This document shows positions 1 to 64,000 of a stretch of DNA of 64,000 bases, piece by piece. The stretch comes from Alphaproteobacteria bacterium (GTDB lineage Bacteria; Pseudomonadota; Alphaproteobacteria; Caulobacterales; Hyphomonadaceae). Position 1 is the first letter of the stretch; every line of letters begins with the position of its first letter. The notes beneath the pieces are model-generated. The model was not told the origin of the DNA. It was given only the letters and a program-made list of their open reading frames with translations, and ran no database searches. A program made the position numbers and the translations under genes. The stretch lies in assembly GCA_018827375.1 (NCBI GenBank), contig JAHJYW010000032.1, forward strand, positions 124,001 to 188,000, given 5' to 3'.

Positions 1-1
1 A

Positions 2-1174
2 GACGAGTTTCTGGCGAAGCTGTCGCGCGGCGAAAGCATAACCAACTTCGCCACTATGCGGCTCCGCAAAGGCGGGCAGCCTGTTCCTTTGGTCGTCACG
101 ATTTCCCCAATCCGCGATAGCGCCCGGCGCGTTGTTGGCGCCTCAAAAATCGCACGCAACTTATCTGAAACGCAAAGGGCCGAAGACCGGCTGCGGGAGA
201 GCGAAGAGCGCCTGAGTACATTGGCCGACAACATATCCCAGCTTGCATGGATGGCGGAGCCCGACGGCCACATCTTCTGGTACAATCGGCGCTGGTACGA
301 ATACACAGGGACAAGTTTAGAGGACGTCGAAGGTTGGGGATGGCGCGCGGTCCATCACCCCGACCATGTCGACCGCGTGGTCGAGCGCATTCAACGCTCC
401 TGGGATACGGGAGAACCCTGGGAAGACACCTTTCCGCTGAGGGGGCGCGATGGCTCATTTCGCTGGTTTCTATCGCGCGCCTTACCGATCCGCGATGACT
501 CCGGAACGATCGTTCGCTGGTTTGGAACCAATACCGACGTCACCGAAGACCGACGACAGCAGGAGCAGATCCAGTTGTTGATGCATGAAACGAACCACCG
601 GGCGAAAAACACGCTTGGCCTCGTCCAGGCGATTGCACGCCAAACGGCTAACTCGCAAGCCGAGCGCGCATTTGTCGAGCGGTTCTCCGATCGCTTGATT
701 GCGTTGGCGGCCAATCAGGATGTGCTGGTCAAGGCCGGCTGGCAGGGAGGTGACGCGCAGACCCTCATTCGAGCGCAACTGGCTCATTTTGGCGATCTTT
801 TCGACTCCAGAATTCTCCTGGATGGTCCGACATTACGTCTCACCACTTCAGCCGTTCAGGTTTTTGGAATGGCGCTACACGAACTGGCAACGAATGCCGG
901 AAAGTATGGCGCACTCTCGGTCGATACCGGTCAAATCCATATCTCCTGGATGCATGATCCCTCCGCCGGAAAATTCCGTATTGAGTGGACCGAAACCGGA
1001 GGGCCCGAAGTGCGCCCGCCGGAATCAACAGGCTTTGGATCGATCTTGTTGGGGAGAATGGCGCGCCTGAGCCTGAACGCCGATATATCCCTGGATTTCG
1101 CGCCGACAGGTTTGTCGTGGAAGCTGGAATGTCCTCAACAAAAGGCCATTCTGCCTGCAGAAACCAGCTCGTAA
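2..1174 (+). CDS. PAS-domain sensor histidine kinase, HWE/HisKA_2 type (5' end outside window)
   Basis: The reading frame is open from base 2, and the residues before the first ATG (base 56) continue a PAS domain, so the start lies upstream and this is the C-terminal part. A second PAS (PAS_3-like) domain follows at about 180-545 with WYNRRWYEYTG, then FRWFLSRALPIRD and the FGTNTDVTEDR exit motif. The H-box reads NHRAKNTLGLVQAI with the phospho-acceptor His near base 596. The N-box is HELATNAGKYGALS, and the WTETGG stretch is typical of the HWE subfamily. No transmembrane segment is visible in the part present, so it is likely a soluble light, redox or stress sensor. The partner regulator is not visible. 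The sensed signal is unknown. Confidence 0.88.
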   Translation, partial: DEFLAKLSRGESITNFATMRLRKGGQPVPLVVTISPIRDSARRVVGASKIARNLSETQRAEDRLRESEERLSTLADNISQLAWMAEPDGHIFWYNRRWYEYTGTSLEDVEGWGWRAVHHPDHVDRVVERIQRSWDTGEPWEDTFPLRGRDGSFRWFLSRALPIRDDSGTIVRWFGTNTDVTEDRRQQEQIQLLMHETNHRAKNTLGLVQAIARQTANSQAERAFVERFSDRLIALAANQDVLVKAGWQGGDAQTLIRAQLAHFGDLFDSRILLDGPTLRLTTSAVQVFGMALHELATNAGKYGALSVDTGQIHISWMHDPSAGKFRIEWTETGGPEVRPPESTGFGSILLGRMARLSLNADISLDFAPTGLSWKLECPQQKAILPAETSS

Positions 1175-1204
1175 TCCCGCCGCAACCGCGCTTCAAGCGA
1201 CGGC

Positions 1205-1375
1205 TTCATGGTGGATTCGCTTTGCACTCCGACATCGTGCATGACATTTATTCCCGAAAATCATGGCCTGAAGCACGCGACCCATACCGGCTTCGGCGAA
1301 AAGGTTGTCGATCCGATCATCGCGGCCAACCCGAAAGCCGTGAACGACATCCTGAAAGCGAAGCTGGGGCTCTAG
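1205..1375 (+). pseudogene. gatB C-terminal remnant with internal deletion
   Basis: The + frame ending in TAG at 1373-1375 reads HGLKHATHTGFGEKVVDPI then IAANPKAVNDILKAKLGL. From family knowledge, the end of GatB (Asp/Glu-tRNA amidotransferase subunit B, YqeY-like tail) has the order GLKQVTDTGAIE...IIAANP, then a block of about 20 residues around FFVGQVMKATGGK, then ANPxxVNxxLKxKLG. Here the two ANP sites are fused and the block between them is missing, as expected from a deletion between short repeats. The catalytic part is absent. A second gatB fragment lies at 3115-3219, but in the wrong order. No promoter or ribosome binding site is evident. I take it as a decayed duplicate; it is too short to be functional. 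Confidence 0.55.
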
Positions 1376-1483
1376 GCGGGGGGGCAGGCAGATATTGGCT
1401 CTTTCGAGCCTTGCTCAACAACACAAACGAATACCTGGCATCACAGACCATCCTCCGCTGACGTCGAGTTCGTTCAGTCCAAC

Positions 1484-1497
1484 GCCTCAACTGAGGC
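1484..1497. terminator. short hairpin downstream of the secreted protein gene
   Basis: The arms GCCTC and GAGGC with loop AACT lie 13 bases past the stop of the minus-strand gene 1510-2946. On the minus strand only a poor T run follows, so this is a weak terminator candidate. Confidence 0.3.
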
Positions 1498-1509
1498 ATG
1501 CTTGTCGGT

Positions 1510-2946
1510 TTAGTTTGTAAAGCATACCCGGTTTGTAAGGCCTGACTCAGTCTGTCCGGTATCATAACACCGCGTTGAGCTTGATTTGTAAGGCGCACTG
1601 CTAACTGACGGCCGGGACCGACGCTCATCAGCTGCCTTGGCCAATTCATCCCATATCGTTGGCGGCGGCGGGTTGGCGGCGGCGTAAGCCTGTTCGTCAA
1701 GCCGCCTTTGATAAGTTGCCTTTGCGTCGTAGAATATATTTACGGGCATCTCTTCACACACAGTCCAAGCCCATTTGTCAGGCGTTTCCCTGACAAGCCT
1801 ATAGAATTCACGTTCTCCCGGGCTTCCTGCACCGCGTCTGCCAAAGTTCATATCACCCCATACGATTCCCCACAGGATGGAGCACCCTTCTGTGGCAGCG
1901 ATGCGCGCTTCATTTGGGGCGACTTCGTTGAGCCGCAAGCGAACGTAACTTGCCCATATTACACTCGTTATTTCATATGGCCGAAGACGCCTGCGCGCAG
2001 CGAACGGATCTTCCACCTGATCAAATGTATCGAGAGGCTGCTCAACGGCCCATTGCTGCACGGTCTCGGGAATTGAAGGTGGCGGTAACGCACTGTCGAC
2101 CTGTTCCACATAGTCTTCGACCCATTCCAATGCTTCCACTGGTAATGGACGCGTTGGCGTGTGTTCGCCCGACTTTGTGCGGGATATCAGACTAAAGGCG
2201 ATGTCAAAGGCATCCAGGCCAGCGATACGCTGGGCAATGGTGCGGTTTTCATATGCGATTTTCCGCTGTTTGTCCTGCTCAATGATACTTTCATAATAGG
2301 GCAGCCCGGCTTTCGGGATAACGCCGCACGCCTTACGGGGTGTGGGGTTACTGAGCTTGGACATGTATTTGTCAAACGCAAACCCCCAACTTGCATGCGA
2401 TGCCATTTCTGCAGGCAGTTTATCAAGTGCATAGGTTGTTTCCCTAGCCAGCAATCCACACGCATTCATTTCAAAATCACCGCTGACCAAGCCCAATTCC
2501 TCAAGTGAGGGCAGAGCGGGGTCATCCCCAAAACATGTCCCCAAGCTTTGCATGGCAAACTTGACCGCTGCTGGTGGCGGGCTTTCCTGAAATAGGTCTT
2601 TCAGCGGCTTTTTGCCGAATCCATCTGTCCTGTTTTTGCCGAGGGCTTTTTGGATCGATCTATTGGCCTTGAAGCCGCAGTTGCCTTTGGTTTTATTTTC
2701 AAAACATTCCGCAAACTGATCTTGCTGATTTACCCAATTGGGTAATTTGCTTACTTCAGAAAAGCCATAAGCATGCCAATACCAGATATATAATTCATGC
2801 GAGTACCGATCCAGCAGACTGCCATAGAGCGGGGCCTCGCTCCACATCATACAAGTCGGGCTGTCGAGCGATGACTTGCTCTGTGCTTGCGCAGTGCCAA
2901 ACAAAAAGAGCGACGCAAATAGGAGTGTTACGAGCCGACTGAACAT
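1510..2946 (-). CDS. Secreted protein of unknown function, paralogue of 25332-26786
   Basis: 478 residues. A Sec signal peptide is clear: charged MFSR, hydrophobic LVTLLFASLFLFG, and a cut near AQA-QS at residues 20-23. I do not recognise the family. It aligns along its whole length, by eye about half identical, with the protein at 25332-26786. Shared blocks include DSPTCM, HEL(Y/F)IW(Y/H)W, AYGF, KKPLK, AVKFAM, SLGTCFG, DPALP, RIAGLDAF, VQQWAVEQPLD, EGCSILWG, FYRLV, and the C-terminal RCYxTGxTxSGLxNxVCFTN. Conserved cysteines, including the last pair, suggest disulfides in the periplasm or outside. The gene looks AT-richer than its neighbours and sits between scrambled gatB/HIT remnants, which suggests insertion or transfer. 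It is monocistronic, with its own start 58 bases before the hairpin at 3003-3015. Confidence 0.85.
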   Translation of the reverse strand: MFSRLVTLLFASLFLFGTAQAQSKSSLDSPTCMMWSEAPLYGSLLDRYSHELYIWYWHAYGFSEVSKLPNWVNQQDQFAECFENKTKGNCGFKANRSIQKALGKNRTDGFGKKPLKDLFQESPPPAAVKFAMQSLGTCFGDDPALPSLEELGLVSGDFEMNACGLLARETTYALDKLPAEMASHASWGFAFDKYMSKLSNPTPRKACGVIPKAGLPYYESIIEQDKQRKIAYENRTIAQRIAGLDAFDIAFSLISRTKSGEHTPTRPLPVEALEWVEDYVEQVDSALPPPSIPETVQQWAVEQPLDTFDQVEDPFAARRRLRPYEITSVIWASYVRLRLNEVAPNEARIAATEGCSILWGIVWGDMNFGRRGAGSPGEREFYRLVRETPDKWAWTVCEEMPVNIFYDAKATYQRRLDEQAYAAANPPPPTIWDELAKAADERRSRPSVSSAPYKSSSTRCYDTGQTESGLTNRVCFTN

Positions 2947-3002
2947 GAATCCGAATCCCCAAGAGACGGTATCAGAATATGCAGGTCATAGCGGCTCTGC
3001 AT

Positions 3003-3015
3003 CCCCCTTCGGGGG
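3003..3015. other. Hairpin CCCCC-TTC-GGGGG
   Basis: A perfect 5-base inverted repeat with a 3-base loop lies between the start of the minus-strand gene at 2946 and the HIT remnant at 3049. The GC-only stem has no T run. Its role is unknown; it may mark the edge of the rearranged region. Confidence 0.3.
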
Positions 3016-3048
3016 CATGAGTGGCCATAAGTTGACCGATTGCGCCCT

Positions 3049-3108
3049 TTACAGTTTCGCCCGGATTTTCACCGCCAGCTTTTCCAACTCTCCCGCATCT
3101 GCCATGCC
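3049..3108 (-). pseudogene. 3' end remnant of a HIT-family gene
   Basis: The minus strand reads GMADAGELEKLAVKIRAKL followed by TAA. This nearly matches the last 19 residues of the intact HIT protein at 3725-4159 (GMADMDELEKLAVQIRAAL). Nothing of the HIT core, such as the HxHxH motif, precedes it; upstream the DNA passes directly into a gatB fragment on the other strand. The simplest reading is a duplicated and then truncated copy of the neighbouring gene's 3' end. Confidence 0.65.
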
Positions 3109-3114
3109 TACGCG

Positions 3115-3219
3115 CTTGGCGGCCTGATCGCATTGATCAGCGACGACACGATCAGCGGCAAGATCGCCAAGGACGTGTTCGCGCGTAAGCCTGCTTTGGG
3201 TCACCAGGAGACATCTTGA
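3115..3219 (+). pseudogene. gatB internal remnant
   Basis: The plus frame reads LGGLIALISDDTISGKIAKD then VFA. This matches the GatB tail helix motif (L..LI.DxTISGKIAKDVF in the family) before the sequence turns into unrelated residues and stops at 3217-3219. In intact GatB this segment comes before the one found at 1205-1375, so the two pieces are in reversed order along the chromosome. It abuts the HIT remnant with no space. No start codon or ribosome binding site fits. Confidence 0.6.
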
Positions 3220-3264
3220 AGATTGGCGTCTATGTTCTGCTACGACACCTGATCTGGGGAAGCT

Positions 3265-3624
3265 ATGGAACCGTATCTTCATAATTTGGACAGAATGCTG
3301 GCAGTCTGGAATGCGTCGGACGAGAGCGAAGTTCGCACGCTTGCTGATTCAGCGCTTGAACACAACGTCCACTTCGTTGACCCAAATCACAACATCATGG
3401 GTCGCGACGCATTCGTTGAGATGGTTCATTTAGTGAAGTCAAAAATCCCGGGCGCTGTATATTCAAGAACGAGCCGCGTCGATGTTCAGAACAATCACTG
3501 CCGCTATCACTGGGCGATTCACATGAAAGAAAGCCTGTTGATGGCGGGCTTTGACGTTACCGAGGTCAACGACGCGGGGAAGATCGTCAAAGTCATAGGA
3601 TTTTTTGGGCTACTTGAGAGTTAG
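3265..3624 (+). CDS. NTF2-like (SnoaL-type) protein
   Basis: 119 residues. The pattern is that of a small NTF2-fold domain: N-terminal helix LDRMLAVWNASDE, then ALEHNVHFVDPNHNIMGRDAFVEMV, and later strands ending in GKIVKVIGFFGLLES. The F.DP motif followed by G.DA is typical of the SnoaL-like family, which covers isomerases, hydrolases and proteins with no known activity. The catalytic role cannot be read from the sequence. It stands alone between the remnant region and the terminator of the HIT operon, in the opposite direction to its neighbours. Confidence 0.75.
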   Translation: MEPYLHNLDRMLAVWNASDESEVRTLADSALEHNVHFVDPNHNIMGRDAFVEMVHLVKSKIPGAVYSRTSRVDVQNNHCRYHWAIHMKESLLMAGFDVTEVNDAGKIVKVIGFFGLLES

Positions 3625-3703
3625 CATTCGCCACTTATCCAGGGTATTAACTTCCTTATCGAAGCTGAACCGCAGGAATGTTCTTAAGGTTTCCTTCGAC
3701 GCG

Positions 3704-3723
3704 AAAAATCAGCGGGCTGATTT
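3704..3723 (-). terminator. Intrinsic terminator of the RidA-GDPD-GNAT-HIT operon
   Basis: On the minus strand the arms AAATCAG and CTGATTT close a 4-base CCCG loop, and the stem runs into a T-rich tail. It begins 2 bases after the HIT stop codon. Confidence 0.7.
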
Positions 3724-3724
3724 C

Positions 3725-4159
3725 CTAAAGCGCAGCCCTGATCTGCACCGCCAGCTTTTCCAGCTCATCCATATCCGCCATACCGCCGCTACCGTGGCGG
3801 CCAAGGGCCTGGCCTTCGGTGCGCGGGATGATGTGGAAGTGGAGGTGGTAGACGGTCTGCCCGGCGGGGGCGCCATTGAACTGGGTGACGACGAGGCCGC
3901 CAGGCTTCAGCGCGGCTTCGACGGCCTTGGCCACTTTCTGCACGGCGAGCATGTAGGGTCCGAGTTTCTCCGGCGGCATCTCGAGCAGGTTGCGTGCTTC
4001 AACGTGCTTGGGGATGACCAGCGTGTGGCCTTCGGCTTGCGGAAAAACATCCATGAAGGCGAGGGCGGTGTCATCCTCGTAGACTTTGACGGCGGGCATC
4101 TCGCCGCGCAGGATTTTCGCGAAAATGTTTGTCGGATCGTAGGTGTCGTGAAGGGTCAT
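3725..4159 (-). CDS. HIT family nucleotide-binding hydrolase
   Basis: 144 residues, the usual length for a Hint-type histidine triad protein. The N-terminal part IFAKILRGEMPAVKVYEDD is typical, then HTLVIPKHVEARN, and the triad itself is YHLHFHIIPR (His-x-His-x-His). These enzymes hydrolyse AMP bound to amines or other leaving groups; the natural substrate in bacteria is uncertain. The start codon overlaps the stop of the upstream GNAT gene by 4 bases (ATGA), so it is the last gene of the operon. A truncated copy of its 3' end lies at 3049-3108. Confidence 0.93.
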   Translation of the reverse strand: MTLHDTYDPTNIFAKILRGEMPAVKVYEDDTALAFMDVFPQAEGHTLVIPKHVEARNLLEMPPEKLGPYMLAVQKVAKAVEAALKPGGLVVTQFNGAPAGQTVYHLHFHIIPRTEGQALGRHGSGGMADMDELEKLAVQIRAAL

Positions 4160-5319
4160 GAGTCTTTCTTAAAGGGTGTGCGCTCTGTGAGATAGTCCAT
4201 GTCGGATTCAACGGCGTCGCGTTCGCGGGTGAGATAGTCGGCGACGGCGTTGCGAAGGCCCGGATGGGCGATCCAGTGGGCCGAACGCGTGAGGACCGGC
4301 ACGTAGCCGCGCGCGAGCTTGTGGCCGCCTTGTGCGCCTGCCTCGACGTATTTGAGGCCGCGCGCAATGGCGAAGTCGATGGCCTGATAATAGCAGGTCT
4401 CGAAGTGGAGCATGGGGCGGGGATCGCTGCAGCCCCAGTAGCGGCCATAGAGCGTGTCGGAGCCGATCAGGTTCATCGCGCCGGCGATAGGCTCACCATT
4501 TTCCATGGCGAAGACGAAGAGCAGGTCGTCGGCCATGCGCTCGCGCAGCAGGGAGAAGCTCAGTCGTGTGAGGTAGGGCGTGCCCCATTTGCGGCTGCCG
4601 GTATCCATGTAGAACTGGAAGAAATGGTCGAGGTGGTCCTCAGTGATCGCGTCGCCGGTGAGGTGCACGAATTCCATGCCTTCCTGTGCCTTCGCGCGCT
4701 CCTTGCGCAGGTTCTTGCGCTTGGCAGAGGAGAGCGCGGCGAGGAAGCCGTCAAAGTTCTCATAGCCGTCATTCTCCCAGCGAAACTGCTGGTCGGTGCG
4801 CGACAGGAGACCGGTATTCGCCAGCACGTCTGCGTCTTCATGGTCGACGAAATTGATATGCAGCGAGGAAAGGTCATTCTCTTCGGCGAGCTGGATGGCG
4901 CCCGCGAGAAGCGCGGCTTTGAGCTGGGCTTCATCCGGTCCGGGGGGGACGAGGCGGCGGCGCCCGGTGACGGGGGTAAAGGGCACGGCGGCGAGCAGTT
5001 TCGGATAGTAGGAGCCGCCCGCGCGTTCGAATGCCTCGGCCCAGCTATGGTCGAACACGAACTCGCCGCGTGAATGCATCTTGGCATAGAGCGGCATGGC
5101 GGCGCGCAGGCGCTCGTCTTCACCGCGGATCAAAAGGTGGCGCGGCACCCAGCCCGAGCGCGGCGTTGCGGCGCCGCTGCTTTCCATGGCTTCCAGGAAT
5201 TCCCATGTCAGGAAGGGGTCGTAGCGTTCGCCCGGCGGATTGGCGACGGCGTTCCACTCATCGGGCGACACCTCGGACAAAGCCGGGACGATGGTGATCT
5301 TGAGCGCGGTGTCGTCCAT
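4156..5319 (-). CDS. GNAT family acetyltransferase, COG3146 (peptidogalycan-type)
   Basis: 387 residues from the ATG at 5319. A longer frame to 5391 would add 24 residues unlike the family and overlap the upstream gene, so I reject it. Recognisable family features are DPFLTWEFLEAMESSG near the N-terminus, FDHSWAEAFER, and the C-terminal GNAT-like core with FYxDTGSRKWGTPYLTR, PIAGAMNLIGSDTLYGRYWG, and HFETCYYQAIDFAI. The acceptor is unknown; the family resembles FemAB-like aminoacyl or acetyl transfer proteins. It is third in the RidA-GDPD-GNAT-HIT operon, 25 bases after the GDPD stop, and overlaps HIT by 4 bases. Confidence 0.88.
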   Translation of the reverse strand: MDDTALKITIVPALSEVSPDEWNAVANPPGERYDPFLTWEFLEAMESSGAATPRSGWVPRHLLIRGEDERLRAAMPLYAKMHSRGEFVFDHSWAEAFERAGGSYYPKLLAAVPFTPVTGRRRLVPPGPDEAQLKAALLAGAIQLAEENDLSSLHINFVDHEDADVLANTGLLSRTDQQFRWENDGYENFDGFLAALSSAKRKNLRKERAKAQEGMEFVHLTGDAITEDHLDHFFQFYMDTGSRKWGTPYLTRLSFSLLRERMADDLLFVFAMENGEPIAGAMNLIGSDTLYGRYWGCSDPRPMLHFETCYYQAIDFAIARGLKYVEAGAQGGHKLARGYVPVLTRSAHWIAHPGLRNAVADYLTRERDAVESDMDYLTERTPFKKDS

Positions 5320-5344
5320 GCCCGTCAATCTAGGGCGCGTGGCG

Positions 5345-6061
5345 TCATGTGGCCAGCGGCAGGGGCAGGTGTTCGAAAATGATGGCGCCATTCAGCACGT
5401 GGATGCGGCTGACATCGGCCATCGTGCGCACGGTCCAGACGACAAAGGGCAGTTTGCCGGCGAGCGAGACGGCAGCGCGTTCGGCATCGGCGACATTGAT
5501 GGCGAGATAGTCGACCTTGCGCTCGAGGGCGCGGGCGAGCTTGGCGTCGAACTCGGCTTCGCTGGTGCGACTGATCGGGTGGATCAGCTGGCCACGCATC
5601 ACCGCTTCGGGAATAGCATCGACGGCGGCTTCCGAAAAGCTCATCGCGGCGGCCGGGCCGAGATGACTTGTTAGCAGCTCGCCGACCTTGCGGGCAAAGG
5701 CGGCGGGGTCAGTGTTGCCGTCGATCTTCATCTCGGTCAGCAGGGGCAGGTTGGCTGGCCAGATATCGAGCAGGGCGTGGAGTGTGGGCACGGGCTGGTC
5801 AGTGCCGGCGAGGCGGACGGCGGCAAGGTCATGCGCGGTCATATCCTCGAACACGGCTTCGACGCCCGTCATGCGCGTCAAGGTGGGGTCATGGAAGACC
5901 ATGACCTCGCCATCCTTCGAGGGGCGCACGTCATATTCGATGCCGAGCCCGGCATTGATGGCGTCCTCGAAGGCGGCAAGGGAGTTTTCAGGATGGCCAT
6001 CGGCGGACCAGAGACCGCGATGTGCATAGGTGAATGCTGTCAGGTCAAAGTGCCGGGCCAT
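5345..6061 (-). CDS. Glycerophosphodiester phosphodiesterase family protein
   Basis: 238 residues, a complete GDPD TIM barrel. The catalytic motifs are YAHRGLW (HR), HPENSLAAFEDAI (EN), IEYDVRPSKDGEVMVFHDPTLTRMTG (ExD and HD), and the C-terminal VDYLAINVAD / PFVVWTVRT (W-T). The family cleaves glycerophosphodiesters to glycerol-3-phosphate and an alcohol. No signal peptide, so it is cytoplasmic (UgpQ-like). The start is 6 bases after the RidA stop, which indicates translational coupling. Confidence 0.93.
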   Translation of the reverse strand: MARHFDLTAFTYAHRGLWSADGHPENSLAAFEDAINAGLGIEYDVRPSKDGEVMVFHDPTLTRMTGVEAVFEDMTAHDLAAVRLAGTDQPVPTLHALLDIWPANLPLLTEMKIDGNTDPAAFARKVGELLTSHLGPAAAMSFSEAAVDAIPEAVMRGQLIHPISRTSEAEFDAKLARALERKVDYLAINVADAERAAVSLAGKLPFVVWTVRTMADVSRIHVLNGAIIFEHLPLPLAT

Positions 6062-6067
6062 CAGGAA

Positions 6068-6529
6068 CTATCCTTCGATTTCAAACACACCATCAACTTC
6101 AACCGCCACGCCCATTGGCAGGACAGGGCAGGCCACGGCGGAACGCGCATGCTTGCCGGCATCGCCGAAAACTTCAACCATGAGGTCGGAGCAGCCATTT
6201 ATGACCTGCGGGATATCGGTGAAATCGCCTGTGGCGTTGACGAAACCGCCAAGCTTCACGACGCGCTTGATGCGTGACAGGTCACCCACCGCGGCCTTGC
6301 ACTGGGCGATCAGGTTGATGCCGCATTGACGGGCCGCGTGCTGGCCAGCGGAGAGTTCCATGTCCTCGCCGAGGCGGCCATTAATGCGGCCTGTGGGGGT
6401 GGCGCTGACCTGGCCGGAGACGAACAGCATGTTGCCGGTGATCACGTAGGGCACGTAATTGGCGACGGGGACCATGGGAGCTGGCAGTTCGATGCCGAGG
6501 GCGTCAAGGCGGGCTTCTGGTGTGGACAT
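6068..6529 (-). CDS. RidA/YjgF family protein
   Basis: 153 residues from the ATG at 6529 (MSTPEARLDALGI). The 17 residues further upstream are unlike the family. The sequence carries LFVSGQVSA, GRLGEDM, and LSRIKRVVKLGGFVNATGDF, and ends in LPMGVAVEVDGVFEIEG, as in the larger RidA subgroup (COG0251, YjgF-like 2). In RidA proper an Arg in the C-terminal half binds the substrate carboxylate (PxRx motif). Here that site reads HARSAVACPVLPMGVAVEVD, so imine deaminase activity is uncertain. It is the first gene of the RidA-GDPD-GNAT-HIT operon. Confidence 0.9.
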   Translation of the reverse strand: MSTPEARLDALGIELPAPMVPVANYVPYVITGNMLFVSGQVSATPTGRINGRLGEDMELSAGQHAARQCGINLIAQCKAAVGDLSRIKRVVKLGGFVNATGDFTDIPQVINGCSDLMVEVFGDAGKHARSAVACPVLPMGVAVEVDGVFEIEG

Positions 6530-6598
6530 GTCGGCGGTGCTCCGGTGGGTTATTGGATCAGTTGGCCCTGCATGCCGCACGTTGCGGGAAGGGGCAAG

Positions 6599-7894
6599 TC
6601 AGCCATCTGCGTCGCGCATCTTTGCAATCCGGGCCGCACGACCAGTGACGACGGCGTCACTGCCGAAGCGCGCGCGGGCCGCGTCGGAGGCGCGTTCGGC
6701 AGCGGCGCGCTTGGCGATGCGGGGGTCAAGCAGGTCGGCCCCGTCTGCGCGGTGATCCTTGAGGCCCGACAGGCCGATGCCGATCAGGCGAAAGCGTTCG
6801 CGGCCATTGGCTTCGCGCGCCAGCAAAGGGCGGCCTGCCCGGAAGATTTCCTGGGCGAGCTGGGTCGGTTCCGACAGGGAAATGCGCCGTGTCAGAGCCC
6901 GGAAATTGGCCGTTTTCAGCTTCAGCGTCACCACGCCGCCGACAGCCCCCACGGCCTTGGCCCGGTCGGCGGTCTTGACGCAAAGCTGCCAGAGCTGGTC
7001 TTCGAGGGCCGCGGGATCGGAGAGATCGGTGCGGAACGTGGTCTCGCTGGAGACGGACTTGCGCTCATCGTCATTGCGCACAGGGCGGTTATCGAGGCCG
7101 TGGGCACGCTGTTTCAGCCACATGCCCGTCTCACCATAGCGGCGGATCAGGGCTTTCAGTTCGGCCTGCTGGATGTCGTGGACCGTATCGAAACCGTCGG
7201 CGGCGAGTTTCTGCGCGAATTTCGGGCCAACGCCGTGCAGGAAGTCGATGGGTTTCGGGCCAAGCAGGGCTTCGGCTTCTTCGGGCGCGATGACGGCGAA
7301 GCCGCGCGGCTTGTCGAGTTCGCTCGCCGTCTTGGCGAGGAACTTGTTGGACGAGAGGCCGATCGAGACCGTGATGCCAATATCGCGCTCAATCTCGCTG
7401 GCGAGGCGCGCGAGGCTGACGGCGGGCGGGGCGTGGTGCGTGGTCTCGGTGCCGGAGAGGTCCATATAGGCCTCATCGATGGAAACCGGCTGGACGAGCG
7501 GCGTCAGCGCATCCATTTTCTCGCGCATCATCGCAGCGGCTTCGCGGTATTTCCCGAAATTGGAACTGATCACGACGGCATCCGGGCAGAGCTTCAGCGC
7601 CGTGAACATTGGCATGGCCGAGCGCACACCATAAAGCCGGGCAATATAACAGCAGGTGGAGACGACACCGCGCTGACCGCCGCCAACGATGACCGGCTTG
7701 TCCTTCAGGCTTGGGTCGTCGCGTTTCTCAATGGCAGCGAAGAAGGCGTCACAGTCGAGATGGGCGATGCTGAGCGTCTTGAGCGCTGAGTGTGCGATGA
7801 GCCTGCCCCGTCCGCAGGCGGGACAGGCTGATACGGCACCGTTTTCCAGATGCAGACAATCACGGCAAAGCGCATACATGGCAAGTTTGTTCAT
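6599..7894 (-). CDS. dinB: DNA polymerase IV (Y-family) with N-terminal zinc finger
   Basis: 431 residues from the ATG at 7894; the longer frame starts with TTG at 7918 and is less likely. Residues 1-35 carry a C-x2-C-x10-C-x2-C motif (CRDC...CPAC), an extension seen in some alphaproteobacterial DinB proteins but not in the E. coli enzyme. The palm follows: IAHLDCDAFFAAIEKRDDP (metal Asp), GVRSAMP, and SIDEAYMDLSG (catalytic Asp-Glu). Then come the HhH thumb around LHGVGPKFAQKL and the little-finger domain ending at LGDHRAD-like residues. The enzyme performs error-prone translesion synthesis. I do not see an alphaproteobacterial SOS box (GTTC-N7-GTTC) in the upstream 120 bases. Confidence 0.93.
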   Translation of the reverse strand: MNKLAMYALCRDCLHLENGAVSACPACGRGRLIAHSALKTLSIAHLDCDAFFAAIEKRDDPSLKDKPVIVGGGQRGVVSTCCYIARLYGVRSAMPMFTALKLCPDAVVISSNFGKYREAAAMMREKMDALTPLVQPVSIDEAYMDLSGTETTHHAPPAVSLARLASEIERDIGITVSIGLSSNKFLAKTASELDKPRGFAVIAPEEAEALLGPKPIDFLHGVGPKFAQKLAADGFDTVHDIQQAELKALIRRYGETGMWLKQRAHGLDNRPVRNDDERKSVSSETTFRTDLSDPAALEDQLWQLCVKTADRAKAVGAVGGVVTLKLKTANFRALTRRISLSEPTQLAQEIFRAGRPLLAREANGRERFRLIGIGLSGLKDHRADGADLLDPRIAKRAAAERASDAARARFGSDAVVTGRAARIAKMRDADG

Positions 7895-8018
7895 GCCATG
7901 TTCCGCGACTCGCAGCAATGAGATGTGTACGACAGTGTAAAGCCAAATTAAGTATTTGGGGTATAGCTGAAATCAATCGAATAGAGTCCGGTCGAATCAT
8001 TAGTCGTTACGGGGAATT

Positions 8019-8408
8019 ATGGCGGAGAAGCGCACCAGAAAAGTGCTGGTTGTTGAGGACAATGAACTCAACATGCGCCTCTTTTGCGACTTGCTGGACG
8101 CTTATGGTTTTGCAACCTACCAGTGCCGCGATGGCGCCAAGGCGGTCGAAATTGCCCGGCGCGAGCTGCCAGACCTGATCATCATGGACATTCAGCTGCC
8201 TGAAGTGTCGGGTCTTGATATCACGCGTTGGTTGAAAGATGACGACAAGGTCGCCCATATTCCGGTGCTGGCCGTGACGGCCTTTGCCATGCGCGCCGAT
8301 GAGCAACGCGTGCGCGAGGCCGGCTGCGAAGGCTATCTGTCCAAGCCGATCCAGATCATGACATTCATCAAGGCCGTCGAATCCCTGATGCCCAAGGAGC
8401 CGGCATGA
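8019..8408 (+). CDS. divK: Single-domain response regulator DivK
   Basis: 129 residues, one receiver domain and nothing else. The acidic pocket is E13-D14, the phospho-acceptor is Asp57 in LIIMDIQLPEVSG, and the switch residues are VTAFAM (Thr) and YLSKPI (Lys). The sequence closely follows Caulobacter DivK, which is phosphorylated and dephosphorylated by DivJ and PleC. DivK~P controls CtrA through DivL and CckA at the cell pole. The stop overlaps the start of pleD by 4 bases (ATGA), the same arrangement as in Caulobacter, so the two cell-cycle regulators are made together. Confidence 0.95.
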   Translation: MAEKRTRKVLVVEDNELNMRLFCDLLDAYGFATYQCRDGAKAVEIARRELPDLIIMDIQLPEVSGLDITRWLKDDDKVAHIPVLAVTAFAMRADEQRVREAGCEGYLSKPIQIMTFIKAVESLMPKEPA

Positions 8409-9772
8409 GCGCCAGGATCCTTGTCGTTGACGACATTGAAGCCAACCGGCGCCTCCTGCAAGCAAAGCTCGAGGCGCAGTATTTTACAGTCCTGCATGCC
8501 GAGAATGGCCAGCAGGCGCTGGCCCTCGCTCGCGGCGAACGGCCGGATATCATCCTGCTTGATGTGATGATGCCGGGTATGGATGGCTACGAAGTCTGCC
8601 AGCGGCTGAAGGCCGACCCGCGCACCTCGCATATCCCCGTCGTGATGGTGACGGCGCTAAGCGATAGCGAAGACCGGATCCGGGGGCTTGAGGTCGGCGC
8701 GGAAGATTTCCTGACCAAGCCAGTTGCAGATTTCGCGCTCATGTCGCGTGTTGGCGCCCTGATGCGTTACAATGCGGTGGCGTCTGAATTGCGACAGCGT
8801 CAGGCCAGCGGCCTGAAAGCCGGCGCGGTGGATGCGATCAGCGAAGAGGAGCTGAACCGCCCCGCACGCGCCTTCATTATCGATGACAATCCACGCACGT
8901 CGAGCCGCGTTGCGAGCATGCTCCGTGAAGCTGGCCATGCTGCGACCACACTGCTTGAGGCAGGCGACATGTCGAACCTCTCCGAAATGGGCGTCGACAT
9001 ATTGATCCTATCGACATCCTCAAAAGCCTTTGATGCGCTGAAACTGTGCGCGCATTTCCGGATGACCGAGGCGACACGGTCGATTTCCATGCTTCTGGTC
9101 TGTGATCAGTCCGACCATGCCAAGGCGGGGCGCGGGCTGGAGATCGGCGCAAATGACGTCATCTTCTCCCCTGTGGACCGTCAGGAGCTGCTGGCGCGGG
9201 TGCGCACACAGGCGCGCCGGTCCCGCTATATCGACATATTGCGCAAGCGGGTGGACCGGGGGCTGGAACTATCCGTCATCGACCAGCTCACCGGCCTCTA
9301 CAACCGGCGCTACATGATCGGCCAGCTGCAACAGCTGATGCAGCGCTCGGTCATGGGCGAAAAGCCCGTTTCGATCGTGACGTGCGACATCGACCATTTC
9401 AAATCGGTCAATGATACGTATGGGCATGATGCAGGCGACGAAGTGCTGCAGGAAGTGGCCCGGCGCCTGACAGAGAATGTGCGCCCGATGGACGTGGTTT
9501 GCAGGCCAGGCGGCGAAGAGTTCACGGTCATCATGCCGAACACGCCCGGAGACCTTGCCTGCGCGGCGGGCGAACGCATCCGCCGGGCCGTGGCAAGCCA
9601 GCCTTTCAGCGTGAGCGGCGGGCGCCGGGACATCACGCTCACTGTCAGTGCAGGTGTCGCAACGATCCGTGGGCATGACGACACGATGGCGGACTTGCTG
9701 AAACGCGCCGACACGGCGCTTTATCAAGCGAAGTCCGGCGGCCGGAACCGCGTTGAAAGCATTGCGGCCTGA
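8405..9772 (+). CDS. pleD: Diguanylate cyclase response regulator PleD
   Basis: 455 residues, with the order receiver (1-125), receiver-like adaptor (about 153-272), GGDEF (about 285-455). Asp53 in LLDVMMPGMDG is the phospho-acceptor, at the same number as in Caulobacter PleD. The adaptor domain has lost the canonical pattern (FIIDDNPRTS, ILSTSSKAFD), as expected for a dimerisation domain. The active site is GGEEF at 369-373 and the allosteric inhibition site RxxD is R360-P-M-D363, so product feedback should work. It makes c-di-GMP on phosphorylation, driving polar morphogenesis and flagellum/holdfast change. Co-translated with divK. Confidence 0.96.
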   Translation: MSARILVVDDIEANRRLLQAKLEAQYFTVLHAENGQQALALARGERPDIILLDVMMPGMDGYEVCQRLKADPRTSHIPVVMVTALSDSEDRIRGLEVGAEDFLTKPVADFALMSRVGALMRYNAVASELRQRQASGLKAGAVDAISEEELNRPARAFIIDDNPRTSSRVASMLREAGHAATTLLEAGDMSNLSEMGVDILILSTSSKAFDALKLCAHFRMTEATRSISMLLVCDQSDHAKAGRGLEIGANDVIFSPVDRQELLARVRTQARRSRYIDILRKRVDRGLELSVIDQLTGLYNRRYMIGQLQQLMQRSVMGEKPVSIVTCDIDHFKSVNDTYGHDAGDEVLQEVARRLTENVRPMDVVCRPGGEEFTVIMPNTPGDLACAAGERIRRAVASQPFSVSGGRRDITLTVSAGVATIRGHDDTMADLLKRADTALYQAKSGGRNRVESIAA

Positions 9773-9835
9773 TTGACTTGCAGCCCGACGCGGCGCACCT
9801 GCACGTTTTGAGTGGCTGAGGCAGGTTTCAAGGGC

Positions 9836-11062
9836 ATGGCAGATCGTTTCGCAGCGTTCCGACACTCGTCCTACAGCCGCTATTTCACCTCCCGTTTCAT
9901 GACCGCCTTTGCGGCCCAGATCGTCTCGGTCTCGGTCGCCTGGCAGATCTATGACGAGACACAGAACCCCATCTATCTTGGTTGGATCGGGCTTGTTCAG
10001 TTCCTGCCCGCCCTGCTGCTGGTCTTTGTGACGGGGCTTGCGTCCGACACGTTTGGACGGCGGCTGGTGATGGGTCTCGCCATCCTTGTTGAAATGGCCT
10101 GCGCGGCGGGCATCCTGTTCCTGGCGGCGACGAACCAGTTTCACCCCGTGTGGGTGCTGGCCATCCTGACCTTGTTTGGCGTAGCGCGGGCCTTCCTGTC
10201 GCCCGCTTCAGCCAGCCTTGCGGTAAACGTCGTGCCGCGTGAGGACTTCGCCAATGCGGTTGGCTGGAACGCCTCGGCCTGGCAGATGGCCTCGATTGTG
10301 GGGCCTGTGGTGGGCAGCCTGCTCTATGGCGTCTCGCATGTGCTGGCCTACTCCACCGCGACCGTGATGTTCGCCATCGCAGCCATGCTGATCTTCTCGA
10401 TACCCAAGCCACCACAGCGCGTCTCGACAGAGCCCAAGACGCTGAGCGTGATCCTTGGTGGGTTCACCTATGTCTGGAAACAGAAAGTGGTCTTGGGGGC
10501 GATCTCGCTTGACCTGTTTGCGGTTCTGCTCGGCGGTGCCGTTGCACTGATGCCGGTATACGCGCGCGACATCCTGGAAGTGGGCGAGACAGGCCTCGGC
10601 CTGCTGCGGGCGGCGCCGGGGATTGGTGCGCTGCTCGTGACGGCGGTTATCACGGCCTTCCCGATTCGGGAGCATGCCGGCAAGATCCTGTTCGTATGCG
10701 TGGGGTTGTTTGGCCTGTCCACGGTCGTGTTCGGTTATTCGACGGTGGCGTGGCTCTCGATACTGGCGCTCGTGTGCGTCGGGGCGTTCGACATGGTGTC
10801 GGTCTATATTCGCGAGGTATTGCTTCAGCTCTGGACGCCGGATCAGGTGCGCGGCCGGGTGAATGCCGTGAATTCCATCTTCCTCGGGGCGTCCAACGAG
10901 CTGGGCGAAGCGCGGGCGGGGTTCATGGCCGCAAAGTGGGGGGCCGTGTTTACCGTCGTTGCGGGCGGCTATGCGGCCGTTGGCATCGCGGCAGCATGGT
11001 CCGTGCTGTTTCCGGGCATTCGCAAGGCCAGCAACCTGCACGAGGGCAATCCGGACGGGTGA
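9836..11062 (+). CDS. MFS transporter, EntS/MFS_3-like exporter
   Basis: 408 residues from the ATG at 9836 (MADRFAAFRHSSYSRYF). A GTG at 9812 would add 8 residues and has no better ribosome binding site. About 10-12 hydrophobic segments are visible. The cytoplasmic loop motif GLASDTFGRRLVMG (motif A, DxxGRR) follows TM2, and the repeat-like RVNAVNSIFLGASNELGE lies in the C-half. The N-terminal SSYSRYFTSRFMTAFAAQIVSVSVAWQIYD is typical of the family related to the enterobactin exporter. The substrate cannot be assigned. It stands alone and ends 12 bases before a bidirectional terminator. Confidence 0.88.
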   Translation: MADRFAAFRHSSYSRYFTSRFMTAFAAQIVSVSVAWQIYDETQNPIYLGWIGLVQFLPALLLVFVTGLASDTFGRRLVMGLAILVEMACAAGILFLAATNQFHPVWVLAILTLFGVARAFLSPASASLAVNVVPREDFANAVGWNASAWQMASIVGPVVGSLLYGVSHVLAYSTATVMFAIAAMLIFSIPKPPQRVSTEPKTLSVILGGFTYVWKQKVVLGAISLDLFAVLLGGAVALMPVYARDILEVGETGLGLLRAAPGIGALLVTAVITAFPIREHAGKILFVCVGLFGLSTVVFGYSTVAWLSILALVCVGAFDMVSVYIREVLLQLWTPDQVRGRVNAVNSIFLGASNELGEARAGFMAAKWGAVFTVVAGGYAAVGIAAAWSVLFPGIRKASNLHEGNPDG

Positions 11063-11074
11063 GGCCCGCAAGCA

Positions 11075-11102
11075 AAAAGCCCGCTCTTGCGAACGGGCTT
11101 TT
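11075..11102. terminator. Bidirectional terminator between MFS gene and rpmG
   Basis: The arms AAAAGCCCG (11075-11083) and CGGGCTTTT (11094-11102) flank a 10-base loop. It has T runs in both directions, so it can end both the plus-strand transporter transcript and the minus-strand rpmG transcript. Confidence 0.85.
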
Positions 11103-11129
11103 GACAAAAATGCTTTGAAAAGCAAAATC

Positions 11130-11297
11130 TTACTTGATCTTGCCTTCTTTGAACTCGACGTGCTTCTTGATGACCGGGTCATACTTTTTCATCACGAGCT
11201 TTTCAGTCTTCGTGCGTGGGTTCTTCTTGGTGACATAGAAGAAGCCTGTATCGGCCGTCGAGTTGAGGCGAATCTTGATCGTGGTTGGTTTGGCCAT
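11130..11297 (-). CDS. rpmG: 50S ribosomal protein L33
   Basis: 55 residues, read directly from the sequence. It starts [19 protein letters not shown], continues with [19 protein letters not shown], and ends in [10 protein letters not shown]. This is the short basic L33 of the large ribosomal subunit, of normal length. It lacks the CxxC...CxxC zinc ribbon, so it is the zinc-independent C- form. It lies downstream of rnr and the Nudix gene on the same strand, a common order in alphaproteobacteria, and ends just before the bidirectional terminator. Confidence 0.96.
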
Positions 11298-11383
11298 AGT
11301 GTTGGCTCGCTTGTGCTAGCGTCTGAAACTGGAAAGCGGCTTAATGACGGGGCCCGGAGGGGAAGTCAAGCAGTGTTCCTGCG

Positions 11384-12118
11384 CTAAAGCCGGTCTGTGG
11401 TGTGGCCGGTGCGGGTCCAGCGCAGGAATGGCGGGCCTTTCGGGGCCTTCGGCTGCGCAATCCGCTCACCGATTTCACCCAGCATGAAGCGCGTGACCGA
11501 TGGCAGGTCGAGGTCCAGCGCATCGGCGAGTGTTACCCATTGCAGGTCTGACAACTCGGCGCCGTCAACAGGGGGGCGCTCGTCGATCAGGGCATCCTGG
11601 GCGTCAGCCATGAAGAATCGGGCGTCAAAGCGCTTCGGGCGGTAGGGCGGCGTGATGGCGCGGCCGATGAATTCAAACGACTTGAGGCAGGGCATGACGC
11701 CCTCGCCATAGTAGCGGTCCCAGCCCTGCGGCGGCTTGCCGGAATGCTCACCCGGGCGACCAACGATCAGGCCGGTCTCCTCGAATGTTTCGCGGATGGC
11801 TGTCAGCGCAAAGGCGTGGGGCGCGCGGCGGGTGCCGATGGCCAGCTTGGTGGCGACAGTGTCCGAGAGGGGCGTCAGCGTTGGCGCACGGGCGTCGTGC
11901 GGGTCCACACGGCCACCAGGGAAGACGTATTTGTCCGGCATGAACGTATGGCCGCCGGAGCGCTTCCCGAGCAGCACGCGCGGGGTGGGGCCATCGCGGC
12001 GGACAAGAATGAGCGTGGCGGCATCCTTCGGGCGCGGGCTGCGCTGATCGGTGACAACAACGTCACCCTCATCCTCCTTGTCGAAGGCCGATTTGATACC
12101 CGGCACTTTCTCACTCAT
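11384..12118 (-). CDS. Nudix hydrolase
   Basis: 244 residues. A Nudix fold is shown by AATLILVRRDGPTPRVLLGKRS, VFPGGRVDPHD, and the helix ALTAIRETFEETGLIVG. The Nudix box is split: the Gly-Gly and the REx2EExG helix are separated by an insertion of about 35 residues, as in the NUDT7/NUDT19-like group that acts on CoA or acyl-CoA derivatives. The substrate is therefore only a guess. The start overlaps the rnr stop by 4 bases (ATGA), so it is translated with RNase R, and rpmG follows 86 bases later. Confidence 0.9.
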   Translation of the reverse strand: MSEKVPGIKSAFDKEDEGDVVVTDQRSPRPKDAATLILVRRDGPTPRVLLGKRSGGHTFMPDKYVFPGGRVDPHDARAPTLTPLSDTVATKLAIGTRRAPHAFALTAIRETFEETGLIVGRPGEHSGKPPQGWDRYYGEGVMPCLKSFEFIGRAITPPYRPKRFDARFFMADAQDALIDERPPVDGAELSDLQWVTLADALDLDLPSVTRFMLGEIGERIAQPKAPKGPPFLRWTRTGHTTDRL

Positions 12119-14403
12119 CTGCGAGGTCCCTTTGACTTGCCTTTGCCCTTCGTCTTCGGAAGGGTCTTCTTGTTGAACCTAGGCTTGCCTGAGCGGGGAG
12201 GTCCACCCTTACGGCGGGGAACGTTGCCGATATCCATTTCGCGGCGCTGCTCCTTGCGGCCCTCCGGGGCCGGCTGGGGCTCGGACAGCATTTCAAGCAG
12301 GAGCCCGCCCTGCAGGGGCGTCACTTCCTTCAGCTTCACGCGGACGATCTGGCCGAGGCTGTAGGTCTTGCCGCTGCCGCGCGCATAGAGCGCCATGGCG
12401 GCCGTGTCCTGTACCCAGTAATCGTTCGAGATGGTCGAGATCGGGATGAAGCCATCCGCGCCGGTGCCCGCCAGTGCGACGAACAGGCCGGAACCCGTGA
12501 CGCCGGTGATGCGGCCTTCGAACTCGGCCCCAACCTGATCCTTCAGGAAGAGGGCGAGATAGCGGTCTGTCGCCTCCCGCTCTGCGGCCATCGAGCGGCG
12601 CTCGGTGTCAGAGATATGCTGGGCGGTCTGCTCAAGCTGCGAGGCGGCTTCTTTCGACAGGCCGTCCGGGCCGAGCTTCAGCGACGCGATCAGCGCGCGG
12701 TGGACAATGAGGTCGGCATAGCGACGGATCGGCGAGGTGAAGTGGGCATAGCGCTCGAGGTTCAGGCCGAAGTGGCCGAGATTGTCCTCGGCATAGACGG
12801 CCTGTGCCTGTGTACGCAGGATCATCTGCGTGACCATCTGGCCGTATTCGGTGCCGTCCAGTTCGCCCAGCAGCTTGTTGAACTTGTGGGTCTGCGGGCG
12901 TTCGCCAACATTCCATTTCAGCTCCAGCGTCTGCAGGAACTCTGCGAAGGCGGCGATCTTGGCATCCGTCGGCGTGTCGTGGACGCGGTAGATCAGCGGG
13001 CTCTTCTGGCGTTCTAGTGTCTCGGCGGCGGCGACGTTGGCCTGGATCATGAACTCCTCAATCAGGCGGTGAGCCTCAAGGCGTTCCTTGGTGTAGATGC
13101 CGTCAATCTCGCCATCTTCCTTGAAGCGGATACGGCGTTCCGGCAGGTCGAGGTCCAGCGGGCCGCGCTTGTCGCGGGCCTTGGAGAGGGCGTGATAGGC
13201 GTCCCAGAGAGGGCGCAGCACGGTTTCCAGCATCTCGCCGGCCTTGCCACCGGGCTTGCCGTCAATGGCAGCCTGCGCCTCTTCATAGGAGAGCTTGGCG
13301 GCGGACTTCATCATGCCGCGGATGAAGCGGTGCGAGCGCTTGTGGCCGTCCGATCCGAAGATCATCTCGACAGCCAGCGTGCGGCGCAGTTCGCCTTCCT
13401 TCAGCGAGCATTCATCAGCCGAGAGTTCGAACGGCAGCATCGGGATGACGCGGTCGGGGAAGTAGGTGGAGTTACCGCGCTTCAGTGCTTCCTTGTCGAG
13501 GGGCGAGCCCTCGGTGACATAGGCGGCGACATCGGCGATGGCGACGATTACGCGCCAGCCATCGTCCAGCTTTTCCGCAAACACGGCGTCATCATGGTCG
13601 CGGGCATCGGCCGGGTCGATCGTGATGAGATCGATCTGTGTCAGGTCCTCACGCTCTGCCGGGGCCGGTTTCGGGTCGCGGGCCTGCGCAAGGGCGGCCT
13701 CGGGAAACTCTGTGGGAATGTCATGTGCGTGCAGGGCCAGAAGGCTGGCCGAGCGCGGGTCGGTGATGTGGCCGATAATCTCGGTGATCTCGCCGAGCGC
13801 CGGGCCATGGTGGCGACGGCCTTGTGGCTTGGGTTCGGCGATCACGAGGTCGCCATCCTTGGCGCCGTTGGTATCGCCTTCCTGGATCACGAATTCGCGG
13901 CGGTCCTTGCGGTTGGACGGGTTGACCCGGCCGCCGCGCGCGGTGGTGGAATAGAGGCCGACGAGACGGTCTGAAATGCGCTTCTCGAGCACCGTGATGG
14001 CGCGGGCGCGCCATTCGCCGTCATCCTCGTTGATCTTGCACAGGGCACGATCGCCGACGCCGGGCGCCTTGGTCTTGCCGCGTGGCTTGCCCGAGGGGCC
14101 GGCATAGGTGATGTCGGGGCCGAAGGGGCCATTGTCACCGATCGACTTGCCGATCAGGTCGCCGTTCTTGTCGATCCGCATGAATTCGACGATGCCGGTG
14201 GGCGGCGGGCGATCAGCCTGTGACCAGGCGCGTTTGCCGGTGCGTTCAAGGGCGCCATCGGCTTCAAGCTCACGCAGGATGGCGCGCAGTGCGGCGCGTT
14301 CCTCACCCTTGACCTTGAGGCCCTTGGCGATGGCTTGTTTCGTCGTGGCGGTGGGATTGTCCCGAATGTAATCAAGGACAGTTTGCTTATCTGGAAATGT
14401 CAT
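12115..14403 (-). CDS. rnr: Ribonuclease R
   Basis: 762 residues, the usual length. Domains in order are an N-terminal winged helix (VLDYIRDNPTATTKQAIAKG), cold-shock domains, the RNB catalytic domain with ITIDPADARDHDDAVFAEKL (the Asp cluster binding Mg) and AHFTSPIRRYADLIVHRAL, an S1 domain near residues 640-720, and a basic tail rich in Lys, Arg and Gly. This hydrolytic 3'-5' exoribonuclease degrades structured RNA and helps tmRNA-linked quality control. It is translationally coupled with the Nudix gene downstream. Confidence 0.96.
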   Translation of the reverse strand: MTFPDKQTVLDYIRDNPTATTKQAIAKGLKVKGEERAALRAILRELEADGALERTGKRAWSQADRPPPTGIVEFMRIDKNGDLIGKSIGDNGPFGPDITYAGPSGKPRGKTKAPGVGDRALCKINEDDGEWRARAITVLEKRISDRLVGLYSTTARGGRVNPSNRKDRREFVIQEGDTNGAKDGDLVIAEPKPQGRRHHGPALGEITEIIGHITDPRSASLLALHAHDIPTEFPEAALAQARDPKPAPAEREDLTQIDLITIDPADARDHDDAVFAEKLDDGWRVIVAIADVAAYVTEGSPLDKEALKRGNSTYFPDRVIPMLPFELSADECSLKEGELRRTLAVEMIFGSDGHKRSHRFIRGMMKSAAKLSYEEAQAAIDGKPGGKAGEMLETVLRPLWDAYHALSKARDKRGPLDLDLPERRIRFKEDGEIDGIYTKERLEAHRLIEEFMIQANVAAAETLERQKSPLIYRVHDTPTDAKIAAFAEFLQTLELKWNVGERPQTHKFNKLLGELDGTEYGQMVTQMILRTQAQAVYAEDNLGHFGLNLERYAHFTSPIRRYADLIVHRALIASLKLGPDGLSKEAASQLEQTAQHISDTERRSMAAEREATDRYLALFLKDQVGAEFEGRITGVTGSGLFVALAGTGADGFIPISTISNDYWVQDTAAMALYARGSGKTYSLGQIVRVKLKEVTPLQGGLLLEMLSEPQPAPEGRKEQRREMDIGNVPRRKGGPPRSGKPRFNKKTLPKTKGKGKSKGPRR

Positions 14404-14462
14404 AATCCGGCATATAGGGGATTCTTGGGCAAAATGCTTGTGGATAGTTCAGGTCGCCCGCT

Positions 14463-15131
14463 TCAGCGTCCATCCTCGTAGAAATGCGCCAAACGGTCGT
14501 GCACGCGGCGGAAATGGTCGCGCAGCATGTCGGGTTGCTCGAAATAGGCTGTCGTGGTGCAGTTGAAGAAATCCGCGTGGCTTGTGGCGGCGTGCGACGT
14601 CAGCGGCGAGTCATAGCCATTGGCGAGGCGCGTGCGGAGGAAGTCCAGTTCCTCGTCCATGTCGGTTCGCCATTTTTCATGGCATTCGGCAGAGTGGCTG
14701 GCGGGCAGGTCTTCCCGAAAGATGTTCCGGCTGTCGAGGCGGTGGGCCAGTTCATGCATGGCCTTGCAACAACCCGGGATCGAGAGCACGCCATCCTTCA
14801 TGATGCTGGCCCAGCAGAGGTCCATCCGGCCCCAGCGCGAATAGCGGCCCATCATTTCGGCATCGCTGGGCGGGCCGCTTTCTGTGATCACGATGCGCAT
14901 GCCGAGGTCGAAATGGTCGCGCGGTCGGTTGAGCAGCAGGAGGCAGGCATAGGTCGCCAGTGTGACGCGCACACGGGACGTGACGTCAAAGCCGTCGGCG
15001 CCGCGAAATTCCACATCCTGCAGGAACTGGTCAACGAGATGGGTAAAGCGGGCCCTGCGCGCCGGTGACAGTTTTGCCACTACGGGCGATGCCGCATCGA
15101 TCATGATTTCGAGTCGGGTCGGTCCAGCCAT
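14463..15131 (-). CDS. Zinc-dependent peptidase, MtfA-like (M90)
   Basis: 222 residues. The zinc site is HELAHRLD (His126-x3-His130), preceded by a long region with YACLLLLNRP, PSDAEMMGRYSRWGRMDLCW, and followed by DEELDFLR and HADFFNCTTTAYFEQPDMLRDH, as in the MtfA family (Mlc titration factor, M90). E. coli MtfA is an aminopeptidase-like enzyme that binds the glucose repressor Mlc; no Mlc gene is visible here. No signal peptide. It sits between rnr and an M23 peptidase on the minus strand. Confidence 0.88.
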   Translation of the reverse strand: MAGPTRLEIMIDAASPVVAKLSPARRARFTHLVDQFLQDVEFRGADGFDVTSRVRVTLATYACLLLLNRPRDHFDLGMRIVITESGPPSDAEMMGRYSRWGRMDLCWASIMKDGVLSIPGCCKAMHELAHRLDSRNIFREDLPASHSAECHEKWRTDMDEELDFLRTRLANGYDSPLTSHAATSHADFFNCTTTAYFEQPDMLRDHFRRVHDRLAHFYEDGR

Positions 15132-15185
15132 CGAATGGGCATATACAACCAGAGGGCAAAAAAGTCTCGTATAAAACGAATATAT

Positions 15186-15866
15186 TTAGTCGATAGGTGG
15201 AATTGCGAGCGCATCGACGGGTGTGAGTGCAAAGGAGGCTGCCTGCGCGCCCCACTCGCCCGTCAGGATCTCGTAGTGAAGGTGGCGTGGGATGAGATAG
15301 CCGGCGCTGTTGCCCATGACGCCAACGATCTGGCCGGACTGCACGGTCTCGCCCACCTTGAGGCCGGAGAAGCTGTCGAGATGGGCGTAGCGGGTGAACA
15401 CGCCATTGCCATGGTCGATCACCAGCATGTTGCCGAAATCATACCGGTACTCTGCCTCGCGGATGGTCCCGTCAGCAGCGGCATAGATGTCCACAGGTTC
15501 GAGACTGTAGAGGTCGATACCGGTATGGACCTGGCCATTGCGGCTGCCGAAGCCGGACGAAACGCAGGCCGTCTCAACAGGCGCACGGGCCAGCGTGACA
15601 TCGTTGATGGTGAGCGTGGCCGTGTAGCCGATGATGTGCAGGGCCGTGTCGGCCAGCGGGGCATTGGCCACGTCAAGCTTGGGGCATAGCGAGAGGGTAA
15701 CCGGGAATTCGTAGATGAACGGCGCCACGGGCTGGGGCGGTGGCAGCGGTTCGATGACTTCTTCGACCAGCGGCTCCAGCGGCGGAAGGGTCTCAATCGT
15801 GAATATCCACGTGATGCTGGCCGCGAGCAGGGCAAACGGGAAGATATGGCGGGGCGAAAGGCGCAT
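15186..15866 (-). CDS. M23 (LytM-type) peptidase, membrane-anchored
   Basis: 226 residues. A short N-terminal hydrophobic segment (IFPFALLAASITWIF) is followed by a proline/glutamate-rich stretch and then the LytM domain. The zinc and catalytic motifs are HTGIDLYS (HxxxD) and HLHYEI (HxH). The central VIDHGNGVFTRYAHLDSFSGLKVGETVQSGQIVGVMGNSAG is the conserved core. All four residues of an active peptidase are present, so it probably cuts cross-links in peptidoglycan from a membrane-tethered position. It ends 54 bases from the MtfA-like gene and starts 43 bases past the topA stop; co-transcription with topA is possible. Confidence 0.92.
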   Translation of the reverse strand: MRLSPRHIFPFALLAASITWIFTIETLPPLEPLVEEVIEPLPPPQPVAPFIYEFPVTLSLCPKLDVANAPLADTALHIIGYTATLTINDVTLARAPVETACVSSGFGSRNGQVHTGIDLYSLEPVDIYAAADGTIREAEYRYDFGNMLVIDHGNGVFTRYAHLDSFSGLKVGETVQSGQIVGVMGNSAGYLIPRHLHYEILTGEWGAQAASFALTPVDALAIPPID

Positions 15867-15909
15867 CGCGAGGGAGGAGCCAGTCCGGGCCTTGTCGGCC
15901 CGGCGCGGC

Positions 15910-18492
15910 CTAGTCCTCTTTCTTCGCGGCAGGCTTTTTCTTAGCTGCCGGTTTCTTCTTGGCTGCGGCCTTTTTCGGTGCGGCCTTCTTCTTGGCAGGT
16001 GCAGCCGCCGCGCGGGCGTTCACCAGCTCAATCGCCTGCTCCAGCGTGATGGCGTCAGGCTCGATCTCTTTCGGGATCGTGGCATTGACCTTGCCATGCT
16101 TTACGTAAGGCCCGTAGCGACCGGCGAACACCTGGACCGGCTCGCCGTCACTGTGATTGCCGAGTTCCTTCAGTGGCGTGGCGCCACCGCGACCGCGGCC
16201 CGGATTGGCCTTCTTGTCCTCGATCAGCGCCACCGCGCGGTTGAGGCCGATGGCGAACACGTCCGCCGGGTCTTTCAGGTTCGCATAGGTCTTGCCATGC
16301 TGAACATAAGGCCCGAAGCGGCCGAAGTTCGCAAGGATGGGTTCGTTGTCTTCCGGGTGGCGGCCGACTTCACGCGGCAGCAGCAGCAGTTCGACCGCGC
16401 GTTCGAGCGTCAGTTCCTGCGGCTTTTCCTTTTCGGCCTTGGTAAGCGAGGCGCGTTTCGGTTTTTCGCCATTGGCCATCTCGACGTATGGGCCGAAGCG
16501 GCCGGTCTTGAGATAGATCATCTCGCCGGTTTCAGGGTGGATGCCGATCTCGTTGCCGTCCGGGTTGATTGCGGCGGCGGCGTCGCCATCGGCGCTGAAC
16601 TGGCGGGTGAACTTGCACTCGGGGTGGCGCGAGCAGCCGACGAAGGCGCCGAACCGGCCGAGCTTCATGGACAGCTCGCCCTCCTTGCAGAGCGGGCACT
16701 GGCGCGGGTTCTCGATCGGGTTGCCTTCGGCATCCTGGCGCGGAAACACATAGGCGCCGAGTGTTTCGTTGAGGGCGTCAAGCACGGCCGAGACGCGCAG
16801 GTCTTTGGTGCCGTCAATGTCGGCGGCGAATTGTTTCCAGAACTCGTGCAGGAAGGCTTTCCAGTCGAGCTTGCCGTCGGAGATGACGTCGAGCTTCTCT
16901 TCGAGGCCGGCGGTGAAATCATATTCCACATAACGGGCGAAAAAGTTCTCGAGGAAGGCCGTGACGAGGCGTCCCTTGTCTTCCGGGATCAGCGCCTTGC
17001 CCTCGATGCGGACATAGCCCCGGTCTTCCAGCGTCGACATGGTGGACGCATAGGTGGACGGACGGCCGATGCCGAGCTCTTCGAGGCGCTTGACGAGGCT
17101 GGCCTCGGTGTAGCGCGGCGGCGGGGCGGTGAAGGACTGGTTTGCGAGCGCATTCAGCAGGTCGGCATGCTGGCCCTGCTCCATTTTGGGCAGGCGGCCT
17201 TCGGGATCATCGTCATCATCGCCAGCGTCATGACCTTCGGTATAGAGCTTGATGAACCCGTCAAACACGAGGACCTGGCCTGTGGCGCGCAGGGTGGCGC
17301 GCTTGTCTTTCGAGGCGAGGTCGATAGTCGTACGCTCGAAGAGGGCGGTTTCCATCTGGCAGGCAACGGCCCGGCGCCAGATAAGGGTGTAGAGTTTCTT
17401 CAGGTCGCCGTCGCCATTGTAGTTCTCGGGGCGCAGGTCGAAATCGGTCGGGCGGATGGCCTCGTGGGCCTCCTGCGCGTTCTTGGCCTTGGAGGAATAA
17501 CGGCGCGTGTTTTCCGGCAGGTAGCGGGCGCCATAGTTCGACTGGATCATGGTGCGGGCGGCGGCATAGGCCTCTTCGGCCATGTTGACGCCGTCGGTCC
17601 GCATATAGGTGATGCGGCCTTCTTCGTAGAGCTTCTGGGCGGCCTGCATGGTGCGCTTGGCGCCGAAGCCGAGCTTGCGCGAGGCTTCCTGTTGCAGCGT
17701 GGAGGTAATGAAAGGCGGCGGCGGGTTGCGCTTGACGGGCTTCGCCTCGACGCTGGAGACGGAGTAGCCGCCGGTCTGGACGATTTCGAGTGCCTTGTCG
17801 GCGTCGCCCTTGTTGCCGAGGGTGAATTTTTTCAGCGTGTCGCCATCAAGGGCGTGGAGGCGGGCTTCGAAATCCGTGCCGTCGGGGGCGCGCAGCGTGG
17901 CAGCGATGTTCCAGTATTCCTGCGGGCGGAACAGCTCGATCTCGTTCTCGCGGTCGCAGACGATGCGCAGGGCAACGGACTGGACGCGGCCAGCCGAGCG
18001 GCTGCCGGGCAGCTTGCGCCAGAGGACGGGGGAGAGATTGAAACCGACCAGATAGTCCAGCGCGCGGCGTGCCAGGTAGGCGTCGACGAGTTCCTGGTCG
18101 ATCTGGCGCGGGTGTTCCATGGCCGTTGTGACCGCATTCTTGGTGATCGCGTTGAATACGACGCGCTCGACATGGATGTCTTTCTTGAGGGCGCGGCGCT
18201 TCTTGAGCGCCTCCACGAGGTGCCACGAAATAGCTTCGCCTTCGCGATCGGGGTCGGTCGCGAGAATGAGGGTGTCGGCATCTTTCAGCGAGTTCGCGAT
18301 ATCGGAAATGCGCTTGGCCGATTTGGAGTCAGCCTCCCAGATCATGTCGAAATCATTGTCCGGATCGACCGAGCCATTCTTCGATGGCAGGTCGCGGATG
18401 TGACCGTAGGAGGCGAGAACCTTGTAGTCCTTGCCGAGGTATTTGTTGATCGTTTTGGCCTTGGCAGGCGATTCGACGACGACAAGTTTCAT
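15910..18492 (-). CDS. topA: DNA topoisomerase I
   Basis: 860 residues. The Toprim domain opens with LVVVESPAKAKTINKYLG and carries ILATDPDREGEAISWHL (DxD metal site). The active Tyr lies in RITYMRTDGVNMAEEA. The C-terminus has one four-Cys zinc ribbon (CPLCKEGELSMKLG..FVGC), then three further repeats with GRFGPYVE, GRFGPYVQ and GRYGPYVKH that have lost their cysteines. The protein ends in a Lys/Ala/Pro tail of about 30 residues built from AAKKKP-like units, likely for DNA binding. The enzyme relaxes negative supercoils. The start is chosen at the MKLVVVESPAK motif typical of the family. Confidence 0.97.
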   Translation of the reverse strand: MKLVVVESPAKAKTINKYLGKDYKVLASYGHIRDLPSKNGSVDPDNDFDMIWEADSKSAKRISDIANSLKDADTLILATDPDREGEAISWHLVEALKKRRALKKDIHVERVVFNAITKNAVTTAMEHPRQIDQELVDAYLARRALDYLVGFNLSPVLWRKLPGSRSAGRVQSVALRIVCDRENEIELFRPQEYWNIAATLRAPDGTDFEARLHALDGDTLKKFTLGNKGDADKALEIVQTGGYSVSSVEAKPVKRNPPPPFITSTLQQEASRKLGFGAKRTMQAAQKLYEEGRITYMRTDGVNMAEEAYAAARTMIQSNYGARYLPENTRRYSSKAKNAQEAHEAIRPTDFDLRPENYNGDGDLKKLYTLIWRRAVACQMETALFERTTIDLASKDKRATLRATGQVLVFDGFIKLYTEGHDAGDDDDDPEGRLPKMEQGQHADLLNALANQSFTAPPPRYTEASLVKRLEELGIGRPSTYASTMSTLEDRGYVRIEGKALIPEDKGRLVTAFLENFFARYVEYDFTAGLEEKLDVISDGKLDWKAFLHEFWKQFAADIDGTKDLRVSAVLDALNETLGAYVFPRQDAEGNPIENPRQCPLCKEGELSMKLGRFGAFVGCSRHPECKFTRQFSADGDAAAAINPDGNEIGIHPETGEMIYLKTGRFGPYVEMANGEKPKRASLTKAEKEKPQELTLERAVELLLLPREVGRHPEDNEPILANFGRFGPYVQHGKTYANLKDPADVFAIGLNRAVALIEDKKANPGRGRGGATPLKELGNHSDGEPVQVFAGRYGPYVKHGKVNATIPKEIEPDAITLEQAIELVNARAAAAPAKKKAAPKKAAAKKKPAAKKKPAAKKED

Positions 18493-18559
18493 GGAGGCAC
18501 CTCTTCAAGGGCGGGAGTGATGGGGTGCGCAAGCGCTATATGTCAAGGCCGCAACTGGA

Positions 18560-19684
18560 TCAGCCATCTTCCCGATAGGCGAGCCATGTGAGGGTGCAGA
18601 AGAGTACAAACAAGGGGGGGCTCCACGCGGCTACCACAGCGGGAGCTGCGCCCGTGGCACCCAGACTGGACGAGAACTGGGTGAAGAAATAGAGGCCAAC
18701 AGCCAGCAGCGAGCCCACGGCGAGGAGGCGCGATGTGCCGCCGAGGCGCGACAGGCGCAGGCACACAATGGCGCCGATCAGGCCCATGGCCACGAAGAGG
18801 GCCGGGGTGGCCATGAGGCTGTTCCAGCGCATCTTGTAGCGCGAGGCATCAAGTCCTGCAGCCTGAGTCTGGTGCACGAAGCGGGGTAGCTGCCAGAAGC
18901 CGATCGTGTTGGGCGAAGCGAACTTGTCGAGCAGGGTGACAGCGTCGAGCGAGGTCGGGATGGCGAGGTTCTGCTTGCGCTCGGGCGGCAGGTTCGGGAC
19001 GTTCTCGACAACATTCTCCAGTTGCCAGAAGCCGTTGCGGAGATAGGCTCGGTCGGCATCGATGCGGCGCACAAATGTATAGTCATTGGTAGGCTGGTTG
19101 CCGGCAAAGAGGCGCTCTTCCTGGATCATCTTCACCTTGACCAGCACGATGCCGCCATCTTCCACGCGGTCGGCATGGATCACGATCTGGCTCGTATCAT
19201 CGCCCTGGCGCAGCCAGACGCCGCTATCGGACACCGCCATGGCCTCGCGGCCATCATTGAGCAGGCGTGCGCGTTCCAGCTCGAAGGATTCCGCCAGCCG
19301 CGCCGCGAAAGGGTTGAGCACCGTGGTCGTGAAGATGCCAAGGACGAGGCCCAGTATGATGACTGGCGCAAGGAAGCGCCAGGCCGAGATGCCACTGGCG
19401 CGGATGATGGAGAGTTCCGAGCGGCGGTTGAGGCGCGTGAATGCCAGCATGCTGGCCACGAGGATGGCAAAGGGAAGTGTCTGCTCGACGATCTGGGGCA
19501 GCTTCATCAGCGACAGGTGCAGGGCGCCCGCGAGGCTGAGCTTCACGTCACCGCCGACGGTGCGCAATTGCTCCACCACGTCGATCATCAGGATGGCGAG
19601 CAGCAGAACGCCGAGAACAAGGACCAGCCCAGCCAGGCATTCGCGCAGGATGTAGCGCTGGATGCGGTTGAAGGTGAGGTTCAT
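18560..19684 (-). CDS. lptG: LPS export ABC transporter permease LptG
   Basis: 374 residues of the YjgP/YjgQ family. It starts with RIQRYILRECLAGLVLVLGV and has six hydrophobic segments, three at each end, around a large periplasmic beta-jellyroll-type domain. The motif RRSELSIIRASGISAWRFL after TM2-3 is the coupling helix contact for LptB. LptB2FG extracts LPS from the inner membrane for transport to the surface. Its start overlaps the stop of lptF by 4 bases, so the two permeases are made together. The start codon at 19684 gives the usual length. Confidence 0.95.
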   Translation of the reverse strand: MNLTFNRIQRYILRECLAGLVLVLGVLLLAILMIDVVEQLRTVGGDVKLSLAGALHLSLMKLPQIVEQTLPFAILVASMLAFTRLNRRSELSIIRASGISAWRFLAPVIILGLVLGIFTTTVLNPFAARLAESFELERARLLNDGREAMAVSDSGVWLRQGDDTSQIVIHADRVEDGGIVLVKVKMIQEERLFAGNQPTNDYTFVRRIDADRAYLRNGFWQLENVVENVPNLPPERKQNLAIPTSLDAVTLLDKFASPNTIGFWQLPRFVHQTQAAGLDASRYKMRWNSLMATPALFVAMGLIGAIVCLRLSRLGGTSRLLAVGSLLAVGLYFFTQFSSSLGATGAAPAVVAAWSPPLFVLFCTLTWLAYREDG

Positions 19685-20823
19685 GCCGGCACCGCATCAT
19701 CAGGCGCGCCGCGGGTGGGACCCGGGCGTGCGGCCTTCCCGATCCTGCGACCGCCGTGGAAGTAGACATAGCTCAGGGCGCCAACCACGCTCACGGGCAG
19801 CAGCCACTGGAGGATGTTGAGACCCGGATCGCCGGCGGCGGCGGACTGCAGCGCAAGCTGGATGATGAGGACGACCGTGGCGCCTGTGGCTGCGATAGCG
19901 ATGCGCTTGCCATAGCCCTTGCGACTGAAGTCCCCCCCGAGCACGGCGAAGATCGCTATCAGGGACATGACGATGTTGAGCAAGGGGGTCGTCAGTCGGG
20001 CATGCCCTTCAGCCAATAGCGCGTCGGCATCCTTGGCTTCGAAATAGTTCGATCGGTCAACGACGAAGAGTTCATAGAGATACTTGTCCGATGCCTTGAG
20101 GCGAAGGTCGGAGTCTTCCTTCATGAAATCGCTGAGATCGAACATGTACTGGTCGAACTCGAGGATCGAGAGCTGCTGGTTTTCGTCAAGCTGCTGGCTG
20201 ATGGCGTCGCGCAGGAGAAGGGTCGGGCGGCCCTCCACCTCGACCAGCGAGGCGCTGCGGGCAAGGATGTCGGTCGGGAATTCAGGATCCGTCATGTCCG
20301 AAATCAGCACGCCGCGCAGTTCGCCGCCGATCTGCTCGCGGGCATAGAAGGTCAGCTGGTCGCCATTCGAGGTGAACTGGCCGGGCCGGATTAGCGCTGC
20401 GGCAAGGTCTGCGCGGGCCGTGGAGACGGTTTCACGCATGGCGCGCTGGGCGGCTGGCTGGACCCAGAGGTTCACGGCGAGATGGGCTATGGCACAGAGG
20501 ACGGCGAGGCGCATGATGGGCGAGGCGATCTGCCATGGCGTCATCCCGGCGGCCTGCGCGACGACAATTTCGCTGTCCTTGTGGATGCGGTTGAGCGACC
20601 AGACCCCCGCAACGAACAGGGCAAGCGGGGTCAAAAGCGCGATAATCTGCGGCGCGCCGAGCATGACAATATAGAAGTAGGTCAGTGCAGACTGGCGATT
20701 CTCGAGGATGAGGTCAGTGCGGGCGAGGCCCTGCGCGAGCAGCGCAAGCATGGCGAGACCACCGACGATAATGAGCACGGCGCGCAAGACTTCGTAGAAG
20801 AGATAGGTCTGGACTTTGCTCAT
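19681..20823 (-). CDS. lptF: LPS export ABC transporter permease LptF
   Basis: 380 residues. The typical start QTYLFYEVLRAVLIIVGGLAML is followed by LTYFYIVMLGAPQIIALLTPLALFVAGVWSLNRIHKDSEIVVAQAAG. That stretch holds the coupling motif for the ATPase. The periplasmic domain spans about residues 120-270, and three more transmembrane segments follow. LptF and LptG form the heterodimeric membrane part of the LPS extractor. The gene is divergent from pepA, with a 122-base shared upstream region. Confidence 0.95.
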   Translation of the reverse strand: MSKVQTYLFYEVLRAVLIIVGGLAMLALLAQGLARTDLILENRQSALTYFYIVMLGAPQIIALLTPLALFVAGVWSLNRIHKDSEIVVAQAAGMTPWQIASPIMRLAVLCAIAHLAVNLWVQPAAQRAMRETVSTARADLAAALIRPGQFTSNGDQLTFYAREQIGGELRGVLISDMTDPEFPTDILARSASLVEVEGRPTLLLRDAISQQLDENQQLSILEFDQYMFDLSDFMKEDSDLRLKASDKYLYELFVVDRSNYFEAKDADALLAEGHARLTTPLLNIVMSLIAIFAVLGGDFSRKGYGKRIAIAATGATVVLIIQLALQSAAAGDPGLNILQWLLPVSVVGALSYVYFHGGRRIGKAARPGPTRGAPDDAVPA

Positions 20824-20945
20824 ATGCTCAAATTGACAGTATTTTCCGGCATGGCTGCCTCATATAAGGCATGCTTTTTTCTTAGCTAACGAGTTGCGCT
20901 GCGCGCGTCGACGTTTAGTTTCCGTCACAAACGGAGATAACTCAC

Positions 20946-22412
20946 ATGAAAATTTCATTCGCCGACGCCGCCAAGGCAGACATCGTGGCCTTTATTGTCG
21001 ACGAGGGTGACGGTTTGCCGGGGGCAGCAGCGGACCTTGATGCGTCCTCAGGCGGCCTGCTGACCGAGGCCCTTTCGGGCGTGCGCTTTGATGGCAAGAA
21101 AGACCAGCAGGCTGTTGTCGTGCTGCCGAAAGGCGGCGAAGCGCGCCGCGCCGTCCTGATTGGCGGTGGCAAGCCAAAGAAGCGTGATGCACGCGTATTT
21201 GAGTCGCTCGGCGCCAATCTTGTGAAATCGCATGCCAAGGGCGGGTTCAAGTCGATGGCCGTGCACGTGGCCAGCGCTGAGGATGCCGCACGCGTCGCAC
21301 TGGGTGCCAAGCTGGCTGCTTACCGGTTTGATACCTATTTCACGAAACTCAAGGCTGACCAGAAGCCGAGCCTGACCACGCTGACGCTGATCGTCGACGA
21401 TGCGAAGGCCGCCAAGGCCGCCTTTGCGCCGCTCGATGCCGCCGCCGAAGGCACGAACATGGCTCGGGACCTCGTGAACCTGCCGCCGAACGACCTTTAC
21501 CCGGAGAGCTTTGCCGGGCGCCTGAAGGACCTCAAGGAATTCGGCGTTGAGGTGGAAATCCTCGGCGAGAAGGAAATGAAGAAGCTTGGCATGGGCGCGC
21601 TGCTAGGCGTCGGCCAGGGCTCGCGCAAGGAAAGCCAGCTGGGCATCATGAAATGGATGGGCGGCGCAGAAGGCGAGGATCCGGTGATCCTGGTCGGCAA
21701 GGGCGTCTGCTTTGACACGGGCGGCATCTCGCTGAAGCCGGGACCGGGCATGGAAGACATGCGCGGCGACATGGGCGGTGCAGCTGCGGTGACCGGCACG
21801 ATCCGCGCGCTGGCAGCCCGCAAGGCGAAAGTGAACGTCGTGGGCCTCGTTGGCCTCGTCGAGAACATGCCGGACGGCGATGCCATCCGCCCGGGTGACA
21901 TTCTCACCTCAGCCAGCGGCCAGACAATCGAAGTGCAGAACACGGACGCCGAAGGGCGCCTCGTTCTCTGTGACGTGCTCTGGTACGCGCAGGAGCATTT
22001 CAAGCCGAAGGCCATTGTCGACCTCGCGACACTGACCGGCGCCATCGTGATCGCGCTCGGCCACCATCATGCAGGCCTGTTCACGGGCAGCGATGATCTG
22101 GCTGACGAACTGACCAAGGCGGGTCTCCACGAGGGCGAGCGCGTCTGGCGCCTGCCCATGGGCCCGGAATATGACAGCCTGCTGAAATCCAAGTTTGCCG
22201 ACATGCGCAACATTGGCGGCCGGGCAGCCGGCTCGATCACGGCGGCGCAGTTCCTGAAGCGCTTCGTGAAGGACGGCGTGAAATGGGCGCACCTCGATAT
22301 TGCCGGCGTGGCATGGGTCGAAGGGCACAAGGAAGCGTTTGATGTCACGTGGTCCTCAGGCTTTGGCCCGCGCCTGCTGGATCGCTGGATCGCGCAGAAC
22401 TACGAGGACTAG
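20946..22412 (+). CDS. pepA: Leucyl aminopeptidase (M17)
   Basis: 488 residues. Two-zinc site motifs are VGKGVCFDTGGISLKPG (Lys and Asp ligands), DMGGAAAVTG, and the signature NTDAEGRLVL (Asp-x-Glu). The C-terminal IGGRAAGSITAAQFLKRFV and WAHLDIAGVAW complete the family pattern. It is a cytosolic hexameric exopeptidase that removes N-terminal residues. PepA in some bacteria also binds DNA; nothing here tells. A purine-rich ribosome binding site (GGAGATAACTCAC) precedes the ATG. Confidence 0.97.
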   Translation: MKISFADAAKADIVAFIVDEGDGLPGAAADLDASSGGLLTEALSGVRFDGKKDQQAVVVLPKGGEARRAVLIGGGKPKKRDARVFESLGANLVKSHAKGGFKSMAVHVASAEDAARVALGAKLAAYRFDTYFTKLKADQKPSLTTLTLIVDDAKAAKAAFAPLDAAAEGTNMARDLVNLPPNDLYPESFAGRLKDLKEFGVEVEILGEKEMKKLGMGALLGVGQGSRKESQLGIMKWMGGAEGEDPVILVGKGVCFDTGGISLKPGPGMEDMRGDMGGAAAVTGTIRALAARKAKVNVVGLVGLVENMPDGDAIRPGDILTSASGQTIEVQNTDAEGRLVLCDVLWYAQEHFKPKAIVDLATLTGAIVIALGHHHAGLFTGSDDLADELTKAGLHEGERVWRLPMGPEYDSLLKSKFADMRNIGGRAAGSITAAQFLKRFVKDGVKWAHLDIAGVAWVEGHKEAFDVTWSSGFGPRLLDRWIAQNYED

Positions 22413-22461
22413 ATAGCATTGCTCGTTTCCTCATCCTGCTTGACCATATGGACTCGCTAGG

Positions 22462-22890
22462 ATGAGGGCGGCGGCGCTATTCCTGATAGCGGCAATTGTC
22501 TTTGCAGGTGTCGTCTTTGGGTTCGGGATCGGAAGATATGGTGACCCGATGCTGTGCAAGGGTGAGGGCCGGGCCCTCACGGCCACCGAGCGCAGGGAGC
22601 GCCTGTTGAGATCGGCATATGTCGAACAGCAGCAGATGTGGGATAATTTTGACGCATTTGCAGCCAATGGGGTGGTCGTGGACTCGACATTTGTTGATCC
22701 TGCCAAAGGCACTTTAGGTGGGGGCGTCTATGTCCCGCGCTATTGGGGATCGCGCGACAGCGTGAAGCTGTTAGCTTTTACATTCGATTCCTGTGGTAAC
22801 GTTCTGGAACGGACGGCATCGTCTCAGCAGGTGCCGGGCCTTTTTAATTCACCTGAAACCGACGCCCGATGGGACAATACGGATGAGTGA
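22462..22890 (+). CDS. Small membrane-anchored or secreted protein of unknown function
   Basis: 142 residues. An N-terminal hydrophobic segment AAALFLIAAIVFAGVVFGFGIG acts as anchor or signal peptide. The rest is soluble, with two cysteines (PMLCKGEGRAL and FDSCGNVLER) that could pair in the periplasm. I do not recognise the family. The end overlaps the start of holC by 8 bases and it begins 49 bases after pepA, so it is likely in the pepA-holC operon. Codon use is like its neighbours. Confidence 0.72.
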   Translation: MRAAALFLIAAIVFAGVVFGFGIGRYGDPMLCKGEGRALTATERRERLLRSAYVEQQQMWDNFDAFAANGVVVDSTFVDPAKGTLGGGVYVPRYWGSRDSVKLLAFTFDSCGNVLERTASSQQVPGLFNSPETDARWDNTDE

Positions 22891-23356
22891 AGCGACATCC
22901 CCTGAATGGTGGTTCTACCATCTCTCCTGCACGACGCTGGAGCAGGCGGCGGCTCCACTGATGGCGAAATGCCTCGAAGCCGGGTGGCGCGTGCTGGCGG
23001 TCAGCCCGAGCGCTGAGCGGCGGGCGGCGCTCGACGCGGCTCTGTGGACGTATGACGACAGCAGCTTCCTGCCGCATGGCCAGTCGGAAGCGCCGGGGCT
23101 GGACGCGGCGCGCCAGCCTGTTCTGCTGTCAGCCAAGGCCGACAATGTGAACGGCGCAGCGGCGCTGGTGCTGATGGACGGCGTCACCGTGCCGGTGGAT
23201 GCGCCCTATACGCGCTGCATGGTGATGTTCGACGATGGCGACAGCGGCGCGCGTACCAAGGCACGGGCGCAGTTCAAGGCGGCCAAGGATGCCGGCCTCG
23301 TGACGCGCTACTTCCAGCAGACGCCGAAGGGCGGCTGGAGCGAGGCGGGCGTCTAG
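22883..23356 (+). CDS. holC: DNA polymerase III chi subunit
   Basis: 157 residues from the ATG at 22883 (MSEATSPEWWFYHLS). The frame extends upstream but those codons overlap the previous gene and are not family-like. Motifs of the chi family are FYHLSCTTLEQAAAPLMAKCLEAGWRVLAVS, DAALWTYDDSSFLPHG, and VMFDDGDSGARTKARAQFKAAKDAG, ending near YFQQTPKGGWSE. Chi links the clamp loader to SSB. The pepA-holC pairing is common in alphaproteobacteria. The stop overlaps the stop of the convergent gene by 4 bases in a shared CTAG. Confidence 0.92.
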   Translation: MSEATSPEWWFYHLSCTTLEQAAAPLMAKCLEAGWRVLAVSPSAERRAALDAALWTYDDSSFLPHGQSEAPGLDAARQPVLLSAKADNVNGAAALVLMDGVTVPVDAPYTRCMVMFDDGDSGARTKARAQFKAAKDAGLVTRYFQQTPKGGWSEAGV

Positions 23357-24123
23357 CCACTGCTGCGGGCTTCGGTTTCACCTGAGGCCGGGCGCTGCGG
23401 GAAGACCAGGATGCAGCCGACGATCACGGCCAGCAGGACCAGCGAGGCGATTGGCCGGCTGAGGGCAAGGCCGCCATGGTCGATAGGCTTGTCGAGGAAA
23501 TCACCCACCGTGGCGCCCAGCGGGCGAGTCAGGATGAAGGCGGCCCAGAACAGCAGGGCGTGCGAGATGCGGGTGCGGTAGTAGAGCACCGCGACAATGG
23601 CGAGCATCGCTCCGAAGAGGGCCGCGCCGCCGAGATAGCCGAGCGGGGTTTCGTCGGCGATCCAGTCGCCCAGCGCGGTGCCGAGTGTCTGCGAGACGGT
23701 GATGGTGGCCCAGTAGAACATCTCGACACGGGGCGTTTTGACGGTTTCGACCGAGATGGAGCCTTCGGCGCGTTTCCAGAGCCACAGCACGAGCAGGACC
23801 CCGGCCAGCAGCAGGACGGACCCGCCAGCATAGCCGATGCCGATGGAGCGGGTCGCGAAGTCTGCCATCGTGGTGCCGGCCGTGGTGGAAGCGATGATCG
23901 TGGCCCAGTAGAGCCAGGGCCGGAACCGGCTGGCGGCAATCTGCAGGGCGACGAGCCCGATCAGGATGGCGAGGAAGATACCGGTGCTGACGAGGTAGCC
24001 GAGGTTCAGCGACATGGAGACCGTGTCGCCCCCTGTCTCGCCAAGCGTCGTGGCGAAGATCTTGATGATCCAGAAGCCCAGCGTGACGGCGGGCACCTTG
24101 GCGGCGTGGGATGAAATTGTCAT
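23353..24123 (-). CDS. COG4705-type integral membrane protein
   Basis: 256 residues from the ATG at 24123 (MTISSHAAKVPAVTLGFWI). The frame continues upstream to 24561 but those residues are an out-of-place basic stretch over the neighbouring gene. About eight transmembrane segments are visible. The family hallmark is repeated: FWIIKIFATTLGETGGDTVSM, YWATIIASTTAGTTMADF, FYWATITVSQTLGTALGDW, and FWAAFILTRPLGATVGDF, four repeats of an aromatic-x(n)-T-x-G-x-x-x-x-D pattern. The function is unknown; manganese or other small-molecule transport has been suggested for relatives. Confidence 0.85.
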   Translation of the reverse strand: MTISSHAAKVPAVTLGFWIIKIFATTLGETGGDTVSMSLNLGYLVSTGIFLAILIGLVALQIAASRFRPWLYWATIIASTTAGTTMADFATRSIGIGYAGGSVLLLAGVLLVLWLWKRAEGSISVETVKTPRVEMFYWATITVSQTLGTALGDWIADETPLGYLGGAALFGAMLAIVAVLYYRTRISHALLFWAAFILTRPLGATVGDFLDKPIDHGGLALSRPIASLVLLAVIVGCILVFPQRPASGETEARSSG

Positions 24124-24302
24124 GGGAAAGAGCTGTCTGGGCGACGGCACATTTATGGCTGCGGCGGTGTCGTATCCGCAAGCCGCTGGCCCGGAATGGT
24201 GTGGGCAACACTGCGACTCTACGCGGAACATCGCAGAAGTTGCCGGGGCCGCAAATGAATTATTGTTGACGTTGCAGGGCTTTCCGGCCCGGCAGGCCTG
24301 CT

Positions 24303-24638
24303 CTAGGCCTTCTTCACAAACTCGGATTTGAGGCCCATGGCGCCGATGCCGTCGATCTTGCAGTCGATGTCGTGGTCGCCGTCGACGAGGCGGATGTTCT
24401 TCACCTTCGTGCCGCGCTTCACGACGAGGGAACTGCCTTTGACCTTCAGGTCCTTGATGACGGTGACCGTGTCGCCATCGGCGAGCGGGTTGCCATTGGA
24501 ATCCTTGATGACCTTGTCGCCAGCCTCGGCGGCCTCGCCTGCGGCCCATTCGTGGGCGCATTCCGGGCAGACCAGCATGGTGCCGTCTTCATAGGTGAAT
24601 TCGGACTGGCATTTGGGGCAGGGGGGCAGGGTGCTCAT
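24303..24638 (-). CDS. YjdM/PhnA family zinc ribbon protein
   Basis: 111 residues from the ATG at 24638 ([20 protein letters not shown]). The N-terminal zinc ribbon is CPKC-x(12)-CPEC, followed by the PhnA domain [43 protein letters not shown] and the end [19 protein letters not shown]. Although called alkylphosphonate protein PhnA in older records, the family has no proven role in phosphonate use. The frame is open far upstream but that part lies across ndk on the other strand. It is divergent from ndk across 144 bases. Confidence 0.93.
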
Positions 24639-24782
24639 GGGGTGGTCCTTGGGGGCAGTAATGATCGGCCCTAAGCCGCATCCCGCCTCTGCGCAAGGCA
24701 GCCCTCTGCGCTTGCCCCGGCGGGCAGGCGCCGCTATAGGCCGCGCCAACACTCCTCTTTCCAGCACAACAGGAACTTCCCC

Positions 24783-25205
24783 ATGGCTGTCCAGCGTACA
24801 TTTTCCATCATCAAGCCTGACGCGACCAACCGTAACCTGACCGGCGCGATCAATGCCGTGATCGAAAAAGCAGGCCTGCGCATCATCGCCCAGCGCCGCA
24901 TCCAGATGAGCCAGGCCCAGGCCGAAGAATTCTACGGCGTCCACAAGGAACGCCCTTTCTTTGGTGAACTGGTCGAGTTCATGACGTCGGCTCCAGTTGT
25001 CGTTCAGGTCCTCGAAGGCGAAGACGCCGTTGCCAAGCACCGCGACGTGATGGGCGCCACGAACCCTGCCGACGCTGCCGACGGCACGATCCGCAAACTG
25101 TTCGCGCTGTCGATTGGCGAAAACTCGGTCCACGGTTCGGACTCCGCCGAGAACGCCGAAATCGAAATCGCGCAATTCTTCACGGCTGACCAGATCGTCG
25201 GCTAA
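24783..25205 (+). CDS. ndk: Nucleoside diphosphate kinase
   Basis: 140 residues, the normal length. It starts with [20 protein letters not shown]; the active His is in [14 protein letters not shown]-like context with [29 protein letters not shown] (His of NxxHGSD). It balances NTP pools using ATP. A 25241-25271 terminator follows 35 bases after the stop. Confidence 0.97.
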
Positions 25206-25240
25206 GCCTGCGCCGCCCTTCTGGGCAGCAGAGATTTAAG

Positions 25241-25271
25241 AAAGGGCCCAGCCGGAAGGTTGGGCCTTTTT
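25241..25271. terminator. Terminator after ndk (copy 1 of a repeated terminator)
   Basis: The arms AAGGGCCCAGCC and GGTTGGGCCTT enclose a GGAA loop, with TTTTT on the plus strand and CTTTCTT on the minus strand. It serves ndk and probably the convergent gene ending at 25332. A near-identical copy is at 26932-26963. Confidence 0.88.
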
Positions 25272-25331
25272 GTTTGGATGGCCAGCCGTTTGCGGACGCC
25301 ATTGGACAAAAGTCCAAATGTCTCTTCGGCC

Positions 25332-26786
25332 TTAGTTCGTGAAGCAAACCTGGTTGGCCAGACCCGATTGCGTTTCACCGGTAATGTAGCATCGCGTTGT
25401 CGGCGCCTTGTAGGGCTGCTTGATTGCGCTCGGACGGTTGGCGGCCTCGGCGAGCGCCCGGTTGATCTCGTCCCACTCGTTTGGCTCGGGCGGAAGCGAC
25501 GCCTCGTATTGCTCCCGCTCATACCGGGCCTGCGCTGCCCGGAAGATGCCGATAGGCGTCTCCTCACACATGGTCCACGACATCTTGTCCGGCGTCTGCT
25601 GCACAAGACGATAGAATTCCACCTCGCCCGGCGTTTGCGGAATGCGTTTGCCGAAATTGATGTCACCCCAGGAATAGCCCCAAAGGATGGAGCAGCCTTC
25701 CCTCACTGAAATACGCGTTTCGTTCGGCGCGGCCTTGTCCATCCGGCTCTTGACGCGAAGCGACCAGATATATTCGCTGATCTCGTAGGGACGCAGGCGC
25801 TTGCGCTGTTCGAAGGGGTCCTCCACCGGCTCGAACCTGTCGAGGGGCTGCTCGACGGCCCATTGCTGGACCGCTTCAGGGATCGCCGGCTCCGCGCCGC
25901 CACCGGCGACCTCCTTGATGTAATCCTTCAGCCATTCGTCGGCGCCCGCTGGCAGCGGCCGTGTGGCCGCATGCTCACCCGAGAGCGTGCGGGACACCAG
26001 GCTGTACGTGATCGCGAAGGCATCAAGCCCCGCAATGCGCTCCGCCACAGGCCGGTTATCGAAGGCCATTTGTTCCTTCTCCTGAGCCAGTCGCTCCAGC
26101 CGTTTTCGTTCCGGATAGGCGGCGAGGTAAGGCAGGGCCACCTTCGGCACGACCCGGCAGGCCTTCTCCGGCATGGGCTCATTGCGCTGGGTCATGTAGT
26201 TGTTGAAGGCCACGCCCCAGGATATGTAATCCTCAAGTTCCGCCGGCAAAACGTTCTTGTAATATTCGAAGGAATCCACCTGATCGGCGAGTTCCTTGCA
26301 GGCCTCCATGTCGAACTCACCTTCGGCAAGGCCGACCTCGTCAAGCGTGGGCAGCGCGGGGTCATTGCCGAAACAGGTGCCAAGGCTACGCATGGCGAAC
26401 TTGACCGCCTCGGGCGGAGGAGCCTCTCCATAAAACGTCTTCAAGGGCTTCTTGCCCCAGATGTCGCTACGACTGATTTTAAGCGCTTTCTGGACACCCT
26501 TATCGGGCTTCCACCCGCACTTGCCCCCGGATGCCTTGTCCAGGCACGGCGCTAACTTGCCCTGATTGTTTACAAAGTCGGGGATCTGGCCCACTTGCGG
26601 GAAGCCATAGGCATACCAGTGCCAGATGAAGAGCTCATGTGTGTAGTCGGACGTCAGCCGGTAGGCGAGGTTCACATCCTTGCTCAGCATGCAGGTGGGG
26701 CTGTCGGGGGAATAACGGGATATCTGCGCCTGACCCGGCAGGGCAAATGCCAGCATCAGCGATACCAAAGCGATCATACGCATCAT
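25332..26786 (-). CDS. Secreted protein of unknown function, paralogue of 1510-2946
   Basis: 484 residues from the first of two adjacent ATGs (26786, 26783); GGAG sits 10 bases upstream. The frame extends to 26843 but those codons lie before the signal peptide. The signal peptide is MIALVSLMLAFALPGQAQ with a cut after AQA-like residues. The mature protein aligns over its full length with 1510-2946, with the same cysteines and the same C-terminal RCYxTGxTxSGLxNxVCFTN. A segment ERKRLERLAQEKEQ present here is shorter in the paralogue. Aromatic HELFIWHWYAYGF near the N-terminus is the most conserved block. No known domain recognised. The gene is bracketed by two copies of one terminator. Confidence 0.86.
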   Translation of the reverse strand: MMRMIALVSLMLAFALPGQAQISRYSPDSPTCMLSKDVNLAYRLTSDYTHELFIWHWYAYGFPQVGQIPDFVNNQGKLAPCLDKASGGKCGWKPDKGVQKALKISRSDIWGKKPLKTFYGEAPPPEAVKFAMRSLGTCFGNDPALPTLDEVGLAEGEFDMEACKELADQVDSFEYYKNVLPAELEDYISWGVAFNNYMTQRNEPMPEKACRVVPKVALPYLAAYPERKRLERLAQEKEQMAFDNRPVAERIAGLDAFAITYSLVSRTLSGEHAATRPLPAGADEWLKDYIKEVAGGGAEPAIPEAVQQWAVEQPLDRFEPVEDPFEQRKRLRPYEISEYIWSLRVKSRMDKAAPNETRISVREGCSILWGYSWGDINFGKRIPQTPGEVEFYRLVQQTPDKMSWTMCEETPIGIFRAAQARYEREQYEASLPPEPNEWDEINRALAEAANRPSAIKQPYKAPTTRCYITGETQSGLANQVCFTN

Positions 26787-26931
26787 GGGGCAGGGTCTCC
26801 GCAAATCCATATCCAGTATGCAATCGGCATAGGTGATCTTCACACGCCGGTCTTGCCCCTTGAGGGTTATTTGCGGAATTTTCCTTCTTGAGTGTCGGCG
26901 TCAGTCACTCGCCGAACGGCCACCGGCAACC

Positions 26932-26963
26932 AAGGGCCCAGCCGGAAGGCTGGGCCTTTTTTG
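26932..26963. terminator. Copy 2 of the repeated terminator
   Basis: The arms AAGGGCCCAGCC and GGCTGGGCCTT enclose the same GGAA loop, with TTTTTT on the plus strand. It differs from copy 1 by one base in the stem and one extra T. The only gene reading toward it is the minus-strand 26971-28932, but the T run faces the other way, so it fits poorly as that gene's terminator. Confidence 0.75.
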
Positions 26964-26970
26964 TTTCAGA

Positions 26971-28932
26971 CTAGCAATTCCAGAAGCCGTTTTCGCTCCA
27001 GCAATACTGGATTTCCGGCTTCTTGGGTCCCGTATAGCTCTTGCGGGTCATGGCCTGCTCGCGCGCGTACGCGTCGCCGGCTGCACGCGCTGTGTTGCGT
27101 TCCAGTTCCCGCTGCTGATCACGTTCCTTTTCTGCCCAATAGGCATTCAGCCAAGGCTGCAGGGTCTGGCATTCGTTGCTGTCGGGCCCGAATTTTCCGC
27201 AGATCTTCGAAGCGAAGGGGACATCGGGAAGGTTACGATATTTGTTGTAGTAAAATGAGACGATGTCGCCCCCTGAAAGCAGGGCAGCTTTCTGGAGCGT
27301 CGCGTTGTCGTAGACGGTATTTTGCGCGCCGGACATGATCCGGCGGGCGGCAGCAAGATATACCTCGTTCTGGCGTTCCAGTGCGGCCTGGGCGCGTGCT
27401 TTAACTGCGCTGGGGTCGTTGTATATGGATTGTCTGATCCCGATGGCATGGTGTGCGTTGACCGCTTCCTGCGGCGTGGTGTCCGTGCCTGCATCGCTGA
27501 AGAAACTCCGCGCGCTCTGCATATTCTGCGTGACGTTCCTGTATTTGATCGGATCAGCGCGAATACCGAATGCAGCCCATTCCGGCAGACTATAGGCGGC
27601 GTGGGGGGCATCCGCGGATTGTTTGACGTCCTTTACCGCGAAGAACTCCTTGTCGATAACGGTTCTGCCATAGTCGGACGCGCGCTCTTCCTCAGTAAGC
27701 AGATCTTGAACGTCATCGCCGTTTGAGCGACCCAACCAGACATCGGAGACTTCAGCGAGCTTGTTACTTGGCGGAGCTGGATTGGCCAGATCGAAATCGA
27801 AGGCCTCGACCATGCGGAATGTGAGATCATCACCATCTGCGTAAGCCAGCGCCCATATCTCAGCAGCCATGAGGCCATTCTTCCATTGATACTCATCCCT
27901 GACGAAGGGAACCATGCCAATCAGCGGCTGGCCCAGGAAGGACGATTCAATCGGCGCGCCGGTTTCGTCATAAGGCAGCAACATGGGGCGGCCTGATATT
28001 TCCAGGCCCTCCTTCACGTTGCCGACCGGATACATAGCGGTCCATACGCCGTCGTATATATTGCCTTTGTATGGCAGGAGGATCCATTGCATGGGCGTAT
28101 CCATGCGCTCGATATAGCCAGTATCGGTATTCACGACGACAAGTGCATCGGCGGTGTTTATCTCGGGTGTGTGCGCCGGTGTTTGCGGATTGATGCGGAC
28201 GTTGAAGCCGATATATTCCGGCCCGAAAACCCAGAAGTCCTTCCGGGCATATTTACTTACGGTTTTCCATGAATGCGATGGGTCCGGCACGCCGCCGACG
28301 ACATTGTCTATCCGGGTCACGCTGCCGTCGACGGACGATATCATTGTGTACCGCAGATAGCCTTGAGTGGACCGGCCTTCAAAAATCAGGCGAAGGGGTT
28401 TCCGCTCGAATTCGTCCAGTTCGATGACGTCGTCAAATGCGATGTCGATGGGCTTTGCGGCCGGGGACTCATTCAGGTTTATCAGGCCGTAGGTTTCGTC
28501 AAATCGCCTGACGAGAAAAATCCTGTCCGAAATCGGAAACACATACGGGTAGACCGGCGGCAGGATGTCGCGCTGTCCTTCCACCGTCACCACGCCGCGC
28601 ACGATCAGTTTCTCGATCATCTCCTTTTCCGAGAGGCCCTTTCGGGCCGCGACAGCCGCGATGACTGTTTCATCAAGCCCCTGGGCGGCGAAAAGAGCCT
28701 TCAGCTCCTTGGCATTGCGGGCTCGTAGCTGTCTGTAACGTACCTCGACGGGACCGGCCTCGGATTTAAGGTATCGGCTGGAAGGACTGATGCAGGTCGT
28801 CGCCTTCTCGGCCTGCTTGGGGGTTTTTCCCATGCAGCTATACAAGCCGAAATAGGCCGGTGAGCTGTCCCATGCGAAAGCTGGTGTGGCAGTGAGCAAG
28901 ACGATAAGGGCGGAAATAACCAGTCGGATCAT
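26971..28932 (-). CDS. Large secreted protein of unknown function
   Basis: 653 residues with a clear signal peptide (MIRLVISALIVLLTATPAFA, cut before WDSS). I do not recognise the family. The N-terminal third has a helix-rich segment (LFAAQGLDETVIAAVAARKG). The middle shows beta-strand-like repeats with YVFPISDRIFLVRRFDETYGLINL, RLIFEGRSTQGYLRYTMISS, and PMQWILLPYKGNIYDGVWTAMYPVGN, which could be a propeller-like fold. The C-terminal 150 residues are helical and charged, and it ends in YCWSENGFWNC. Paired cysteines (CMGKTPKQAEKATTC, CGKFGPDSNEC) suggest disulfides. It is on the same strand as, and directly upstream of, the secreted paralogue, and may be expressed from its own promoter. Confidence 0.82.
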   Translation of the reverse strand: MIRLVISALIVLLTATPAFAWDSSPAYFGLYSCMGKTPKQAEKATTCISPSSRYLKSEAGPVEVRYRQLRARNAKELKALFAAQGLDETVIAAVAARKGLSEKEMIEKLIVRGVVTVEGQRDILPPVYPYVFPISDRIFLVRRFDETYGLINLNESPAAKPIDIAFDDVIELDEFERKPLRLIFEGRSTQGYLRYTMISSVDGSVTRIDNVVGGVPDPSHSWKTVSKYARKDFWVFGPEYIGFNVRINPQTPAHTPEINTADALVVVNTDTGYIERMDTPMQWILLPYKGNIYDGVWTAMYPVGNVKEGLEISGRPMLLPYDETGAPIESSFLGQPLIGMVPFVRDEYQWKNGLMAAEIWALAYADGDDLTFRMVEAFDFDLANPAPPSNKLAEVSDVWLGRSNGDDVQDLLTEEERASDYGRTVIDKEFFAVKDVKQSADAPHAAYSLPEWAAFGIRADPIKYRNVTQNMQSARSFFSDAGTDTTPQEAVNAHHAIGIRQSIYNDPSAVKARAQAALERQNEVYLAAARRIMSGAQNTVYDNATLQKAALLSGGDIVSFYYNKYRNLPDVPFASKICGKFGPDSNECQTLQPWLNAYWAEKERDQQRELERNTARAAGDAYAREQAMTRKSYTGPKKPEIQYCWSENGFWNC

Positions 28933-28987
28933 CTAATTCGGGCTCCAGTGTCGCAATGAATCACAAGCTAGACTGAAAATGCGCCGG

Positions 28988-29011
28988 TGGCATGCCCCTC
29001 AGGAGGGGTGC
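28988..29011. terminator. Hairpin between fnt-like gene and secreted protein gene
   Basis: The arms GGCA..CCCCT and AGGGG..TGCC form a stem with a 2-base bulge and CAGG loop. There is no T run. It lies 20 bases downstream of the minus-strand FNT stop (29032) and may be a factor-dependent or imperfect terminator. Confidence 0.35.
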
Positions 29012-29031
29012 CAGCCCCTTATGAAGACGCG

Positions 29032-29886
29032 CTAATCCTTCTCCTCGGTCATTTCCTGGCTGACCTGGCCCCAGGCCAGCATGGCGAAGAGGCCTGTGCC
29101 GCCGAGGATGTTGCCGAGGAGGGCGGGCAGGAGGTTGACGGTGACGAGCTTGAAGATGTTTTCCTCGCCGATGACCGCGAGAAGGAAAAGCTCGGCCGAG
29201 CCGACGACGACGTGGGCCATGTCGCCAAGTGCGATGATGTAGGTGAAGAAGACGATCACCCAGAATTCGCTGCCCTCGGCGCTCGGCAGCATCCAGACGA
29301 TGGCCGCGATCAGGAAGCCGGCCGGAATGGCCTTCACGAACGTGTCCGAGGCGCTCCATGCGGCGACATGGTGGCTGAGTTCGACGGCGGCGGCGGAGAC
29401 TTCCGGCGTGAGGATGCCGCCATAGGCGATGAGCAGGGCGGCGAGGAAAGTGCCGATCATGTTCGCGATGAAGACGATGCCCCAGAGCCGTGCGGTGCCG
29501 AGCATGGTGCGGCGGCAGGGCTGCGCAAGCATGGGCAGAACCGTCGTGATCGTGTTCTCGGTGAAGAGCTGCATCCGCGACAGCATCACAAGCAGGAAGC
29601 CGGCCGTGTAGCCAAGATTCTCGACGATGGGTCGCCACGGTGCATCCGGCAGGTAGGACCGGAACATGGCTTCGACCATGAGGGAGAGGGAGATGGCGGC
29701 GCCGGCGGCGATGCCCGACCACCACATGGCCGATTGCGGGCGCCTGAGTTCGGACTCGCCCTCCTGACGGATTGTTTCATAGACGACGCGCGATTTCAGG
29801 CGCGTCAGCTCCTTCGCTTCGACCTGCTCCTCGGCGGAGATATGGTCGTCGGTGCCGTCTTCGGGCGGGGCGGTTGGTTCATTCAT
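29032..29886 (-). CDS. Formate/nitrite transporter (FNT) family protein
   Basis: 284 residues from the ATG at 29886 (MNEPTAPPEDGTDDH); the GTG at 29895 is less likely. An acidic N-terminal tail of about 45 residues precedes six transmembrane helices. FNT-type features are WWSGIAAGAAISLSLMVEAMF (TM1), MLSRMQLFTENTITTVLP (the half-helix with the L-F-T-E-N motif, as in YfdC), IGTFLAALLIAYGG, and FWVIVFFTYIIALGDMAHVVVGS. The LFTEN variant and the long N-terminus match the YfdC subgroup rather than FocA. It probably passes small monovalent anions; the substrate is unknown. Confidence 0.9.
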   Translation of the reverse strand: MNEPTAPPEDGTDDHISAEEQVEAKELTRLKSRVVYETIRQEGESELRRPQSAMWWSGIAAGAAISLSLMVEAMFRSYLPDAPWRPIVENLGYTAGFLLVMLSRMQLFTENTITTVLPMLAQPCRRTMLGTARLWGIVFIANMIGTFLAALLIAYGGILTPEVSAAAVELSHHVAAWSASDTFVKAIPAGFLIAAIVWMLPSAEGSEFWVIVFFTYIIALGDMAHVVVGSAELFLLAVIGEENIFKLVTVNLLPALLGNILGGTGLFAMLAWGQVSQEMTEEKD

Positions 29887-30068
29887 TATGGGCACAACCA
29901 GTGGCGCGCAATAAGGTTGCCGTCAATCTTGCCGCACGCGGCGCGCGCTGCGACGCGTGCGCCCGCTTGCGGGCTGCGTTCCCGCGGAAACAGGCATTGG
30001 TTCTTGCGGAAATGAAGTTACAACGGGGCAACGGCTTCACTGCCACAAGCAGAATAGGGAAGAGCAGA

Positions 30069-31742
30069 ATGATCAAGGCATTATCGGTATTGGCGAGTGC
30101 AGGCATGGTATTGGTGGCTTGCCAGAATGTCCCGAGTACCGATGGCACTGCGTCTCCCATCGACACAGCGAACATGTCCGATACGGTCAAGACGATGGCC
30201 TCTGATGAATTCATGGGCCGCGCACCCGGAACCGAGGGCGAGACGAAGACGGTCGATTACCTGATCAAGCGTTTCACCGAACTCGGTCTTGAGCCCGGCG
30301 GTCGTGATGGCAAGTGGACCGATCCTGTGACGCTCAAGCATTCCATGATCACGGGTGTACGTTCACTGAACATTACGGCAGGCGGCGAGACGATCAATAT
30401 AGAACAGGCCCGCGACATTGAAATCAGCTCCGCCAATGCGCGCGATACGATCACGGTGACAAAAGCGCCGGTCGTGTTCGTCGGCTTTGGTGTCAGCGCG
30501 CCGGAACGCGACTGGGATGATTTCGGTGATATGGATCTCAAGGGCAAGGTTGCCCTTTTCCTGGTCAACGATCCCGACTTTGGCGTGGCGGACGATCACC
30601 CTGTCGCTGGCCTGTTTGGTGGTCGCCGCATGACGTATTATGGCCGCTGGGCTTACAAGTTTGAGGAAGCCGCGCGTCGCGGCGCTGTGGCCGCCCTTGT
30701 GATCCACGAGACCAAGGCAGCAGGATATGGCTGGAATGTCGCGTCCTCGTCGCCGGGAGAAAATTATGCCGTCGCCGGGACCAAATCGAAGCCGTCGGTA
30801 GATCTGCAGGGCTGGCTCCATGAGGACATGGCCAAGCAATGGGTGGCTGAGGCCGGCTATGACCTCGACACACTGCGGACGGCAGCGCGGCAGCGGGATT
30901 TCAAGGCCTTCACGCTCGGCGATCTTCGCTTCAATGCAGAATTGGCACTTAAGGTTGATACGGTCGAGAGCCAGAACGTGCTGGGCAAGATAACCGGTAC
31001 GACGCGTCCGGATGAGACGATCATGCTCTCGGGCCATTGGGATGCCTATGGCATCGGCGCGCCGGATGCGCAGGGACGGGTGGTCATGCCTGGCGCCAAC
31101 GATGACGCGCTCGGACTTGCGGGCATCATGGAAATCGCGCGCAACCTGAAAGCCGAACCCGCGCCAGAGCGGACAGTCGTATTTGCGGCATGGACGGGCG
31201 AAGAAAGCGGCTTGCTCGGTTCGGAAGCCTACGCGCAGGATCCGGTCTATCCGCTGGAGACAACGGTTGCCAATTTCACGCTGGACATCCTGCAGACCGC
31301 TGGACCGGCCAAGGATGTCATCCAGGTCGGCGAGGGACAGAGTGAGCTGGAAGAGATGATGGCTGCGACCGCGGCCACGCAGGGCCGGACTGTTTCACCC
31401 GAAGGCCTGCCCGAGAACGGCCTGTTCTATCGTGCGGACCATTTCTCGCTCGCGCGTCGCGGCGTGCCGGTGCTTTTGATCATGGGCATCGCTGGCGGGT
31501 CTGACCTGGTCGAAGGCGGACGCGAAGCGGGTGATGCTTGGGTCAAAGGCTATATCGACGACCGCTATCACAACCAGAACGACGCCTGGGATGCCGATTG
31601 GGATCTTCGCGGCGCCGCGCAGGATGTTGAGCTGTTCCTCGATATGACCCGTGAACTGGCGAATTCGACAAACTGGCCAGCGCTGAAGCCAACGTCCGAA
31701 TTCAAGGGCTTGCGGGATGCGAGTGCGGCCGCGCGGGAGTAG
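30069..31742 (+). CDS. M28 family zinc peptidase, lipoprotein
   Basis: 557 residues from the ATG at 30069, which has AGGGAAGAG 8 bases upstream. Codons further upstream in frame lie across the divergent FNT gene. A lipoprotein signal ends in LVAC (Cys18). A PA-like domain with GKVALFLVNDPDFGV follows. The M28 catalytic domain then has two-zinc motifs: SGHWDAYG (HxD), GANDDALG (bridging Asp), TGEESGLLGSEAY (EE), and the final RYHNQNDAWD (His). All zinc ligands are present. It is probably an outer-membrane or periplasmic aminopeptidase for peptide nutrition. Confidence 0.93.
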   Translation: MIKALSVLASAGMVLVACQNVPSTDGTASPIDTANMSDTVKTMASDEFMGRAPGTEGETKTVDYLIKRFTELGLEPGGRDGKWTDPVTLKHSMITGVRSLNITAGGETINIEQARDIEISSANARDTITVTKAPVVFVGFGVSAPERDWDDFGDMDLKGKVALFLVNDPDFGVADDHPVAGLFGGRRMTYYGRWAYKFEEAARRGAVAALVIHETKAAGYGWNVASSSPGENYAVAGTKSKPSVDLQGWLHEDMAKQWVAEAGYDLDTLRTAARQRDFKAFTLGDLRFNAELALKVDTVESQNVLGKITGTTRPDETIMLSGHWDAYGIGAPDAQGRVVMPGANDDALGLAGIMEIARNLKAEPAPERTVVFAAWTGEESGLLGSEAYAQDPVYPLETTVANFTLDILQTAGPAKDVIQVGEGQSELEEMMAATAATQGRTVSPEGLPENGLFYRADHFSLARRGVPVLLIMGIAGGSDLVEGGREAGDAWVKGYIDDRYHNQNDAWDADWDLRGAAQDVELFLDMTRELANSTNWPALKPTSEFKGLRDASAAARE

Positions 31743-31829
31743 TTTTCCCTACTTGCAGCACAATAAGCCGGACGGGCGGGAGGCCCTCCGGTTTCCGGCG
31801 AATAAAGCGAGCGGGGAAAACGAGGCCGC

Positions 31830-31996
31830 TGGCATTGGTGGTGTTTTGGGTAAACTGGTTACGACCCGGTCTCCCCCGCTTGCCGCCGCCCGGTGGGGCC
31901 GGGCAGCAAGGTGAGTATCGCATGGCCGTGTTTGCAGGCGGAATGGGCGTGCGGGATGGAGCGTGGGTAAGGGGAAATGGGCCAGGAGAGACGCCT
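31830..31996 (+). promoter_or_regulatory. Possible cobalamin riboswitch, orphan and partly degenerate
   Basis: In order on the plus strand are TTTTGGGTAAACTGG and TTACGACCCGG (31844-31869), then TCTCCCCCGC (31870-31879), then GGGATGG (31953-31959), then GGCCAGGAGAGACGCC (31980-31995). These resemble, in order and roughly in spacing, the AAAGGGAA/CCGGTG..AATCCGG, GCCCCCGCAACTG, GGGAAGG and AGCCAGGAGACCTGCC boxes of the adenosylcobalamin riboswitch. The AACTG part and the GCCACTG box are not matched well. No plus-strand gene follows before the hairpin at 32037, so if real it is an orphan or a relic. Confidence 0.35.
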
Positions 31997-32036
31997 TCCG
32001 CTACCTGCGCGAATGGGCGCTGGCTGTTGTGCAAGT

Positions 32037-32065
32037 GGGGCGCCACCCGTAAGTGGCGCCCCTTT
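32037..32065. terminator. Strong hairpin, terminator-like
   Basis: A perfect 10-base stem, GGGGCGCCAC with GTGGCGCCCC, loop CCGTAA, followed by TTT on the plus strand. It lies 6 bases beyond the stop of the minus-strand GNAT gene and directly after the riboswitch-like element. Confidence 0.6.
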
Positions 32066-32070
32066 ATGTG

Positions 32071-32505
32071 TCAGCCGTCTGTCGGCTTGAATGCCAGTTT
32101 CAGCGTTTCCTGCCCGGAGGCTTCGTGAACGTATTCACCGACCTGCCTGAAGCCGTAACGGTCATAGAAGGCACGGCCGATGGCATTGGCCTTGAACACG
32201 TCCAGCCTGACGGCCCCCCTTTTGGCCACTGCGAAATCCATCATGGCGCGGCCGTGGCCCTTCCCGTGATGTTCGGGTTGGAGAAAGATGGCGCCGACTT
32301 CTGCCTCGAGCAGCGCGATGAAGCCGATGGGCTCACCATCGTCTTCCAGCACCCAGATGTCAGCGAACTGTGGATAAACGTTCCTCACATTCTCCGCCTC
32401 CGCGTCGAGAAACGGAACGGACAGAAACGGATGGGCGCGTTCGCTGGCAGCGCGCCAGATGGATACCACTGCGTCAGCGTCGTGGTAAGTATAGGGCCTG
32501 ATCAT
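32071..32505 (-). CDS. GNAT family N-acetyltransferase, YjaB-like
   Basis: 144 residues. The acetyl-CoA binding motif is LQPEHHGKGHGRAMMDFA (Q/RxxGxG/A), preceded by IWVLEDDGEPIGFIALLEAEVGAIFL, and the last motif is VFKANAIGRAFYDRYGFRQVGE. The length and the start MIRPYTYHDADAVVSIW match the YjaB/YjgM-type enzymes; the substrate is unknown. Single gene; its end is next to the hairpin at 32037-32065. Confidence 0.93.
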   Translation of the reverse strand: MIRPYTYHDADAVVSIWRAASERAHPFLSVPFLDAEAENVRNVYPQFADIWVLEDDGEPIGFIALLEAEVGAIFLQPEHHGKGHGRAMMDFAVAKRGAVRLDVFKANAIGRAFYDRYGFRQVGEYVHEASGQETLKLAFKPTDG

Positions 32506-32785
32506 TGTCAGAGACCTCTTTCATGATTTGCGACCCGGCAAATGCCGAGCGCGTGTTTTCGGGATTTTGTGGATCAAGTCAAAGGGCTCAGCGTGGCGAG
32601 GCACGGCGAGACTGATCTTCTGCAACTTGTTTTGGCCGCACCATGCGCGCCAATATTATCGGGACATAAAATCTCCGGCTCGATGGGGCGAGAATAGCGC
32701 ATCAGACCCATGTTTCCAAGAGTTGACCCGTTGGGCCCTTTTTTGACGCCTCTTCCTTGAGTCACCTGATCAGGGAGGGAAGCCC

Positions 32786-33007
32786 GTGCCGCATGTTCCA
32801 CATGTTCCGATGCCCAAATGGACGTGCGCCAAGTGCGGCGCGCAGAACACGATTAATGTGTCGCGCTGTTCCAATTGCGACGAGATGCGCGCGGCGGGGC
32901 AAGCGTTCAATAATGGCGCGACGTCGGTCAACGCGGCCCTGCGGCAGGCGATTGATGATGCGAAGGCCGAAGCGGTGAAGAGCCTGAAGAAGCCGCCGGG
33001 AGCTTAG
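32786..33007 (+). CDS. Small RanBP2-type zinc finger protein
   Basis: 73 residues. A GTG start at 32786 is chosen because AGGGAGGGAAGCCC lies just before it; the next in-frame ATG (32810) lacks such a site. The finger is W-T-C-x2-C-x10-C-x2-C (WTCAKCGAQNTINVSRCSNC), with the Trp and the Asn placed as in RanBP2 zinc fingers, which bind RNA or proteins. The rest is an Ala-rich helix (NAALRQAIDDAKAEAVKSLKK). It is on its own, with a 280-base gap before it. The function is not known. Confidence 0.75.
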   Translation: MPHVPHVPMPKWTCAKCGAQNTINVSRCSNCDEMRAAGQAFNNGATSVNAALRQAIDDAKAEAVKSLKKPPGA

Positions 33008-33050
33008 CGGCTGGCGCTTATCTGGCCAACGTTGGAAATCCCCAAGCCCG

Positions 33051-34559
33051 CTAGTCGATTTTCTGGAAAATGACGGGTTCGGGGGCGATGTTGAGGGAGA
33101 GGGCGGGGCTTTCCCTATCCAGAAACGCGACCTGAAAATACTCCAGGTTTACGCCTGCTGATACGGGCGCATCGGTTGCCAAACCGAACGTGCTGTTCTC
33201 AAGCGGCACCAGCGCGAAGTTGGCCAGCGGTGTTTCCAGCGATACCGTTTCGCCAGTGAGCCGGATGCGCACAACGCCGTATCCGGGGGCCGCGTAAGCG
33301 CCTTCTTGGGCTTTCGTAATGGAGATCGGTGAGCCTGAGAGTGTGCTCGCGTCTGCCCGTAGCGGGGTGATTTCGGTCACCCTGACAGGGTAGGTGTCGG
33401 CAGGCGTCTCGGCAAGATTTAGCAGTCGCCGCGCCAGCATGTCGGTGACGATGTTCGGAAGGATCGAACCCTGCTGGTTTGTCAGGGCTACAATCCCGAG
33501 TCCAGAGGCCGGGACGAACAGGACGTGCGCGCTGAAGCCGTTCTCGTTTCCGCCATGATTTACGACATAATTGCCGTCCATCGACTTCACCATCCAGCCA
33601 TAACCATATCCGAACAAGTGTACATGCGGGTCGCTAGCCTGCGGCGGGGCGCCGTCGCTGATGGCCTGCATGCTTATTGCCTGCGTGACGTAATCGGTCG
33701 GGATGACTTGGTGGCCGTCGACGTCGCCTGCGTTCATCCACATGGCGAGCCATCGGGCCATGTCGTCTGCGGTGGCGTAGATGTGTTCGCCAAACAGATA
33801 TTCCTGCGCGACGGGCACGGTGCGACCGCCACTGCGCCCGTAGGGTTTTGCAGCATTTGCGGAAGCGAGAAATTCAGCCGTTGAACTGACTGTGCCCGTC
33901 ATTCCGATCGGTTCCAGCAGGCGCGTCTTGATGAGGTCGCTCTTTGATTGTCTGGTCGCGCTTTCGGCGACCATGTCCAGCAAGATGAAGTTCATGTTGT
34001 TATAAGACCAGCAGTCGCCGACACGGCACGATTTGCCGAACGCCGCAAACCGGGGGGCGAGATCAGCTTGAGTGGCTGCAGGGAAGAAGGCTGCCGAGCC
34101 ATCCATGACCGGCAGGCCTGATGTCTGTGTCAGGAGATGATGGAGCTTCAGGTCAGCCGACAATTCATCATCACCAAATACAAGTCCGGGCACATAAGCT
34201 ATCGGGCTGGCATCTATATCTATTGTTCCATCAGCCTGGAGCGTGCCGACAAGCCCGCTGGTGAAGGATTTGACGATCGACCCGATGGCGAATTGCGTGT
34301 CGGTTGTCACTGGCGCGTCTGTCTCGATATCGCGCGACCCGTAAGCCTCCGAAAAAATGATCTCTCCGTCACGGATGACAGCGACGGAAAGGCCCGGCGC
34401 GTCATACCGTTCGACAAGCGATACGATCACCGGAGACATGTCGGATAATGCCACATCGGATGTGTCGTCCGCTATCTCGCGTGGGCTGGAGATACATGCC
34501 GGTGCGAGTGTCAGGATCGATAAGGCCAGTAGCGCGAGCCGTTTTCCTCGTTGGGACAT
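33051..34559 (-). CDS. Serine hydrolase of the beta-lactamase (class C/EstB) fold, exported
   Basis: 502 residues from the ATG at 34559 (an adjacent ATG at 34562 is equally possible; AGGAG is 5-8 bases upstream). The signal sequence ends at LTLAPAC, so it may be a lipoprotein. Catalytic motifs are S94-I-V-K97 (SxxK), CWSYNNMNFILLD (YxN), and VNHGGNENGFS (the HGG that replaces KTG). After residue 370 comes a C-terminal beta domain as in DUF3471-like serine hydrolases. It could be a peptidase, esterase or DD-peptidase. It follows purN by 28 bases on the same strand. Confidence 0.88.
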   Translation of the reverse strand: MSQRGKRLALLALSILTLAPACISSPREIADDTSDVALSDMSPVIVSLVERYDAPGLSVAVIRDGEIIFSEAYGSRDIETDAPVTTDTQFAIGSIVKSFTSGLVGTLQADGTIDIDASPIAYVPGLVFGDDELSADLKLHHLLTQTSGLPVMDGSAAFFPAATQADLAPRFAAFGKSCRVGDCWSYNNMNFILLDMVAESATRQSKSDLIKTRLLEPIGMTGTVSSTAEFLASANAAKPYGRSGGRTVPVAQEYLFGEHIYATADDMARWLAMWMNAGDVDGHQVIPTDYVTQAISMQAISDGAPPQASDPHVHLFGYGYGWMVKSMDGNYVVNHGGNENGFSAHVLFVPASGLGIVALTNQQGSILPNIVTDMLARRLLNLAETPADTYPVRVTEITPLRADASTLSGSPISITKAQEGAYAAPGYGVVRIRLTGETVSLETPLANFALVPLENSTFGLATDAPVSAGVNLEYFQVAFLDRESPALSLNIAPEPVIFQKID

Positions 34560-34587
34560 CATTCCGGCTCCTGCGCGTGCGGTTAGC

Positions 34588-35193
34588 TCATGTTTTGCCA
34601 GATTCGCCGGACCGGCCAATGAGATCGCAGGCCTTTGCCAGTGCATCCGGGTATAGCTGGTGCTCAACGGGCAGGAGGCGGGCGGCGAGACTATTGGCTG
34701 TGTCGCCGGGGAGGATCGGGAGGCTGGCCTGCTGGATGATTTCGCCATCGTCGACGCCGGGGCTCACCCAGTGCACGGTTGCGCCAGCTTCCGCGTCGCC
34801 TGCGTCAAGCGCGCGCTGGTGGGTGTCGAGGCCCTTGTACTTGGGCAGGAGCGAGGGATGGATGTTGATCATCCGGCCTTGCCACTTGTTGACGAACCAG
34901 GGCGTCAGCACGCGCATGAAACCGGCGAGGGCAATGATGTCGGTCCCGGCGCCGATCAGGGCGGCATCCATCGCGCGTTCGAAGGCTTCACGATCCTTGC
35001 CGAAGGGCTTGTGGTCGATGGCGACGGCCTGAACGCCTGCCGCGAGCGCCGTTTCCAGGCCAAGGGCGTCCGGGCGGTTGGAGAGGACGAGGACGGGCTT
35101 TGCCGGATAGTCCGGTGCGGCGGCGGCCTTCAGCAGCGCCTCCATGTTCGAGCCGCGGCCGGAGATCAGGATCGCGAGGTTGAGGCGCCTCAT
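34588..35193 (-). CDS. purN: Phosphoribosylglycinamide formyltransferase
   Basis: 201 residues from the ATG at 35193 (MRRLNLAILISGRGSNMEAL). The frame extends upstream over purM but with unsuitable composition. Motifs are SGRGSNMEAL (phosphate binding), HPSLLPKYKGLDTHQRALDAG (catalytic His), and TVHWVSPGVDDGEII (catalytic Asp). It transfers a formyl group from 10-formyl-THF to GAR in purine synthesis. The start overlaps the purM stop by 4 bases. Confidence 0.96.
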   Translation of the reverse strand: MRRLNLAILISGRGSNMEALLKAAAAPDYPAKPVLVLSNRPDALGLETALAAGVQAVAIDHKPFGKDREAFERAMDAALIGAGTDIIALAGFMRVLTPWFVNKWQGRMINIHPSLLPKYKGLDTHQRALDAGDAEAGATVHWVSPGVDDGEIIQQASLPILPGDTANSLAARLLPVEHQLYPDALAKACDLIGRSGESGKT

Positions 35194-36215
35194 TTCGCGG
35201 CGAGATGGCCGAGGATGACGGGGTTTTCGCCGCAGTCGGAGAGCTGGGCCATGACGATGTCGGCGTCTTCGGCAGCGACCGCAAAAATGAGGCCGATGCC
35301 CATGTTGAAGGTGCGGTGCATCTCGTCTTCGGTGACGTTGCCAGCTTCCTGCAGCCACCGGAAGACCGGGAGCGGGGTCCAGGCGGACCGGTCGATGACC
35401 GGTTTGAGGTGTTCCGGGACCATTCTTGGGGTGTTCTCGGTGATGCCGCCGCCGGTAATGTGGGCGAGGCCTTTGACGCGGCCGGAACGGATGACCAGAA
35501 GGGCGACATTCGCGTAAAGGCGGGTTGGGGTCAGCAGCGCTTCGCCGAGGGTCTCGTTGCTGAAGGGCGAGGGCGAGGCATAGTTCAGGCCTTCGCGCTC
35601 GACGATGCGGCGGATCAGGGAATAGCCGTTGGAATGCGGGCCGGAGGAGGCAATGCCGATCAGCACGTCGCCTTCGACCATGTCGTCCATGCGCGGCAGG
35701 ACCTTGTCGCGGTCCACGGCGCCGACAACGAAGCCAGCGAGATCATAGTGGCCGGGCGGGTACATGCCGGGCATTTCGGCCGTTTCACCACCCACGAGGG
35801 CGCACGCGGACTGGCGGCAGCCTTCGGCGATGCCGGAAATAACCGCTTCGGCGATACCGCCTTCAAGTTTTCCGGTGGCAAAATAGTCGAGAAAGAACAG
35901 CGGCTCTGCGCCTTGCGCCAGAACGTCATTGGCGCACATGGCGACGAGGTCGATGCCAACCGTATTGTGCTGTCCGACATCGAAGGCGAGCATCAGCTTG
36001 GTGCCTACACCGTCCGTGCCGGAGACGAGGATGGGGTCCTCATAGCCAGCTTTCTTCAAATCAAACAAGGCGCCGAAGCCGCCGAGGCCGCCCATCACGC
36101 CCGCGCGGGCTGTGGCCTTGGCCATGGGGCCGATAGCGCCGACGAGGCGTTCGCCCGCCTCAATATCGACACCTGCGTCACGGTAAGAAAGGGGAGTTTT
36201 TGGCGTTTCGGTCAT
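35190..36215 (-). CDS. purM: Phosphoribosylformylglycinamidine cyclo-ligase
   Basis: 341 residues. It starts with LSYRDAGVDIEAGERLVG and carries GLGGFGALFDLKK, LVSGTDGVGTKLMLA (Mg-ATP site), GAEPLFFLDYFATGKL, ALVGGETAEMPGMY, SSGPHSNGYSLIRRI, and LAHITGGGITENTPRM. AIR synthetase converts FGAM to AIR with ATP. It is translated together with purN. The start is followed by a normal N-terminus and sits 108 bases from the divergent DUF2066 gene. Confidence 0.97.
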   Translation of the reverse strand: MTETPKTPLSYRDAGVDIEAGERLVGAIGPMAKATARAGVMGGLGGFGALFDLKKAGYEDPILVSGTDGVGTKLMLAFDVGQHNTVGIDLVAMCANDVLAQGAEPLFFLDYFATGKLEGGIAEAVISGIAEGCRQSACALVGGETAEMPGMYPPGHYDLAGFVVGAVDRDKVLPRMDDMVEGDVLIGIASSGPHSNGYSLIRRIVEREGLNYASPSPFSNETLGEALLTPTRLYANVALLVIRSGRVKGLAHITGGGITENTPRMVPEHLKPVIDRSAWTPLPVFRWLQEAGNVTEDEMHRTFNMGIGLIFAVAAEDADIVMAQLSDCGENPVILGHLAAK

Positions 36216-36322
36216 GATGTCTCGCGCGTTAGCATGGGGAAATCGCCTTATCCAGTGCTGCTTGCGGTTCCAGCCGCCGCATCAGCTTGCTACAAGGAAG
36301 GCTGACAGGGAGGTCGTTGACC

Positions 36323-37351
36323 ATGATTCGTTTGCTTCTCGCCTCGGTATTCCTCGCCTGTATGGCATCCCTGCCAGCCATGGCAGATACCCGTGATGTT
36401 TACACTGTCCGCAATATCGAAGTCGATGAACAGGCCGCCAGCGTGATTGAAGCGCGCAATTCGGCGATGTCCGTTGCGCGCCAGAAAGCGGCGCGGCGCC
36501 TGCTCGACAAGATCACCCTGGCCTCTGACCGGGCTGCTGTGGGCGGCCTGCCGGTGGATTATACGCTGGCCGAGCGTCTCGCCGCCGCTGTGGACGTGCA
36601 GGAAGAGACCGCAGGCGCCGGGCGCTATCGCGGCGTGCTTTCTGTCGTGCTGAACCCGCTGATGGTGCGCGCGCATCTCGAACAGATGGGCGTGCCCTAT
36701 GTGGATACGCAGGGACCGCTAAGCCTGATGGTGCCGCTGGCCTCCAATTATCAGGCGCAGGAAGCCTGGCGTATGGCGCTTGGCGCTGGCAATTCCACGG
36801 CGCTGACGCCTTACGTGACGGCGAGCGATCCGGGCTATTCCAATTATTCTGACTGGTCGCAGGTTTCGACCGAAGCGGCGACCGTGAACGCGCGGCGCGG
36901 CGTGCTGGCTGAGCTGGCTGGCAGCGAAGGCGCCTACCGTGTGACGCTGTCGACAGTGACGGCTGCGGGCACGGAACTGGTTGGCACAACGCGGTCTGCC
37001 GCGACGCTGGCCGATGCGGCAGCGGCCTCTTCGGAGCTGATGGACGAGAACTGGAAACAGATGTCAATCATCCGGGGCGGCACGCGCACCACGACAAATG
37101 CGAGCGTGCGCTACACATCGCTGGCGGAATGGAACACGCTGCGCGGGGCGCTGGCCCGTTCGCCGCTTGTATCGGACTTCAAGATCACGGCGATTGCCCG
37201 TGACGGGGCGCTGGTGACGTTCGCCTATGCCGGCGATGAGCCCCGGCTGCTGAATGACCTGCTGCAACGCGGCGTTTCGCTGGCCGCTGCGCCTGATGGC
37301 GAGGACGGCCTTGTGCTGCGATCAGCGGTGTCTGCCGCGGCGGGGCAATGA
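36323..37351 (+). CDS. DUF2066 domain protein, exported
   Basis: 342 residues from the ATG at 36323, with AGGGAGG 9 bases upstream; codons before it do not fit a signal peptide. Signal peptide MIRLLLASVFLACMASLPAMA, then YTVRNIEVDEQAASVIEARNSAMSVARQKAARRLLDKIT, the hallmark of the DUF2066 family, and RYRGVLSVVLNPLMVRAHLEQMGVPYVDT. The role is unknown; in alphaproteobacteria the gene is often next to purM and hdaA, as here. It is followed by hdaA after 24 bases and so likely shares its transcript. Confidence 0.88.
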   Translation: MIRLLLASVFLACMASLPAMADTRDVYTVRNIEVDEQAASVIEARNSAMSVARQKAARRLLDKITLASDRAAVGGLPVDYTLAERLAAAVDVQEETAGAGRYRGVLSVVLNPLMVRAHLEQMGVPYVDTQGPLSLMVPLASNYQAQEAWRMALGAGNSTALTPYVTASDPGYSNYSDWSQVSTEAATVNARRGVLAELAGSEGAYRVTLSTVTAAGTELVGTTRSAATLADAAAASSELMDENWKQMSIIRGGTRTTTNASVRYTSLAEWNTLRGALARSPLVSDFKITAIARDGALVTFAYAGDEPRLLNDLLQRGVSLAAAPDGEDGLVLRSAVSAAAGQ

Positions 37352-37375
37352 GCCAGCAGATCTGACAGGCCCGGT

Positions 37376-38059
37376 ATGCCAGATCAGCTAAGTTTTGGAT
37401 TTCCTGCCACTGGGCTCGGCTTTGACGCGCTTGTGGTGTCGCCCGTCAATGAGAGCGCCTTGCGTATCGTGCAGCGGCCGGAGAACTGGCCGACGCCTGT
37501 GTTGTGCCTGGTGGGCGCGCCCAAGTCGGGACTGACCACGATTGCCCATGCCTGGGCCCGGCGCTTTGGCGGCGAGGTGTTCGACGCGAAGGCCTTTGCC
37601 AGCCTGAAGGCGCGGGACGTGGACGCGCGCGCAGCGGCCTTTACGGCCATTGATGGTGCAGACCGTGTTCCGGCAGGCGACAAGGTTCTGTCGCTGATCA
37701 ACCTGATTTCGGGCGGGGCCGGACGCATGCTGCTGACGGCCAACGTGCCGCCGCCGCAATGGCAGGCGCCGTCCCCGGACCTGAAATCGCGCCTCAATTC
37801 CATGCCGGTGACGGAAATCGACCCGCCGGACGAGGCGATGATGATGGGCCGTCTCAAGGCGGCGGCGGTGCGGCATTTCCTCAAACTGGAGCCGGATGTC
37901 CTCAAATATCTGGTTCCGCGGCTTGATCTCTCCTATGAGGCCATTGAGACCTTTGCCGAGCGGCTGAGCGATGGTGTGACGGATCTTGGCCGGGCGCCAA
38001 GCGTGCCGCTGGTGAAGGAGGTGCTCGATGCAATGCAGGATCGGGCGCCTGACGGCTGA
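37376..38059 (+). CDS. hdaA: DnaA-related regulator HdaA
   Basis: 227 residues, a shortened AAA+ protein of the DnaA/Hda family. QLSFGF at residues 4-9 is a beta-clamp binding motif, as in Hda/HdaA. A Walker A-like loop is [15 protein letters not shown] and Walker B-like FTAIDGAD. The arginine finger and the C-terminal lid ([19 protein letters not shown]) follow. Together with the clamp it stimulates DnaA-ATP hydrolysis and prevents over-initiation. It lies upstream of ppk and ppx. Confidence 0.93.
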
Positions 38060-38094
38060 GCCGTAAGACTGAACTGAAAGCTGACGGGGCAAAT

Positions 38095-40269
38095 ATGGCC
38101 GACGGAACGACGCGAACCCACAAGGCGCTGAAGGCGTCGCCTGACAGGTTCCTCAACCGGGAACTGTCCTGGCTGGAATTCAACCGGCGTGTGCTGGAAG
38201 AAGCGGCTAACAAGGCTCACCCGCTGCTGGAGCGGCTGCGCTTCCTATCGATCTCGGCAAGCAACCTCGATGAGTTTGAAATGGTGCGCTACGCAGGCCT
38301 GCGCGAGCAGGTGCGGGCTGGTATCCTCAAGCCAAGCCAGGACGGACTGAAGCCGGCGGAGCAGGTCGAGCAGATCGAGAAGGCGTCCTTGCGCCTGATC
38401 GCGGATCAGCAGGAGCAGTGGCGCATCCTGAAGGAAGAGATGGCGGCGGAGAATATCCACGTTCTTTCAGCCTCGGCGCTCACCAAGAAAGAACGCGCCG
38501 AGCTTGAGACCTATTTCCGCAACAACATCTTTCCGGTGCTGACGCCGCTGGCGGTGGACCCGGCGCATCCTTTCCCGTTCATTCCGAACCTTGGCTTTTC
38601 GATCGCCGTGGACCTGGCGTCCCGTTCTGGCGGGGAAGGCCATGTCGGCATCGTGCCGCTGCCGGCCTTTGTGCGCCGCTTCATCCGGTTGCCGAAGACG
38701 ACAAAGGGGAACATACGGTTCATCGCGCTGGAAGACGTGATCGGCCTGTTCCTCGAAGAGCTGTTCCCCGGATTCGAGGAGAAAGATCGCTGCCTGTTCC
38801 GCGTGGTGCGTGACAGCGATATCGAGATCGAGGAAGAAGCCGAAGACCTGATCCGCGAATTCGAGGTGATGCTGAAGCAGCGCCGCCGGGGCCGTATCGT
38901 GCGCCTTAGGATGCAGTCGAGTGCGCCCGAGAAGCTGCGCCAATTCATCACCCACGAGATTGGCGCCGAGCAGGCCGACACGGTCCTGTATGATGGCATC
39001 CTCGGCATGGCGCAGTTGTCAGAGCTGATTGTCGACGACCGTCTGGATCTGCAGTTCCCGCCATACGAGCCGCGCTATCCCGAACGCATCCGCGAGATGG
39101 GCGGCGATTGTTTTGCGGCGATCCGGGCGAAGGACATTCTGGTCCATCACCCGTTCGAGAGCTTTGATGTCGTCGTGCAGTTCATCCGGCAGGCGGCCGC
39201 CGACCCTCAGGTCGTGGCCATCAAGCAGACGCTGTATCGCACGACGTCGAACTCACCCGTTGTGGCGGCCCTGATCGAGGCGGCGGAGTCCGGAAAGAAC
39301 GTGACCGCGCTGGTTGAGATCAAGGCGCGCTTTGACGAGGAGGCGAACCTGCGTCTGGCGCGCGACCTTGAGCGGGCTGGCGTGCAGGTCGTCTACGGGT
39401 TCATCGAGTACAAGACACATGCTAAGGTATCGTTGGTCGTGCGGCGCGAGGGGACCGAACTTCGTTCGTACACACACTTCGGAACGGGAAACTATCACCC
39501 GATCAATGCCCGTATTTATACGGATCTTTCGCTGTTTACGGCCGACGCAGCGCTCGGCCGCGATGCGAACAGGCTGTTCAACTTCATAACCGCTTATCGT
39601 GAGCCTCCAGATGTCGGCCCGGCGCTGGAGAAGATTTCCATGTCGCCGCTGACGCTGAGAAGCAACCTGATCAAGATGATCGAGGCAGAGGCGGCCGCAT
39701 CGAAAAAGGGTCAGCCTTGCGGCATCTGGGCGAAGATGAACTCGCTGGTGGATGGCGAGGTGATCGACAAGCTGTATGAGGCGAGCCAGGCGGGTGTGCC
39801 GATCACCCTGGTTGTGCGGGGCATCTGTTGCCTGCGGCCGGGCGTACCGGGCCTGTCGGAGACGATTGCGGTGAAGAGCATTGTCGGGCGCTTCCTTGAG
39901 CACTCGCGGATTGTCTGCTTTGCCAATGGCGAGGCGCTGCCGTCGCCGAATGCCAAGGTTTTCATCTCCTCAGCCGACTGGATGCCGCGCAACCTGACAC
40001 GGCGCGTCGAGGCGCTGGTGCCGATCGAGAACCCGACCGTACATCGCCAGGTGCTGAACCAGATCATGGTGGCCAACCTGAATGACGAGACCCAGAGCTG
40101 GATTATGCAGCAGGATGGCGACTATCGCCGCGTAAAGCCGGACAATCGCGAAACGGCCTTTGAAGCACACCAGTATTTTATGGATAATCCAAGCCTTTCC
40201 GGTCGCGGCAGCGCACTGGAAGTCAGCCTGCCGCCGCGCCTGTCGCACAAGGGTGGCAAGCCCGCATGA
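38095..40269 (+). CDS. ppk: Polyphosphate kinase 1
   Basis: 724 residues. The N-terminal [17 protein letters not shown] and the [18 protein letters not shown] are diagnostic. The phospho-acceptor His is in [26 protein letters not shown]; a second His lies in the [18 protein letters not shown] region. It makes polyphosphate from ATP and is membrane associated. The stop overlaps the ppx start by 4 bases (ATGA), so synthesis and breakdown enzymes are co-translated, as is usual in this group. Confidence 0.97.
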
Positions 40270-41747
40270 TATTTCCCAAGTCAGAACGGGCGGGGATTAT
40301 CGACATCGGGTCCAACTCGGTGCGTCTGGTGATCTATGACGTACTCGGATCGTCGATCCTGCAGACATTCAACGAGAAGGTCATGGCGGGCCTCGGTGAG
40401 GGATTGATCAAGCGCGGCACGCTGTCACCGACCGGGCGTGAGGCTGCATTGGGCGCGCTGAACCGCTATCGCGCGATCCTGAAAGCGCTGAACCTGCGCA
40501 ATTATACCGCCGTTGCGACGGCTGCCGTGCGCGAGGCGAGCGACGGGCCGGACTTCGTGAAGAAGGCCGGGCGCGTGCTTGGGCGGCCTGTAAGGGTTCT
40601 GTCGGGTGCGGACGAGGCGCGGCTGTCAGCGCTTGGCGTGGAAGCGAGCTTCCACCAGCCAAGCGGCGTGATGGGCGATCTTGGCGGCTCGAGCCTTGAG
40701 TTCCAGCGTATTGGCTATGGCAAGGCGATGGGTGAGAGCCTGCTGCTGGGGCCGCTGTCTCTGGCCGAGGACGTGATCGACCTGCGCGAGCTGCGCAAGA
40801 AGGTGAAAGCCGAATTGAAGAAGTCCAAGGCGCTGCCGGGCGCGCAGGGACGGTTTTATGCGGTGGGCGGCGCGTGGCGCTCGTTCGCGCGGCTGAACAT
40901 GGATATCGAGAATTATCCGCTGCATGTGCTGCAGGGCTATCAGATGAATGAGGGGCAGGTGGCCCGGGCGGCCAAGCTGTGCTTCGACAGCGTGACCAAC
41001 CCCGCCGCGCGGAGCATTGTCGAGAAGGTGGACCGTCGCCGGGCGCGACACCTGCCGATTGCCGCGATGATCCTCGAAGAAGTGCTGGCCAGCAGCCAGC
41101 TGGCGGGCGTGACCATTTCGTCCGGCGGCCTGCGCGAGGGTGTGCTGCGCGACATGACGGGCGCAGCTGTGACCGACCCGCTGCTCGACGGCGTGATTGC
41201 CTTTGGACGGCTGGATCATAACCAGATCGCGTTCGGGCAGGCGCTGCATGAATTCGTCAGCCCGGCCTTTGGCCCTGAGGCAGACCTGTTCGGCTCGCCC
41301 GCCGCAGATGCCCGGATCGAGAAGGCAGCCTGCATGATGGCTGACAGTGCCGGGCGCTTCCATCCGGACCACCGGTCGCTGCTGGCCTATGAACAGGCCC
41401 TGCGGGCACCCTATGCGGGCGTGAGCCATGCGGAGCGGGCCATGATCGCCTATGCGATTGGCTGTCGGTACGAGAAGGACTTCAAGCGGCCGAGTGATTA
41501 TCTCGACCTGACCACCGACGAGCAGGCCGACCGCGCCAAGCAGCTTGGCAGTGCAATGCGCCTTGGTGCCGTTTTCTCAGGCCGCTCGGGCCCGATCCTG
41601 CAGCGGGCGAGCCTTGCCCGGCAGGGCGGCGACCTGGAACTGCATGTACTGAAAGTGGATGCGCCGATGGTGTCGGACACGGTCGTGCGGCGGCTTGCGC
41701 AGACGGCGAACCAGCTGCGTCTGAAACCGAAGGTCGTGACGGTCTAG
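40266..41747 (+). CDS. ppx: Exopolyphosphatase (Ppx/GppA)
   Basis: 493 residues. It has the actin-like ATPase fold: [18 protein letters not shown] (phosphate 1), [27 protein letters not shown] (phosphate 2), and the C-terminal HD-like domain with [13 protein letters not shown] and [13 protein letters not shown]. Removes phosphate from polyphosphate ends, or hydrolyses pppGpp as GppA does. It ends 6 bases before the stop of the convergent rnd. Confidence 0.95.
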
Positions 41748-41753
41748 AAAGGC

Positions 41754-42923
41754 TCAGACGTCGAACAGACGGACCTGACCACCTTCGAAGGAGACTGCGA
41801 GCTGTCCGTTGAGCAGGGCCTGCGCCTTCTTGCCGAACATGTCGAAGCGCCAGCCGGTCATTGCGGCGATGTCGTCCGTCGTTTCGCCACGGGCGATGCG
41901 GTCGATATCGGCGGCATTGGCGATCAGGCGGGGCACGACATTGTGCTCGTCGCTGACATGTTTGAGCAGCACCTTGAGCAGTTCCGGCGCGCCAGCGGGT
42001 ATCTGTGCATTCTGAACGCGCGGCTCCAGTTCGGGGGCGTACTTGTCCGGATTGTCGATGGCATCAATGACAGCTTCCATCAGGCCCTGACCATGCTTGG
42101 ACCGGATGAAGCCCGACGGCACGGCACGCAGCTGGCCATAGTCACCCTCGGTACGGGGCTTCTGGGCAGCGATTTCCTGGATCGCGTCATCCTTGAGGAT
42201 GCGGCGGCGGGGCTTGTCGAGTTCCTGCGACAGGCTCTCGCGCCAGGCGGCGACAGCCACGACAATCGCGGCATAGTCTTTTTTGGGCTTGCGCAGTTTG
42301 AGGCGCTGCCAGGCTTTCATCGGATCGGTGTCGTATTTCACCGGATCTTCAAGATCGGCCATTTCCTCGCGGACCCAGTTCATGCGGCCGGTCTTTTCCA
42401 GCTCTTCGCGCATGATCAGGTAGATGTCGCGCAGGTGCGTGACGTCTCCGAGCGCGTAGATCAGCTGTTTCTGGCTCAGGGGACGGCGCATCCAGTCGGT
42501 AAACTGGCTGGACTTGTCGATCTGGCGGCGCACGACGCGCTGGACCAGATTGTCGTACGAGATCGAGTCGCCATAGCCGAGAGCCATGGCGGCAACCTGG
42601 GTATCGAAGATCGGGCCGGGTGGATGGCCGATCAGGCGATTGAAGATTTCGATGTCCTGCCGGGCGGCGTGGAACACCTTTACCCGGTTGTCCATGGCGA
42701 TCAGGTCAAGGAAGGGACCGATGTCCAGATCCTCGGCCAGGGGGTCGATCAGGCCCTCTACGCCCGGGGCCGAGGCCTGCACGAGGCAGAGTTCCGGCCA
42801 ATAGGTCGTTTCCCGATGGAATTCGGTATCGACGCAGATGAAGTCCGATTCGGCGAGTTTGCCGCACAGGTCTTCAAGCGCCGACTGCTCAGTAATGGGA
42901 GTCAAGGAGTTGTCAGTCATCAT
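41754..42923 (-). CDS. rnd: Ribonuclease D
   Basis: 389 residues; two adjacent ATGs (42923, 42920) can start it. DEDDy exonuclease motifs: FICVDTEFHRETTYWPELCLVQA (Exo I, D-x-E), VFHAARQDIEIFNRL (Exo II, D), and QLIYALGDVTHLRDIY (Exo III, Y-x3-D). An HRDC domain is at about residues 200-280 (WRESLSQELDKPRRRILKDD). Trims tRNA 3' ends. Divergent from aspS with a 94-base gap. Confidence 0.95.
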   Translation of the reverse strand: MMTDNSLTPITEQSALEDLCGKLAESDFICVDTEFHRETTYWPELCLVQASAPGVEGLIDPLAEDLDIGPFLDLIAMDNRVKVFHAARQDIEIFNRLIGHPPGPIFDTQVAAMALGYGDSISYDNLVQRVVRRQIDKSSQFTDWMRRPLSQKQLIYALGDVTHLRDIYLIMREELEKTGRMNWVREEMADLEDPVKYDTDPMKAWQRLKLRKPKKDYAAIVVAVAAWRESLSQELDKPRRRILKDDAIQEIAAQKPRTEGDYGQLRAVPSGFIRSKHGQGLMEAVIDAIDNPDKYAPELEPRVQNAQIPAGAPELLKVLLKHVSDEHNVVPRLIANAADIDRIARGETTDDIAAMTGWRFDMFGKKAQALLNGQLAVSFEGGQVRLFDV

Positions 42924-43017
42924 CGGGTTGCGTATCGCAGGCCCTTGACAAGTGGAAGGGCTTAAATGCCCTTGCGCCCCTGATTTCTAATGACCGTCTT
43001 TCCGGAGAAACGATCCG

Positions 43018-44850
43018 ATGCACGCCTATCGCACCCATACATGTGGTGAACTTCGCAAGTCCCACGTGGGCGAAACCGTCAAATTGTCCGGCTGGTTGCA
43101 CCGCCGCCGCGAACATGCCGGTGCGCTGTTTATTGATCTGCGCGACCATTATGGCCTGACGCAGGTGGTGGTCCACCCGGGCGCGGCCTTCTATGAAGAC
43201 GCCAAGCGGGCCTCGGCCGAAAGCGTCCTGACAGTGACTGGCAAGTTGATCGCGCGCGATCCTGATGCGGCCAACCCCGAACTGCCCACGGGCGAAGTCG
43301 AATTGCCTGCCGATACGCTGATTATCGAGAGCGCCGCTGAAAAGCTGCCACTTCCTGTCTTTGCGGAGCCGGACTATCCGGAAGATATCCGCCTGAAGCA
43401 CCGCTATCTCGACCTGCGCCGCGAGACGCTGCACAAGAACATGATCCTGCGCAGCCAGGTCATCGCCAGCTTGCGCCAGCGCATGATCGCGCAGGGCTTC
43501 ACCGAATACCAGACGCCGATCCTGACGGCCTCCAGTCCGGAAGGCGCGCGCGACTTCCTCGTGCCGTCGCGCCTGCATCCCGGCGAGTTCTACGCACTGC
43601 CGCAGGCGCCGCAGCAGTTCAAACAATTGCTGATGGTGTCGGGCTTTGACCGCTACTTCCAGATCGCGCCATGTTTCCGCGATGAGGATGCGCGTGCTGA
43701 CCGTAGCCCTGGCGAGTTCTACCAGCTCGATATCGAAATGAGCTTTGTCACGCAGGATGACGTGTTCGGCGCGATTGAGCCGGTCATGCGCGGCGTGTTC
43801 GAGGAGTTCGCCAACTGGGAAGGCAAGGGACGTTCGGTCCCGGCTGAACCGTTCGTGCACATTCCCTACGCCGAATCGATGACGAAATACGGCTCCGACA
43901 AGCCTGACCTGCGTAACCCGTTGGAACTCTCAGATGTGACCGATTTCTTTGCGGATGAAAGCAAAACCGGTTTCAGCATCTTCGCGAAGATCATCAAGGG
44001 CGGGGGCAAGGTGATTGCCATTCCGGCGCCGAAGGCTGCGGCTGAAAAGTCCCGCAAGTTCTTCGATGACATGGACAAATGGGCCAAGAAAGAGATGCAG
44101 GCGCCGGGCCTCGGCTATGCGCGCCTGAAAGAGGCTGATGGCGGCGGTGTGGACAGTCAGGACCCCGTGCTCAAGGGTTTTGACGCGGGCCATCTGGCCG
44201 CACTGCTGGCGCATATGGGGCTTGGCGCCGGCGACGGCGTGTTCTTCTCGGCTGGCAAGAAATCCGACGCCTACAAACTGGCGGGCGCCGCCCGCAACGA
44301 ACTCGGCAAGTCGCTTGAGCTGATCGAAGAGGGCGTGTTCCGCTTCTGCTGGATCGTCGACTTTCCGATGTTCGAGTATGACGAAGACAACAAGAAGATC
44401 GACTTCAGCCACAACCCGTTCTCGATGCCGCAAGGCGGCATGGAGGCCCTGAACGCAGCCAAGACCGAGGAAGAGATCCTCGATATCAAGGCCTTCCAGT
44501 ATGACATTGTCTGTAACGGTATCGAACTGTCATCGGGTGCCATCCGGAACCACCGCCCCGAAGTGATGCTCAAGGCCTTTGAAATGGCAGGCTATGGCCC
44601 GGAAGTTGTCGAGGCCGAATTTGGCGGCATGCTGAACGCGTTCCGCTACGGCGCCCCGCCGCACGGCGGCATCGCACCAGGCGTCGACCGGATCGTCATG
44701 CTGCTGGCAGATGCCGAGAATATCCGGGATGTCACTCTGTTCCCGATGAATGGCCAGGCACGCGACCTGTTGATGGGGGCACCGAGCCCTGTCGACGACA
44801 AGCAGCTGAAAGAGCTGAACATCCGTATGGCGCCTCAGGTTAAATCCTGA
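43018..44850 (+). CDS. aspS: Aspartyl-tRNA synthetase (bacterial type)
   Basis: 610 residues. N-terminal OB-fold anticodon domain ([25 protein letters not shown]). Class II catalytic motifs: motif 2 [26 protein letters not shown] and motif 3 [13 protein letters not shown]. The GAD insertion lies at about residues 290-420. The family includes discriminating and non-discriminating forms; since gatB-like remnants occur in this window, the genome probably has GatCAB and a non-discriminating enzyme, but this is inference. A hairpin spans the stop codon. Confidence 0.97.
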
Positions 44851-44854
44851 GGCG
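44831..44854. terminator. Hairpin spanning the aspS stop codon
   Basis: A perfect 9-base stem, CGCCTCAGG and CCTGAGGCG with loop TTAAAT; the TGA stop (44848-44850) lies inside the right arm. There is no T run, so it is not a classic terminator. Confidence 0.45.
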
Positions 44855-44924
44855 ATAGCGGCCTGATGTCTTCAAATGGATGAGGTCCCGGCGCTTTTGG
44901 GTGCGGGGTCCGAAGCCTTGCGGC

Positions 44925-45668
44925 TTATTGCGCTGTGGCGCTCGCCATGATGACGTCGCCGCACAGCGGCAGAAGCAGGCCGGGCGGCATCAGCGTGTCG
45001 ATGGAGCTGCAGGCGCCCTCGAAATTCGCCAGATCGTGATGGGTCATGCCCGAGAGGTCGGCCCCGATGAAGCGCACATCCCGGAACGAGGCACCGGCGA
45101 CATCCGCGCCGGTCATCACGACGCCGGTCATGTTAGCGCCATTGAGGATCGTGGCCTTCATCACGGCCTTGTCGAACTTCACGCCGGTCAGGTTCGCGCC
45201 GGAAAGGTCGGCGCCATCAAGTTGCGTTTCGCCAAAGTCGGCATCGGAGCAATTGGCACCAACCATCAGGGCGCCCTGCATGTTGGCGCCGCGCAGGATG
45301 GACTTGCGGAACTCGGCGCCCGAAGCCTGAATATTCATCAGGCGGGCATTGGTCAGGATGGCGTCGGAGAAATGGGCGGCTGTCAGCAAGGCCATGCGCA
45401 GGTCCACGCCGGAGGCATTTGTGCCTTCGAAATTGGTGCTGGTGGCCTGGATGCCGCGCATGAAGGCGAATTCGAGATTGGCGCCGCGATAATTGGCGCC
45501 GCTGAGAGTCCAGCCCGACATGTTACGGCCAGCGAGATTGCATTCCCCGCATGAGCCGACATAGCCGGGCTGCCACGCGACGGGCTTGCTCTGTGCCACA
45601 GCGGGAAAGGTCGCGCCCAGGAGCGCGATCACGGCAGGCAAAATCAGGCGAAACGGCATACCAGTCAT
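44925..45668 (-). CDS. Exported pentapeptide-repeat protein
   Basis: 247 residues. Signal peptide MTGMPFRLILPAVIALLGATFPAVAQ; a start at the second ATG (45659) is also possible. A cysteine pair (CGECNLAGRNMSG) is followed by about 30 A(D/N)Lxx-type pentapeptides such as ANLTGVKFDKAVMKATILNGANMTGV, which fold as a right-handed quadrilateral beta-helix. It ends in a Cys-containing tail (CSSIDTLMPPGLLLPLCG). Since it is exported, a role like the DNA-mimic Qnr proteins is unlikely; a structural or adhesive role in the periplasm is more plausible. It stands 75 bases from aspS and is convergent with it. Confidence 0.88.
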   Translation of the reverse strand: MTGMPFRLILPAVIALLGATFPAVAQSKPVAWQPGYVGSCGECNLAGRNMSGWTLSGANYRGANLEFAFMRGIQATSTNFEGTNASGVDLRMALLTAAHFSDAILTNARLMNIQASGAEFRKSILRGANMQGALMVGANCSDADFGETQLDGADLSGANLTGVKFDKAVMKATILNGANMTGVVMTGADVAGASFRDVRFIGADLSGMTHHDLANFEGACSSIDTLMPPGLLLPLCGDVIMASATAQ

Positions 45669-45809
45669 CTAGTTGGAATATCGCTTTGTAGTAGCGAGCT
45701 ATACTGAACAAACTGTAACAACTGCAGATGCGCCACAAGTGTTGCCAGATTGTCGCGGCAGGCTTTCCGTAGCGGAACTTGCGCAATATCCTCGTAAAAA
45801 CACGCGTAA

Positions 45810-48053
45810 TTATCGTGAGATGCGGCCTTCTTCGCCACATGTGTCACAGGCTGTGTCACCATCCTCACCGACAGCGAAGAGGGTGAAGCTGCCACAGGCT
45901 TCACAGCCCTGTTCGAGATAGGGAGGGGGCGCGAGTTCTTCGGATTCGTCATCCATGTCCGATTCGGCCTGTTTCTCGGCGCGGCGTTTGTCGAGGATGA
46001 CGATATTGTCGGGCAGCTGGCCCCGCGAAAAGCCGCGCGAGATGATCTGGGCGGCTTCCTCGGTAAAGGGGGCAGGCTCGCGTGTGGCATCGCCTGCGCC
46101 GCGGCCAAGGCCGTCATGCGTGACATCGGCTTCGGCAAGGTCGTCGCGGCCGAGATAGGACACGGCCAGTTCGCGGAAGATATAGTCGAGAATGGATGTG
46201 GCGCGGGTGATGCGGTCATTGCCCGTGACCTGGCCGGCCGGCTCGAAACGGGTGAACACGAAGGCGTCGACGAATTCCTCCAGCGGCACGCCGTATTGCA
46301 GACCGATCGACGTAGCGATGGCGAAATTGTTCATCAGGCTGCGAAAGGCTGCCCCTTCCTTGTGCATGTCGAGGAAGATCTCGCCGAGCTGGCCGTCATC
46401 GAACTCGCCGGTGTGCAGGTAGACCTTGTGGCCGCCGACAGTGGCTTTCTGGATATAGCCCTTGCGGCGGTCAGGCAGGCGCGTGCGGGCCGCGCTGCGG
46501 GCCTCTGTGAACTCAGGAGCGACATGCTGGGGCGCATCGGCCTCGTCAGCCAGTTCTTCGGCGAGGGAGAGGATGTGTTCCATCCGGTCGCGCACATCGT
46601 CGCCCGGTGGGGAGCGGTGGCCCATGAGGTGGGCCGAAAGACCGCCGTTGGTGATGGCTTCGGCCATGTCGAGGCCCGCACGGGCGCTGACCGGCACCAC
46701 GACCCCGCCGCCGAGCACCTTGTTGCAGGCTGCAGCGAAGCGGATCTCGTCCTCGGCCGAGACATCGAGAATGAAGCCGCATTCCTGCAGTGCGCGAGAG
46801 GCAAGCGCCTCGCCGGCGCCGTCAATGGCGGCCTCGGCCTTGGCGATGTCGGTGCGGGAGAAGCCCATGGCCGAGAGGACGCCGCGGCCGTCGGCGTCGA
46901 AGTTCTCCGGCGTGAGTTTCAGGTCGTGCGAGATGATCTCGTCGCCCAGCACCCAGCGGGAGAAGGCGGCATTGAGCGGCAGGCCTTCACCGAGGGCGCG
47001 GCTGACACGCTCAAGCGCGGCTTCAGTGAAGCCACGGTCGCGCAGGCGGGCTGTGCCGAGGGAGGTTTCAAGGTCCTGGGCACCGGCATGGATGATCTGT
47101 TCGAGTACGCCGGGCAGGGCTTCAGGTGCGCGTGCGGCGAGGCCGAGGCGGGCCGCGCGGGTGAGGCTGGGAGCGTCGTCGCCATAGGTGAGCACGGCGC
47201 GGACGGGGGCGGCCGCATCGCTTTCGCATTCCGGCAGGGCGATCATCGGGTCTGCAATCGGCAGGATGAGAACCTGGCAGGCGCGCTTGCCGGATGCCTT
47301 GCGGGCCTGCAGGCCGAGCGGCTTGGCATGCGCTGCGCTGAAGGCCGATCCTGTCGCCGCCGCGCGGACAAGGGCGGTGAGCGCGGCGCCCGCAGCAATG
47401 CCGTCGTCTGAGCCATAGTCGAGGCCGAGAGCCATGACAGCGGCGCCAAGCCCCGTAAGGAGGATGACACCCTCCTTCATCCGGGCGGCGGCAGCCTCGA
47501 TGGCGGACACGAGGAAGCCGTCCTCAAAGCCATCCGGGCTGACGGCCTGTGCCACATCAACCACGCGCGCAGGTGTTGCGGCTGCCGGCAGGGCGGATTG
47601 GAGGAAGAAGACTTCGCCCCCTTCGCGTAAGGCAGCGAGAAGCGAGGGCTCAAGCGCCACATCCACGGGCGTGGCACTGAACACGGCAGGCGCCGGGGCG
47701 GGCGTATCCACGGCGGCAGCGCGCAGGGCATCTGCCGTGCGCAGGATGCCGCCCGGCAGGCGCAGGGCCTCTTCGAGAAGGTCCTGCGGCAGGCCGGAGG
47801 CGAGGGCTTCTGCCAGTTCGGCATTGCGTGGGGCGGGGCCGAGGCGTTCGAGCATTTCGGCGAGGGAGAGTTGAGACACACTCTGGAGGCTCGCGACCGA
47901 GGCAGCAGAGGCCAGATGGTCGAGCGCGTAGGGCGTCATGTCCTGCGGCGCGAGACCGGCGGCGCGGCAGAGGCGCCCAAACGGTATTTCGGAGGAGATC
48001 AGGCCATCTGATTCGGCGGCGGAGAGGATTTCGTCGAGGCTCTGGTCGGACAT
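45810..48053 (-). CDS. TSCPD-type protein resembling the C-terminal part of class II (B12) ribonucleotide reductase
   Basis: 747 residues. From residue 529 ([20 protein letters not shown]) to about 640 it follows the NrdJ tail: [74 protein letters not shown]. The end is a Cys4 zinc ribbon (C717, C720, C736, C739: CEACG..CDTCG), also as in NrdJ. The first 500 residues are alanine-rich and I cannot find the NrdJ catalytic cysteines or the N-x-C-x-E-x-P active-site signature. NrdJ is about 1200 residues, so this is at most the tail plus a divergent front. It may be a regulatory or DNA-binding paralogue. Monocistronic. Confidence 0.75.
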
Positions 48054-48404
48054 AAGTGGCTCCTTCGCGAATCACTTTCTGCCAGCGTGACCTTTGGAAG
48101 GTCAGGCTTCAACGTCAAACGTCGGTAAATAAAGCGGCGGATGCCGGATTTGCGCGATTATTTCTGCCGCCGTGCGGTCATAACGTGTTGGGCGCCTCGG
48201 AATTTGCGAAAACAAGGTCGAGCATACCATCGCCGTCCATGTCGCCTATCGCGACCCCAAATGTGTCCTCAGCGTCGTCATCCTTGCCGGCCCTCAATGC
48301 CAGGCAATTTGGCCATGCGCCGCATTGCCTGCCGGGGCGGTCTGGATTAACAGGCCGACTGGCGCCATATTGCCGCCATCAAGTCACGTCAGGACAGGCA
48401 AACG
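48054..48404. other. Intergenic stretch between the NrdJ-tail gene and NDUFA12
   Basis: 351 bases. It must hold the promoters of the two divergent genes. A 31-base inverted repeat lies at 48301-48331. I see no small gene with a ribosome binding site and no clear -35/-10 pair. Confidence 0.4.
48301..48331. repeat. Inverted repeat upstream of NDUFA12 gene
   Basis: The perfect arms CAGGCAAT (48301-48308) and ATTGCCTG (48324-48331) are 15 bases apart and 74 bases before the start at 48405. This may be an operator for a dimeric regulator or an RNA hairpin. Confidence 0.45.
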
Positions 48405-48797
48405 ATGCTCAAGCATATTTTCACCTGGTGGAGCGGGAATACCGTCGGCGCCAATTTCGACATCAAGCGGCGCAGCGGCTATGTCGGCACCGATGAATAC
48501 GGCAACAAGTATTTCGAGGAACGCAAGACGTCGCTCGAAGGCCGTCATCGCCGCTATGTCATGTACAAAGGGCTCGCCGAACCGTCTAAGGTTCCGGCTG
48601 ACTGGCATGGCTGGCTGCATCACACGGTGAATCAGCCGCCAACCCATATGCCGCTTGAGCGGCGCGACTGGGAAACCGACCACACACCAAACATGACCGG
48701 CACACCCTATGCCGTGAAGCCGAAAGGCAGCGTTGGCGCCAGCGGCGTGCGGCAGAAGTCAGACGGCGATTATGAGGCATGGACTCCCGATGCGTGA
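48405..48797 (+). CDS. NADH:ubiquinone oxidoreductase subunit NDUFA12-like
   Basis: 130 residues. It begins IFTWWSGNTVGANFDIKRRSG and carries VGTDEYGNKYFEERK, RRYVMYKGLAEPSKVPADWHGWLHHT, and PPTHMPLERRDWETDHTPNMTGTPYAVKPKGS, the whole pattern of the B17.2/NDUFA12 family. It is a supernumerary subunit of complex I in alphaproteobacteria and mitochondria. The end overlaps mlaD by 8 bases; the NDUFA12-mlaD-DUF2155 order is common in the class. Confidence 0.95.
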   Translation: MLKHIFTWWSGNTVGANFDIKRRSGYVGTDEYGNKYFEERKTSLEGRHRRYVMYKGLAEPSKVPADWHGWLHHTVNQPPTHMPLERRDWETDHTPNMTGTPYAVKPKGSVGASGVRQKSDGDYEAWTPDA

Positions 48798-49464
48798 ATC
48801 TCTCTTTGAAACCCTGGTCGGCTTTGTCGTTGTCGCGGTTGCAGGCGCTTTCCTGTGGTATTCGCTGGCTGTGGGCAGCACGGCCCAGGCGAGCGGTGAC
48901 CAATACAATGTGATCGCCCGCTTCAATAACGTGTCGGGCATTTCGCGCGGCTCTGACGTGCGGATCGCCGGCGTTAAGGCGGGTGTCGTGAAATCCATTG
49001 AAGGCGACCCTGAGCGCTTCGAGGCTGTACTGACGCTTTCGCTCGACAAGAAGTGGGAGCTGCCGGACGATACCGACGCCCGCATTTCGACCGATGGTCT
49101 TCTTGGCGGCAGCTATATCGGTCTGGAGCCTGGTGGCGGGTATGATTTCATTCCGCAGGATGGCACGGGCGAGATCCTGTACACGCGCGGCAGCGTTGAC
49201 CTGTTGACCCTGTTCGCCTCGTTCGCGGGCGGTGGTGGTGGCGATACGGCTGAAGAGCCTGCTGCGGCTGCAGAACCGGCGCCTGAACCTGCGCCGGAGC
49301 CAAAGCCAGCACCAAAACCGGTACCAAAGAAGCAGCCCGCACCTGAAAAAGCGCCTGAGCCTGCCATGGCTCCGGCAGCGGACAGCGAACCTGCAGCAGC
49401 TGACCCTTCCCCGGCACCAGCTGACGACCCATATCCCGCACCTGATGGAGACGACGGTCAATGA
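48790..49464 (+). CDS. mlaD: Outer-membrane lipid asymmetry protein MlaD (MCE domain)
   Basis: 224 residues from the ATG at 48790 (MRESLFETLVGFVVVAVAGAF). One transmembrane helix (residues 6-24) is followed by the MCE domain: YNVIARFNNVSGISRGSDVRIAGVKAG and DARISTDGLLGGSYIGLEPGG. After the domain there is a tail of about 75 residues made of Ala-Pro-Glu-Lys units, longer than in most MlaD proteins. MlaD forms a hexameric ring that carries phospholipids between the membranes; the partner ATPase and permease genes are not in this window. It overlaps NDUFA12 by 8 bases and the DUF2155 gene by 4. Confidence 0.93.
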   Translation: MRESLFETLVGFVVVAVAGAFLWYSLAVGSTAQASGDQYNVIARFNNVSGISRGSDVRIAGVKAGVVKSIEGDPERFEAVLTLSLDKKWELPDDTDARISTDGLLGGSYIGLEPGGGYDFIPQDGTGEILYTRGSVDLLTLFASFAGGGGGDTAEEPAAAAEPAPEPAPEPKPAPKPVPKKQPAPEKAPEPAMAPAADSEPAAADPSPAPADDPYPAPDGDDGQ

Positions 49465-49982
49465 TCCGATTCCTCGCCGCAACGGCCCTTGGACTTGGCC
49501 TCATCGGCGCAGCGCATGCTGCGACCTTTGTGCAGAAGGACAGGGCGACCTTGCGGGCGCTGGACAAGATTACCGGCCGGTCGACGGATATCGAAGTGAA
49601 GGTGGGCCAGCCGGTCGTATTCGGCTCGCTGAAGGTTGAGCTGAAAGCCTGCTATCAGACGCCGCCTGAAGAGGCGCCCGAAAGCGCCGCCTTCCTGAAA
49701 GTCCATTCGACCCAGCCTGTGGCTGTGGAGACAATGGAAGCGGCTGTCGATGCCGGCGATGTCGAGACGACGAGCGAAGACAATCCCGAACTGTTTTCCG
49801 GCTGGATGTATGCATCGACGCCGGGCCTCAGCGCCCTGGAGCACCCGGTCTATGACGTCTGGGTGATCCGCTGTACGGCGACGGACCCGGTGAAGCTGCC
49901 AGAGCGTAATACGGCGCCATCCGACGAGCCGATGATCGACGACGAGCCGCCATCGCTCGATACCGAACCAACACCGGAATAG
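49461..49982 (+). CDS. DUF2155 domain protein, exported
   Basis: 173 residues. Signal peptide MIRFLAATALGLGLIGAAHA. Then RATLRALDKITGRSTDIEVKVGQPVVFGSLKVELKACYQTPPEE, a hallmark of DUF2155, and the C-terminal FSGWMYASTPGLSALEHPVYDVWVIRC. The family core ends at about residue 137; the last 36 residues are acidic and disordered and are encoded in the DNA that the convergent aat gene also uses. The function is unknown. Starts on the mlaD stop (4-base overlap). Confidence 0.9.
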   Translation: MIRFLAATALGLGLIGAAHAATFVQKDRATLRALDKITGRSTDIEVKVGQPVVFGSLKVELKACYQTPPEEAPESAAFLKVHSTQPVAVETMEAAVDAGDVETTSEDNPELFSGWMYASTPGLSALEHPVYDVWVIRCTATDPVKLPERNTAPSDEPMIDDEPPSLDTEPTPE

Positions 49983-50572
49983 AAGTCGCCCTCGACGGTC
50001 AGGGCGGCGCGCAGGCGGGCCTTGAAGTCAGCGCGCGGTATTTCGATCAGGCCGAACTGTTCCAGATGCGGGTTGTGGAATTGCGCATCGAGCAGCGTAT
50101 ACCCGCCAGCGATCAGACGCGCCGCGAGATGCACCAGCGCAATTTTTGATGCGTCGGTAGCGCGGGAGAACATGCTCTCGCCGAAAAAGGCGCCTCCCAC
50201 CGAAACCCCATAGAGACCACCGACGAGGCGGTCGCCGTCCCAGCATTCGATCGAGTGGGCGTGGCCTTCGCGGTGCAGTGCGCTGTAAAGATTGAGGATT
50301 GCGGAGTTTATCCAGGTGCTTTCGCGGCCGTCAGTTTCCTCGCCGCAGAATTCCATGACGCGCGTGAACGCGGTGTCGGCAGTGACGCGGAACGGATCGC
50401 GGCTGACAGTCCGCTTCAGGCGGCGCGGGATATGGAAGGCGTCCAGCGGAAGGATGCCCCGCATGTCGGGGTCAACGAGGAACAGATTGGGGTCGTCACG
50501 CGAGTCCGCCATGGGGAAGACGCCCCGGCGATAGCAGGCGAGCAGGTCCTGTGTTCCGAAACGCGATGACAT
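49850..50572 (-). CDS. aat: Leucyl/phenylalanyl-tRNA--protein transferase
   Basis: 240 residues. Family core: LLACYRRGVFPMAD, FLVDPDMRGILPLDAFHIPRRLKRTV, GHAHSIECWDGDRLVGGLYGVSVGGAFFGESMFSRATDASKIAL, and LLDAQFHNPHLEQFGLIEIPRADFKARL. It attaches Leu or Phe to N-terminal Lys/Arg, marking proteins for ClpAP. The core ends near residue 195, and the remaining 40 residues (Ser/Gly/Val rich) overlap the tail of the DUF2155 gene by 133 bases, tail to tail. It is the last gene after aroQ-accB-accC. Confidence 0.94.
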   Translation of the reverse strand: MSSRFGTQDLLACYRRGVFPMADSRDDPNLFLVDPDMRGILPLDAFHIPRRLKRTVSRDPFRVTADTAFTRVMEFCGEETDGRESTWINSAILNLYSALHREGHAHSIECWDGDRLVGGLYGVSVGGAFFGESMFSRATDASKIALVHLAARLIAGGYTLLDAQFHNPHLEQFGLIEIPRADFKARLRAALTVEGDFYSGVGSVSSDGGSSSIIGSSDGAVLRSGSFTGSVAVQRITQTS

Positions 50573-50645
50573 GGCCGGAATATGAGTCCCTCAGGCGCGC
50601 CTGTCCATGGGGCAGACGGCGCCAGCTGCCTACAAGGCCTGCGAC

Positions 50646-52016
50646 CTATTCGGCGGGCAGCTTGTTTTCCGCGAGGAATTTTTCCAGCCAGTGGATGTTG
50701 TATTCACCCGCGAGGACATCATCGTTCTCGACGAGCCGACGATGCAGGTCCAGCGTGGTGTAAACACCGCCAACAACCATTTCCGACAGCGCACGGCGCA
50801 GGCGCATGATGCATTCGCGGCGTGTGCGGCCATGAACGATGAGCTTGCCAATCAGCGAGTCGTAATAGGGCGGGATGCGGTAACCGGCATAGGCCGCGCT
50901 ATCGAGGCGCACGTCAGGACCGCCCGGCGCGTGGAAATCCGTGATCAGGCCGGGTGAGGGCACGAAGGTTTCCGGGTGCTCGGCGTTGATGCGGCACTCG
51001 ATGGCATGGCCAACGAGCATCACGTCTTCCTGGCGGAAGGAGAGCTTCTTGCCCTCGGCAATGCGGATCTGCTCGCGCACAAGGTCGATGCCGGTGATCA
51101 TCTCGGTGACCGGGTGTTCGACCTGGAGACGGGTGTTCATTTCAATGAAGTAGAACTTGCCGTCTTCGTAGAGGAATTCGATCGTGCCGGCGCCCCGATA
51201 GCCAAGCTTTTTCATGGCCTTGGCGCAGATGTTGCCGATTTCTTCGCGCTGGGCCTGGTTGAGGGCGGGCGAAGGGGCCTCTTCGAGGACCTTCTGGTTG
51301 CGGCGCTGCAGCGAGCAGTCGCGCTCCCAGAGGTGCGCCACGTTGCCGTGCGTATCGGCAATGATCTGGACTTCGATATGGCGCGGGCCTTCGAGGTATT
51401 TCTCGAGATAGACGGCATCGTCGCCAAACGCGGCCTTGGCCTCGGTCTTGGCTGTCTTCACCGCGTTTTCGAGGTCGGCCTCGGTGCGGGCGAGCTTCAT
51501 GCCGCGGCCACCGCCGCCTGCAGAGGCCTTCACGAGAACCGGGAAGCCGATCTTCTTGGCGGCCTTCTTCGCGTCAGCAATCGAGGCAAGGGCGCCTTCG
51601 GAACCGGGCACGCAAGGCACGCCGGCTTCGATCATCGCGACCTTGGCGGCAATCTTGTCGCCCATGATGCGGATATGCTCGGCCGTCGGGCCGATGAAGG
51701 CGAGGCCGTGGGCTTCGACCATTTCGGCGAACTGGGCGTTCTCTGACAGGAAGCCGTAGCCGGGGTGGATCGCGTCGGCGCCGGTGATTTCGGCAGCGGC
51801 CAGGATCTGGGATTTCTTGAGATAGCTCTCCGAAGAAGGCGGCGGGCCGATGCAAACGCTCTCATCGGCCAGGCGCACGGCCATGGCGTCGCGGTCGGCC
51901 GTGGAATGGACGACGACCGTCATAAGGCCCATTTCCTTGCAGGCGCGGTGGATTCGCAGGGCAATCTCGCCGCGATTGGCGATCAGGACCTTCTTGATCG
52001 TGCGGGGCTCAGTCAT
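50646..52016 (-). CDS. accC: Acetyl-CoA carboxylase, biotin carboxylase subunit
   Basis: 456 residues. N-terminal [24 protein letters not shown]-grasp loop [77 protein letters not shown], and [12 protein letters not shown]. It carboxylates the biotin on AccB with bicarbonate and ATP, the first step of fatty acid synthesis. One base separates its start from the accB stop. Confidence 0.97.
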
Positions 52017-52017
52017 G

Positions 52018-52494
52018 CTATTCGATCAGGGCTAGTGGTTCGCCGAATTCGACCGGTTGGGAATCGGTAACGTAGAAGGCCGTGAGCGTGCCTGCCCGGT
52101 CGGCCTCGACAGGGTTGAAGGTCTTCATGGCTTCGACCAGCATGAGCGTGTCGCCCTTTTTGACCTTATCGCCGATGTTGAAGAACGGTTTCGCGCCGGG
52201 TTCCGGGGCAAGATAGACGGTGCCGACCATGGGCGACTTGATCGCATTGTCGGAAACGGCTGGCGCAGCGGGGGCCGCAGCAGCAGCAGGCGAAGCGGCA
52301 GGCGCCGCCGGGGCAGGAGCAGCTGCCGGTGCGGCGGCATACTGGGCCGTTTGCATGACGGGCGCGGCCGGCTTGCTGACGCGGATGCGCAGGCCTTCGT
52401 GCTCGATCTCGACTTCGCCAAGGTCAGCCTCCCGGAGGATGGCGGCCAGTTCCCGGACGAGGCCGGTGTCTAGTTTCGTCTTTGCAGTGCTCAT
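52018..52494 (-). CDS. accB: Acetyl-CoA carboxylase biotin carboxyl carrier protein
   Basis: 158 residues. N-terminal helix region [31 protein letters not shown], an Ala/Pro linker at about 50-80, and the C-terminal biotinyl domain [41 protein letters not shown]. The biotin-attachment Lys is in EAMK. Operon partner of accC (1-base gap) and of aroQ, 6 bases upstream. Confidence 0.96.
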
Positions 52495-52500
52495 GGGGTG

Positions 52501-52944
52501 CTAATTATCTCCTTGGCCCGTCAGGGACTTGGCTGCCAGAAGCGCGAGCTCATAACCATAGGCACCAAGGCCCGCAATTGTAGCTTTTGCAACAGGCGCA
52601 ACATAATTCACTTGGCGGAAGGCTTCGCGCGCCGCCGGATTGGACAGGTGCACTTCAATGACCGGTACTTTGCAGGCCCGGAGGGCATCATGCAAGGCCA
52701 CAGATGTGTGTGTATAGGCGCCTGCATTGAGAATGACGGCTGAGCCTTTGGCCGAAGCCTCCTGGACCCAGTCGACAAGTTCGCCCTCATGATTGGTCTG
52801 GCGCGCCTCAAGGGGCACGTCGCCGGAGAGGCTGCGCAGGCGGGTATGGATACCCTCAAGGGTTTCGTGGCCATAGATTTCCGGCTCGCGCGTACCGAGC
52901 AGGTTGAGGTTTGGCCCACCGAGAACATATATCGGTTTTGACAT
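52501..52944 (-). CDS. aroQ: 3-dehydroquinate dehydratase, type II
   Basis: 147 residues from the ATG at 52944 ([20 protein letters not shown]). The upstream part of the frame overlaps the thiS region and is not family-like. Motifs: [16 protein letters not shown] (active Tyr and Arg loop), [31 protein letters not shown] (catalytic His), and [10 protein letters not shown]. It makes dehydroshikimate in the aromatic pathway. First gene of the aroQ-accB-accC-aat run. Confidence 0.95.
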
Positions 52945-53007
52945 GGACCCCGTCTTGCTCTGGAACGCCCGGCAAGGCAAGGGGTCACTAACGGGAGGCG
53001 AGTAGAC

Positions 53008-53220
53008 ATGCAGATCACCCTGAATGGCGAGCCACGGCAGGTGAACCCGGGAATGACCGTCGCGATGCTGGTGGAAGAGCTTTCCGAAGTTACCGGGCGC
53101 GACCCGCGCGGCGTGGCTGTGGAGCGCAACCTGGAGATCGTGCCGAAGTCCGAACATGCCTTTACCGTGCTGGAAGAGGGCGACCGGCTGGAACTTGTAC
53201 AGTTCGTGGGTGGGGGATAA
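53008..53220 (+). CDS. thiS: Thiamine biosynthesis sulfur carrier ThiS
   Basis: 70 residues with the beta-grasp fold and the C-terminal VQFVGGG that is adenylated by ThiF and turned to thiocarboxylate. [21 protein letters not shown] is the typical front. It is followed by thiG after 55 bases, in the right order for thiazole synthesis. No TPP riboswitch is visible in the short space before it. Confidence 0.93.
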
Positions 53221-53275
53221 GCCGAAAGGCCGCTAAAACCCGTCAAAGAAGTCGTTCAGGAACCGTTGGAAGCCC

Positions 53276-54046
53276 ATGTCAGACCCGTTGATCATCGCCG
53301 GAAAAACCTACAACTCGCGCCTTATCGTCGGCACGGGCAAGTATGCGAGCTACCAGCAGAATGCCGATGCCGCGCGGGCGGCCGGGGCCGAGATTGTCAC
53401 CGTGGCGCTGCGACGGGTAAACCTGTCGGACCCCGGCAAGGAAATCCTGACAGATTTCGTCAAGCCGGACGAGTTTACCTATCTGCCCAATACGGCGGGC
53501 TGCTACACGGCTGATGAGGCCGTACGGACGCTGCGCCTGGCGCGCGAGGCGGGCGGCTGGAATCTCGTTAAGCTGGAAGTGCTGGCCGACCAGAAGACGC
53601 TCTACCCGAACATGCCGGAGACGCTGATCGCCGCCAAGGCGCTGATCGCCGATGGGTTCGAGGTCATGGTCTACTGCTCTGATGATCCGGTCTATGCCAA
53701 GATGCTGGAAGAGGCTGGCTGTTGCGCGATCATGCCGCTGGGCAGTCTCATCGGTTCGGGCCTCGGCATCATGAACCCGGTGAACATCCGCCTGATCGTG
53801 GAGCAGAGCCGTGTGCCGGTGATTGTCGACGCTGGCGTCGGTACACCATCGGATGCCGCGATGGCCATGGAACTCGGCTGTGACGGCGTGCTGATGAACA
53901 CGGCGATTGCAGCGGCCAAGGACCCGATCCTGATGGCCAGCGCGATGAAACATGCCGTGATCGCCGGACGCGAGGGCTATCTCGCGGGCCGCATGCCGAA
54001 GAAGATGTATGCCGATCCGAGCTCGCCCCTCGCCGGGCTGATCTAG
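53276..54046 (+). CDS. thiG: Thiazole synthase ThiG
   Basis: 256 residues. [65 protein letters not shown] (the Schiff-base Lys), [16 protein letters not shown], and [31 protein letters not shown]. It makes the thiazole moiety from DXP, ThiS-thiocarboxylate and dehydroglycine. The TTG start of the next gene comes right after its stop. Confidence 0.96.
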
Positions 54047-55258
54047 TTGCGCACTGCCATCATTGGCGCGGGACCGGCTGGCCTTATGGCGGCCGAGGCG
54101 TTGCTGGCGCGCGGCGTGAGCGTCGACATCTACGATGCGATGCCGAGCTTTGGGCGCAAGTTCCTGATGGCGGGCAAGAGCGGGCTGAATATCAGCCATG
54201 CCGAGCATCTCGATGGGTTCCTGTCGCGCTATCGTAGCGATGCGCGGTTGCAGGACATGGTGAGGGCGTTTGGGCCGGGCGAGATCATGGGCTGGATGCA
54301 GGCGCTTGGCATTGCGGCGCATACCGGCCCGACGGGGCGCGTGTTTCCGGAGATGATGAAGGCGTCGCCGCTGCTGCGGGCCTGGCTGGTGCGGCTGCAG
54401 GAAGCGGGCGCTGTGTTGCATCCGAAGCATCGCTGGCAGGGATGGAATGCGGATGGCGCGCTGGTGTTTGATGCGCCGGAAGGACCGGTGACAGTTGCGC
54501 CCGACGCGACGGTTCTGGCGCTGGGCGGCGCAAGCTGGAAACGTCTTGGGTCGGATGGAGCGTGGGGGCCGCTGCTGGAAGCAAAAGGTGCGCAGACCGT
54601 TCCGTTCGGACCGTCGAATTGCGGCTTCCTTGTCGACTGGTCAAACCGCATGAAAGAGAAGTTTGCCGGAGCGCCGGTCAAGTCTGTTCGTCTGTCAGTG
54701 GACGGACAGGAGACGCGATCCGAATGTGTGATAACGCAGCGCGGTGTCGAGAGTGGCGGCATCTATACGCTGTCGGCGGCGCTTGTTGATGGCTTGCGCC
54801 GGGACGGCACCGCGACGTTGTTGGTCGACCTGTTGCCGGATATGGATGTGCCGGCAATCGTCGCGAAACTCGAGCGGCCACGCGGCAAGCAATCCATGTC
54901 CAACCATTTGCGCAAGAGCCTCGGCATATCGGGCGTGAAGCTGGCCCTGCTGCATGAAGCGGTGCACGGTGTCTTGCCGGACCATGCGGTCACGCTCGCG
55001 CGGCTTATCAAGGCTGTGCCGATCCAGATCACCGGCACGGCGCCGCTGGACGAGGCGATCTCGACAACCGGTGGCGTGGCGTGGGATGCGTTGGATCAGG
55101 CGCTGATGCTGCGCGAATTGCCCGGCGTGTTCTGCGCCGGTGAGATGATCGACTGGGACGCGCCCACGGGCGGCTACCTGATCACGGCCTGCATGGCGAG
55201 TGGCAAGGCGGCAGGCGACGGTGCAGCCGACTGGCTTCAAAAGGCGTCGAGCTTGTAG
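54047..55258 (+). CDS. Flavoprotein of the BaiN/HI0933 family, TIGR03862-like
   Basis: 403 residues from a TTG that directly follows the thiG stop; no ATG before the dinucleotide-binding motif exists. The FAD site is AIIGAGPAGLMAAEALLARG (GxGxxG), followed by FGRKFLMAGKSGLNISHAE and the C-terminal GVFCAGEMIDWDAPTGGYLITACMASGKAAG. Family knowledge: FAD-dependent reductases of unknown substrate, in some cases annotated as aminoacetone oxidase. It shares 22 bases tail to tail with the convergent amidohydrolase. Confidence 0.9.
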   Translation: MRTAIIGAGPAGLMAAEALLARGVSVDIYDAMPSFGRKFLMAGKSGLNISHAEHLDGFLSRYRSDARLQDMVRAFGPGEIMGWMQALGIAAHTGPTGRVFPEMMKASPLLRAWLVRLQEAGAVLHPKHRWQGWNADGALVFDAPEGPVTVAPDATVLALGGASWKRLGSDGAWGPLLEAKGAQTVPFGPSNCGFLVDWSNRMKEKFAGAPVKSVRLSVDGQETRSECVITQRGVESGGIYTLSAALVDGLRRDGTATLLVDLLPDMDVPAIVAKLERPRGKQSMSNHLRKSLGISGVKLALLHEAVHGVLPDHAVTLARLIKAVPIQITGTAPLDEAISTTGGVAWDALDQALMLRELPGVFCAGEMIDWDAPTGGYLITACMASGKAAGDGAADWLQKASSL

Positions 55259-56238
55259 ACCTTGCGCGCCGTGCCGCTGAACATGGCGGCCTTTTCGGCC
55301 TCTGAATAATCGGCGGCGATCTTCTTCAGGCCGTTCCACAATGTGCGATAGCTGATCGACAGGCGGTCGACCGGGAAATTGCTTTCGAACATGCAGCGCT
55401 CCGCGCCAAAGCACTTGATGGCGTGATGATAGTAAGGCGCCTGCGCCTCGACGAACTCATCGGATGTTGGCGGCGTGGCGCGCGTGTTCCAGCCGAAGCC
55501 ATTGTCGGGCATGGCGAGGCCACCGATCTTGGCGAAGACATTCGGGTAATCCGCAACGGCGGCAATATCGTCTTTCCACTTCGCGAAATTTTCGTCGCGC
55601 TTGCCTTCATAGGGCCCAACGCCGAGCGGCGTGCCGAAATGGTCAAGGATCATGGTTGTGTCGGGTACGGCTTCGGCGAGTTCAACAAAGTCCGGGATCT
55701 GGTGGTGATAGTTCCAGGTGTCATAGGTGAAACCGCGTTCCCCGAGGCGCGCGACCCCGCGCCGGAAATCATAATCGCGATAGAGGCCCTCAGGCGCACG
55801 TCCGGGAATGGCGAAACCAGCGCTGTCCTTGTCGAACGCGCCAGCATGGCGGATGCCGCGGAAGAGGCCATTGGCAGCGGCGATATGGGCGTCGAGGATT
55901 TCGTCGAGATTGTCGAGGCGAAGGTCTGCGTGCCCGACAAAGCCGGCAATGGTGGCCTTGTCAGGGTCGGCGGCGGAGCGGGCGGCAGCGGCGGCGATGA
56001 ACTCGGTCTCGCCGATGGGCTTGAAACGCTCCGGGCCGTCCTTGCGATAGGATGAGCCACATTCCATGAAGACGGTCTGGACGACATTGTGTCCGTCTTC
56101 GGTGTCAGACCAGAGTTCTTCCAGATCGTAGCTGAGGAAGGGCTTGGGCCAGAGGTGGTGGTGCGGATCGACGATCTCGCGGTACGGGTCGATCACGTCT
56201 TCGCGGACCTGTGCGAGCCATTCTGTATTGTTGAACAT
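55237..56238 (-). CDS. Amidohydrolase family protein (COG3618, PDC hydrolase-like)
   Basis: 333 residues. The metal motif is EIVDPHHHLWPKPF (HxH), and later GFVGHADLRL, GIRHAG, TYDTWNYHHQIPDFVELAEAVPDTTMILDHFGTPLG, VFAKIGGLAM, and CMFESNFPVDRLS (terminal Asp/Asn). It resembles 2-pyrone-4,6-dicarboxylate lactonase and related enzymes in aromatic or sugar lactone breakdown. The true substrate is unknown. It follows the 2OG-oxygenase gene by 89 bases on the same strand. Confidence 0.9.
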   Translation of the reverse strand: MFNNTEWLAQVREDVIDPYREIVDPHHHLWPKPFLSYDLEELWSDTEDGHNVVQTVFMECGSSYRKDGPERFKPIGETEFIAAAAARSAADPDKATIAGFVGHADLRLDNLDEILDAHIAAANGLFRGIRHAGAFDKDSAGFAIPGRAPEGLYRDYDFRRGVARLGERGFTYDTWNYHHQIPDFVELAEAVPDTTMILDHFGTPLGVGPYEGKRDENFAKWKDDIAAVADYPNVFAKIGGLAMPDNGFGWNTRATPPTSDEFVEAQAPYYHHAIKCFGAERCMFESNFPVDRLSISYRTLWNGLKKIAADYSEAEKAAMFSGTARKVYKLDAF

Positions 56239-56327
56239 GCGCTTCCTCCTGCCTTGCCGTCAGCCTCTGATGAGCTGTTCACCCATTCAGGGCGCAATGG
56301 TGCGGCGAGGCAAGGGGTGGCGCTGCG

Positions 56328-57269
56328 TCAGGCCTTGATCAGGCCGATCTCGCGGAGGCGTTCCATGAGATAGTCCTGCGCTGTGATCGGGGGCTGGGCC
56401 TTGCCGCCTTCGGCAACACACTGGGGCAGGGCCTCGATCACGACATCCTGGTTGAAGTGCAGGAAGAAGGGCGTCGAGTAGCGCGGGAACTTGGCGCGCT
56501 CGGGCGCCGGGTTCACGACACGGTGTGTGGTGGAGGGCAGAACGCCCGCGGTGAGACGCTGAAGCATGTCGCCGCAATTGATCACGAGGGCTCCCGGCGG
56601 CGGGTTGACCCCGAGCCATTCGCCGGAGCGATGCTTCACTTCAAGACCAGCTTCTTCGGCGCCAAGCAGGAGCGTGATGACATTGATGTCTTCATGCGCG
56701 CCAGCGCGGACCGTGCCTTCGGGCGGTGGGTTTTCCTGCGGCGGATAGTGAAGGAGACGCAGGATGGAATTGCCCATCTCGACGCGGTCTTCGAACCACA
56801 TCTCGTCAAGTTCCAGATGGAGTGCGATTGCGCGCAGCAGGTCGCGGCCCATCTCGTCGAGCGCATCGAACAGGGCGCGGGTGGCGCGGTCAAAATCAGG
56901 AATCTCGCCGACGCCTGGCGTGTCGGCCATGGTTTCGCGATAGGGCGATTTCGGTGGCAAGTGTCGGCCGGTATGCCAGAATTCCTTGAGGTCAGCCTTG
57001 GCGGCGCCCTTGGCGTTCTCGGTGGCGAAGGCGGTGTAGCCGCGCTGGCCGCCGCCCGACTTGCCGTCATAGGCGAGCTTGGCCACGTCAGGCATGGCGA
57101 AGAAGGCCTTCGTGGCGCGCAAATTGTCATCAATCGTGCGCTGCAGCACCGGGTGGCCAGAGATGACGGCGAAACCCGTCTCACGGAATGATTTACCCAG
57201 CGCGTCGGCGAAGGCGGTCTTGTCTTCGCGCCACAGCGCATATGGGATCGGTTTGAAATATTCGGTCAT
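56328..57269 (-). CDS. 2-oxoglutarate/Fe(II) oxygenase, isopenicillin N synthase family
   Basis: 313 residues. N-terminal DIOX_N: FKPIPYALWREDKTAFADALGKSFRETGFAVISGHPV. The catalytic domain carries HEDINVITLLL (H-x-D) and, after GDMLQRLTAGVLPSTTHRV, the distal His of the facial triad in the TTHRVVNP motif (the H followed by an Arg, the 2OG ligand). NCGDMLQRLT is the family signature. Substrates range from small metabolites to plant hormones. It is probably co-transcribed with the amidohydrolase. Confidence 0.9.
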   Translation of the reverse strand: MTEYFKPIPYALWREDKTAFADALGKSFRETGFAVISGHPVLQRTIDDNLRATKAFFAMPDVAKLAYDGKSGGGQRGYTAFATENAKGAAKADLKEFWHTGRHLPPKSPYRETMADTPGVGEIPDFDRATRALFDALDEMGRDLLRAIALHLELDEMWFEDRVEMGNSILRLLHYPPQENPPPEGTVRAGAHEDINVITLLLGAEEAGLEVKHRSGEWLGVNPPPGALVINCGDMLQRLTAGVLPSTTHRVVNPAPERAKFPRYSTPFFLHFNQDVVIEALPQCVAEGGKAQPPITAQDYLMERLREIGLIKA

Positions 57270-57607
57270 GTCACAAATCTATCGGGAAGCTGCCAGCCTG
57301 GAAATGCGGCCAAGTCGTCACCTTGGGCGGAATTTCGCGGGGCGCAAGGATTTCACGGCATCGAGCGAGTTGTTTTCGGACATGGATTCATGATTTCGGG
57401 ACTGTTTTGGCTGAAACCAGAGGTAGGGTTAACGCAAGGCGTGTGAGGTTTAACGCTCTGCCCCTTTGGAGGCCCTGACGTTAACCATAACGCAAATCTC
57501 TGGCGTCAATCTCTGGGTATCGCCGGACGTGGCGGGTGGTGGTTGCCAGAGCAGGACACGGGAATGATCCCGGCGATGCGACGGCAAGGTGAAATAGGAA
57601 CAAGACA
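57270..57607. other. Intergenic region with iterated TTAAC motifs
   Basis: 338 bases between the divergent 2OG-oxygenase and Sel1-like genes. It holds TTAACGC at 57429 and 57450 and TTAAC at 57481 (see repeat entry). A ribosome binding site-like purine run (AGGAAC) is just before the Sel1 start. No other gene is apparent. Confidence 0.4.
57429..57485. repeat. Three TTAAC motifs spaced 21 and 31 bases
   Basis: TTAACGC at 57429-57435 and 57450-57456, and TTAACCATAACGC starting 57481. The spacings are close to two and three helical turns, so the motifs face one side of the DNA. TTAA-based sites are bound by CtrA in this group, but the canonical TTAA-N7-TTAA is not present. Confidence 0.4.
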
Positions 57608-57877
57608 ATGCCTTTTGCAGATTACGCAGTCGATCTTTCAACGATGCTTCATTCGGAGTCCGCTCCGGAAGAGCTTTACCAGGCGGGCCTCGTCTACGCG
57701 ACGGGTCTGAATGTTGAGATCGACCTGATCGCCGCGCACAAATGGTTCAACCTGGCTGCCCTGCGCGGTTCGGAAGAGGCCAAGGCCCAGCGCGCTGAAA
57801 TGGCCGAAATGATGAGTACCGACGAGGTCAAGCAGGCGCTTCAGGCGGCCCGCGAGTGGCTCAAACTGATGAACTAG
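57608..57877 (+). CDS. Small Sel1-repeat-like protein
   Basis: 89 residues. ELYQAGLVYATGLNVEIDLIAAHKWFNLAALRGSEEAKAQRAEM is a single Sel1-like helical hairpin unit (A.G..Y.TG.....A..W...AA..G...A). A second unit is incomplete. It may act as a scaffold for a partner. It lies upstream of the polysaccharide pair on the same strand, 120 bases before it, with an HNH-free palindrome TTAAGCTTAA at 57924-57933 between them. Role unknown. Confidence 0.8.
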   Translation: MPFADYAVDLSTMLHSESAPEELYQAGLVYATGLNVEIDLIAAHKWFNLAALRGSEEAKAQRAEMAEMMSTDEVKQALQAAREWLKLMN

Positions 57878-57923
57878 GCCTTTGCTGCGAGCGGGCGGCG
57901 AACGACATGCCTGCACGCGGCTG

Positions 57924-57933
57924 TTAAGCTTAA
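57924..57933. repeat. 10-base palindrome TTAAGCTTAA
   Basis: A perfect palindrome 64 bases before the start of the Wzz/HfsA-like gene, a position where a regulator or the RNA polymerase could act. A functional meaning is a guess. Confidence 0.3.
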
Positions 57934-57996
57934 TGAAATATCAAACGCCGCTGTGCGAACCTGATGGCTTCTGTATTGCGAGGAGCCGCAAACGAC

Positions 57997-59454
57997 ATGC
58001 CTGTGACCGAGGCCCCCAGCCGAGATCCGGAGGGTAACGGGCTGGTGCGGACATCCGCGCCGCGCCTGCGCCTAGGGACGGCCGATGTCCTGGTCCAGTT
58101 CTGGCGGGCCAAGTGGCTGATGTTACTGGTTTTTGTGCCGGTGTTTGCCCTCGGGCTAGCTGCAGCGCTTTCGCGGCCTGACCAGTTTGAAGCGAAGACC
58201 CGGCTGATGGTGACAGGTGCAAGTGCGCTTGGGCCCAAAGCGCTGGTGGGGCCGGAACTGGAATTCCTGCGTAGCCCCGTCGTGGCGTCGCGCGCGCTGA
58301 ACCTGTTTCCGATGTCGCGCATCTATCCCCAGATCAATGCCGCCTGCGAGGCGCGCAGCCGTGCACTTCGGGGGGATGCCGAGGCGCTCGCCGGGCTTGC
58401 GGCTGAGTGCCGCCAGATGTGCGTTGCGGCGCTTCAGGGGGACTTCCATGTCCGTTCCGCGTCCAATGCGCCCGTGATGACGGTAAGCTATCGCAATTCT
58501 GATCCTGAAGCGGCGGCAGAAGTGCTGAACGCGGTGATTGGCGTCTACATCAAGTATCGATCTGACGTGCTGTCGCGCCCGGAGCCTGAGGCCGCGCCGG
58601 AGGTTGAGCGTTCCACGCTCGAACGGCGCCTCATGGACTCCGAGACAGCCATTGGCGTGTTCCTGAATGAGGAGGGCATCAGCAGTTTCGAAGCTGAACG
58701 CGAGACTGTGCAGGCGCTTTACCAGACAGCGAGTGCGGACCTGTTGGCTACCGATTCCCGGTTGCGGCAGGTAGAGAGCCAGCTGACGGCCTATCGCAGC
58801 CAGATCCGCGGGATCAGGCCGCGACAGGAACTGTTCGTGGAAGATACGACCGGCCAGACCCTGCTCGACATGAAGCTGGAGCGCGAAGCGCTGCTGGTGA
58901 CGAATTTGCCCGGTTCGGACGCGGTGCAGGAGATGAACCGGCGCATTGACCGGGCCGAGGCGTTTATCGCCACGCTGGATCAGCCCGTCGGCACCGTTCG
59001 CACGGGCCCCAATCCCCGTTACGAGCAGATGCTAGGCAAGATTGATGACCTGAAAGCCGAAGCCGCTGCGCTGACCGACCAGCAGGCGGCTTTGTCCCGG
59101 CAGATCGCCGCGTTCAAGGAACGGCAGGCGAAGCTCGCCGCTCTGGCGCCGCGCTATAATGAATTGATGCGCAAGCGGGACGTGCTGGAACAGGACATGA
59201 TGTCAACGCCGGGCTCGGTCGCCGGAGCAGACCCGTGGCAAGGCGAGGAAGTGCGCGTGCTGGAACCGGCGAGCGTGCCAACCGAGCCGGCTGCGACGCG
59301 GGCAATGCTTGCTGCATTGGCCTTTGCGGTGGCCCTTGGCGCGGCGCTCAGCGCGGGAATTTTGAAGGCACTGACGCGTACGGGCTTTGCCACACGGCGG
59401 TCGGTTGAGCGGACCCTGGACCTGCCGGTACTTGCCACAGTGCGGGAGGCCTGA
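57997..59454 (+). CDS. Polysaccharide chain-length/copolymerase protein (Wzz/HfsA-like)
   Basis: 485 residues from the ATG at 57997, with GAGGAG upstream; the ATG at 57964 has no such site. An N-terminal segment with a transmembrane helix (WLMLLVFVPVFALGLAAALS) and the Wzz domain, a long coiled-coil region (about 200-420) including RRLMDSETAIGVFLNEEGISSFEAER and LKAEAAALTDQQAALSRQIAAFK, then a second helix (MLAALAFAVALGAALSAG). This is a PCP-2-type copolymerase as in HfsA of holdfast export. No kinase domain is attached; the ATPase is the next gene, 6 bases downstream. Confidence 0.88.
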   Translation: MPVTEAPSRDPEGNGLVRTSAPRLRLGTADVLVQFWRAKWLMLLVFVPVFALGLAAALSRPDQFEAKTRLMVTGASALGPKALVGPELEFLRSPVVASRALNLFPMSRIYPQINAACEARSRALRGDAEALAGLAAECRQMCVAALQGDFHVRSASNAPVMTVSYRNSDPEAAAEVLNAVIGVYIKYRSDVLSRPEPEAAPEVERSTLERRLMDSETAIGVFLNEEGISSFEAERETVQALYQTASADLLATDSRLRQVESQLTAYRSQIRGIRPRQELFVEDTTGQTLLDMKLEREALLVTNLPGSDAVQEMNRRIDRAEAFIATLDQPVGTVRTGPNPRYEQMLGKIDDLKAEAAALTDQQAALSRQIAAFKERQAKLAALAPRYNELMRKRDVLEQDMMSTPGSVAGADPWQGEEVRVLEPASVPTEPAATRAMLAALAFAVALGAALSAGILKALTRTGFATRRSVERTLDLPVLATVREA

Positions 59455-59460
59455 GCGCGC

Positions 59461-60177
59461 ATGCGTGACCTGAGATCCGATCTTTTGCCGCTCTGGCAGT
59501 CTGTCTCACGACTGAGGACGGCACGTGGGGCGCGCAGCCTGATGTTCGTGGCGGCCCGCAGCGGCGAGGGGACAAGCAGCATGGCGTCCTCGTTCGCGTT
59601 GATCGCCGCAGCATATGCCGCACGCACGGCGTGGCTTGTGGACCTCGATCTCGGGACGAACACGGCCTTCAATGGCTTTGATACGGGATTTGCGGGCGGC
59701 GTGGCGCGACCCGGCAGGGCCTATGACGCCTCCCTCGGGTGTGAGCCGATCTATGAACTGGTGCCTGCGCCGCTGGGCGGTGGAAGCAAGATGCTGACGG
59801 CGCATCCTGTGGAGGGCACGAGACTGCTGGTGACCCGGTTGCGGACAGAGCGTCTGGCGGCAGGACAGAGTGTGCACCTGCGTGCGCAGCCCGACTGGTG
59901 GCAGGCGCTGCGCCGGTCAACCGACTGGATCATCATGGATGCCCCGGCTCTGGACCGGTCGGACGCGGCGCTGGATGTTGCGACCGAAGCCGATGGTGTG
60001 GTTCTTGTCGTGCAGGCCGAGACCACGAGCGCCGAGGAAGTCGCCCGGCTGCAGGCCGGAATTGAAGACCAGGGCGGCCGCGTTATCGGCGTGGTGCTCA
60101 ACCGCATGCGGGCCGATGCTTACCTTGCGGGACGACTGGCCAGAGGCAGTGCGGCTGATGGATGGCCGAAACGCTAA
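59461..60177 (+). CDS. CpsD/HfsB-like P-loop ATPase with altered Walker A
   Basis: 238 residues. The P-loop region reads SGEGTSSMASSF where bacterial tyrosine kinases have GEGK[ST]; the lysine is replaced by Thr, as in HfsB-type proteins of holdfast clusters. Walker A' is LVDLDLG and Walker B is WIIMDAP. The C-terminus has no cluster of tyrosines. It therefore may not phosphorylate itself and could serve as a regulatory partner of the copolymerase. It lies 6 bases after the Wzz/HfsA-like gene, so the pair is an operon. Other hfs genes are not in this window. Confidence 0.83.
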   Translation: MRDLRSDLLPLWQSVSRLRTARGARSLMFVAARSGEGTSSMASSFALIAAAYAARTAWLVDLDLGTNTAFNGFDTGFAGGVARPGRAYDASLGCEPIYELVPAPLGGGSKMLTAHPVEGTRLLVTRLRTERLAAGQSVHLRAQPDWWQALRRSTDWIIMDAPALDRSDAALDVATEADGVVLVVQAETTSAEEVARLQAGIEDQGGRVIGVVLNRMRADAYLAGRLARGSAADGWPKR

Positions 60178-60201
60178 CCCGACGCGCCGGATTGTGCGAA
60201 C

Positions 60202-60217
60202 TGCAGAAGTTTCTGCA
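60202..60217. repeat. Palindrome upstream of tex
   Basis: TGCAGAA-GT-TTCTGCA, a perfect 7-base inverted repeat with a 2-base spacer, 95 bases before the tex start and just after the HfsB-like stop. Possible operator of a dimeric repressor. Confidence 0.4.
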
Positions 60218-60311
60218 AGCGTAAACGAGGTGTGAACGATTTGGAGTGAATTGATGATGCCGCACGTTCGAAAGCGTGCTGATCCTCCCTGCATTCAGAA
60301 GGCCAATATCC

Positions 60312-62603
60312 ATGACCGGCACATCTCGTTCCTCCGTTTCTCCCGCTTCCGACGCCATTGCCCGCCAGATCGCGCAGGAACTCAATGTCGCTGAACGCCA
60401 GGTGTCTGCCGTTATTGCGCTGCTTGAAGAGGGGGCGACCGTTCCGTTCATCGCGCGCTATCGCAAGGAGCGCACAGGCGGACTTGATGATACGCAGCTG
60501 CGCGCCCTGACCGAGCGCCTTGAATACCTGACCGAACTGGCCAGCCGCCGCGAGACTGTGCTGAACGCCATTCGGGAGCAGGACAAACTTACGCCCGCAC
60601 TTGAGCGCGAAATCCGGGCGGCCCAGACCAAGGTGGCGCTTGAGGACCTCTATGCCCCCTACAAGGTGAAGCGCCGCACCAAGGCGACGATCGCGCGCGA
60701 AGCCGGGCTTGAGCCGCTGGCGGACCGGCTGCTGGCCAATCCCGCCCTGCTGCCGACGGCCGAGGCCAAGGCTTTCGTCTCGTCCAAGAAGGGCATTGCT
60801 GACCAGGAAGCCGCGCTGGAAGGCGCCCGCGAAATTATTGTGGAAAAGATGGCTGAAGCGCCAAAACTGGTCGGCAAGATCCGCGAGACGGTTTGGGGCA
60901 GTGGCAGGCTCGGCTCGGCGCTGGTCAAGGGCAAGGAAGAGGCTGGCGCGAAGTTTGCCGACTATTTCGATTTTGATGAGCCGATCAATGCCATGCCATC
61001 CCACCGGGCGCTGGCGCTGCTGCGCGGCCAGAAGGAAGGCGTGCTGCGGGTCAAGCTGGCTGTGCCGCATGACGAGACGCGCGATCATCCTGCCATACGC
61101 GAAATCTGCCAGGAATTCGGGATCGCCACCAAGGGGCGCCCCGGCGATTCCTGGCTGAAGGAGACCGCCCAGGCGGCGTGGAAGGGCAAGCTGGAGCCAT
61201 CGAGCTCACGCGAGTCCATCACGCGCCTGAAGGAACTCGCGGACAAGGATGCGATCCGGATTTTCTCCCGCAACATGCAAGACCTGCTGATGGCCGCGCC
61301 GGCCGGGCCCAAAGTTGTCATGGGCATCGATCCGGGCATTCGCACCGGGTGCAAGGTGGCTGTCGTGGACGCGACCGGCAAGCTGCTGGATACGGCAACG
61401 ATCTATCCGCATGAACCCAAGCGCGACTGGGCAGGCTCGCTCGCGACGCTTGCGGCCATCTGCAAGAAACACAAGGTCGAGCTGGTTAGCGTGGGCAATG
61501 GCACGGCTGGCCGGGAAACCGACAAGCTGGTGGCGGAGCTGTCTGACAAGCTGCCTGACCTGAACCTGACACGCCTGATGGTGTCCGAAGCCGGGGCGTC
61601 GGTCTATTCGGCGTCGGAGCTGGCGGCGAAGGAATTCCCGAACCTCGACGTCAGCATTCGGGGCGCCGTTTCCATTGCGCGCCGCCTGCAGGATCCGCTG
61701 GCAGAATTGGTGAAGATCGAGCCGAAGGCCATCGGCGTCGGCCAGTACCAGCATGATGTGGACCAGGCCGCGCTGTCGCGGTCGCTGGATGCCGTTGTCG
61801 AGACTTGCGTGAACGCGGTTGGCGTGGACGTGAACACCGCGTCGGCGTCGCTTCTCTCGCGTGTGGCCGGACTGAACCCCACGATTGCCGCAAACATCGT
61901 CGCCTATCGCGATGCCAACGGGCCGTTCAAGACGCGGAGCGAACTTAAGAAGGTGCCTCGCCTTGGGCCGAAGGCCTTTGAACAGGCGGCTGGCTTCCTG
62001 CGCATCTCGAAGGGCAAGAACCCGCTGGACGGCTCGTCCGTTCACCCGGAAGCCTATCCGGTGGTCGAGCGCATCGCCAAGAAGACCGGGCGCAAGCTCG
62101 AGGCGCTGATCGGGGACAAGGCCTTCCTGTCGAAGCTGAAGCCGGAAGAGTTTGCCGATGCCATTTTCGGCGTACCAACGGTGAAAGACATCCTCGTCGA
62201 ACTGGAAAAGCCGGGCCGTGACCCGCGCCCGGAATTCCGTACAGCGACGTTCAAGGACGGCGTTGAGAAAGTGTCGGACCTGAAGCCCGGCATGCGGCTT
62301 GAAGGCGTGGTTACCAATGTGACGGCGTTCGGTGCATTCGTGGATATCGGTGTTCACCAGGACGGCCTGGTGCACGTTTCGGAACTCTCGGATACGTTCG
62401 TGAAGGACCCCCATACGGTGGTGAGTACGGGGCAAGTGGTCAGTGTTCTGGTGCTGGATGTTGACGTGCAGCGCAAGCGCATCGGTCTGAGCCTCAAGCA
62501 GGCACCAGGCAGGGCATCACGCAACGCGCCAACTGCTGCGCAATCCGCTCCAAAGGACACGCCATCGTCCAGTCCGTTCGACGTGCTATCCTCCTTGCGG
62601 TGA
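60312..62603 (+). CDS. tex: Tex family RNA-binding transcription accessory protein
   Basis: 763 residues from the ATG at 60312 (MTGTSRSSVSPASDAI). Domains: Tex N-terminal helices (VSAVIALLEEGATVPFIARYRKERTGGLDD), YqgF-like (VMGIDPGIRTGCKVAVVDATGKLL), two HhH motifs (LNPTIAANIVAYRDANGPFKTRSELKKVPRLGPKAFEQAAGFLR), and an S1 domain (GVVTNVTAFGAFVDIGVHQDGLVHVSEL). It interacts with RNA polymerase and RNA; the role is linked to gene expression and stress. A strong hairpin lies just after the stop. Confidence 0.96.
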   Translation: MTGTSRSSVSPASDAIARQIAQELNVAERQVSAVIALLEEGATVPFIARYRKERTGGLDDTQLRALTERLEYLTELASRRETVLNAIREQDKLTPALEREIRAAQTKVALEDLYAPYKVKRRTKATIAREAGLEPLADRLLANPALLPTAEAKAFVSSKKGIADQEAALEGAREIIVEKMAEAPKLVGKIRETVWGSGRLGSALVKGKEEAGAKFADYFDFDEPINAMPSHRALALLRGQKEGVLRVKLAVPHDETRDHPAIREICQEFGIATKGRPGDSWLKETAQAAWKGKLEPSSSRESITRLKELADKDAIRIFSRNMQDLLMAAPAGPKVVMGIDPGIRTGCKVAVVDATGKLLDTATIYPHEPKRDWAGSLATLAAICKKHKVELVSVGNGTAGRETDKLVAELSDKLPDLNLTRLMVSEAGASVYSASELAAKEFPNLDVSIRGAVSIARRLQDPLAELVKIEPKAIGVGQYQHDVDQAALSRSLDAVVETCVNAVGVDVNTASASLLSRVAGLNPTIAANIVAYRDANGPFKTRSELKKVPRLGPKAFEQAAGFLRISKGKNPLDGSSVHPEAYPVVERIAKKTGRKLEALIGDKAFLSKLKPEEFADAIFGVPTVKDILVELEKPGRDPRPEFRTATFKDGVEKVSDLKPGMRLEGVVTNVTAFGAFVDIGVHQDGLVHVSELSDTFVKDPHTVVSTGQVVSVLVLDVDVQRKRIGLSLKQAPGRASRNAPTAAQSAPKDTPSSSPFDVLSSLR

Positions 62604-62610
62604 GAAAACG

Positions 62611-62641
62611 CGCGTACGCTGCCTGAGGTGCAGCGTACGCG
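62611..62641. terminator. 12-base perfect hairpin after tex
   Basis: The arms CGCGTACGCTGC and GCAGCGTACGCG enclose loop CTGAGGT, 7 bases past the stop. There is no T run, so it is either a Rho-associated signal or an RNA-stabilising structure. Confidence 0.55.
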
Positions 62642-62769
62642 GCCGCCTCGACAGTCTTAAACTCCGTCCATATGGCCGATTCGTAACTGGCGCTGCAGTG
62701 GGCACGATCCTAATTTCCAAATCACAAAGGGTGAGGCCTGTTTGTCCATATCCGTGATTGGAGACTGCT

Positions 62770-63213
62770 GTGTTCTATCCTGAAATACCCTCTCGCCAGA
62801 CTGAGCCTGTCCGGCACAGGCTGCCCAATTCACCCATTGCAGCCGAGCAGGTCGATATCGTCCGGTTTCTCACTGATCCGGAAACGTTCGGTGGCCATGC
62901 GCCAGCCTATTTCGACACGGCTGTGTCGCACCTGTTTGTCTGCGGAAGTCATCTCTACGTCCTTCGCAAGCCGATTGACGATGATGGCTTTCGCTGCGCC
63001 ACGGTGCAGGACCGCTGGGACTGGTGTGAAACGCAGTGCATGCGCGGTGTCAGCGGCTTTGGTATTGTCGCCGCGCGGCCGTTTCCTATCGTGCGTCGGG
63101 AAGGGCGTATGTACCTTGGCGGACCGGGAAGTATTCGTGACTGGGTTTTGAGGATAACCTGTGAATCCGTCACAGTAGATAGGGGTTTCATTACCCTCCA
63201 GCACGCAGCCTGA
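62770..63213 (+). CDS. Isolated N-terminal domain of the APH/ATP-binding (COG0645-type) family, truncated
   Basis: 147 residues from a GTG preceded by GGAG 6 bases upstream; a TTG at 62758 lacks such a site. The sequence IVRFLTDPETFGG, YFDTAVSHLFVCGSHLYVLRKPI, and WCETQCM..FGIVAARPFPIVRREGRMYLGGPGSIRDW lines up with the front of proteins described as bifunctional aminoglycoside phosphotransferase/ATP-binding (HISxVFLxGxxxYKLKRxV ... YLGVVPV ... LGGxGEVVDW). Those are about 500 residues; here the catalytic loop and the P-loop kinase are missing. The key Lys appears as Arg (LRKP). It may be a remnant or a stand-alone domain. Confidence 0.6.
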   Translation: MFYPEIPSRQTEPVRHRLPNSPIAAEQVDIVRFLTDPETFGGHAPAYFDTAVSHLFVCGSHLYVLRKPIDDDGFRCATVQDRWDWCETQCMRGVSGFGIVAARPFPIVRREGRMYLGGPGSIRDWVLRITCESVTVDRGFITLQHAA

Positions 63214-63335
63214 AGACATCATCGGTATAGATTTTGCGAATACTCGCGGGATTCCGGTAATGACGTTCCACTTTCAGAAGGATATAGATGCGTCAGGCAT
63301 AGCGTGTGGTTTGTGCCGAACGGAAGGAGACGCGC

Positions 63336-64000
63336 ATGTCCTCGGAGCGCCTGAATTGGGATAATCTGCGCGTCTTCATGGTCGTGGCGGAGCTCAATAG
63401 CATGAAGGCGGCCTCTGTGCGCCTCGGCGACTCGCCACCGACGATCGGGCGCAAGATTGACGAACTCGAAACAGAGCTGAACGTCCAGCTGCTCAATCGC
63501 TCAACGCGCGGCGTGGAGCTGACAGAGGCGGGTAAATTTGTCCTCAGCCAGGCAAAAGCGATGGCCGACGCGGCCAACGGCCTGCGTCGCCAAACCGACG
63601 AAAAAGGGCAGCCAATCGAGGGCTCGATCACGCTGGCAACTGGCGACGGTCTGGGGCCTTACTGGATCGCGCCGCGGCTTCCGGAATTTAACCGCGCCAA
63701 TCCGCGTATTCAGATCAAAATGAACGTTTTCGAAAAAGCGCCTGATGTCGGGGCGGGCGAGGCGGACATTGCCATCCAGTATACCGAGCCCAAGCAACAC
63801 GACGTCATCGCGCGCCGCATGGGCACGCTGCATTACATCAGCTTTGCATCACGCGAATACCTTGATGAGCACGGCGAGCCCAATAGCTTGTTCGAATATT
63901 TCCGGCACCGCACCATCCTGCATCAGGCCTATGTGCACCAGATTGAACGCTGGGCGCCGAAGATGTCCGAGTTACGGAAGATGGTGAACTTTGCATTCGT
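63336..64000 (+). CDS. LysR-family transcriptional regulator (3' end outside window)
   Basis: 221 residues in the window, frame open to the end. AAGGAG lies 7 bases before the ATG. The N-terminal winged helix is LRVFMVVAELNSMKAASVRLGDSPPTIGRKIDELETELNVQLLNRSTRGVELTEAG. The effector domain begins at GSITLATGDGLGPYWIAPRLPEFNRANPRIQI. The target is unknown; the truncated gene upstream reads in the same direction. A full LysR protein is about 300 residues, so some 80 residues are missing. Confidence 0.93.
   Translation, partial: MSSERLNWDNLRVFMVVAELNSMKAASVRLGDSPPTIGRKIDELETELNVQLLNRSTRGVELTEAGKFVLSQAKAMADAANGLRRQTDEKGQPIEGSITLATGDGLGPYWIAPRLPEFNRANPRIQIKMNVFEKAPDVGAGEADIAIQYTEPKQHDVIARRMGTLHYISFASREYLDEHGEPNSLFEYFRHRTILHQAYVHQIERWAPKMSELRKMVNFAF

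Follow-up and report, generated by a model that had tools for sequence, protein, structure and literature searches.

The DNA analysed here, called the window in the following, is one stretch of 64,000 nucleotides. On its minus strand lies an open reading frame that starts with ATG, encodes 747 amino acids and contains one stop codon, at its end (Table 1). The preliminary description had reported the NrdJ C-terminal block and a terminal Cys4 ribbon for this protein, and we find both. The Pfam domain TSCPD (PF12637) matches residues 535–630 (E 6e-10) with 39.7 bits and thus passes the gathering cut-off of 22.8, the three C-terminal blocks quoted there begin at residues 540, 584 and 619 (the first counted from its first G), and the cysteines 717, 720, 736 and 739 form a CxxC...CxxC pattern. 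A Pfam zinc-ribbon model also aligns to residues 717–741, far below its cut-off. Furthermore, the NCBIfam model PRK07562, which describes a 1222-aa NrdJ, matches in three stretches, the best of which covers residues 498–701 (E 4.3e-89); the score of 299.5 bits compares to an equivalog cut-off of 1737. PF02867 gives no match to the protein at E<=10, and the motif NPC[GS]E does not occur in the 747 residues, in line with the reported absence of a catalytic motif. The first 500 residues had been called alanine-rich and divergent. The alanine content is indeed 20% in residues 1–520 vs 11% in the remainder, and the region is divergent yet related, since alignment and structure model identify it as a decayed NrdJ barrel and helical region. 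Among the neighbouring genes, the names aspS, MlaD-like, DUF2155-like, aat-like and accC-like are presumptive assignments based on the sequences.

Table 1. Features of the open reading frame and its surroundings (positions in the window)
Feature	Position	Strand	Remarks
aspS-like neighbour, one edge of the conserved locus	43018..44850	+	position conserved
Neighbour, pentapeptide-repeat protein, likely signal peptide (by eye)	44925..45668	-	PF00805, E 6.5e-35; directly downstream, outside the pseudoenzyme
Predicted motif-less NrdJ pseudoenzyme, 747 aa	45810..48053	-	TSCPD and PRK07562 matches; NPC[GS]E absent; sole TSCPD match of the genome
Residues 717–740, Cys4 zinc-type ribbon without redox pair	45834..45905	-	cysteine roles after passages in PMC5704485
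Residues 641–712, linker	45918..46133	-	mostly low-confidence in the model
Residues 523–640, CRD core (TSCPD), conserved retained part	46134..46487	-	block identity, dN/dS
Residues 1–515, predicted decayed catalytic barrel and helical region	46509..48053	-	active-site motif unrecognisable; alignment, model
Residues 326–515, helical region of long NrdJ, partly conserved (e.g. GFSRTDI)	46509..47078	-	
NDUFA12 homologue, other edge of the locus	48405..48797	+	PF05071, E 3.6e-25
MlaD-like, DUF2155-like, aat-like and accC-like neighbours	48781..52016	.	synteny markers

To describe what was kept of NrdJ, we compared 46 motif-less rows with 20 long NrdJ, the type to which the label NrdJd presumably applies. 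The motif-less rows comprise 45 distinct proteins, because L083 and L165 are identical, and this identity links genome G126 to Peiella sedimenti and family f2 to Caulobacteraceae. Identity was calculated in blocks of 25 columns at the NrdJ-conserved columns, with a 1237-aa NrdJ as reference; the motif-less frames left out of this counting set include L004, L005, L144 and L150. Between NrdJ positions 151 and 750, every block with at least six conserved columns is 1–37% identical in the motif-less rows. The blocks at 151–325 reach 1–13%, with an occupancy of 4–12% at positions 176–250, where we expect the first active-site cysteine, and the block 476–500, which is the site of NPCSE, reaches 5%. 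Two blocks within 326–375 show 89% and 72%, and these contain just one and four conserved columns. Identity is 36–77% in the helical blocks 751–850 and rises to 91–99% in the CRD core blocks 976–1100. In this alignment, the motif-less rows do not conserve the alpha/beta barrel of class II NrdJ, which contains the sites for substrate and cobalamin. N-terminal of the CRD, only L337, G341, G370, L393 and G412 are invariant among 38 aligned proteins. Judged from sequence, the anatomy is securely that of a dead reductase kept for its tail.

The cysteines of the ribbon can be compared to those of the NrdJ from S. nassauensis, for which passages of Loderer et al. 2017 (PMC5704485) assign a zinc role to Cys-920, -923, -936 and -939 and a role in electron transfer to Cys-933 and -945; the variant C939A kept its zinc. 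Although all six cysteines occur in the 20 long NrdJ, the pseudoenzyme keeps only the four zinc positions of this scheme and has lost the equivalents of the pair Cys-933/Cys-945 proposed for electron transfer in this NrdJd CRD (PMC5704485). All four zinc columns contain cysteine in 45 of the 46 motif-less rows (44 of the 45 distinct ones), the exception being L021, which has no ribbon. By comparison, the redox columns hold a cysteine in none of the 46 rows and are D and I in the 747-aa protein. A further motif-less protein, from genome G268, contains no CxxC anywhere. These columns show an electron relay lost along with the active site and a presumed zinc site that mostly stayed. The loss of the redox positions with retention of the zinc positions amounts to a natural test, and its outcome fits the roles that have been published for the two kinds of cysteines. 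One motif-bearing long frame outside the counting set (L058) stops short of the ribbon.

The structure model of the full-length protein has a pLDDT of 76.9 and a pTM of 0.61, with pLDDT <50 at residues 642–707. Structure prediction, which had been proposed as a check, recovers the kinship to NrdJ in part: the best Foldseek match is the R. sphaeroides NrdJ 7b9p (E 2.3e-7), but the TM is only 0.30. The helical region finds residues 746–824 of 7b9q in a weak phmmer match (E 0.32). Sequence searches detect no solved relative of the CRD core and return only weak zinc-ribbon-like matches and the NrdJ helical region, and Foldseek with the CRD model finds nothing at E<=0.001. In VIA, the matches of the CRD model are weak, the best having a Z of 4.8 and an rmsd of 3.5 over 89 residues; they include IscU, SufU and SufE-like chains at Z 3.3–4.8, amid unrelated chains of similar Z.

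The genome that contains the window (3.63 Mb, 99.9% complete) belongs in or close to the genus Hyphomonas, as its nearest named contig, with 95% identity, is from H. chukchiensis. It has a single TSCPD match, the 747-aa frame. PF02867 matches two pieces of one class I NrdA (622 aa, ORF L199:5517-7385, C2, ending in ECLACQ), on which no ATP-cone is found by Pfam, and there is one NrdB. Since the TSCPD match is single and PF02867 occurs only on class I NrdA, this genome has the tail of NrdJ without a class II reductase. The earlier reading of a tail without its reductase thus extends to the whole genome, and the recognizable reductase of the cell, as encoded there, is class I NrdA plus NrdB only.

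The relatives include motif-bearing and motif-less frames. In a survey of 111 frames, the uncut frames of at least 1170 aa bear an [ST]NPCSEY-type site. Uncut frames of 713–981 aa without the site were found in Hyphomonas, Henriciella, Peiella, MAGs of Caulobacteraceae and others, and five cut frames likewise lack it. The site is also missing from the 470-aa frame L023, whose NrdJ-type tail and appearance suggest a motif-bearing gene with a broken frame. A second set comprises 55 frames of the same order, where order means the grouping of the tool that we used, which places Caulobacteraceae and Hyphomonas together (NCBI gives Hyphomonadaceae an order of its own). These are 10 long frames with NPCSE, 10 short frames with NPCGE and 35 frames with neither; the short NPCGE frames (740–848 aa) represent a separate short NrdJ. 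The radical-site motif NPC[GS]E is thus present in all long and all short NrdJ of this set (10/10 each) and in 10 further long frames, and it is absent from all 46 motif-less rows (45 distinct). The 35 frames with neither motif reach lengths of up to 1188 aa. Several motif-less relatives (G104, G075, G268, G058, G132 and G404) still pass the cut-off of PF02867, so that the decay is graded. Across the order, TSCPD is matched in 283 of 299 genomes and in 16 it is not.

The locus itself is shared between motif-less and motif-bearing forms. At the 55 loci of the second set, NDUFA12 is found near 32 of the 35 motif-less frames, near 6 of the 10 long NPCSE frames and near none of the 10 short NPCGE frames, and the corresponding numbers for aspS are 25/35, 2/10 and 0/10. 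Of the four long motif-bearing loci of the order without an NDUFA12 neighbour, one (L188) lies at a contig end. No marker at all occurs at L188, at two other long NPCSE loci (L195, L198) and at the motif-less locus L155, and the NrdJ loci of Robiginitomaculum are likewise without synteny markers. Outside the order, the markers are present in Emcibacter (L029, L045) and in a Rhodospirillaceae MAG (L054). As motif-less and many motif-bearing forms occupy one locus, the pseudoenzyme appears to be the old nrdJ that decayed in place. The preliminary description had considered a paralogue; the shared synteny instead indicates the ancestral nrdJ itself, and by sequence and position the 747-aa protein is an orthologue of long class II NrdJ, homologous over the CRD and the helical region. 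With long NrdJ (PRK07562 / NF005736) it has in common the locus of many members, the CRD core, the zinc-type cysteines and a residual barrel with the helical region, whereas it differs by the missing NPCSE motif and the missing redox cysteine pair.

The number of decay events was approached with two kinds of trees. A tree of NrdA with 38 rows needs four changes, and a single motif-less clade is rejected (AU p 0.027). The tree of the CRD places all 39 motif-less rows in one group with weak support (86/53), with G126, G033 and G058 left out. An earlier NrdA tree covered 45 of 48 genomes (without G030, G072 and G171), and in it G025, which has the short NrdJ only, was labelled 'none'.

CRDs without a reductase also occur elsewhere in Alphaproteobacteria. 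A TSCPD match is present in 91 of 142 alphaproteobacterial genomes, and in 85 of these it lies in frames of 1128–1364 aa (counted by length). The other six are the window's own frame and the short frames of G313 (282 aa), G402 (278 aa), G331 (530 aa), G404 (667 aa) and G403 (852 aa). In G403, a 3.4-kb contig cuts an NrdJ. In G402, an ORF of 272 aa (L272) is located between accC/DUF2155/NDUFA12 and aspS, and in G313, an ORF of 278 aa (L271) adjoins NDUFA12; around these two CRD ORFs, we found no NrdJ barrel sequence. G331 and G404 hold decayed forms of 526 and 663 aa near a gene that by eye is NDUFA12-like, and these forms are more divergent in the CRD core. Class I NrdA is present in all four genomes (G402, G313, G331, G404).

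Stand-alone CRDs of ~275 aa persist in two more orders, both with small genomes, and the two examples that we examined lie at the same locus. In family f102 (order of G402, 68 genomes), 31 of 33 sampled genomes have a stand-alone CRD; genomes of this family measure 1.0–1.5 Mb, and three of the loci lie on single contigs of 28–30% GC, which suggests that f102 is SAR11 (Pelagibacteraceae). Its order-mate f143 has a match in 34 of 35 genomes, 32 of them in frames of 1180–1218 aa and the other two in frames of 343 and 315 aa. PF02867 detects class I NrdA only in 11/11 genomes of f102, long NrdJ only in 6/6 of f143 and NrdA in 5/6 of f13, and NrdB was found in 4/4, 0/3 and 3/4 genomes, respectively. 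Where the sister families f143 and f102 differ in having class II or class I, the tail has thus been retained and the reductase part has disappeared. In the order of G313, 27 of 32 genomes match, with frames of 172–301 aa. The CRD-only genome G541 (93% complete) has matches to neither NrdA nor NrdB, and in the CRD-only genome G518, PF02867 matches an additional protein, which bears an ATP-cone. The orphans of the f13 group keep CxxC...CLTC without the terminal cysteine (10/10), and those of f102 have no CxxC (10/10). Because the zinc ribbon is missing in G331, G404, the ten f102 orphans, L021 and G268, the ribbon seems not to be essential to the retained role.

We next compared the columns of the CRD between distinct rows of 49 motif-bearing proteins, 49 motif-less proteins and 9 + 9 orphans. 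In motif-bearing NrdJ, 67 columns are at least 95% conserved; 63 of these are kept in motif-less proteins, 56 in f102 and 62 in the f13 group, and 50 of the 67 are common to these three groups, none of which has class II catalysis. As the columns stay conserved in orphans and motif-less forms, the CRD core is maintained for a reason other than class II catalysis. Columns 563–571 are altered in f102 along with the loss of the ribbon and are perhaps the surface where the ribbon lay. The sequences show at least three lineages in which the CRD tail has persisted after the loss of class II catalysis.

Selection on the gene was estimated with our own Nei-Gojobori script for seven pairs. The dN/dS is 0–0.084 for the CRD core and 0.02–0.53 for the other segments, where the ribbon was not computable in three of the seven pairs. 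Residues 241–325 have the highest dN in six of the seven pairs. Two pairs show a lower synonymous divergence in the CRD core than in the rest, namely 0.39 vs 0.68–1.11 (L006) and 0.49 vs 0.61–1.13 (L005). By these estimates, the CRD core is under strong purifying selection, and the N-terminal segments are likewise under purifying selection. The conservation of the CRD, the dN/dS values and the stand-alone CRDs make a role of the tail outside of class II catalysis, as had been suggested before, very likely.

We consider it likely that an ancestral long class II NrdJ decayed in place to a pseudoenzyme and that its CRD core survived through a second function. The tail would then probably have a second job beyond class II catalysis. 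The CRD core would have had this function already within the intact NrdJ, independently of class II catalysis and of the delivery of electrons, and the function would be the reason why the gene survives. It would be dispensable, since genomes without TSCPD exist in the order.

Our guess is that the second role is in the control of dNTP synthesis or of replication. For the CRD of NrdJ, passages in PMC5704485 describe dATP/dGTP-dependent oligomerization driven by this domain and mention a suspected additional nucleotide site. An ATP-cone on NrdA was detected by Pfam in none of the five CRD-bearing lineages tested (Hyphomonas and four others). The combination of a cone-less NrdA and CRD-driven oligomers suggests a trans-acting control subunit, and it is possible, if doubtful, that the CRD influences the supply of deoxynucleotides where cells now depend on class I NrdAB. 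There, it might be a nucleotide-responsive oligomerizing or docking subunit that replaces the activity control missing from the cone-less NrdA. More generally, the NrdJ tail could tentatively be seen as an ancient two-job module that, in addition to its part in class II catalysis, regulates in trans how deoxynucleotides are supplied or how this supply is coupled to replication. Alphaproteobacteria that changed from the B12-dependent class II to the class I reductase would then have discarded the reductase but not the tail, which the Hyphomonas-Caulobacter group would retain within a pseudoenzyme and SAR11-like ocean bacteria as a free protein of 275 residues. In the boldest form, the free CRD would supply cone-less class I NrdAB with the activity subunit for dATP sensing that it lacks. 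The link of the CRD to NrdA and NrdB is seen as co-occurrence only. All eight TSCPD-less genomes tested keep an NrdA of similar frame length (584–733 aa), so that an NrdA of such length does not by itself need the CRD. We rejected the cone-less NrdA as a diagnostic of the CRD, as similar-length NrdA also occurs in TSCPD-less genomes (there compared by length).

The retained function could also be unrelated to the class I reductase. The CRD core might dock elsewhere, e.g. to the replication machinery, and once have brought NrdJ there. We regard this as a plausible explanation, although with less than an even chance. It agrees with core columns that are equally conserved with and without a class II enzyme and with the similar length of class I NrdA in TSCPD-less genomes. 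Furthermore, viral contigs contain a separate CRD frame directly after a DnaB-type helicase (L323) or a Toprim/DnaB_C primase-helicase (L360). However, among the 17 short CRD frames from viral contigs, 11 (several of them near-copies) still end in the terminal-cysteine motif and may be no more than split NrdJ tails. The frames that follow the helicases retain most of the terminal cysteines and may be NrdJb-like, and reductase genes are often found in phage replication modules anyway.

An electron shuttle similar to NrdJb, which would reduce class I NrdA in trans, has precedents in the literature. According to passages in PMC5704485 and PMC4520616, the NrdJ tail reduces its own reductase and is able to do so between subunits. 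In P. aeruginosa, NrdJb is a CRD as its own polypeptide, like the orphans of 272–278 aa, and works with NrdJa by thiol-disulfide exchange (PMC4520616). Here, however, the redox cysteines are gone and an NrdJa-type partner is absent: PF02867 detects class I NrdA only in the window's genome, G402, G313 and G331, and class I NrdA and the own decayed NrdJ frame in G404. Both redox cysteines are missing from 45/45 distinct motif-less proteins, the terminal cysteine is present in 0/20 orphan CRDs, and the C-termini of class I NrdA that were read and are not cut by contig ends have their own CxxC. We thus find a shuttle highly improbable. The same low standing applies to the paralogue that regulates a class II reductase, which had been proposed in the preliminary description. 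Such regulation is conceivable in relatives, because ten loci carry a separate short NrdJ with intact NPCGE and seven of the ten genomes with this NrdJ also have the motif-less protein (G255, G043, G002, G098, G126, G161, G269). The window's genome, however, has no class II enzyme to be regulated, the synteny indicates orthology to long NrdJ, and class II regulation cannot explain why the gene is kept in genomes that lack a class II enzyme.

There is next to no chance that the gene is a pseudogene about to be lost through decay. In favour of this, one could cite the lost barrel, the variable length of motif-less frames (~750 to >1100 aa) and G236, where the CRD lies inside a 432-aa frame with an unrelated-looking upstream part. 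Against it, dN/dS is below 0.54 in every computable segment and pair, 25/25 Hyphomonas genomes searched keep the gene, the listed matches contain no internal stops, and CRD-only forms are kept in very small genomes. Equally hard to credit is a reductase with a new, unrecognized active site. In its favour, the N-terminal model weakly resembles NrdJ and the N-terminal segments are under purifying selection, but NPC[GS]E is missing throughout the motif-less rows, residues 241–325 are those of the highest dN in six of seven pairs, and no barrel surrounds the CRD-only ORFs.

In the open-licence PMC literature (titles and abstract starts), we found no description of a motif-less pseudoenzyme or of an orphan CRD. 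The Caulobacter crescentus protein CCNA_01966 is labelled NrdJ in a passage of PMC6538847 and is called a vitamin B12-dependent ribonucleotide reductase in a passage of PMC5869019. Our data set includes seven genomes of the Caulobacter-sized genus g10, with frames of 872–956 aa. The motif is absent from the full frame in G183, G174, G079 and G277 and from the last 703–708 aa in the other three. Because these frames have no motif where they were read, CCNA_01966, judged from the g10 frames and not from its own sequence, is probably the same pseudoenzyme and its annotation wrong. A corrected annotation would matter to the models of B12 dependency that are fed by it.

The control of ribonucleotide reductase is a classic field, in which oligomerization and the relay of electrons are known roles of the class II tail. 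In the cases described here, evolution has kept the tail and removed the reductase together with the relay cysteines, in several lineages and even in very small genomes. A second function of the tail would be open to a direct gene-deletion test in Caulobacter crescentus.

Lastly, matches to the tail were also found on mobile DNA. Five phage records match, of which three are annotated, all as reductase, and among 17 matching plasmid records, the seven with a named gene at the match are all reductase. The viral contigs contributed 80 frames, of which 44 have the motif and 17 are shorter than 600 aa. Several other viral frames are long NrdJ in which the motif is probably split by an insert.

Besides the NrdJ or pseudoenzyme site between the aspS-like gene and the NDUFA12 homologue, a separate short NrdJ was found at ten loci, all of which lie away from this conserved locus. 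A motif-less protein was also read in seven of these ten genomes, and genomes G123 and G132 each have a second TSCPD match. For the short-NrdJ genome G025, no second TSCPD match was found.

When comparing synonymous divergence along the gene, we observed that the CRD core (window 46134-46487) has a dS of 0.39 and 0.49 in two species pairs, compared to 0.61-1.13 for the rest of the gene. A lower dS in the core was not seen in the remaining species pairs compared.

In the single-contig genome G236 (family f2, locus L172), the CRD sits in a frame of 432 aa, the upstream part of which resembles another reading frame; this frame may be naturally short, or its length may result from an error in sequencing. 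At locus L058, an NPCSE-bearing long NrdJ frame stops short of the zinc ribbon. Furthermore, the CRD-only genome G518 (family f13, locus L306) encodes a second PF02867 protein of 854 aa with an ATP-cone.

Stand-alone CRD frames also occur on two viral contigs. The catalytic part of several viral long NrdJ frames (L326-L328, L343, L362 and others) aligns piecewise, with a gap of ~1 kb near the active site, a pattern such as an intein would give. The CRD or a decayed NrdJ is followed by the same kind of small gene in three genomes (loci L271, L273 and L274), which we take to be RidA-like.

Features and their coordinates (locus-internal unless marked as window).
Feature	Location	Strand	Remark
Stand-alone CRD frame, viral contig	L323:3974-4633		immediately behind replicative helicase gene
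Stand-alone CRD frame, viral contig	L360:3920-4543		immediately behind replicative helicase gene
Small gene after CRD or decayed NrdJ	L271:5573-6058
Small gene after CRD or decayed NrdJ	L273:5625-6086
Small gene after CRD or decayed NrdJ	L274:4234-4695
Pentapeptide-repeat protein	window 44925-45668	-	same strand as pseudoenzyme, directly 3' of it
Separate short NrdJ	L152, L157, L159, L160, L163, L164, L177, L178, L179, L182		NPCGE, 740-848 aa

The pentapeptide-repeat protein next to the pseudoenzyme likely has a signal peptide. Pentapeptide-type matches were also observed close to many loci, motif-less and motif-bearing alike; repeat proteins cross-match easily.
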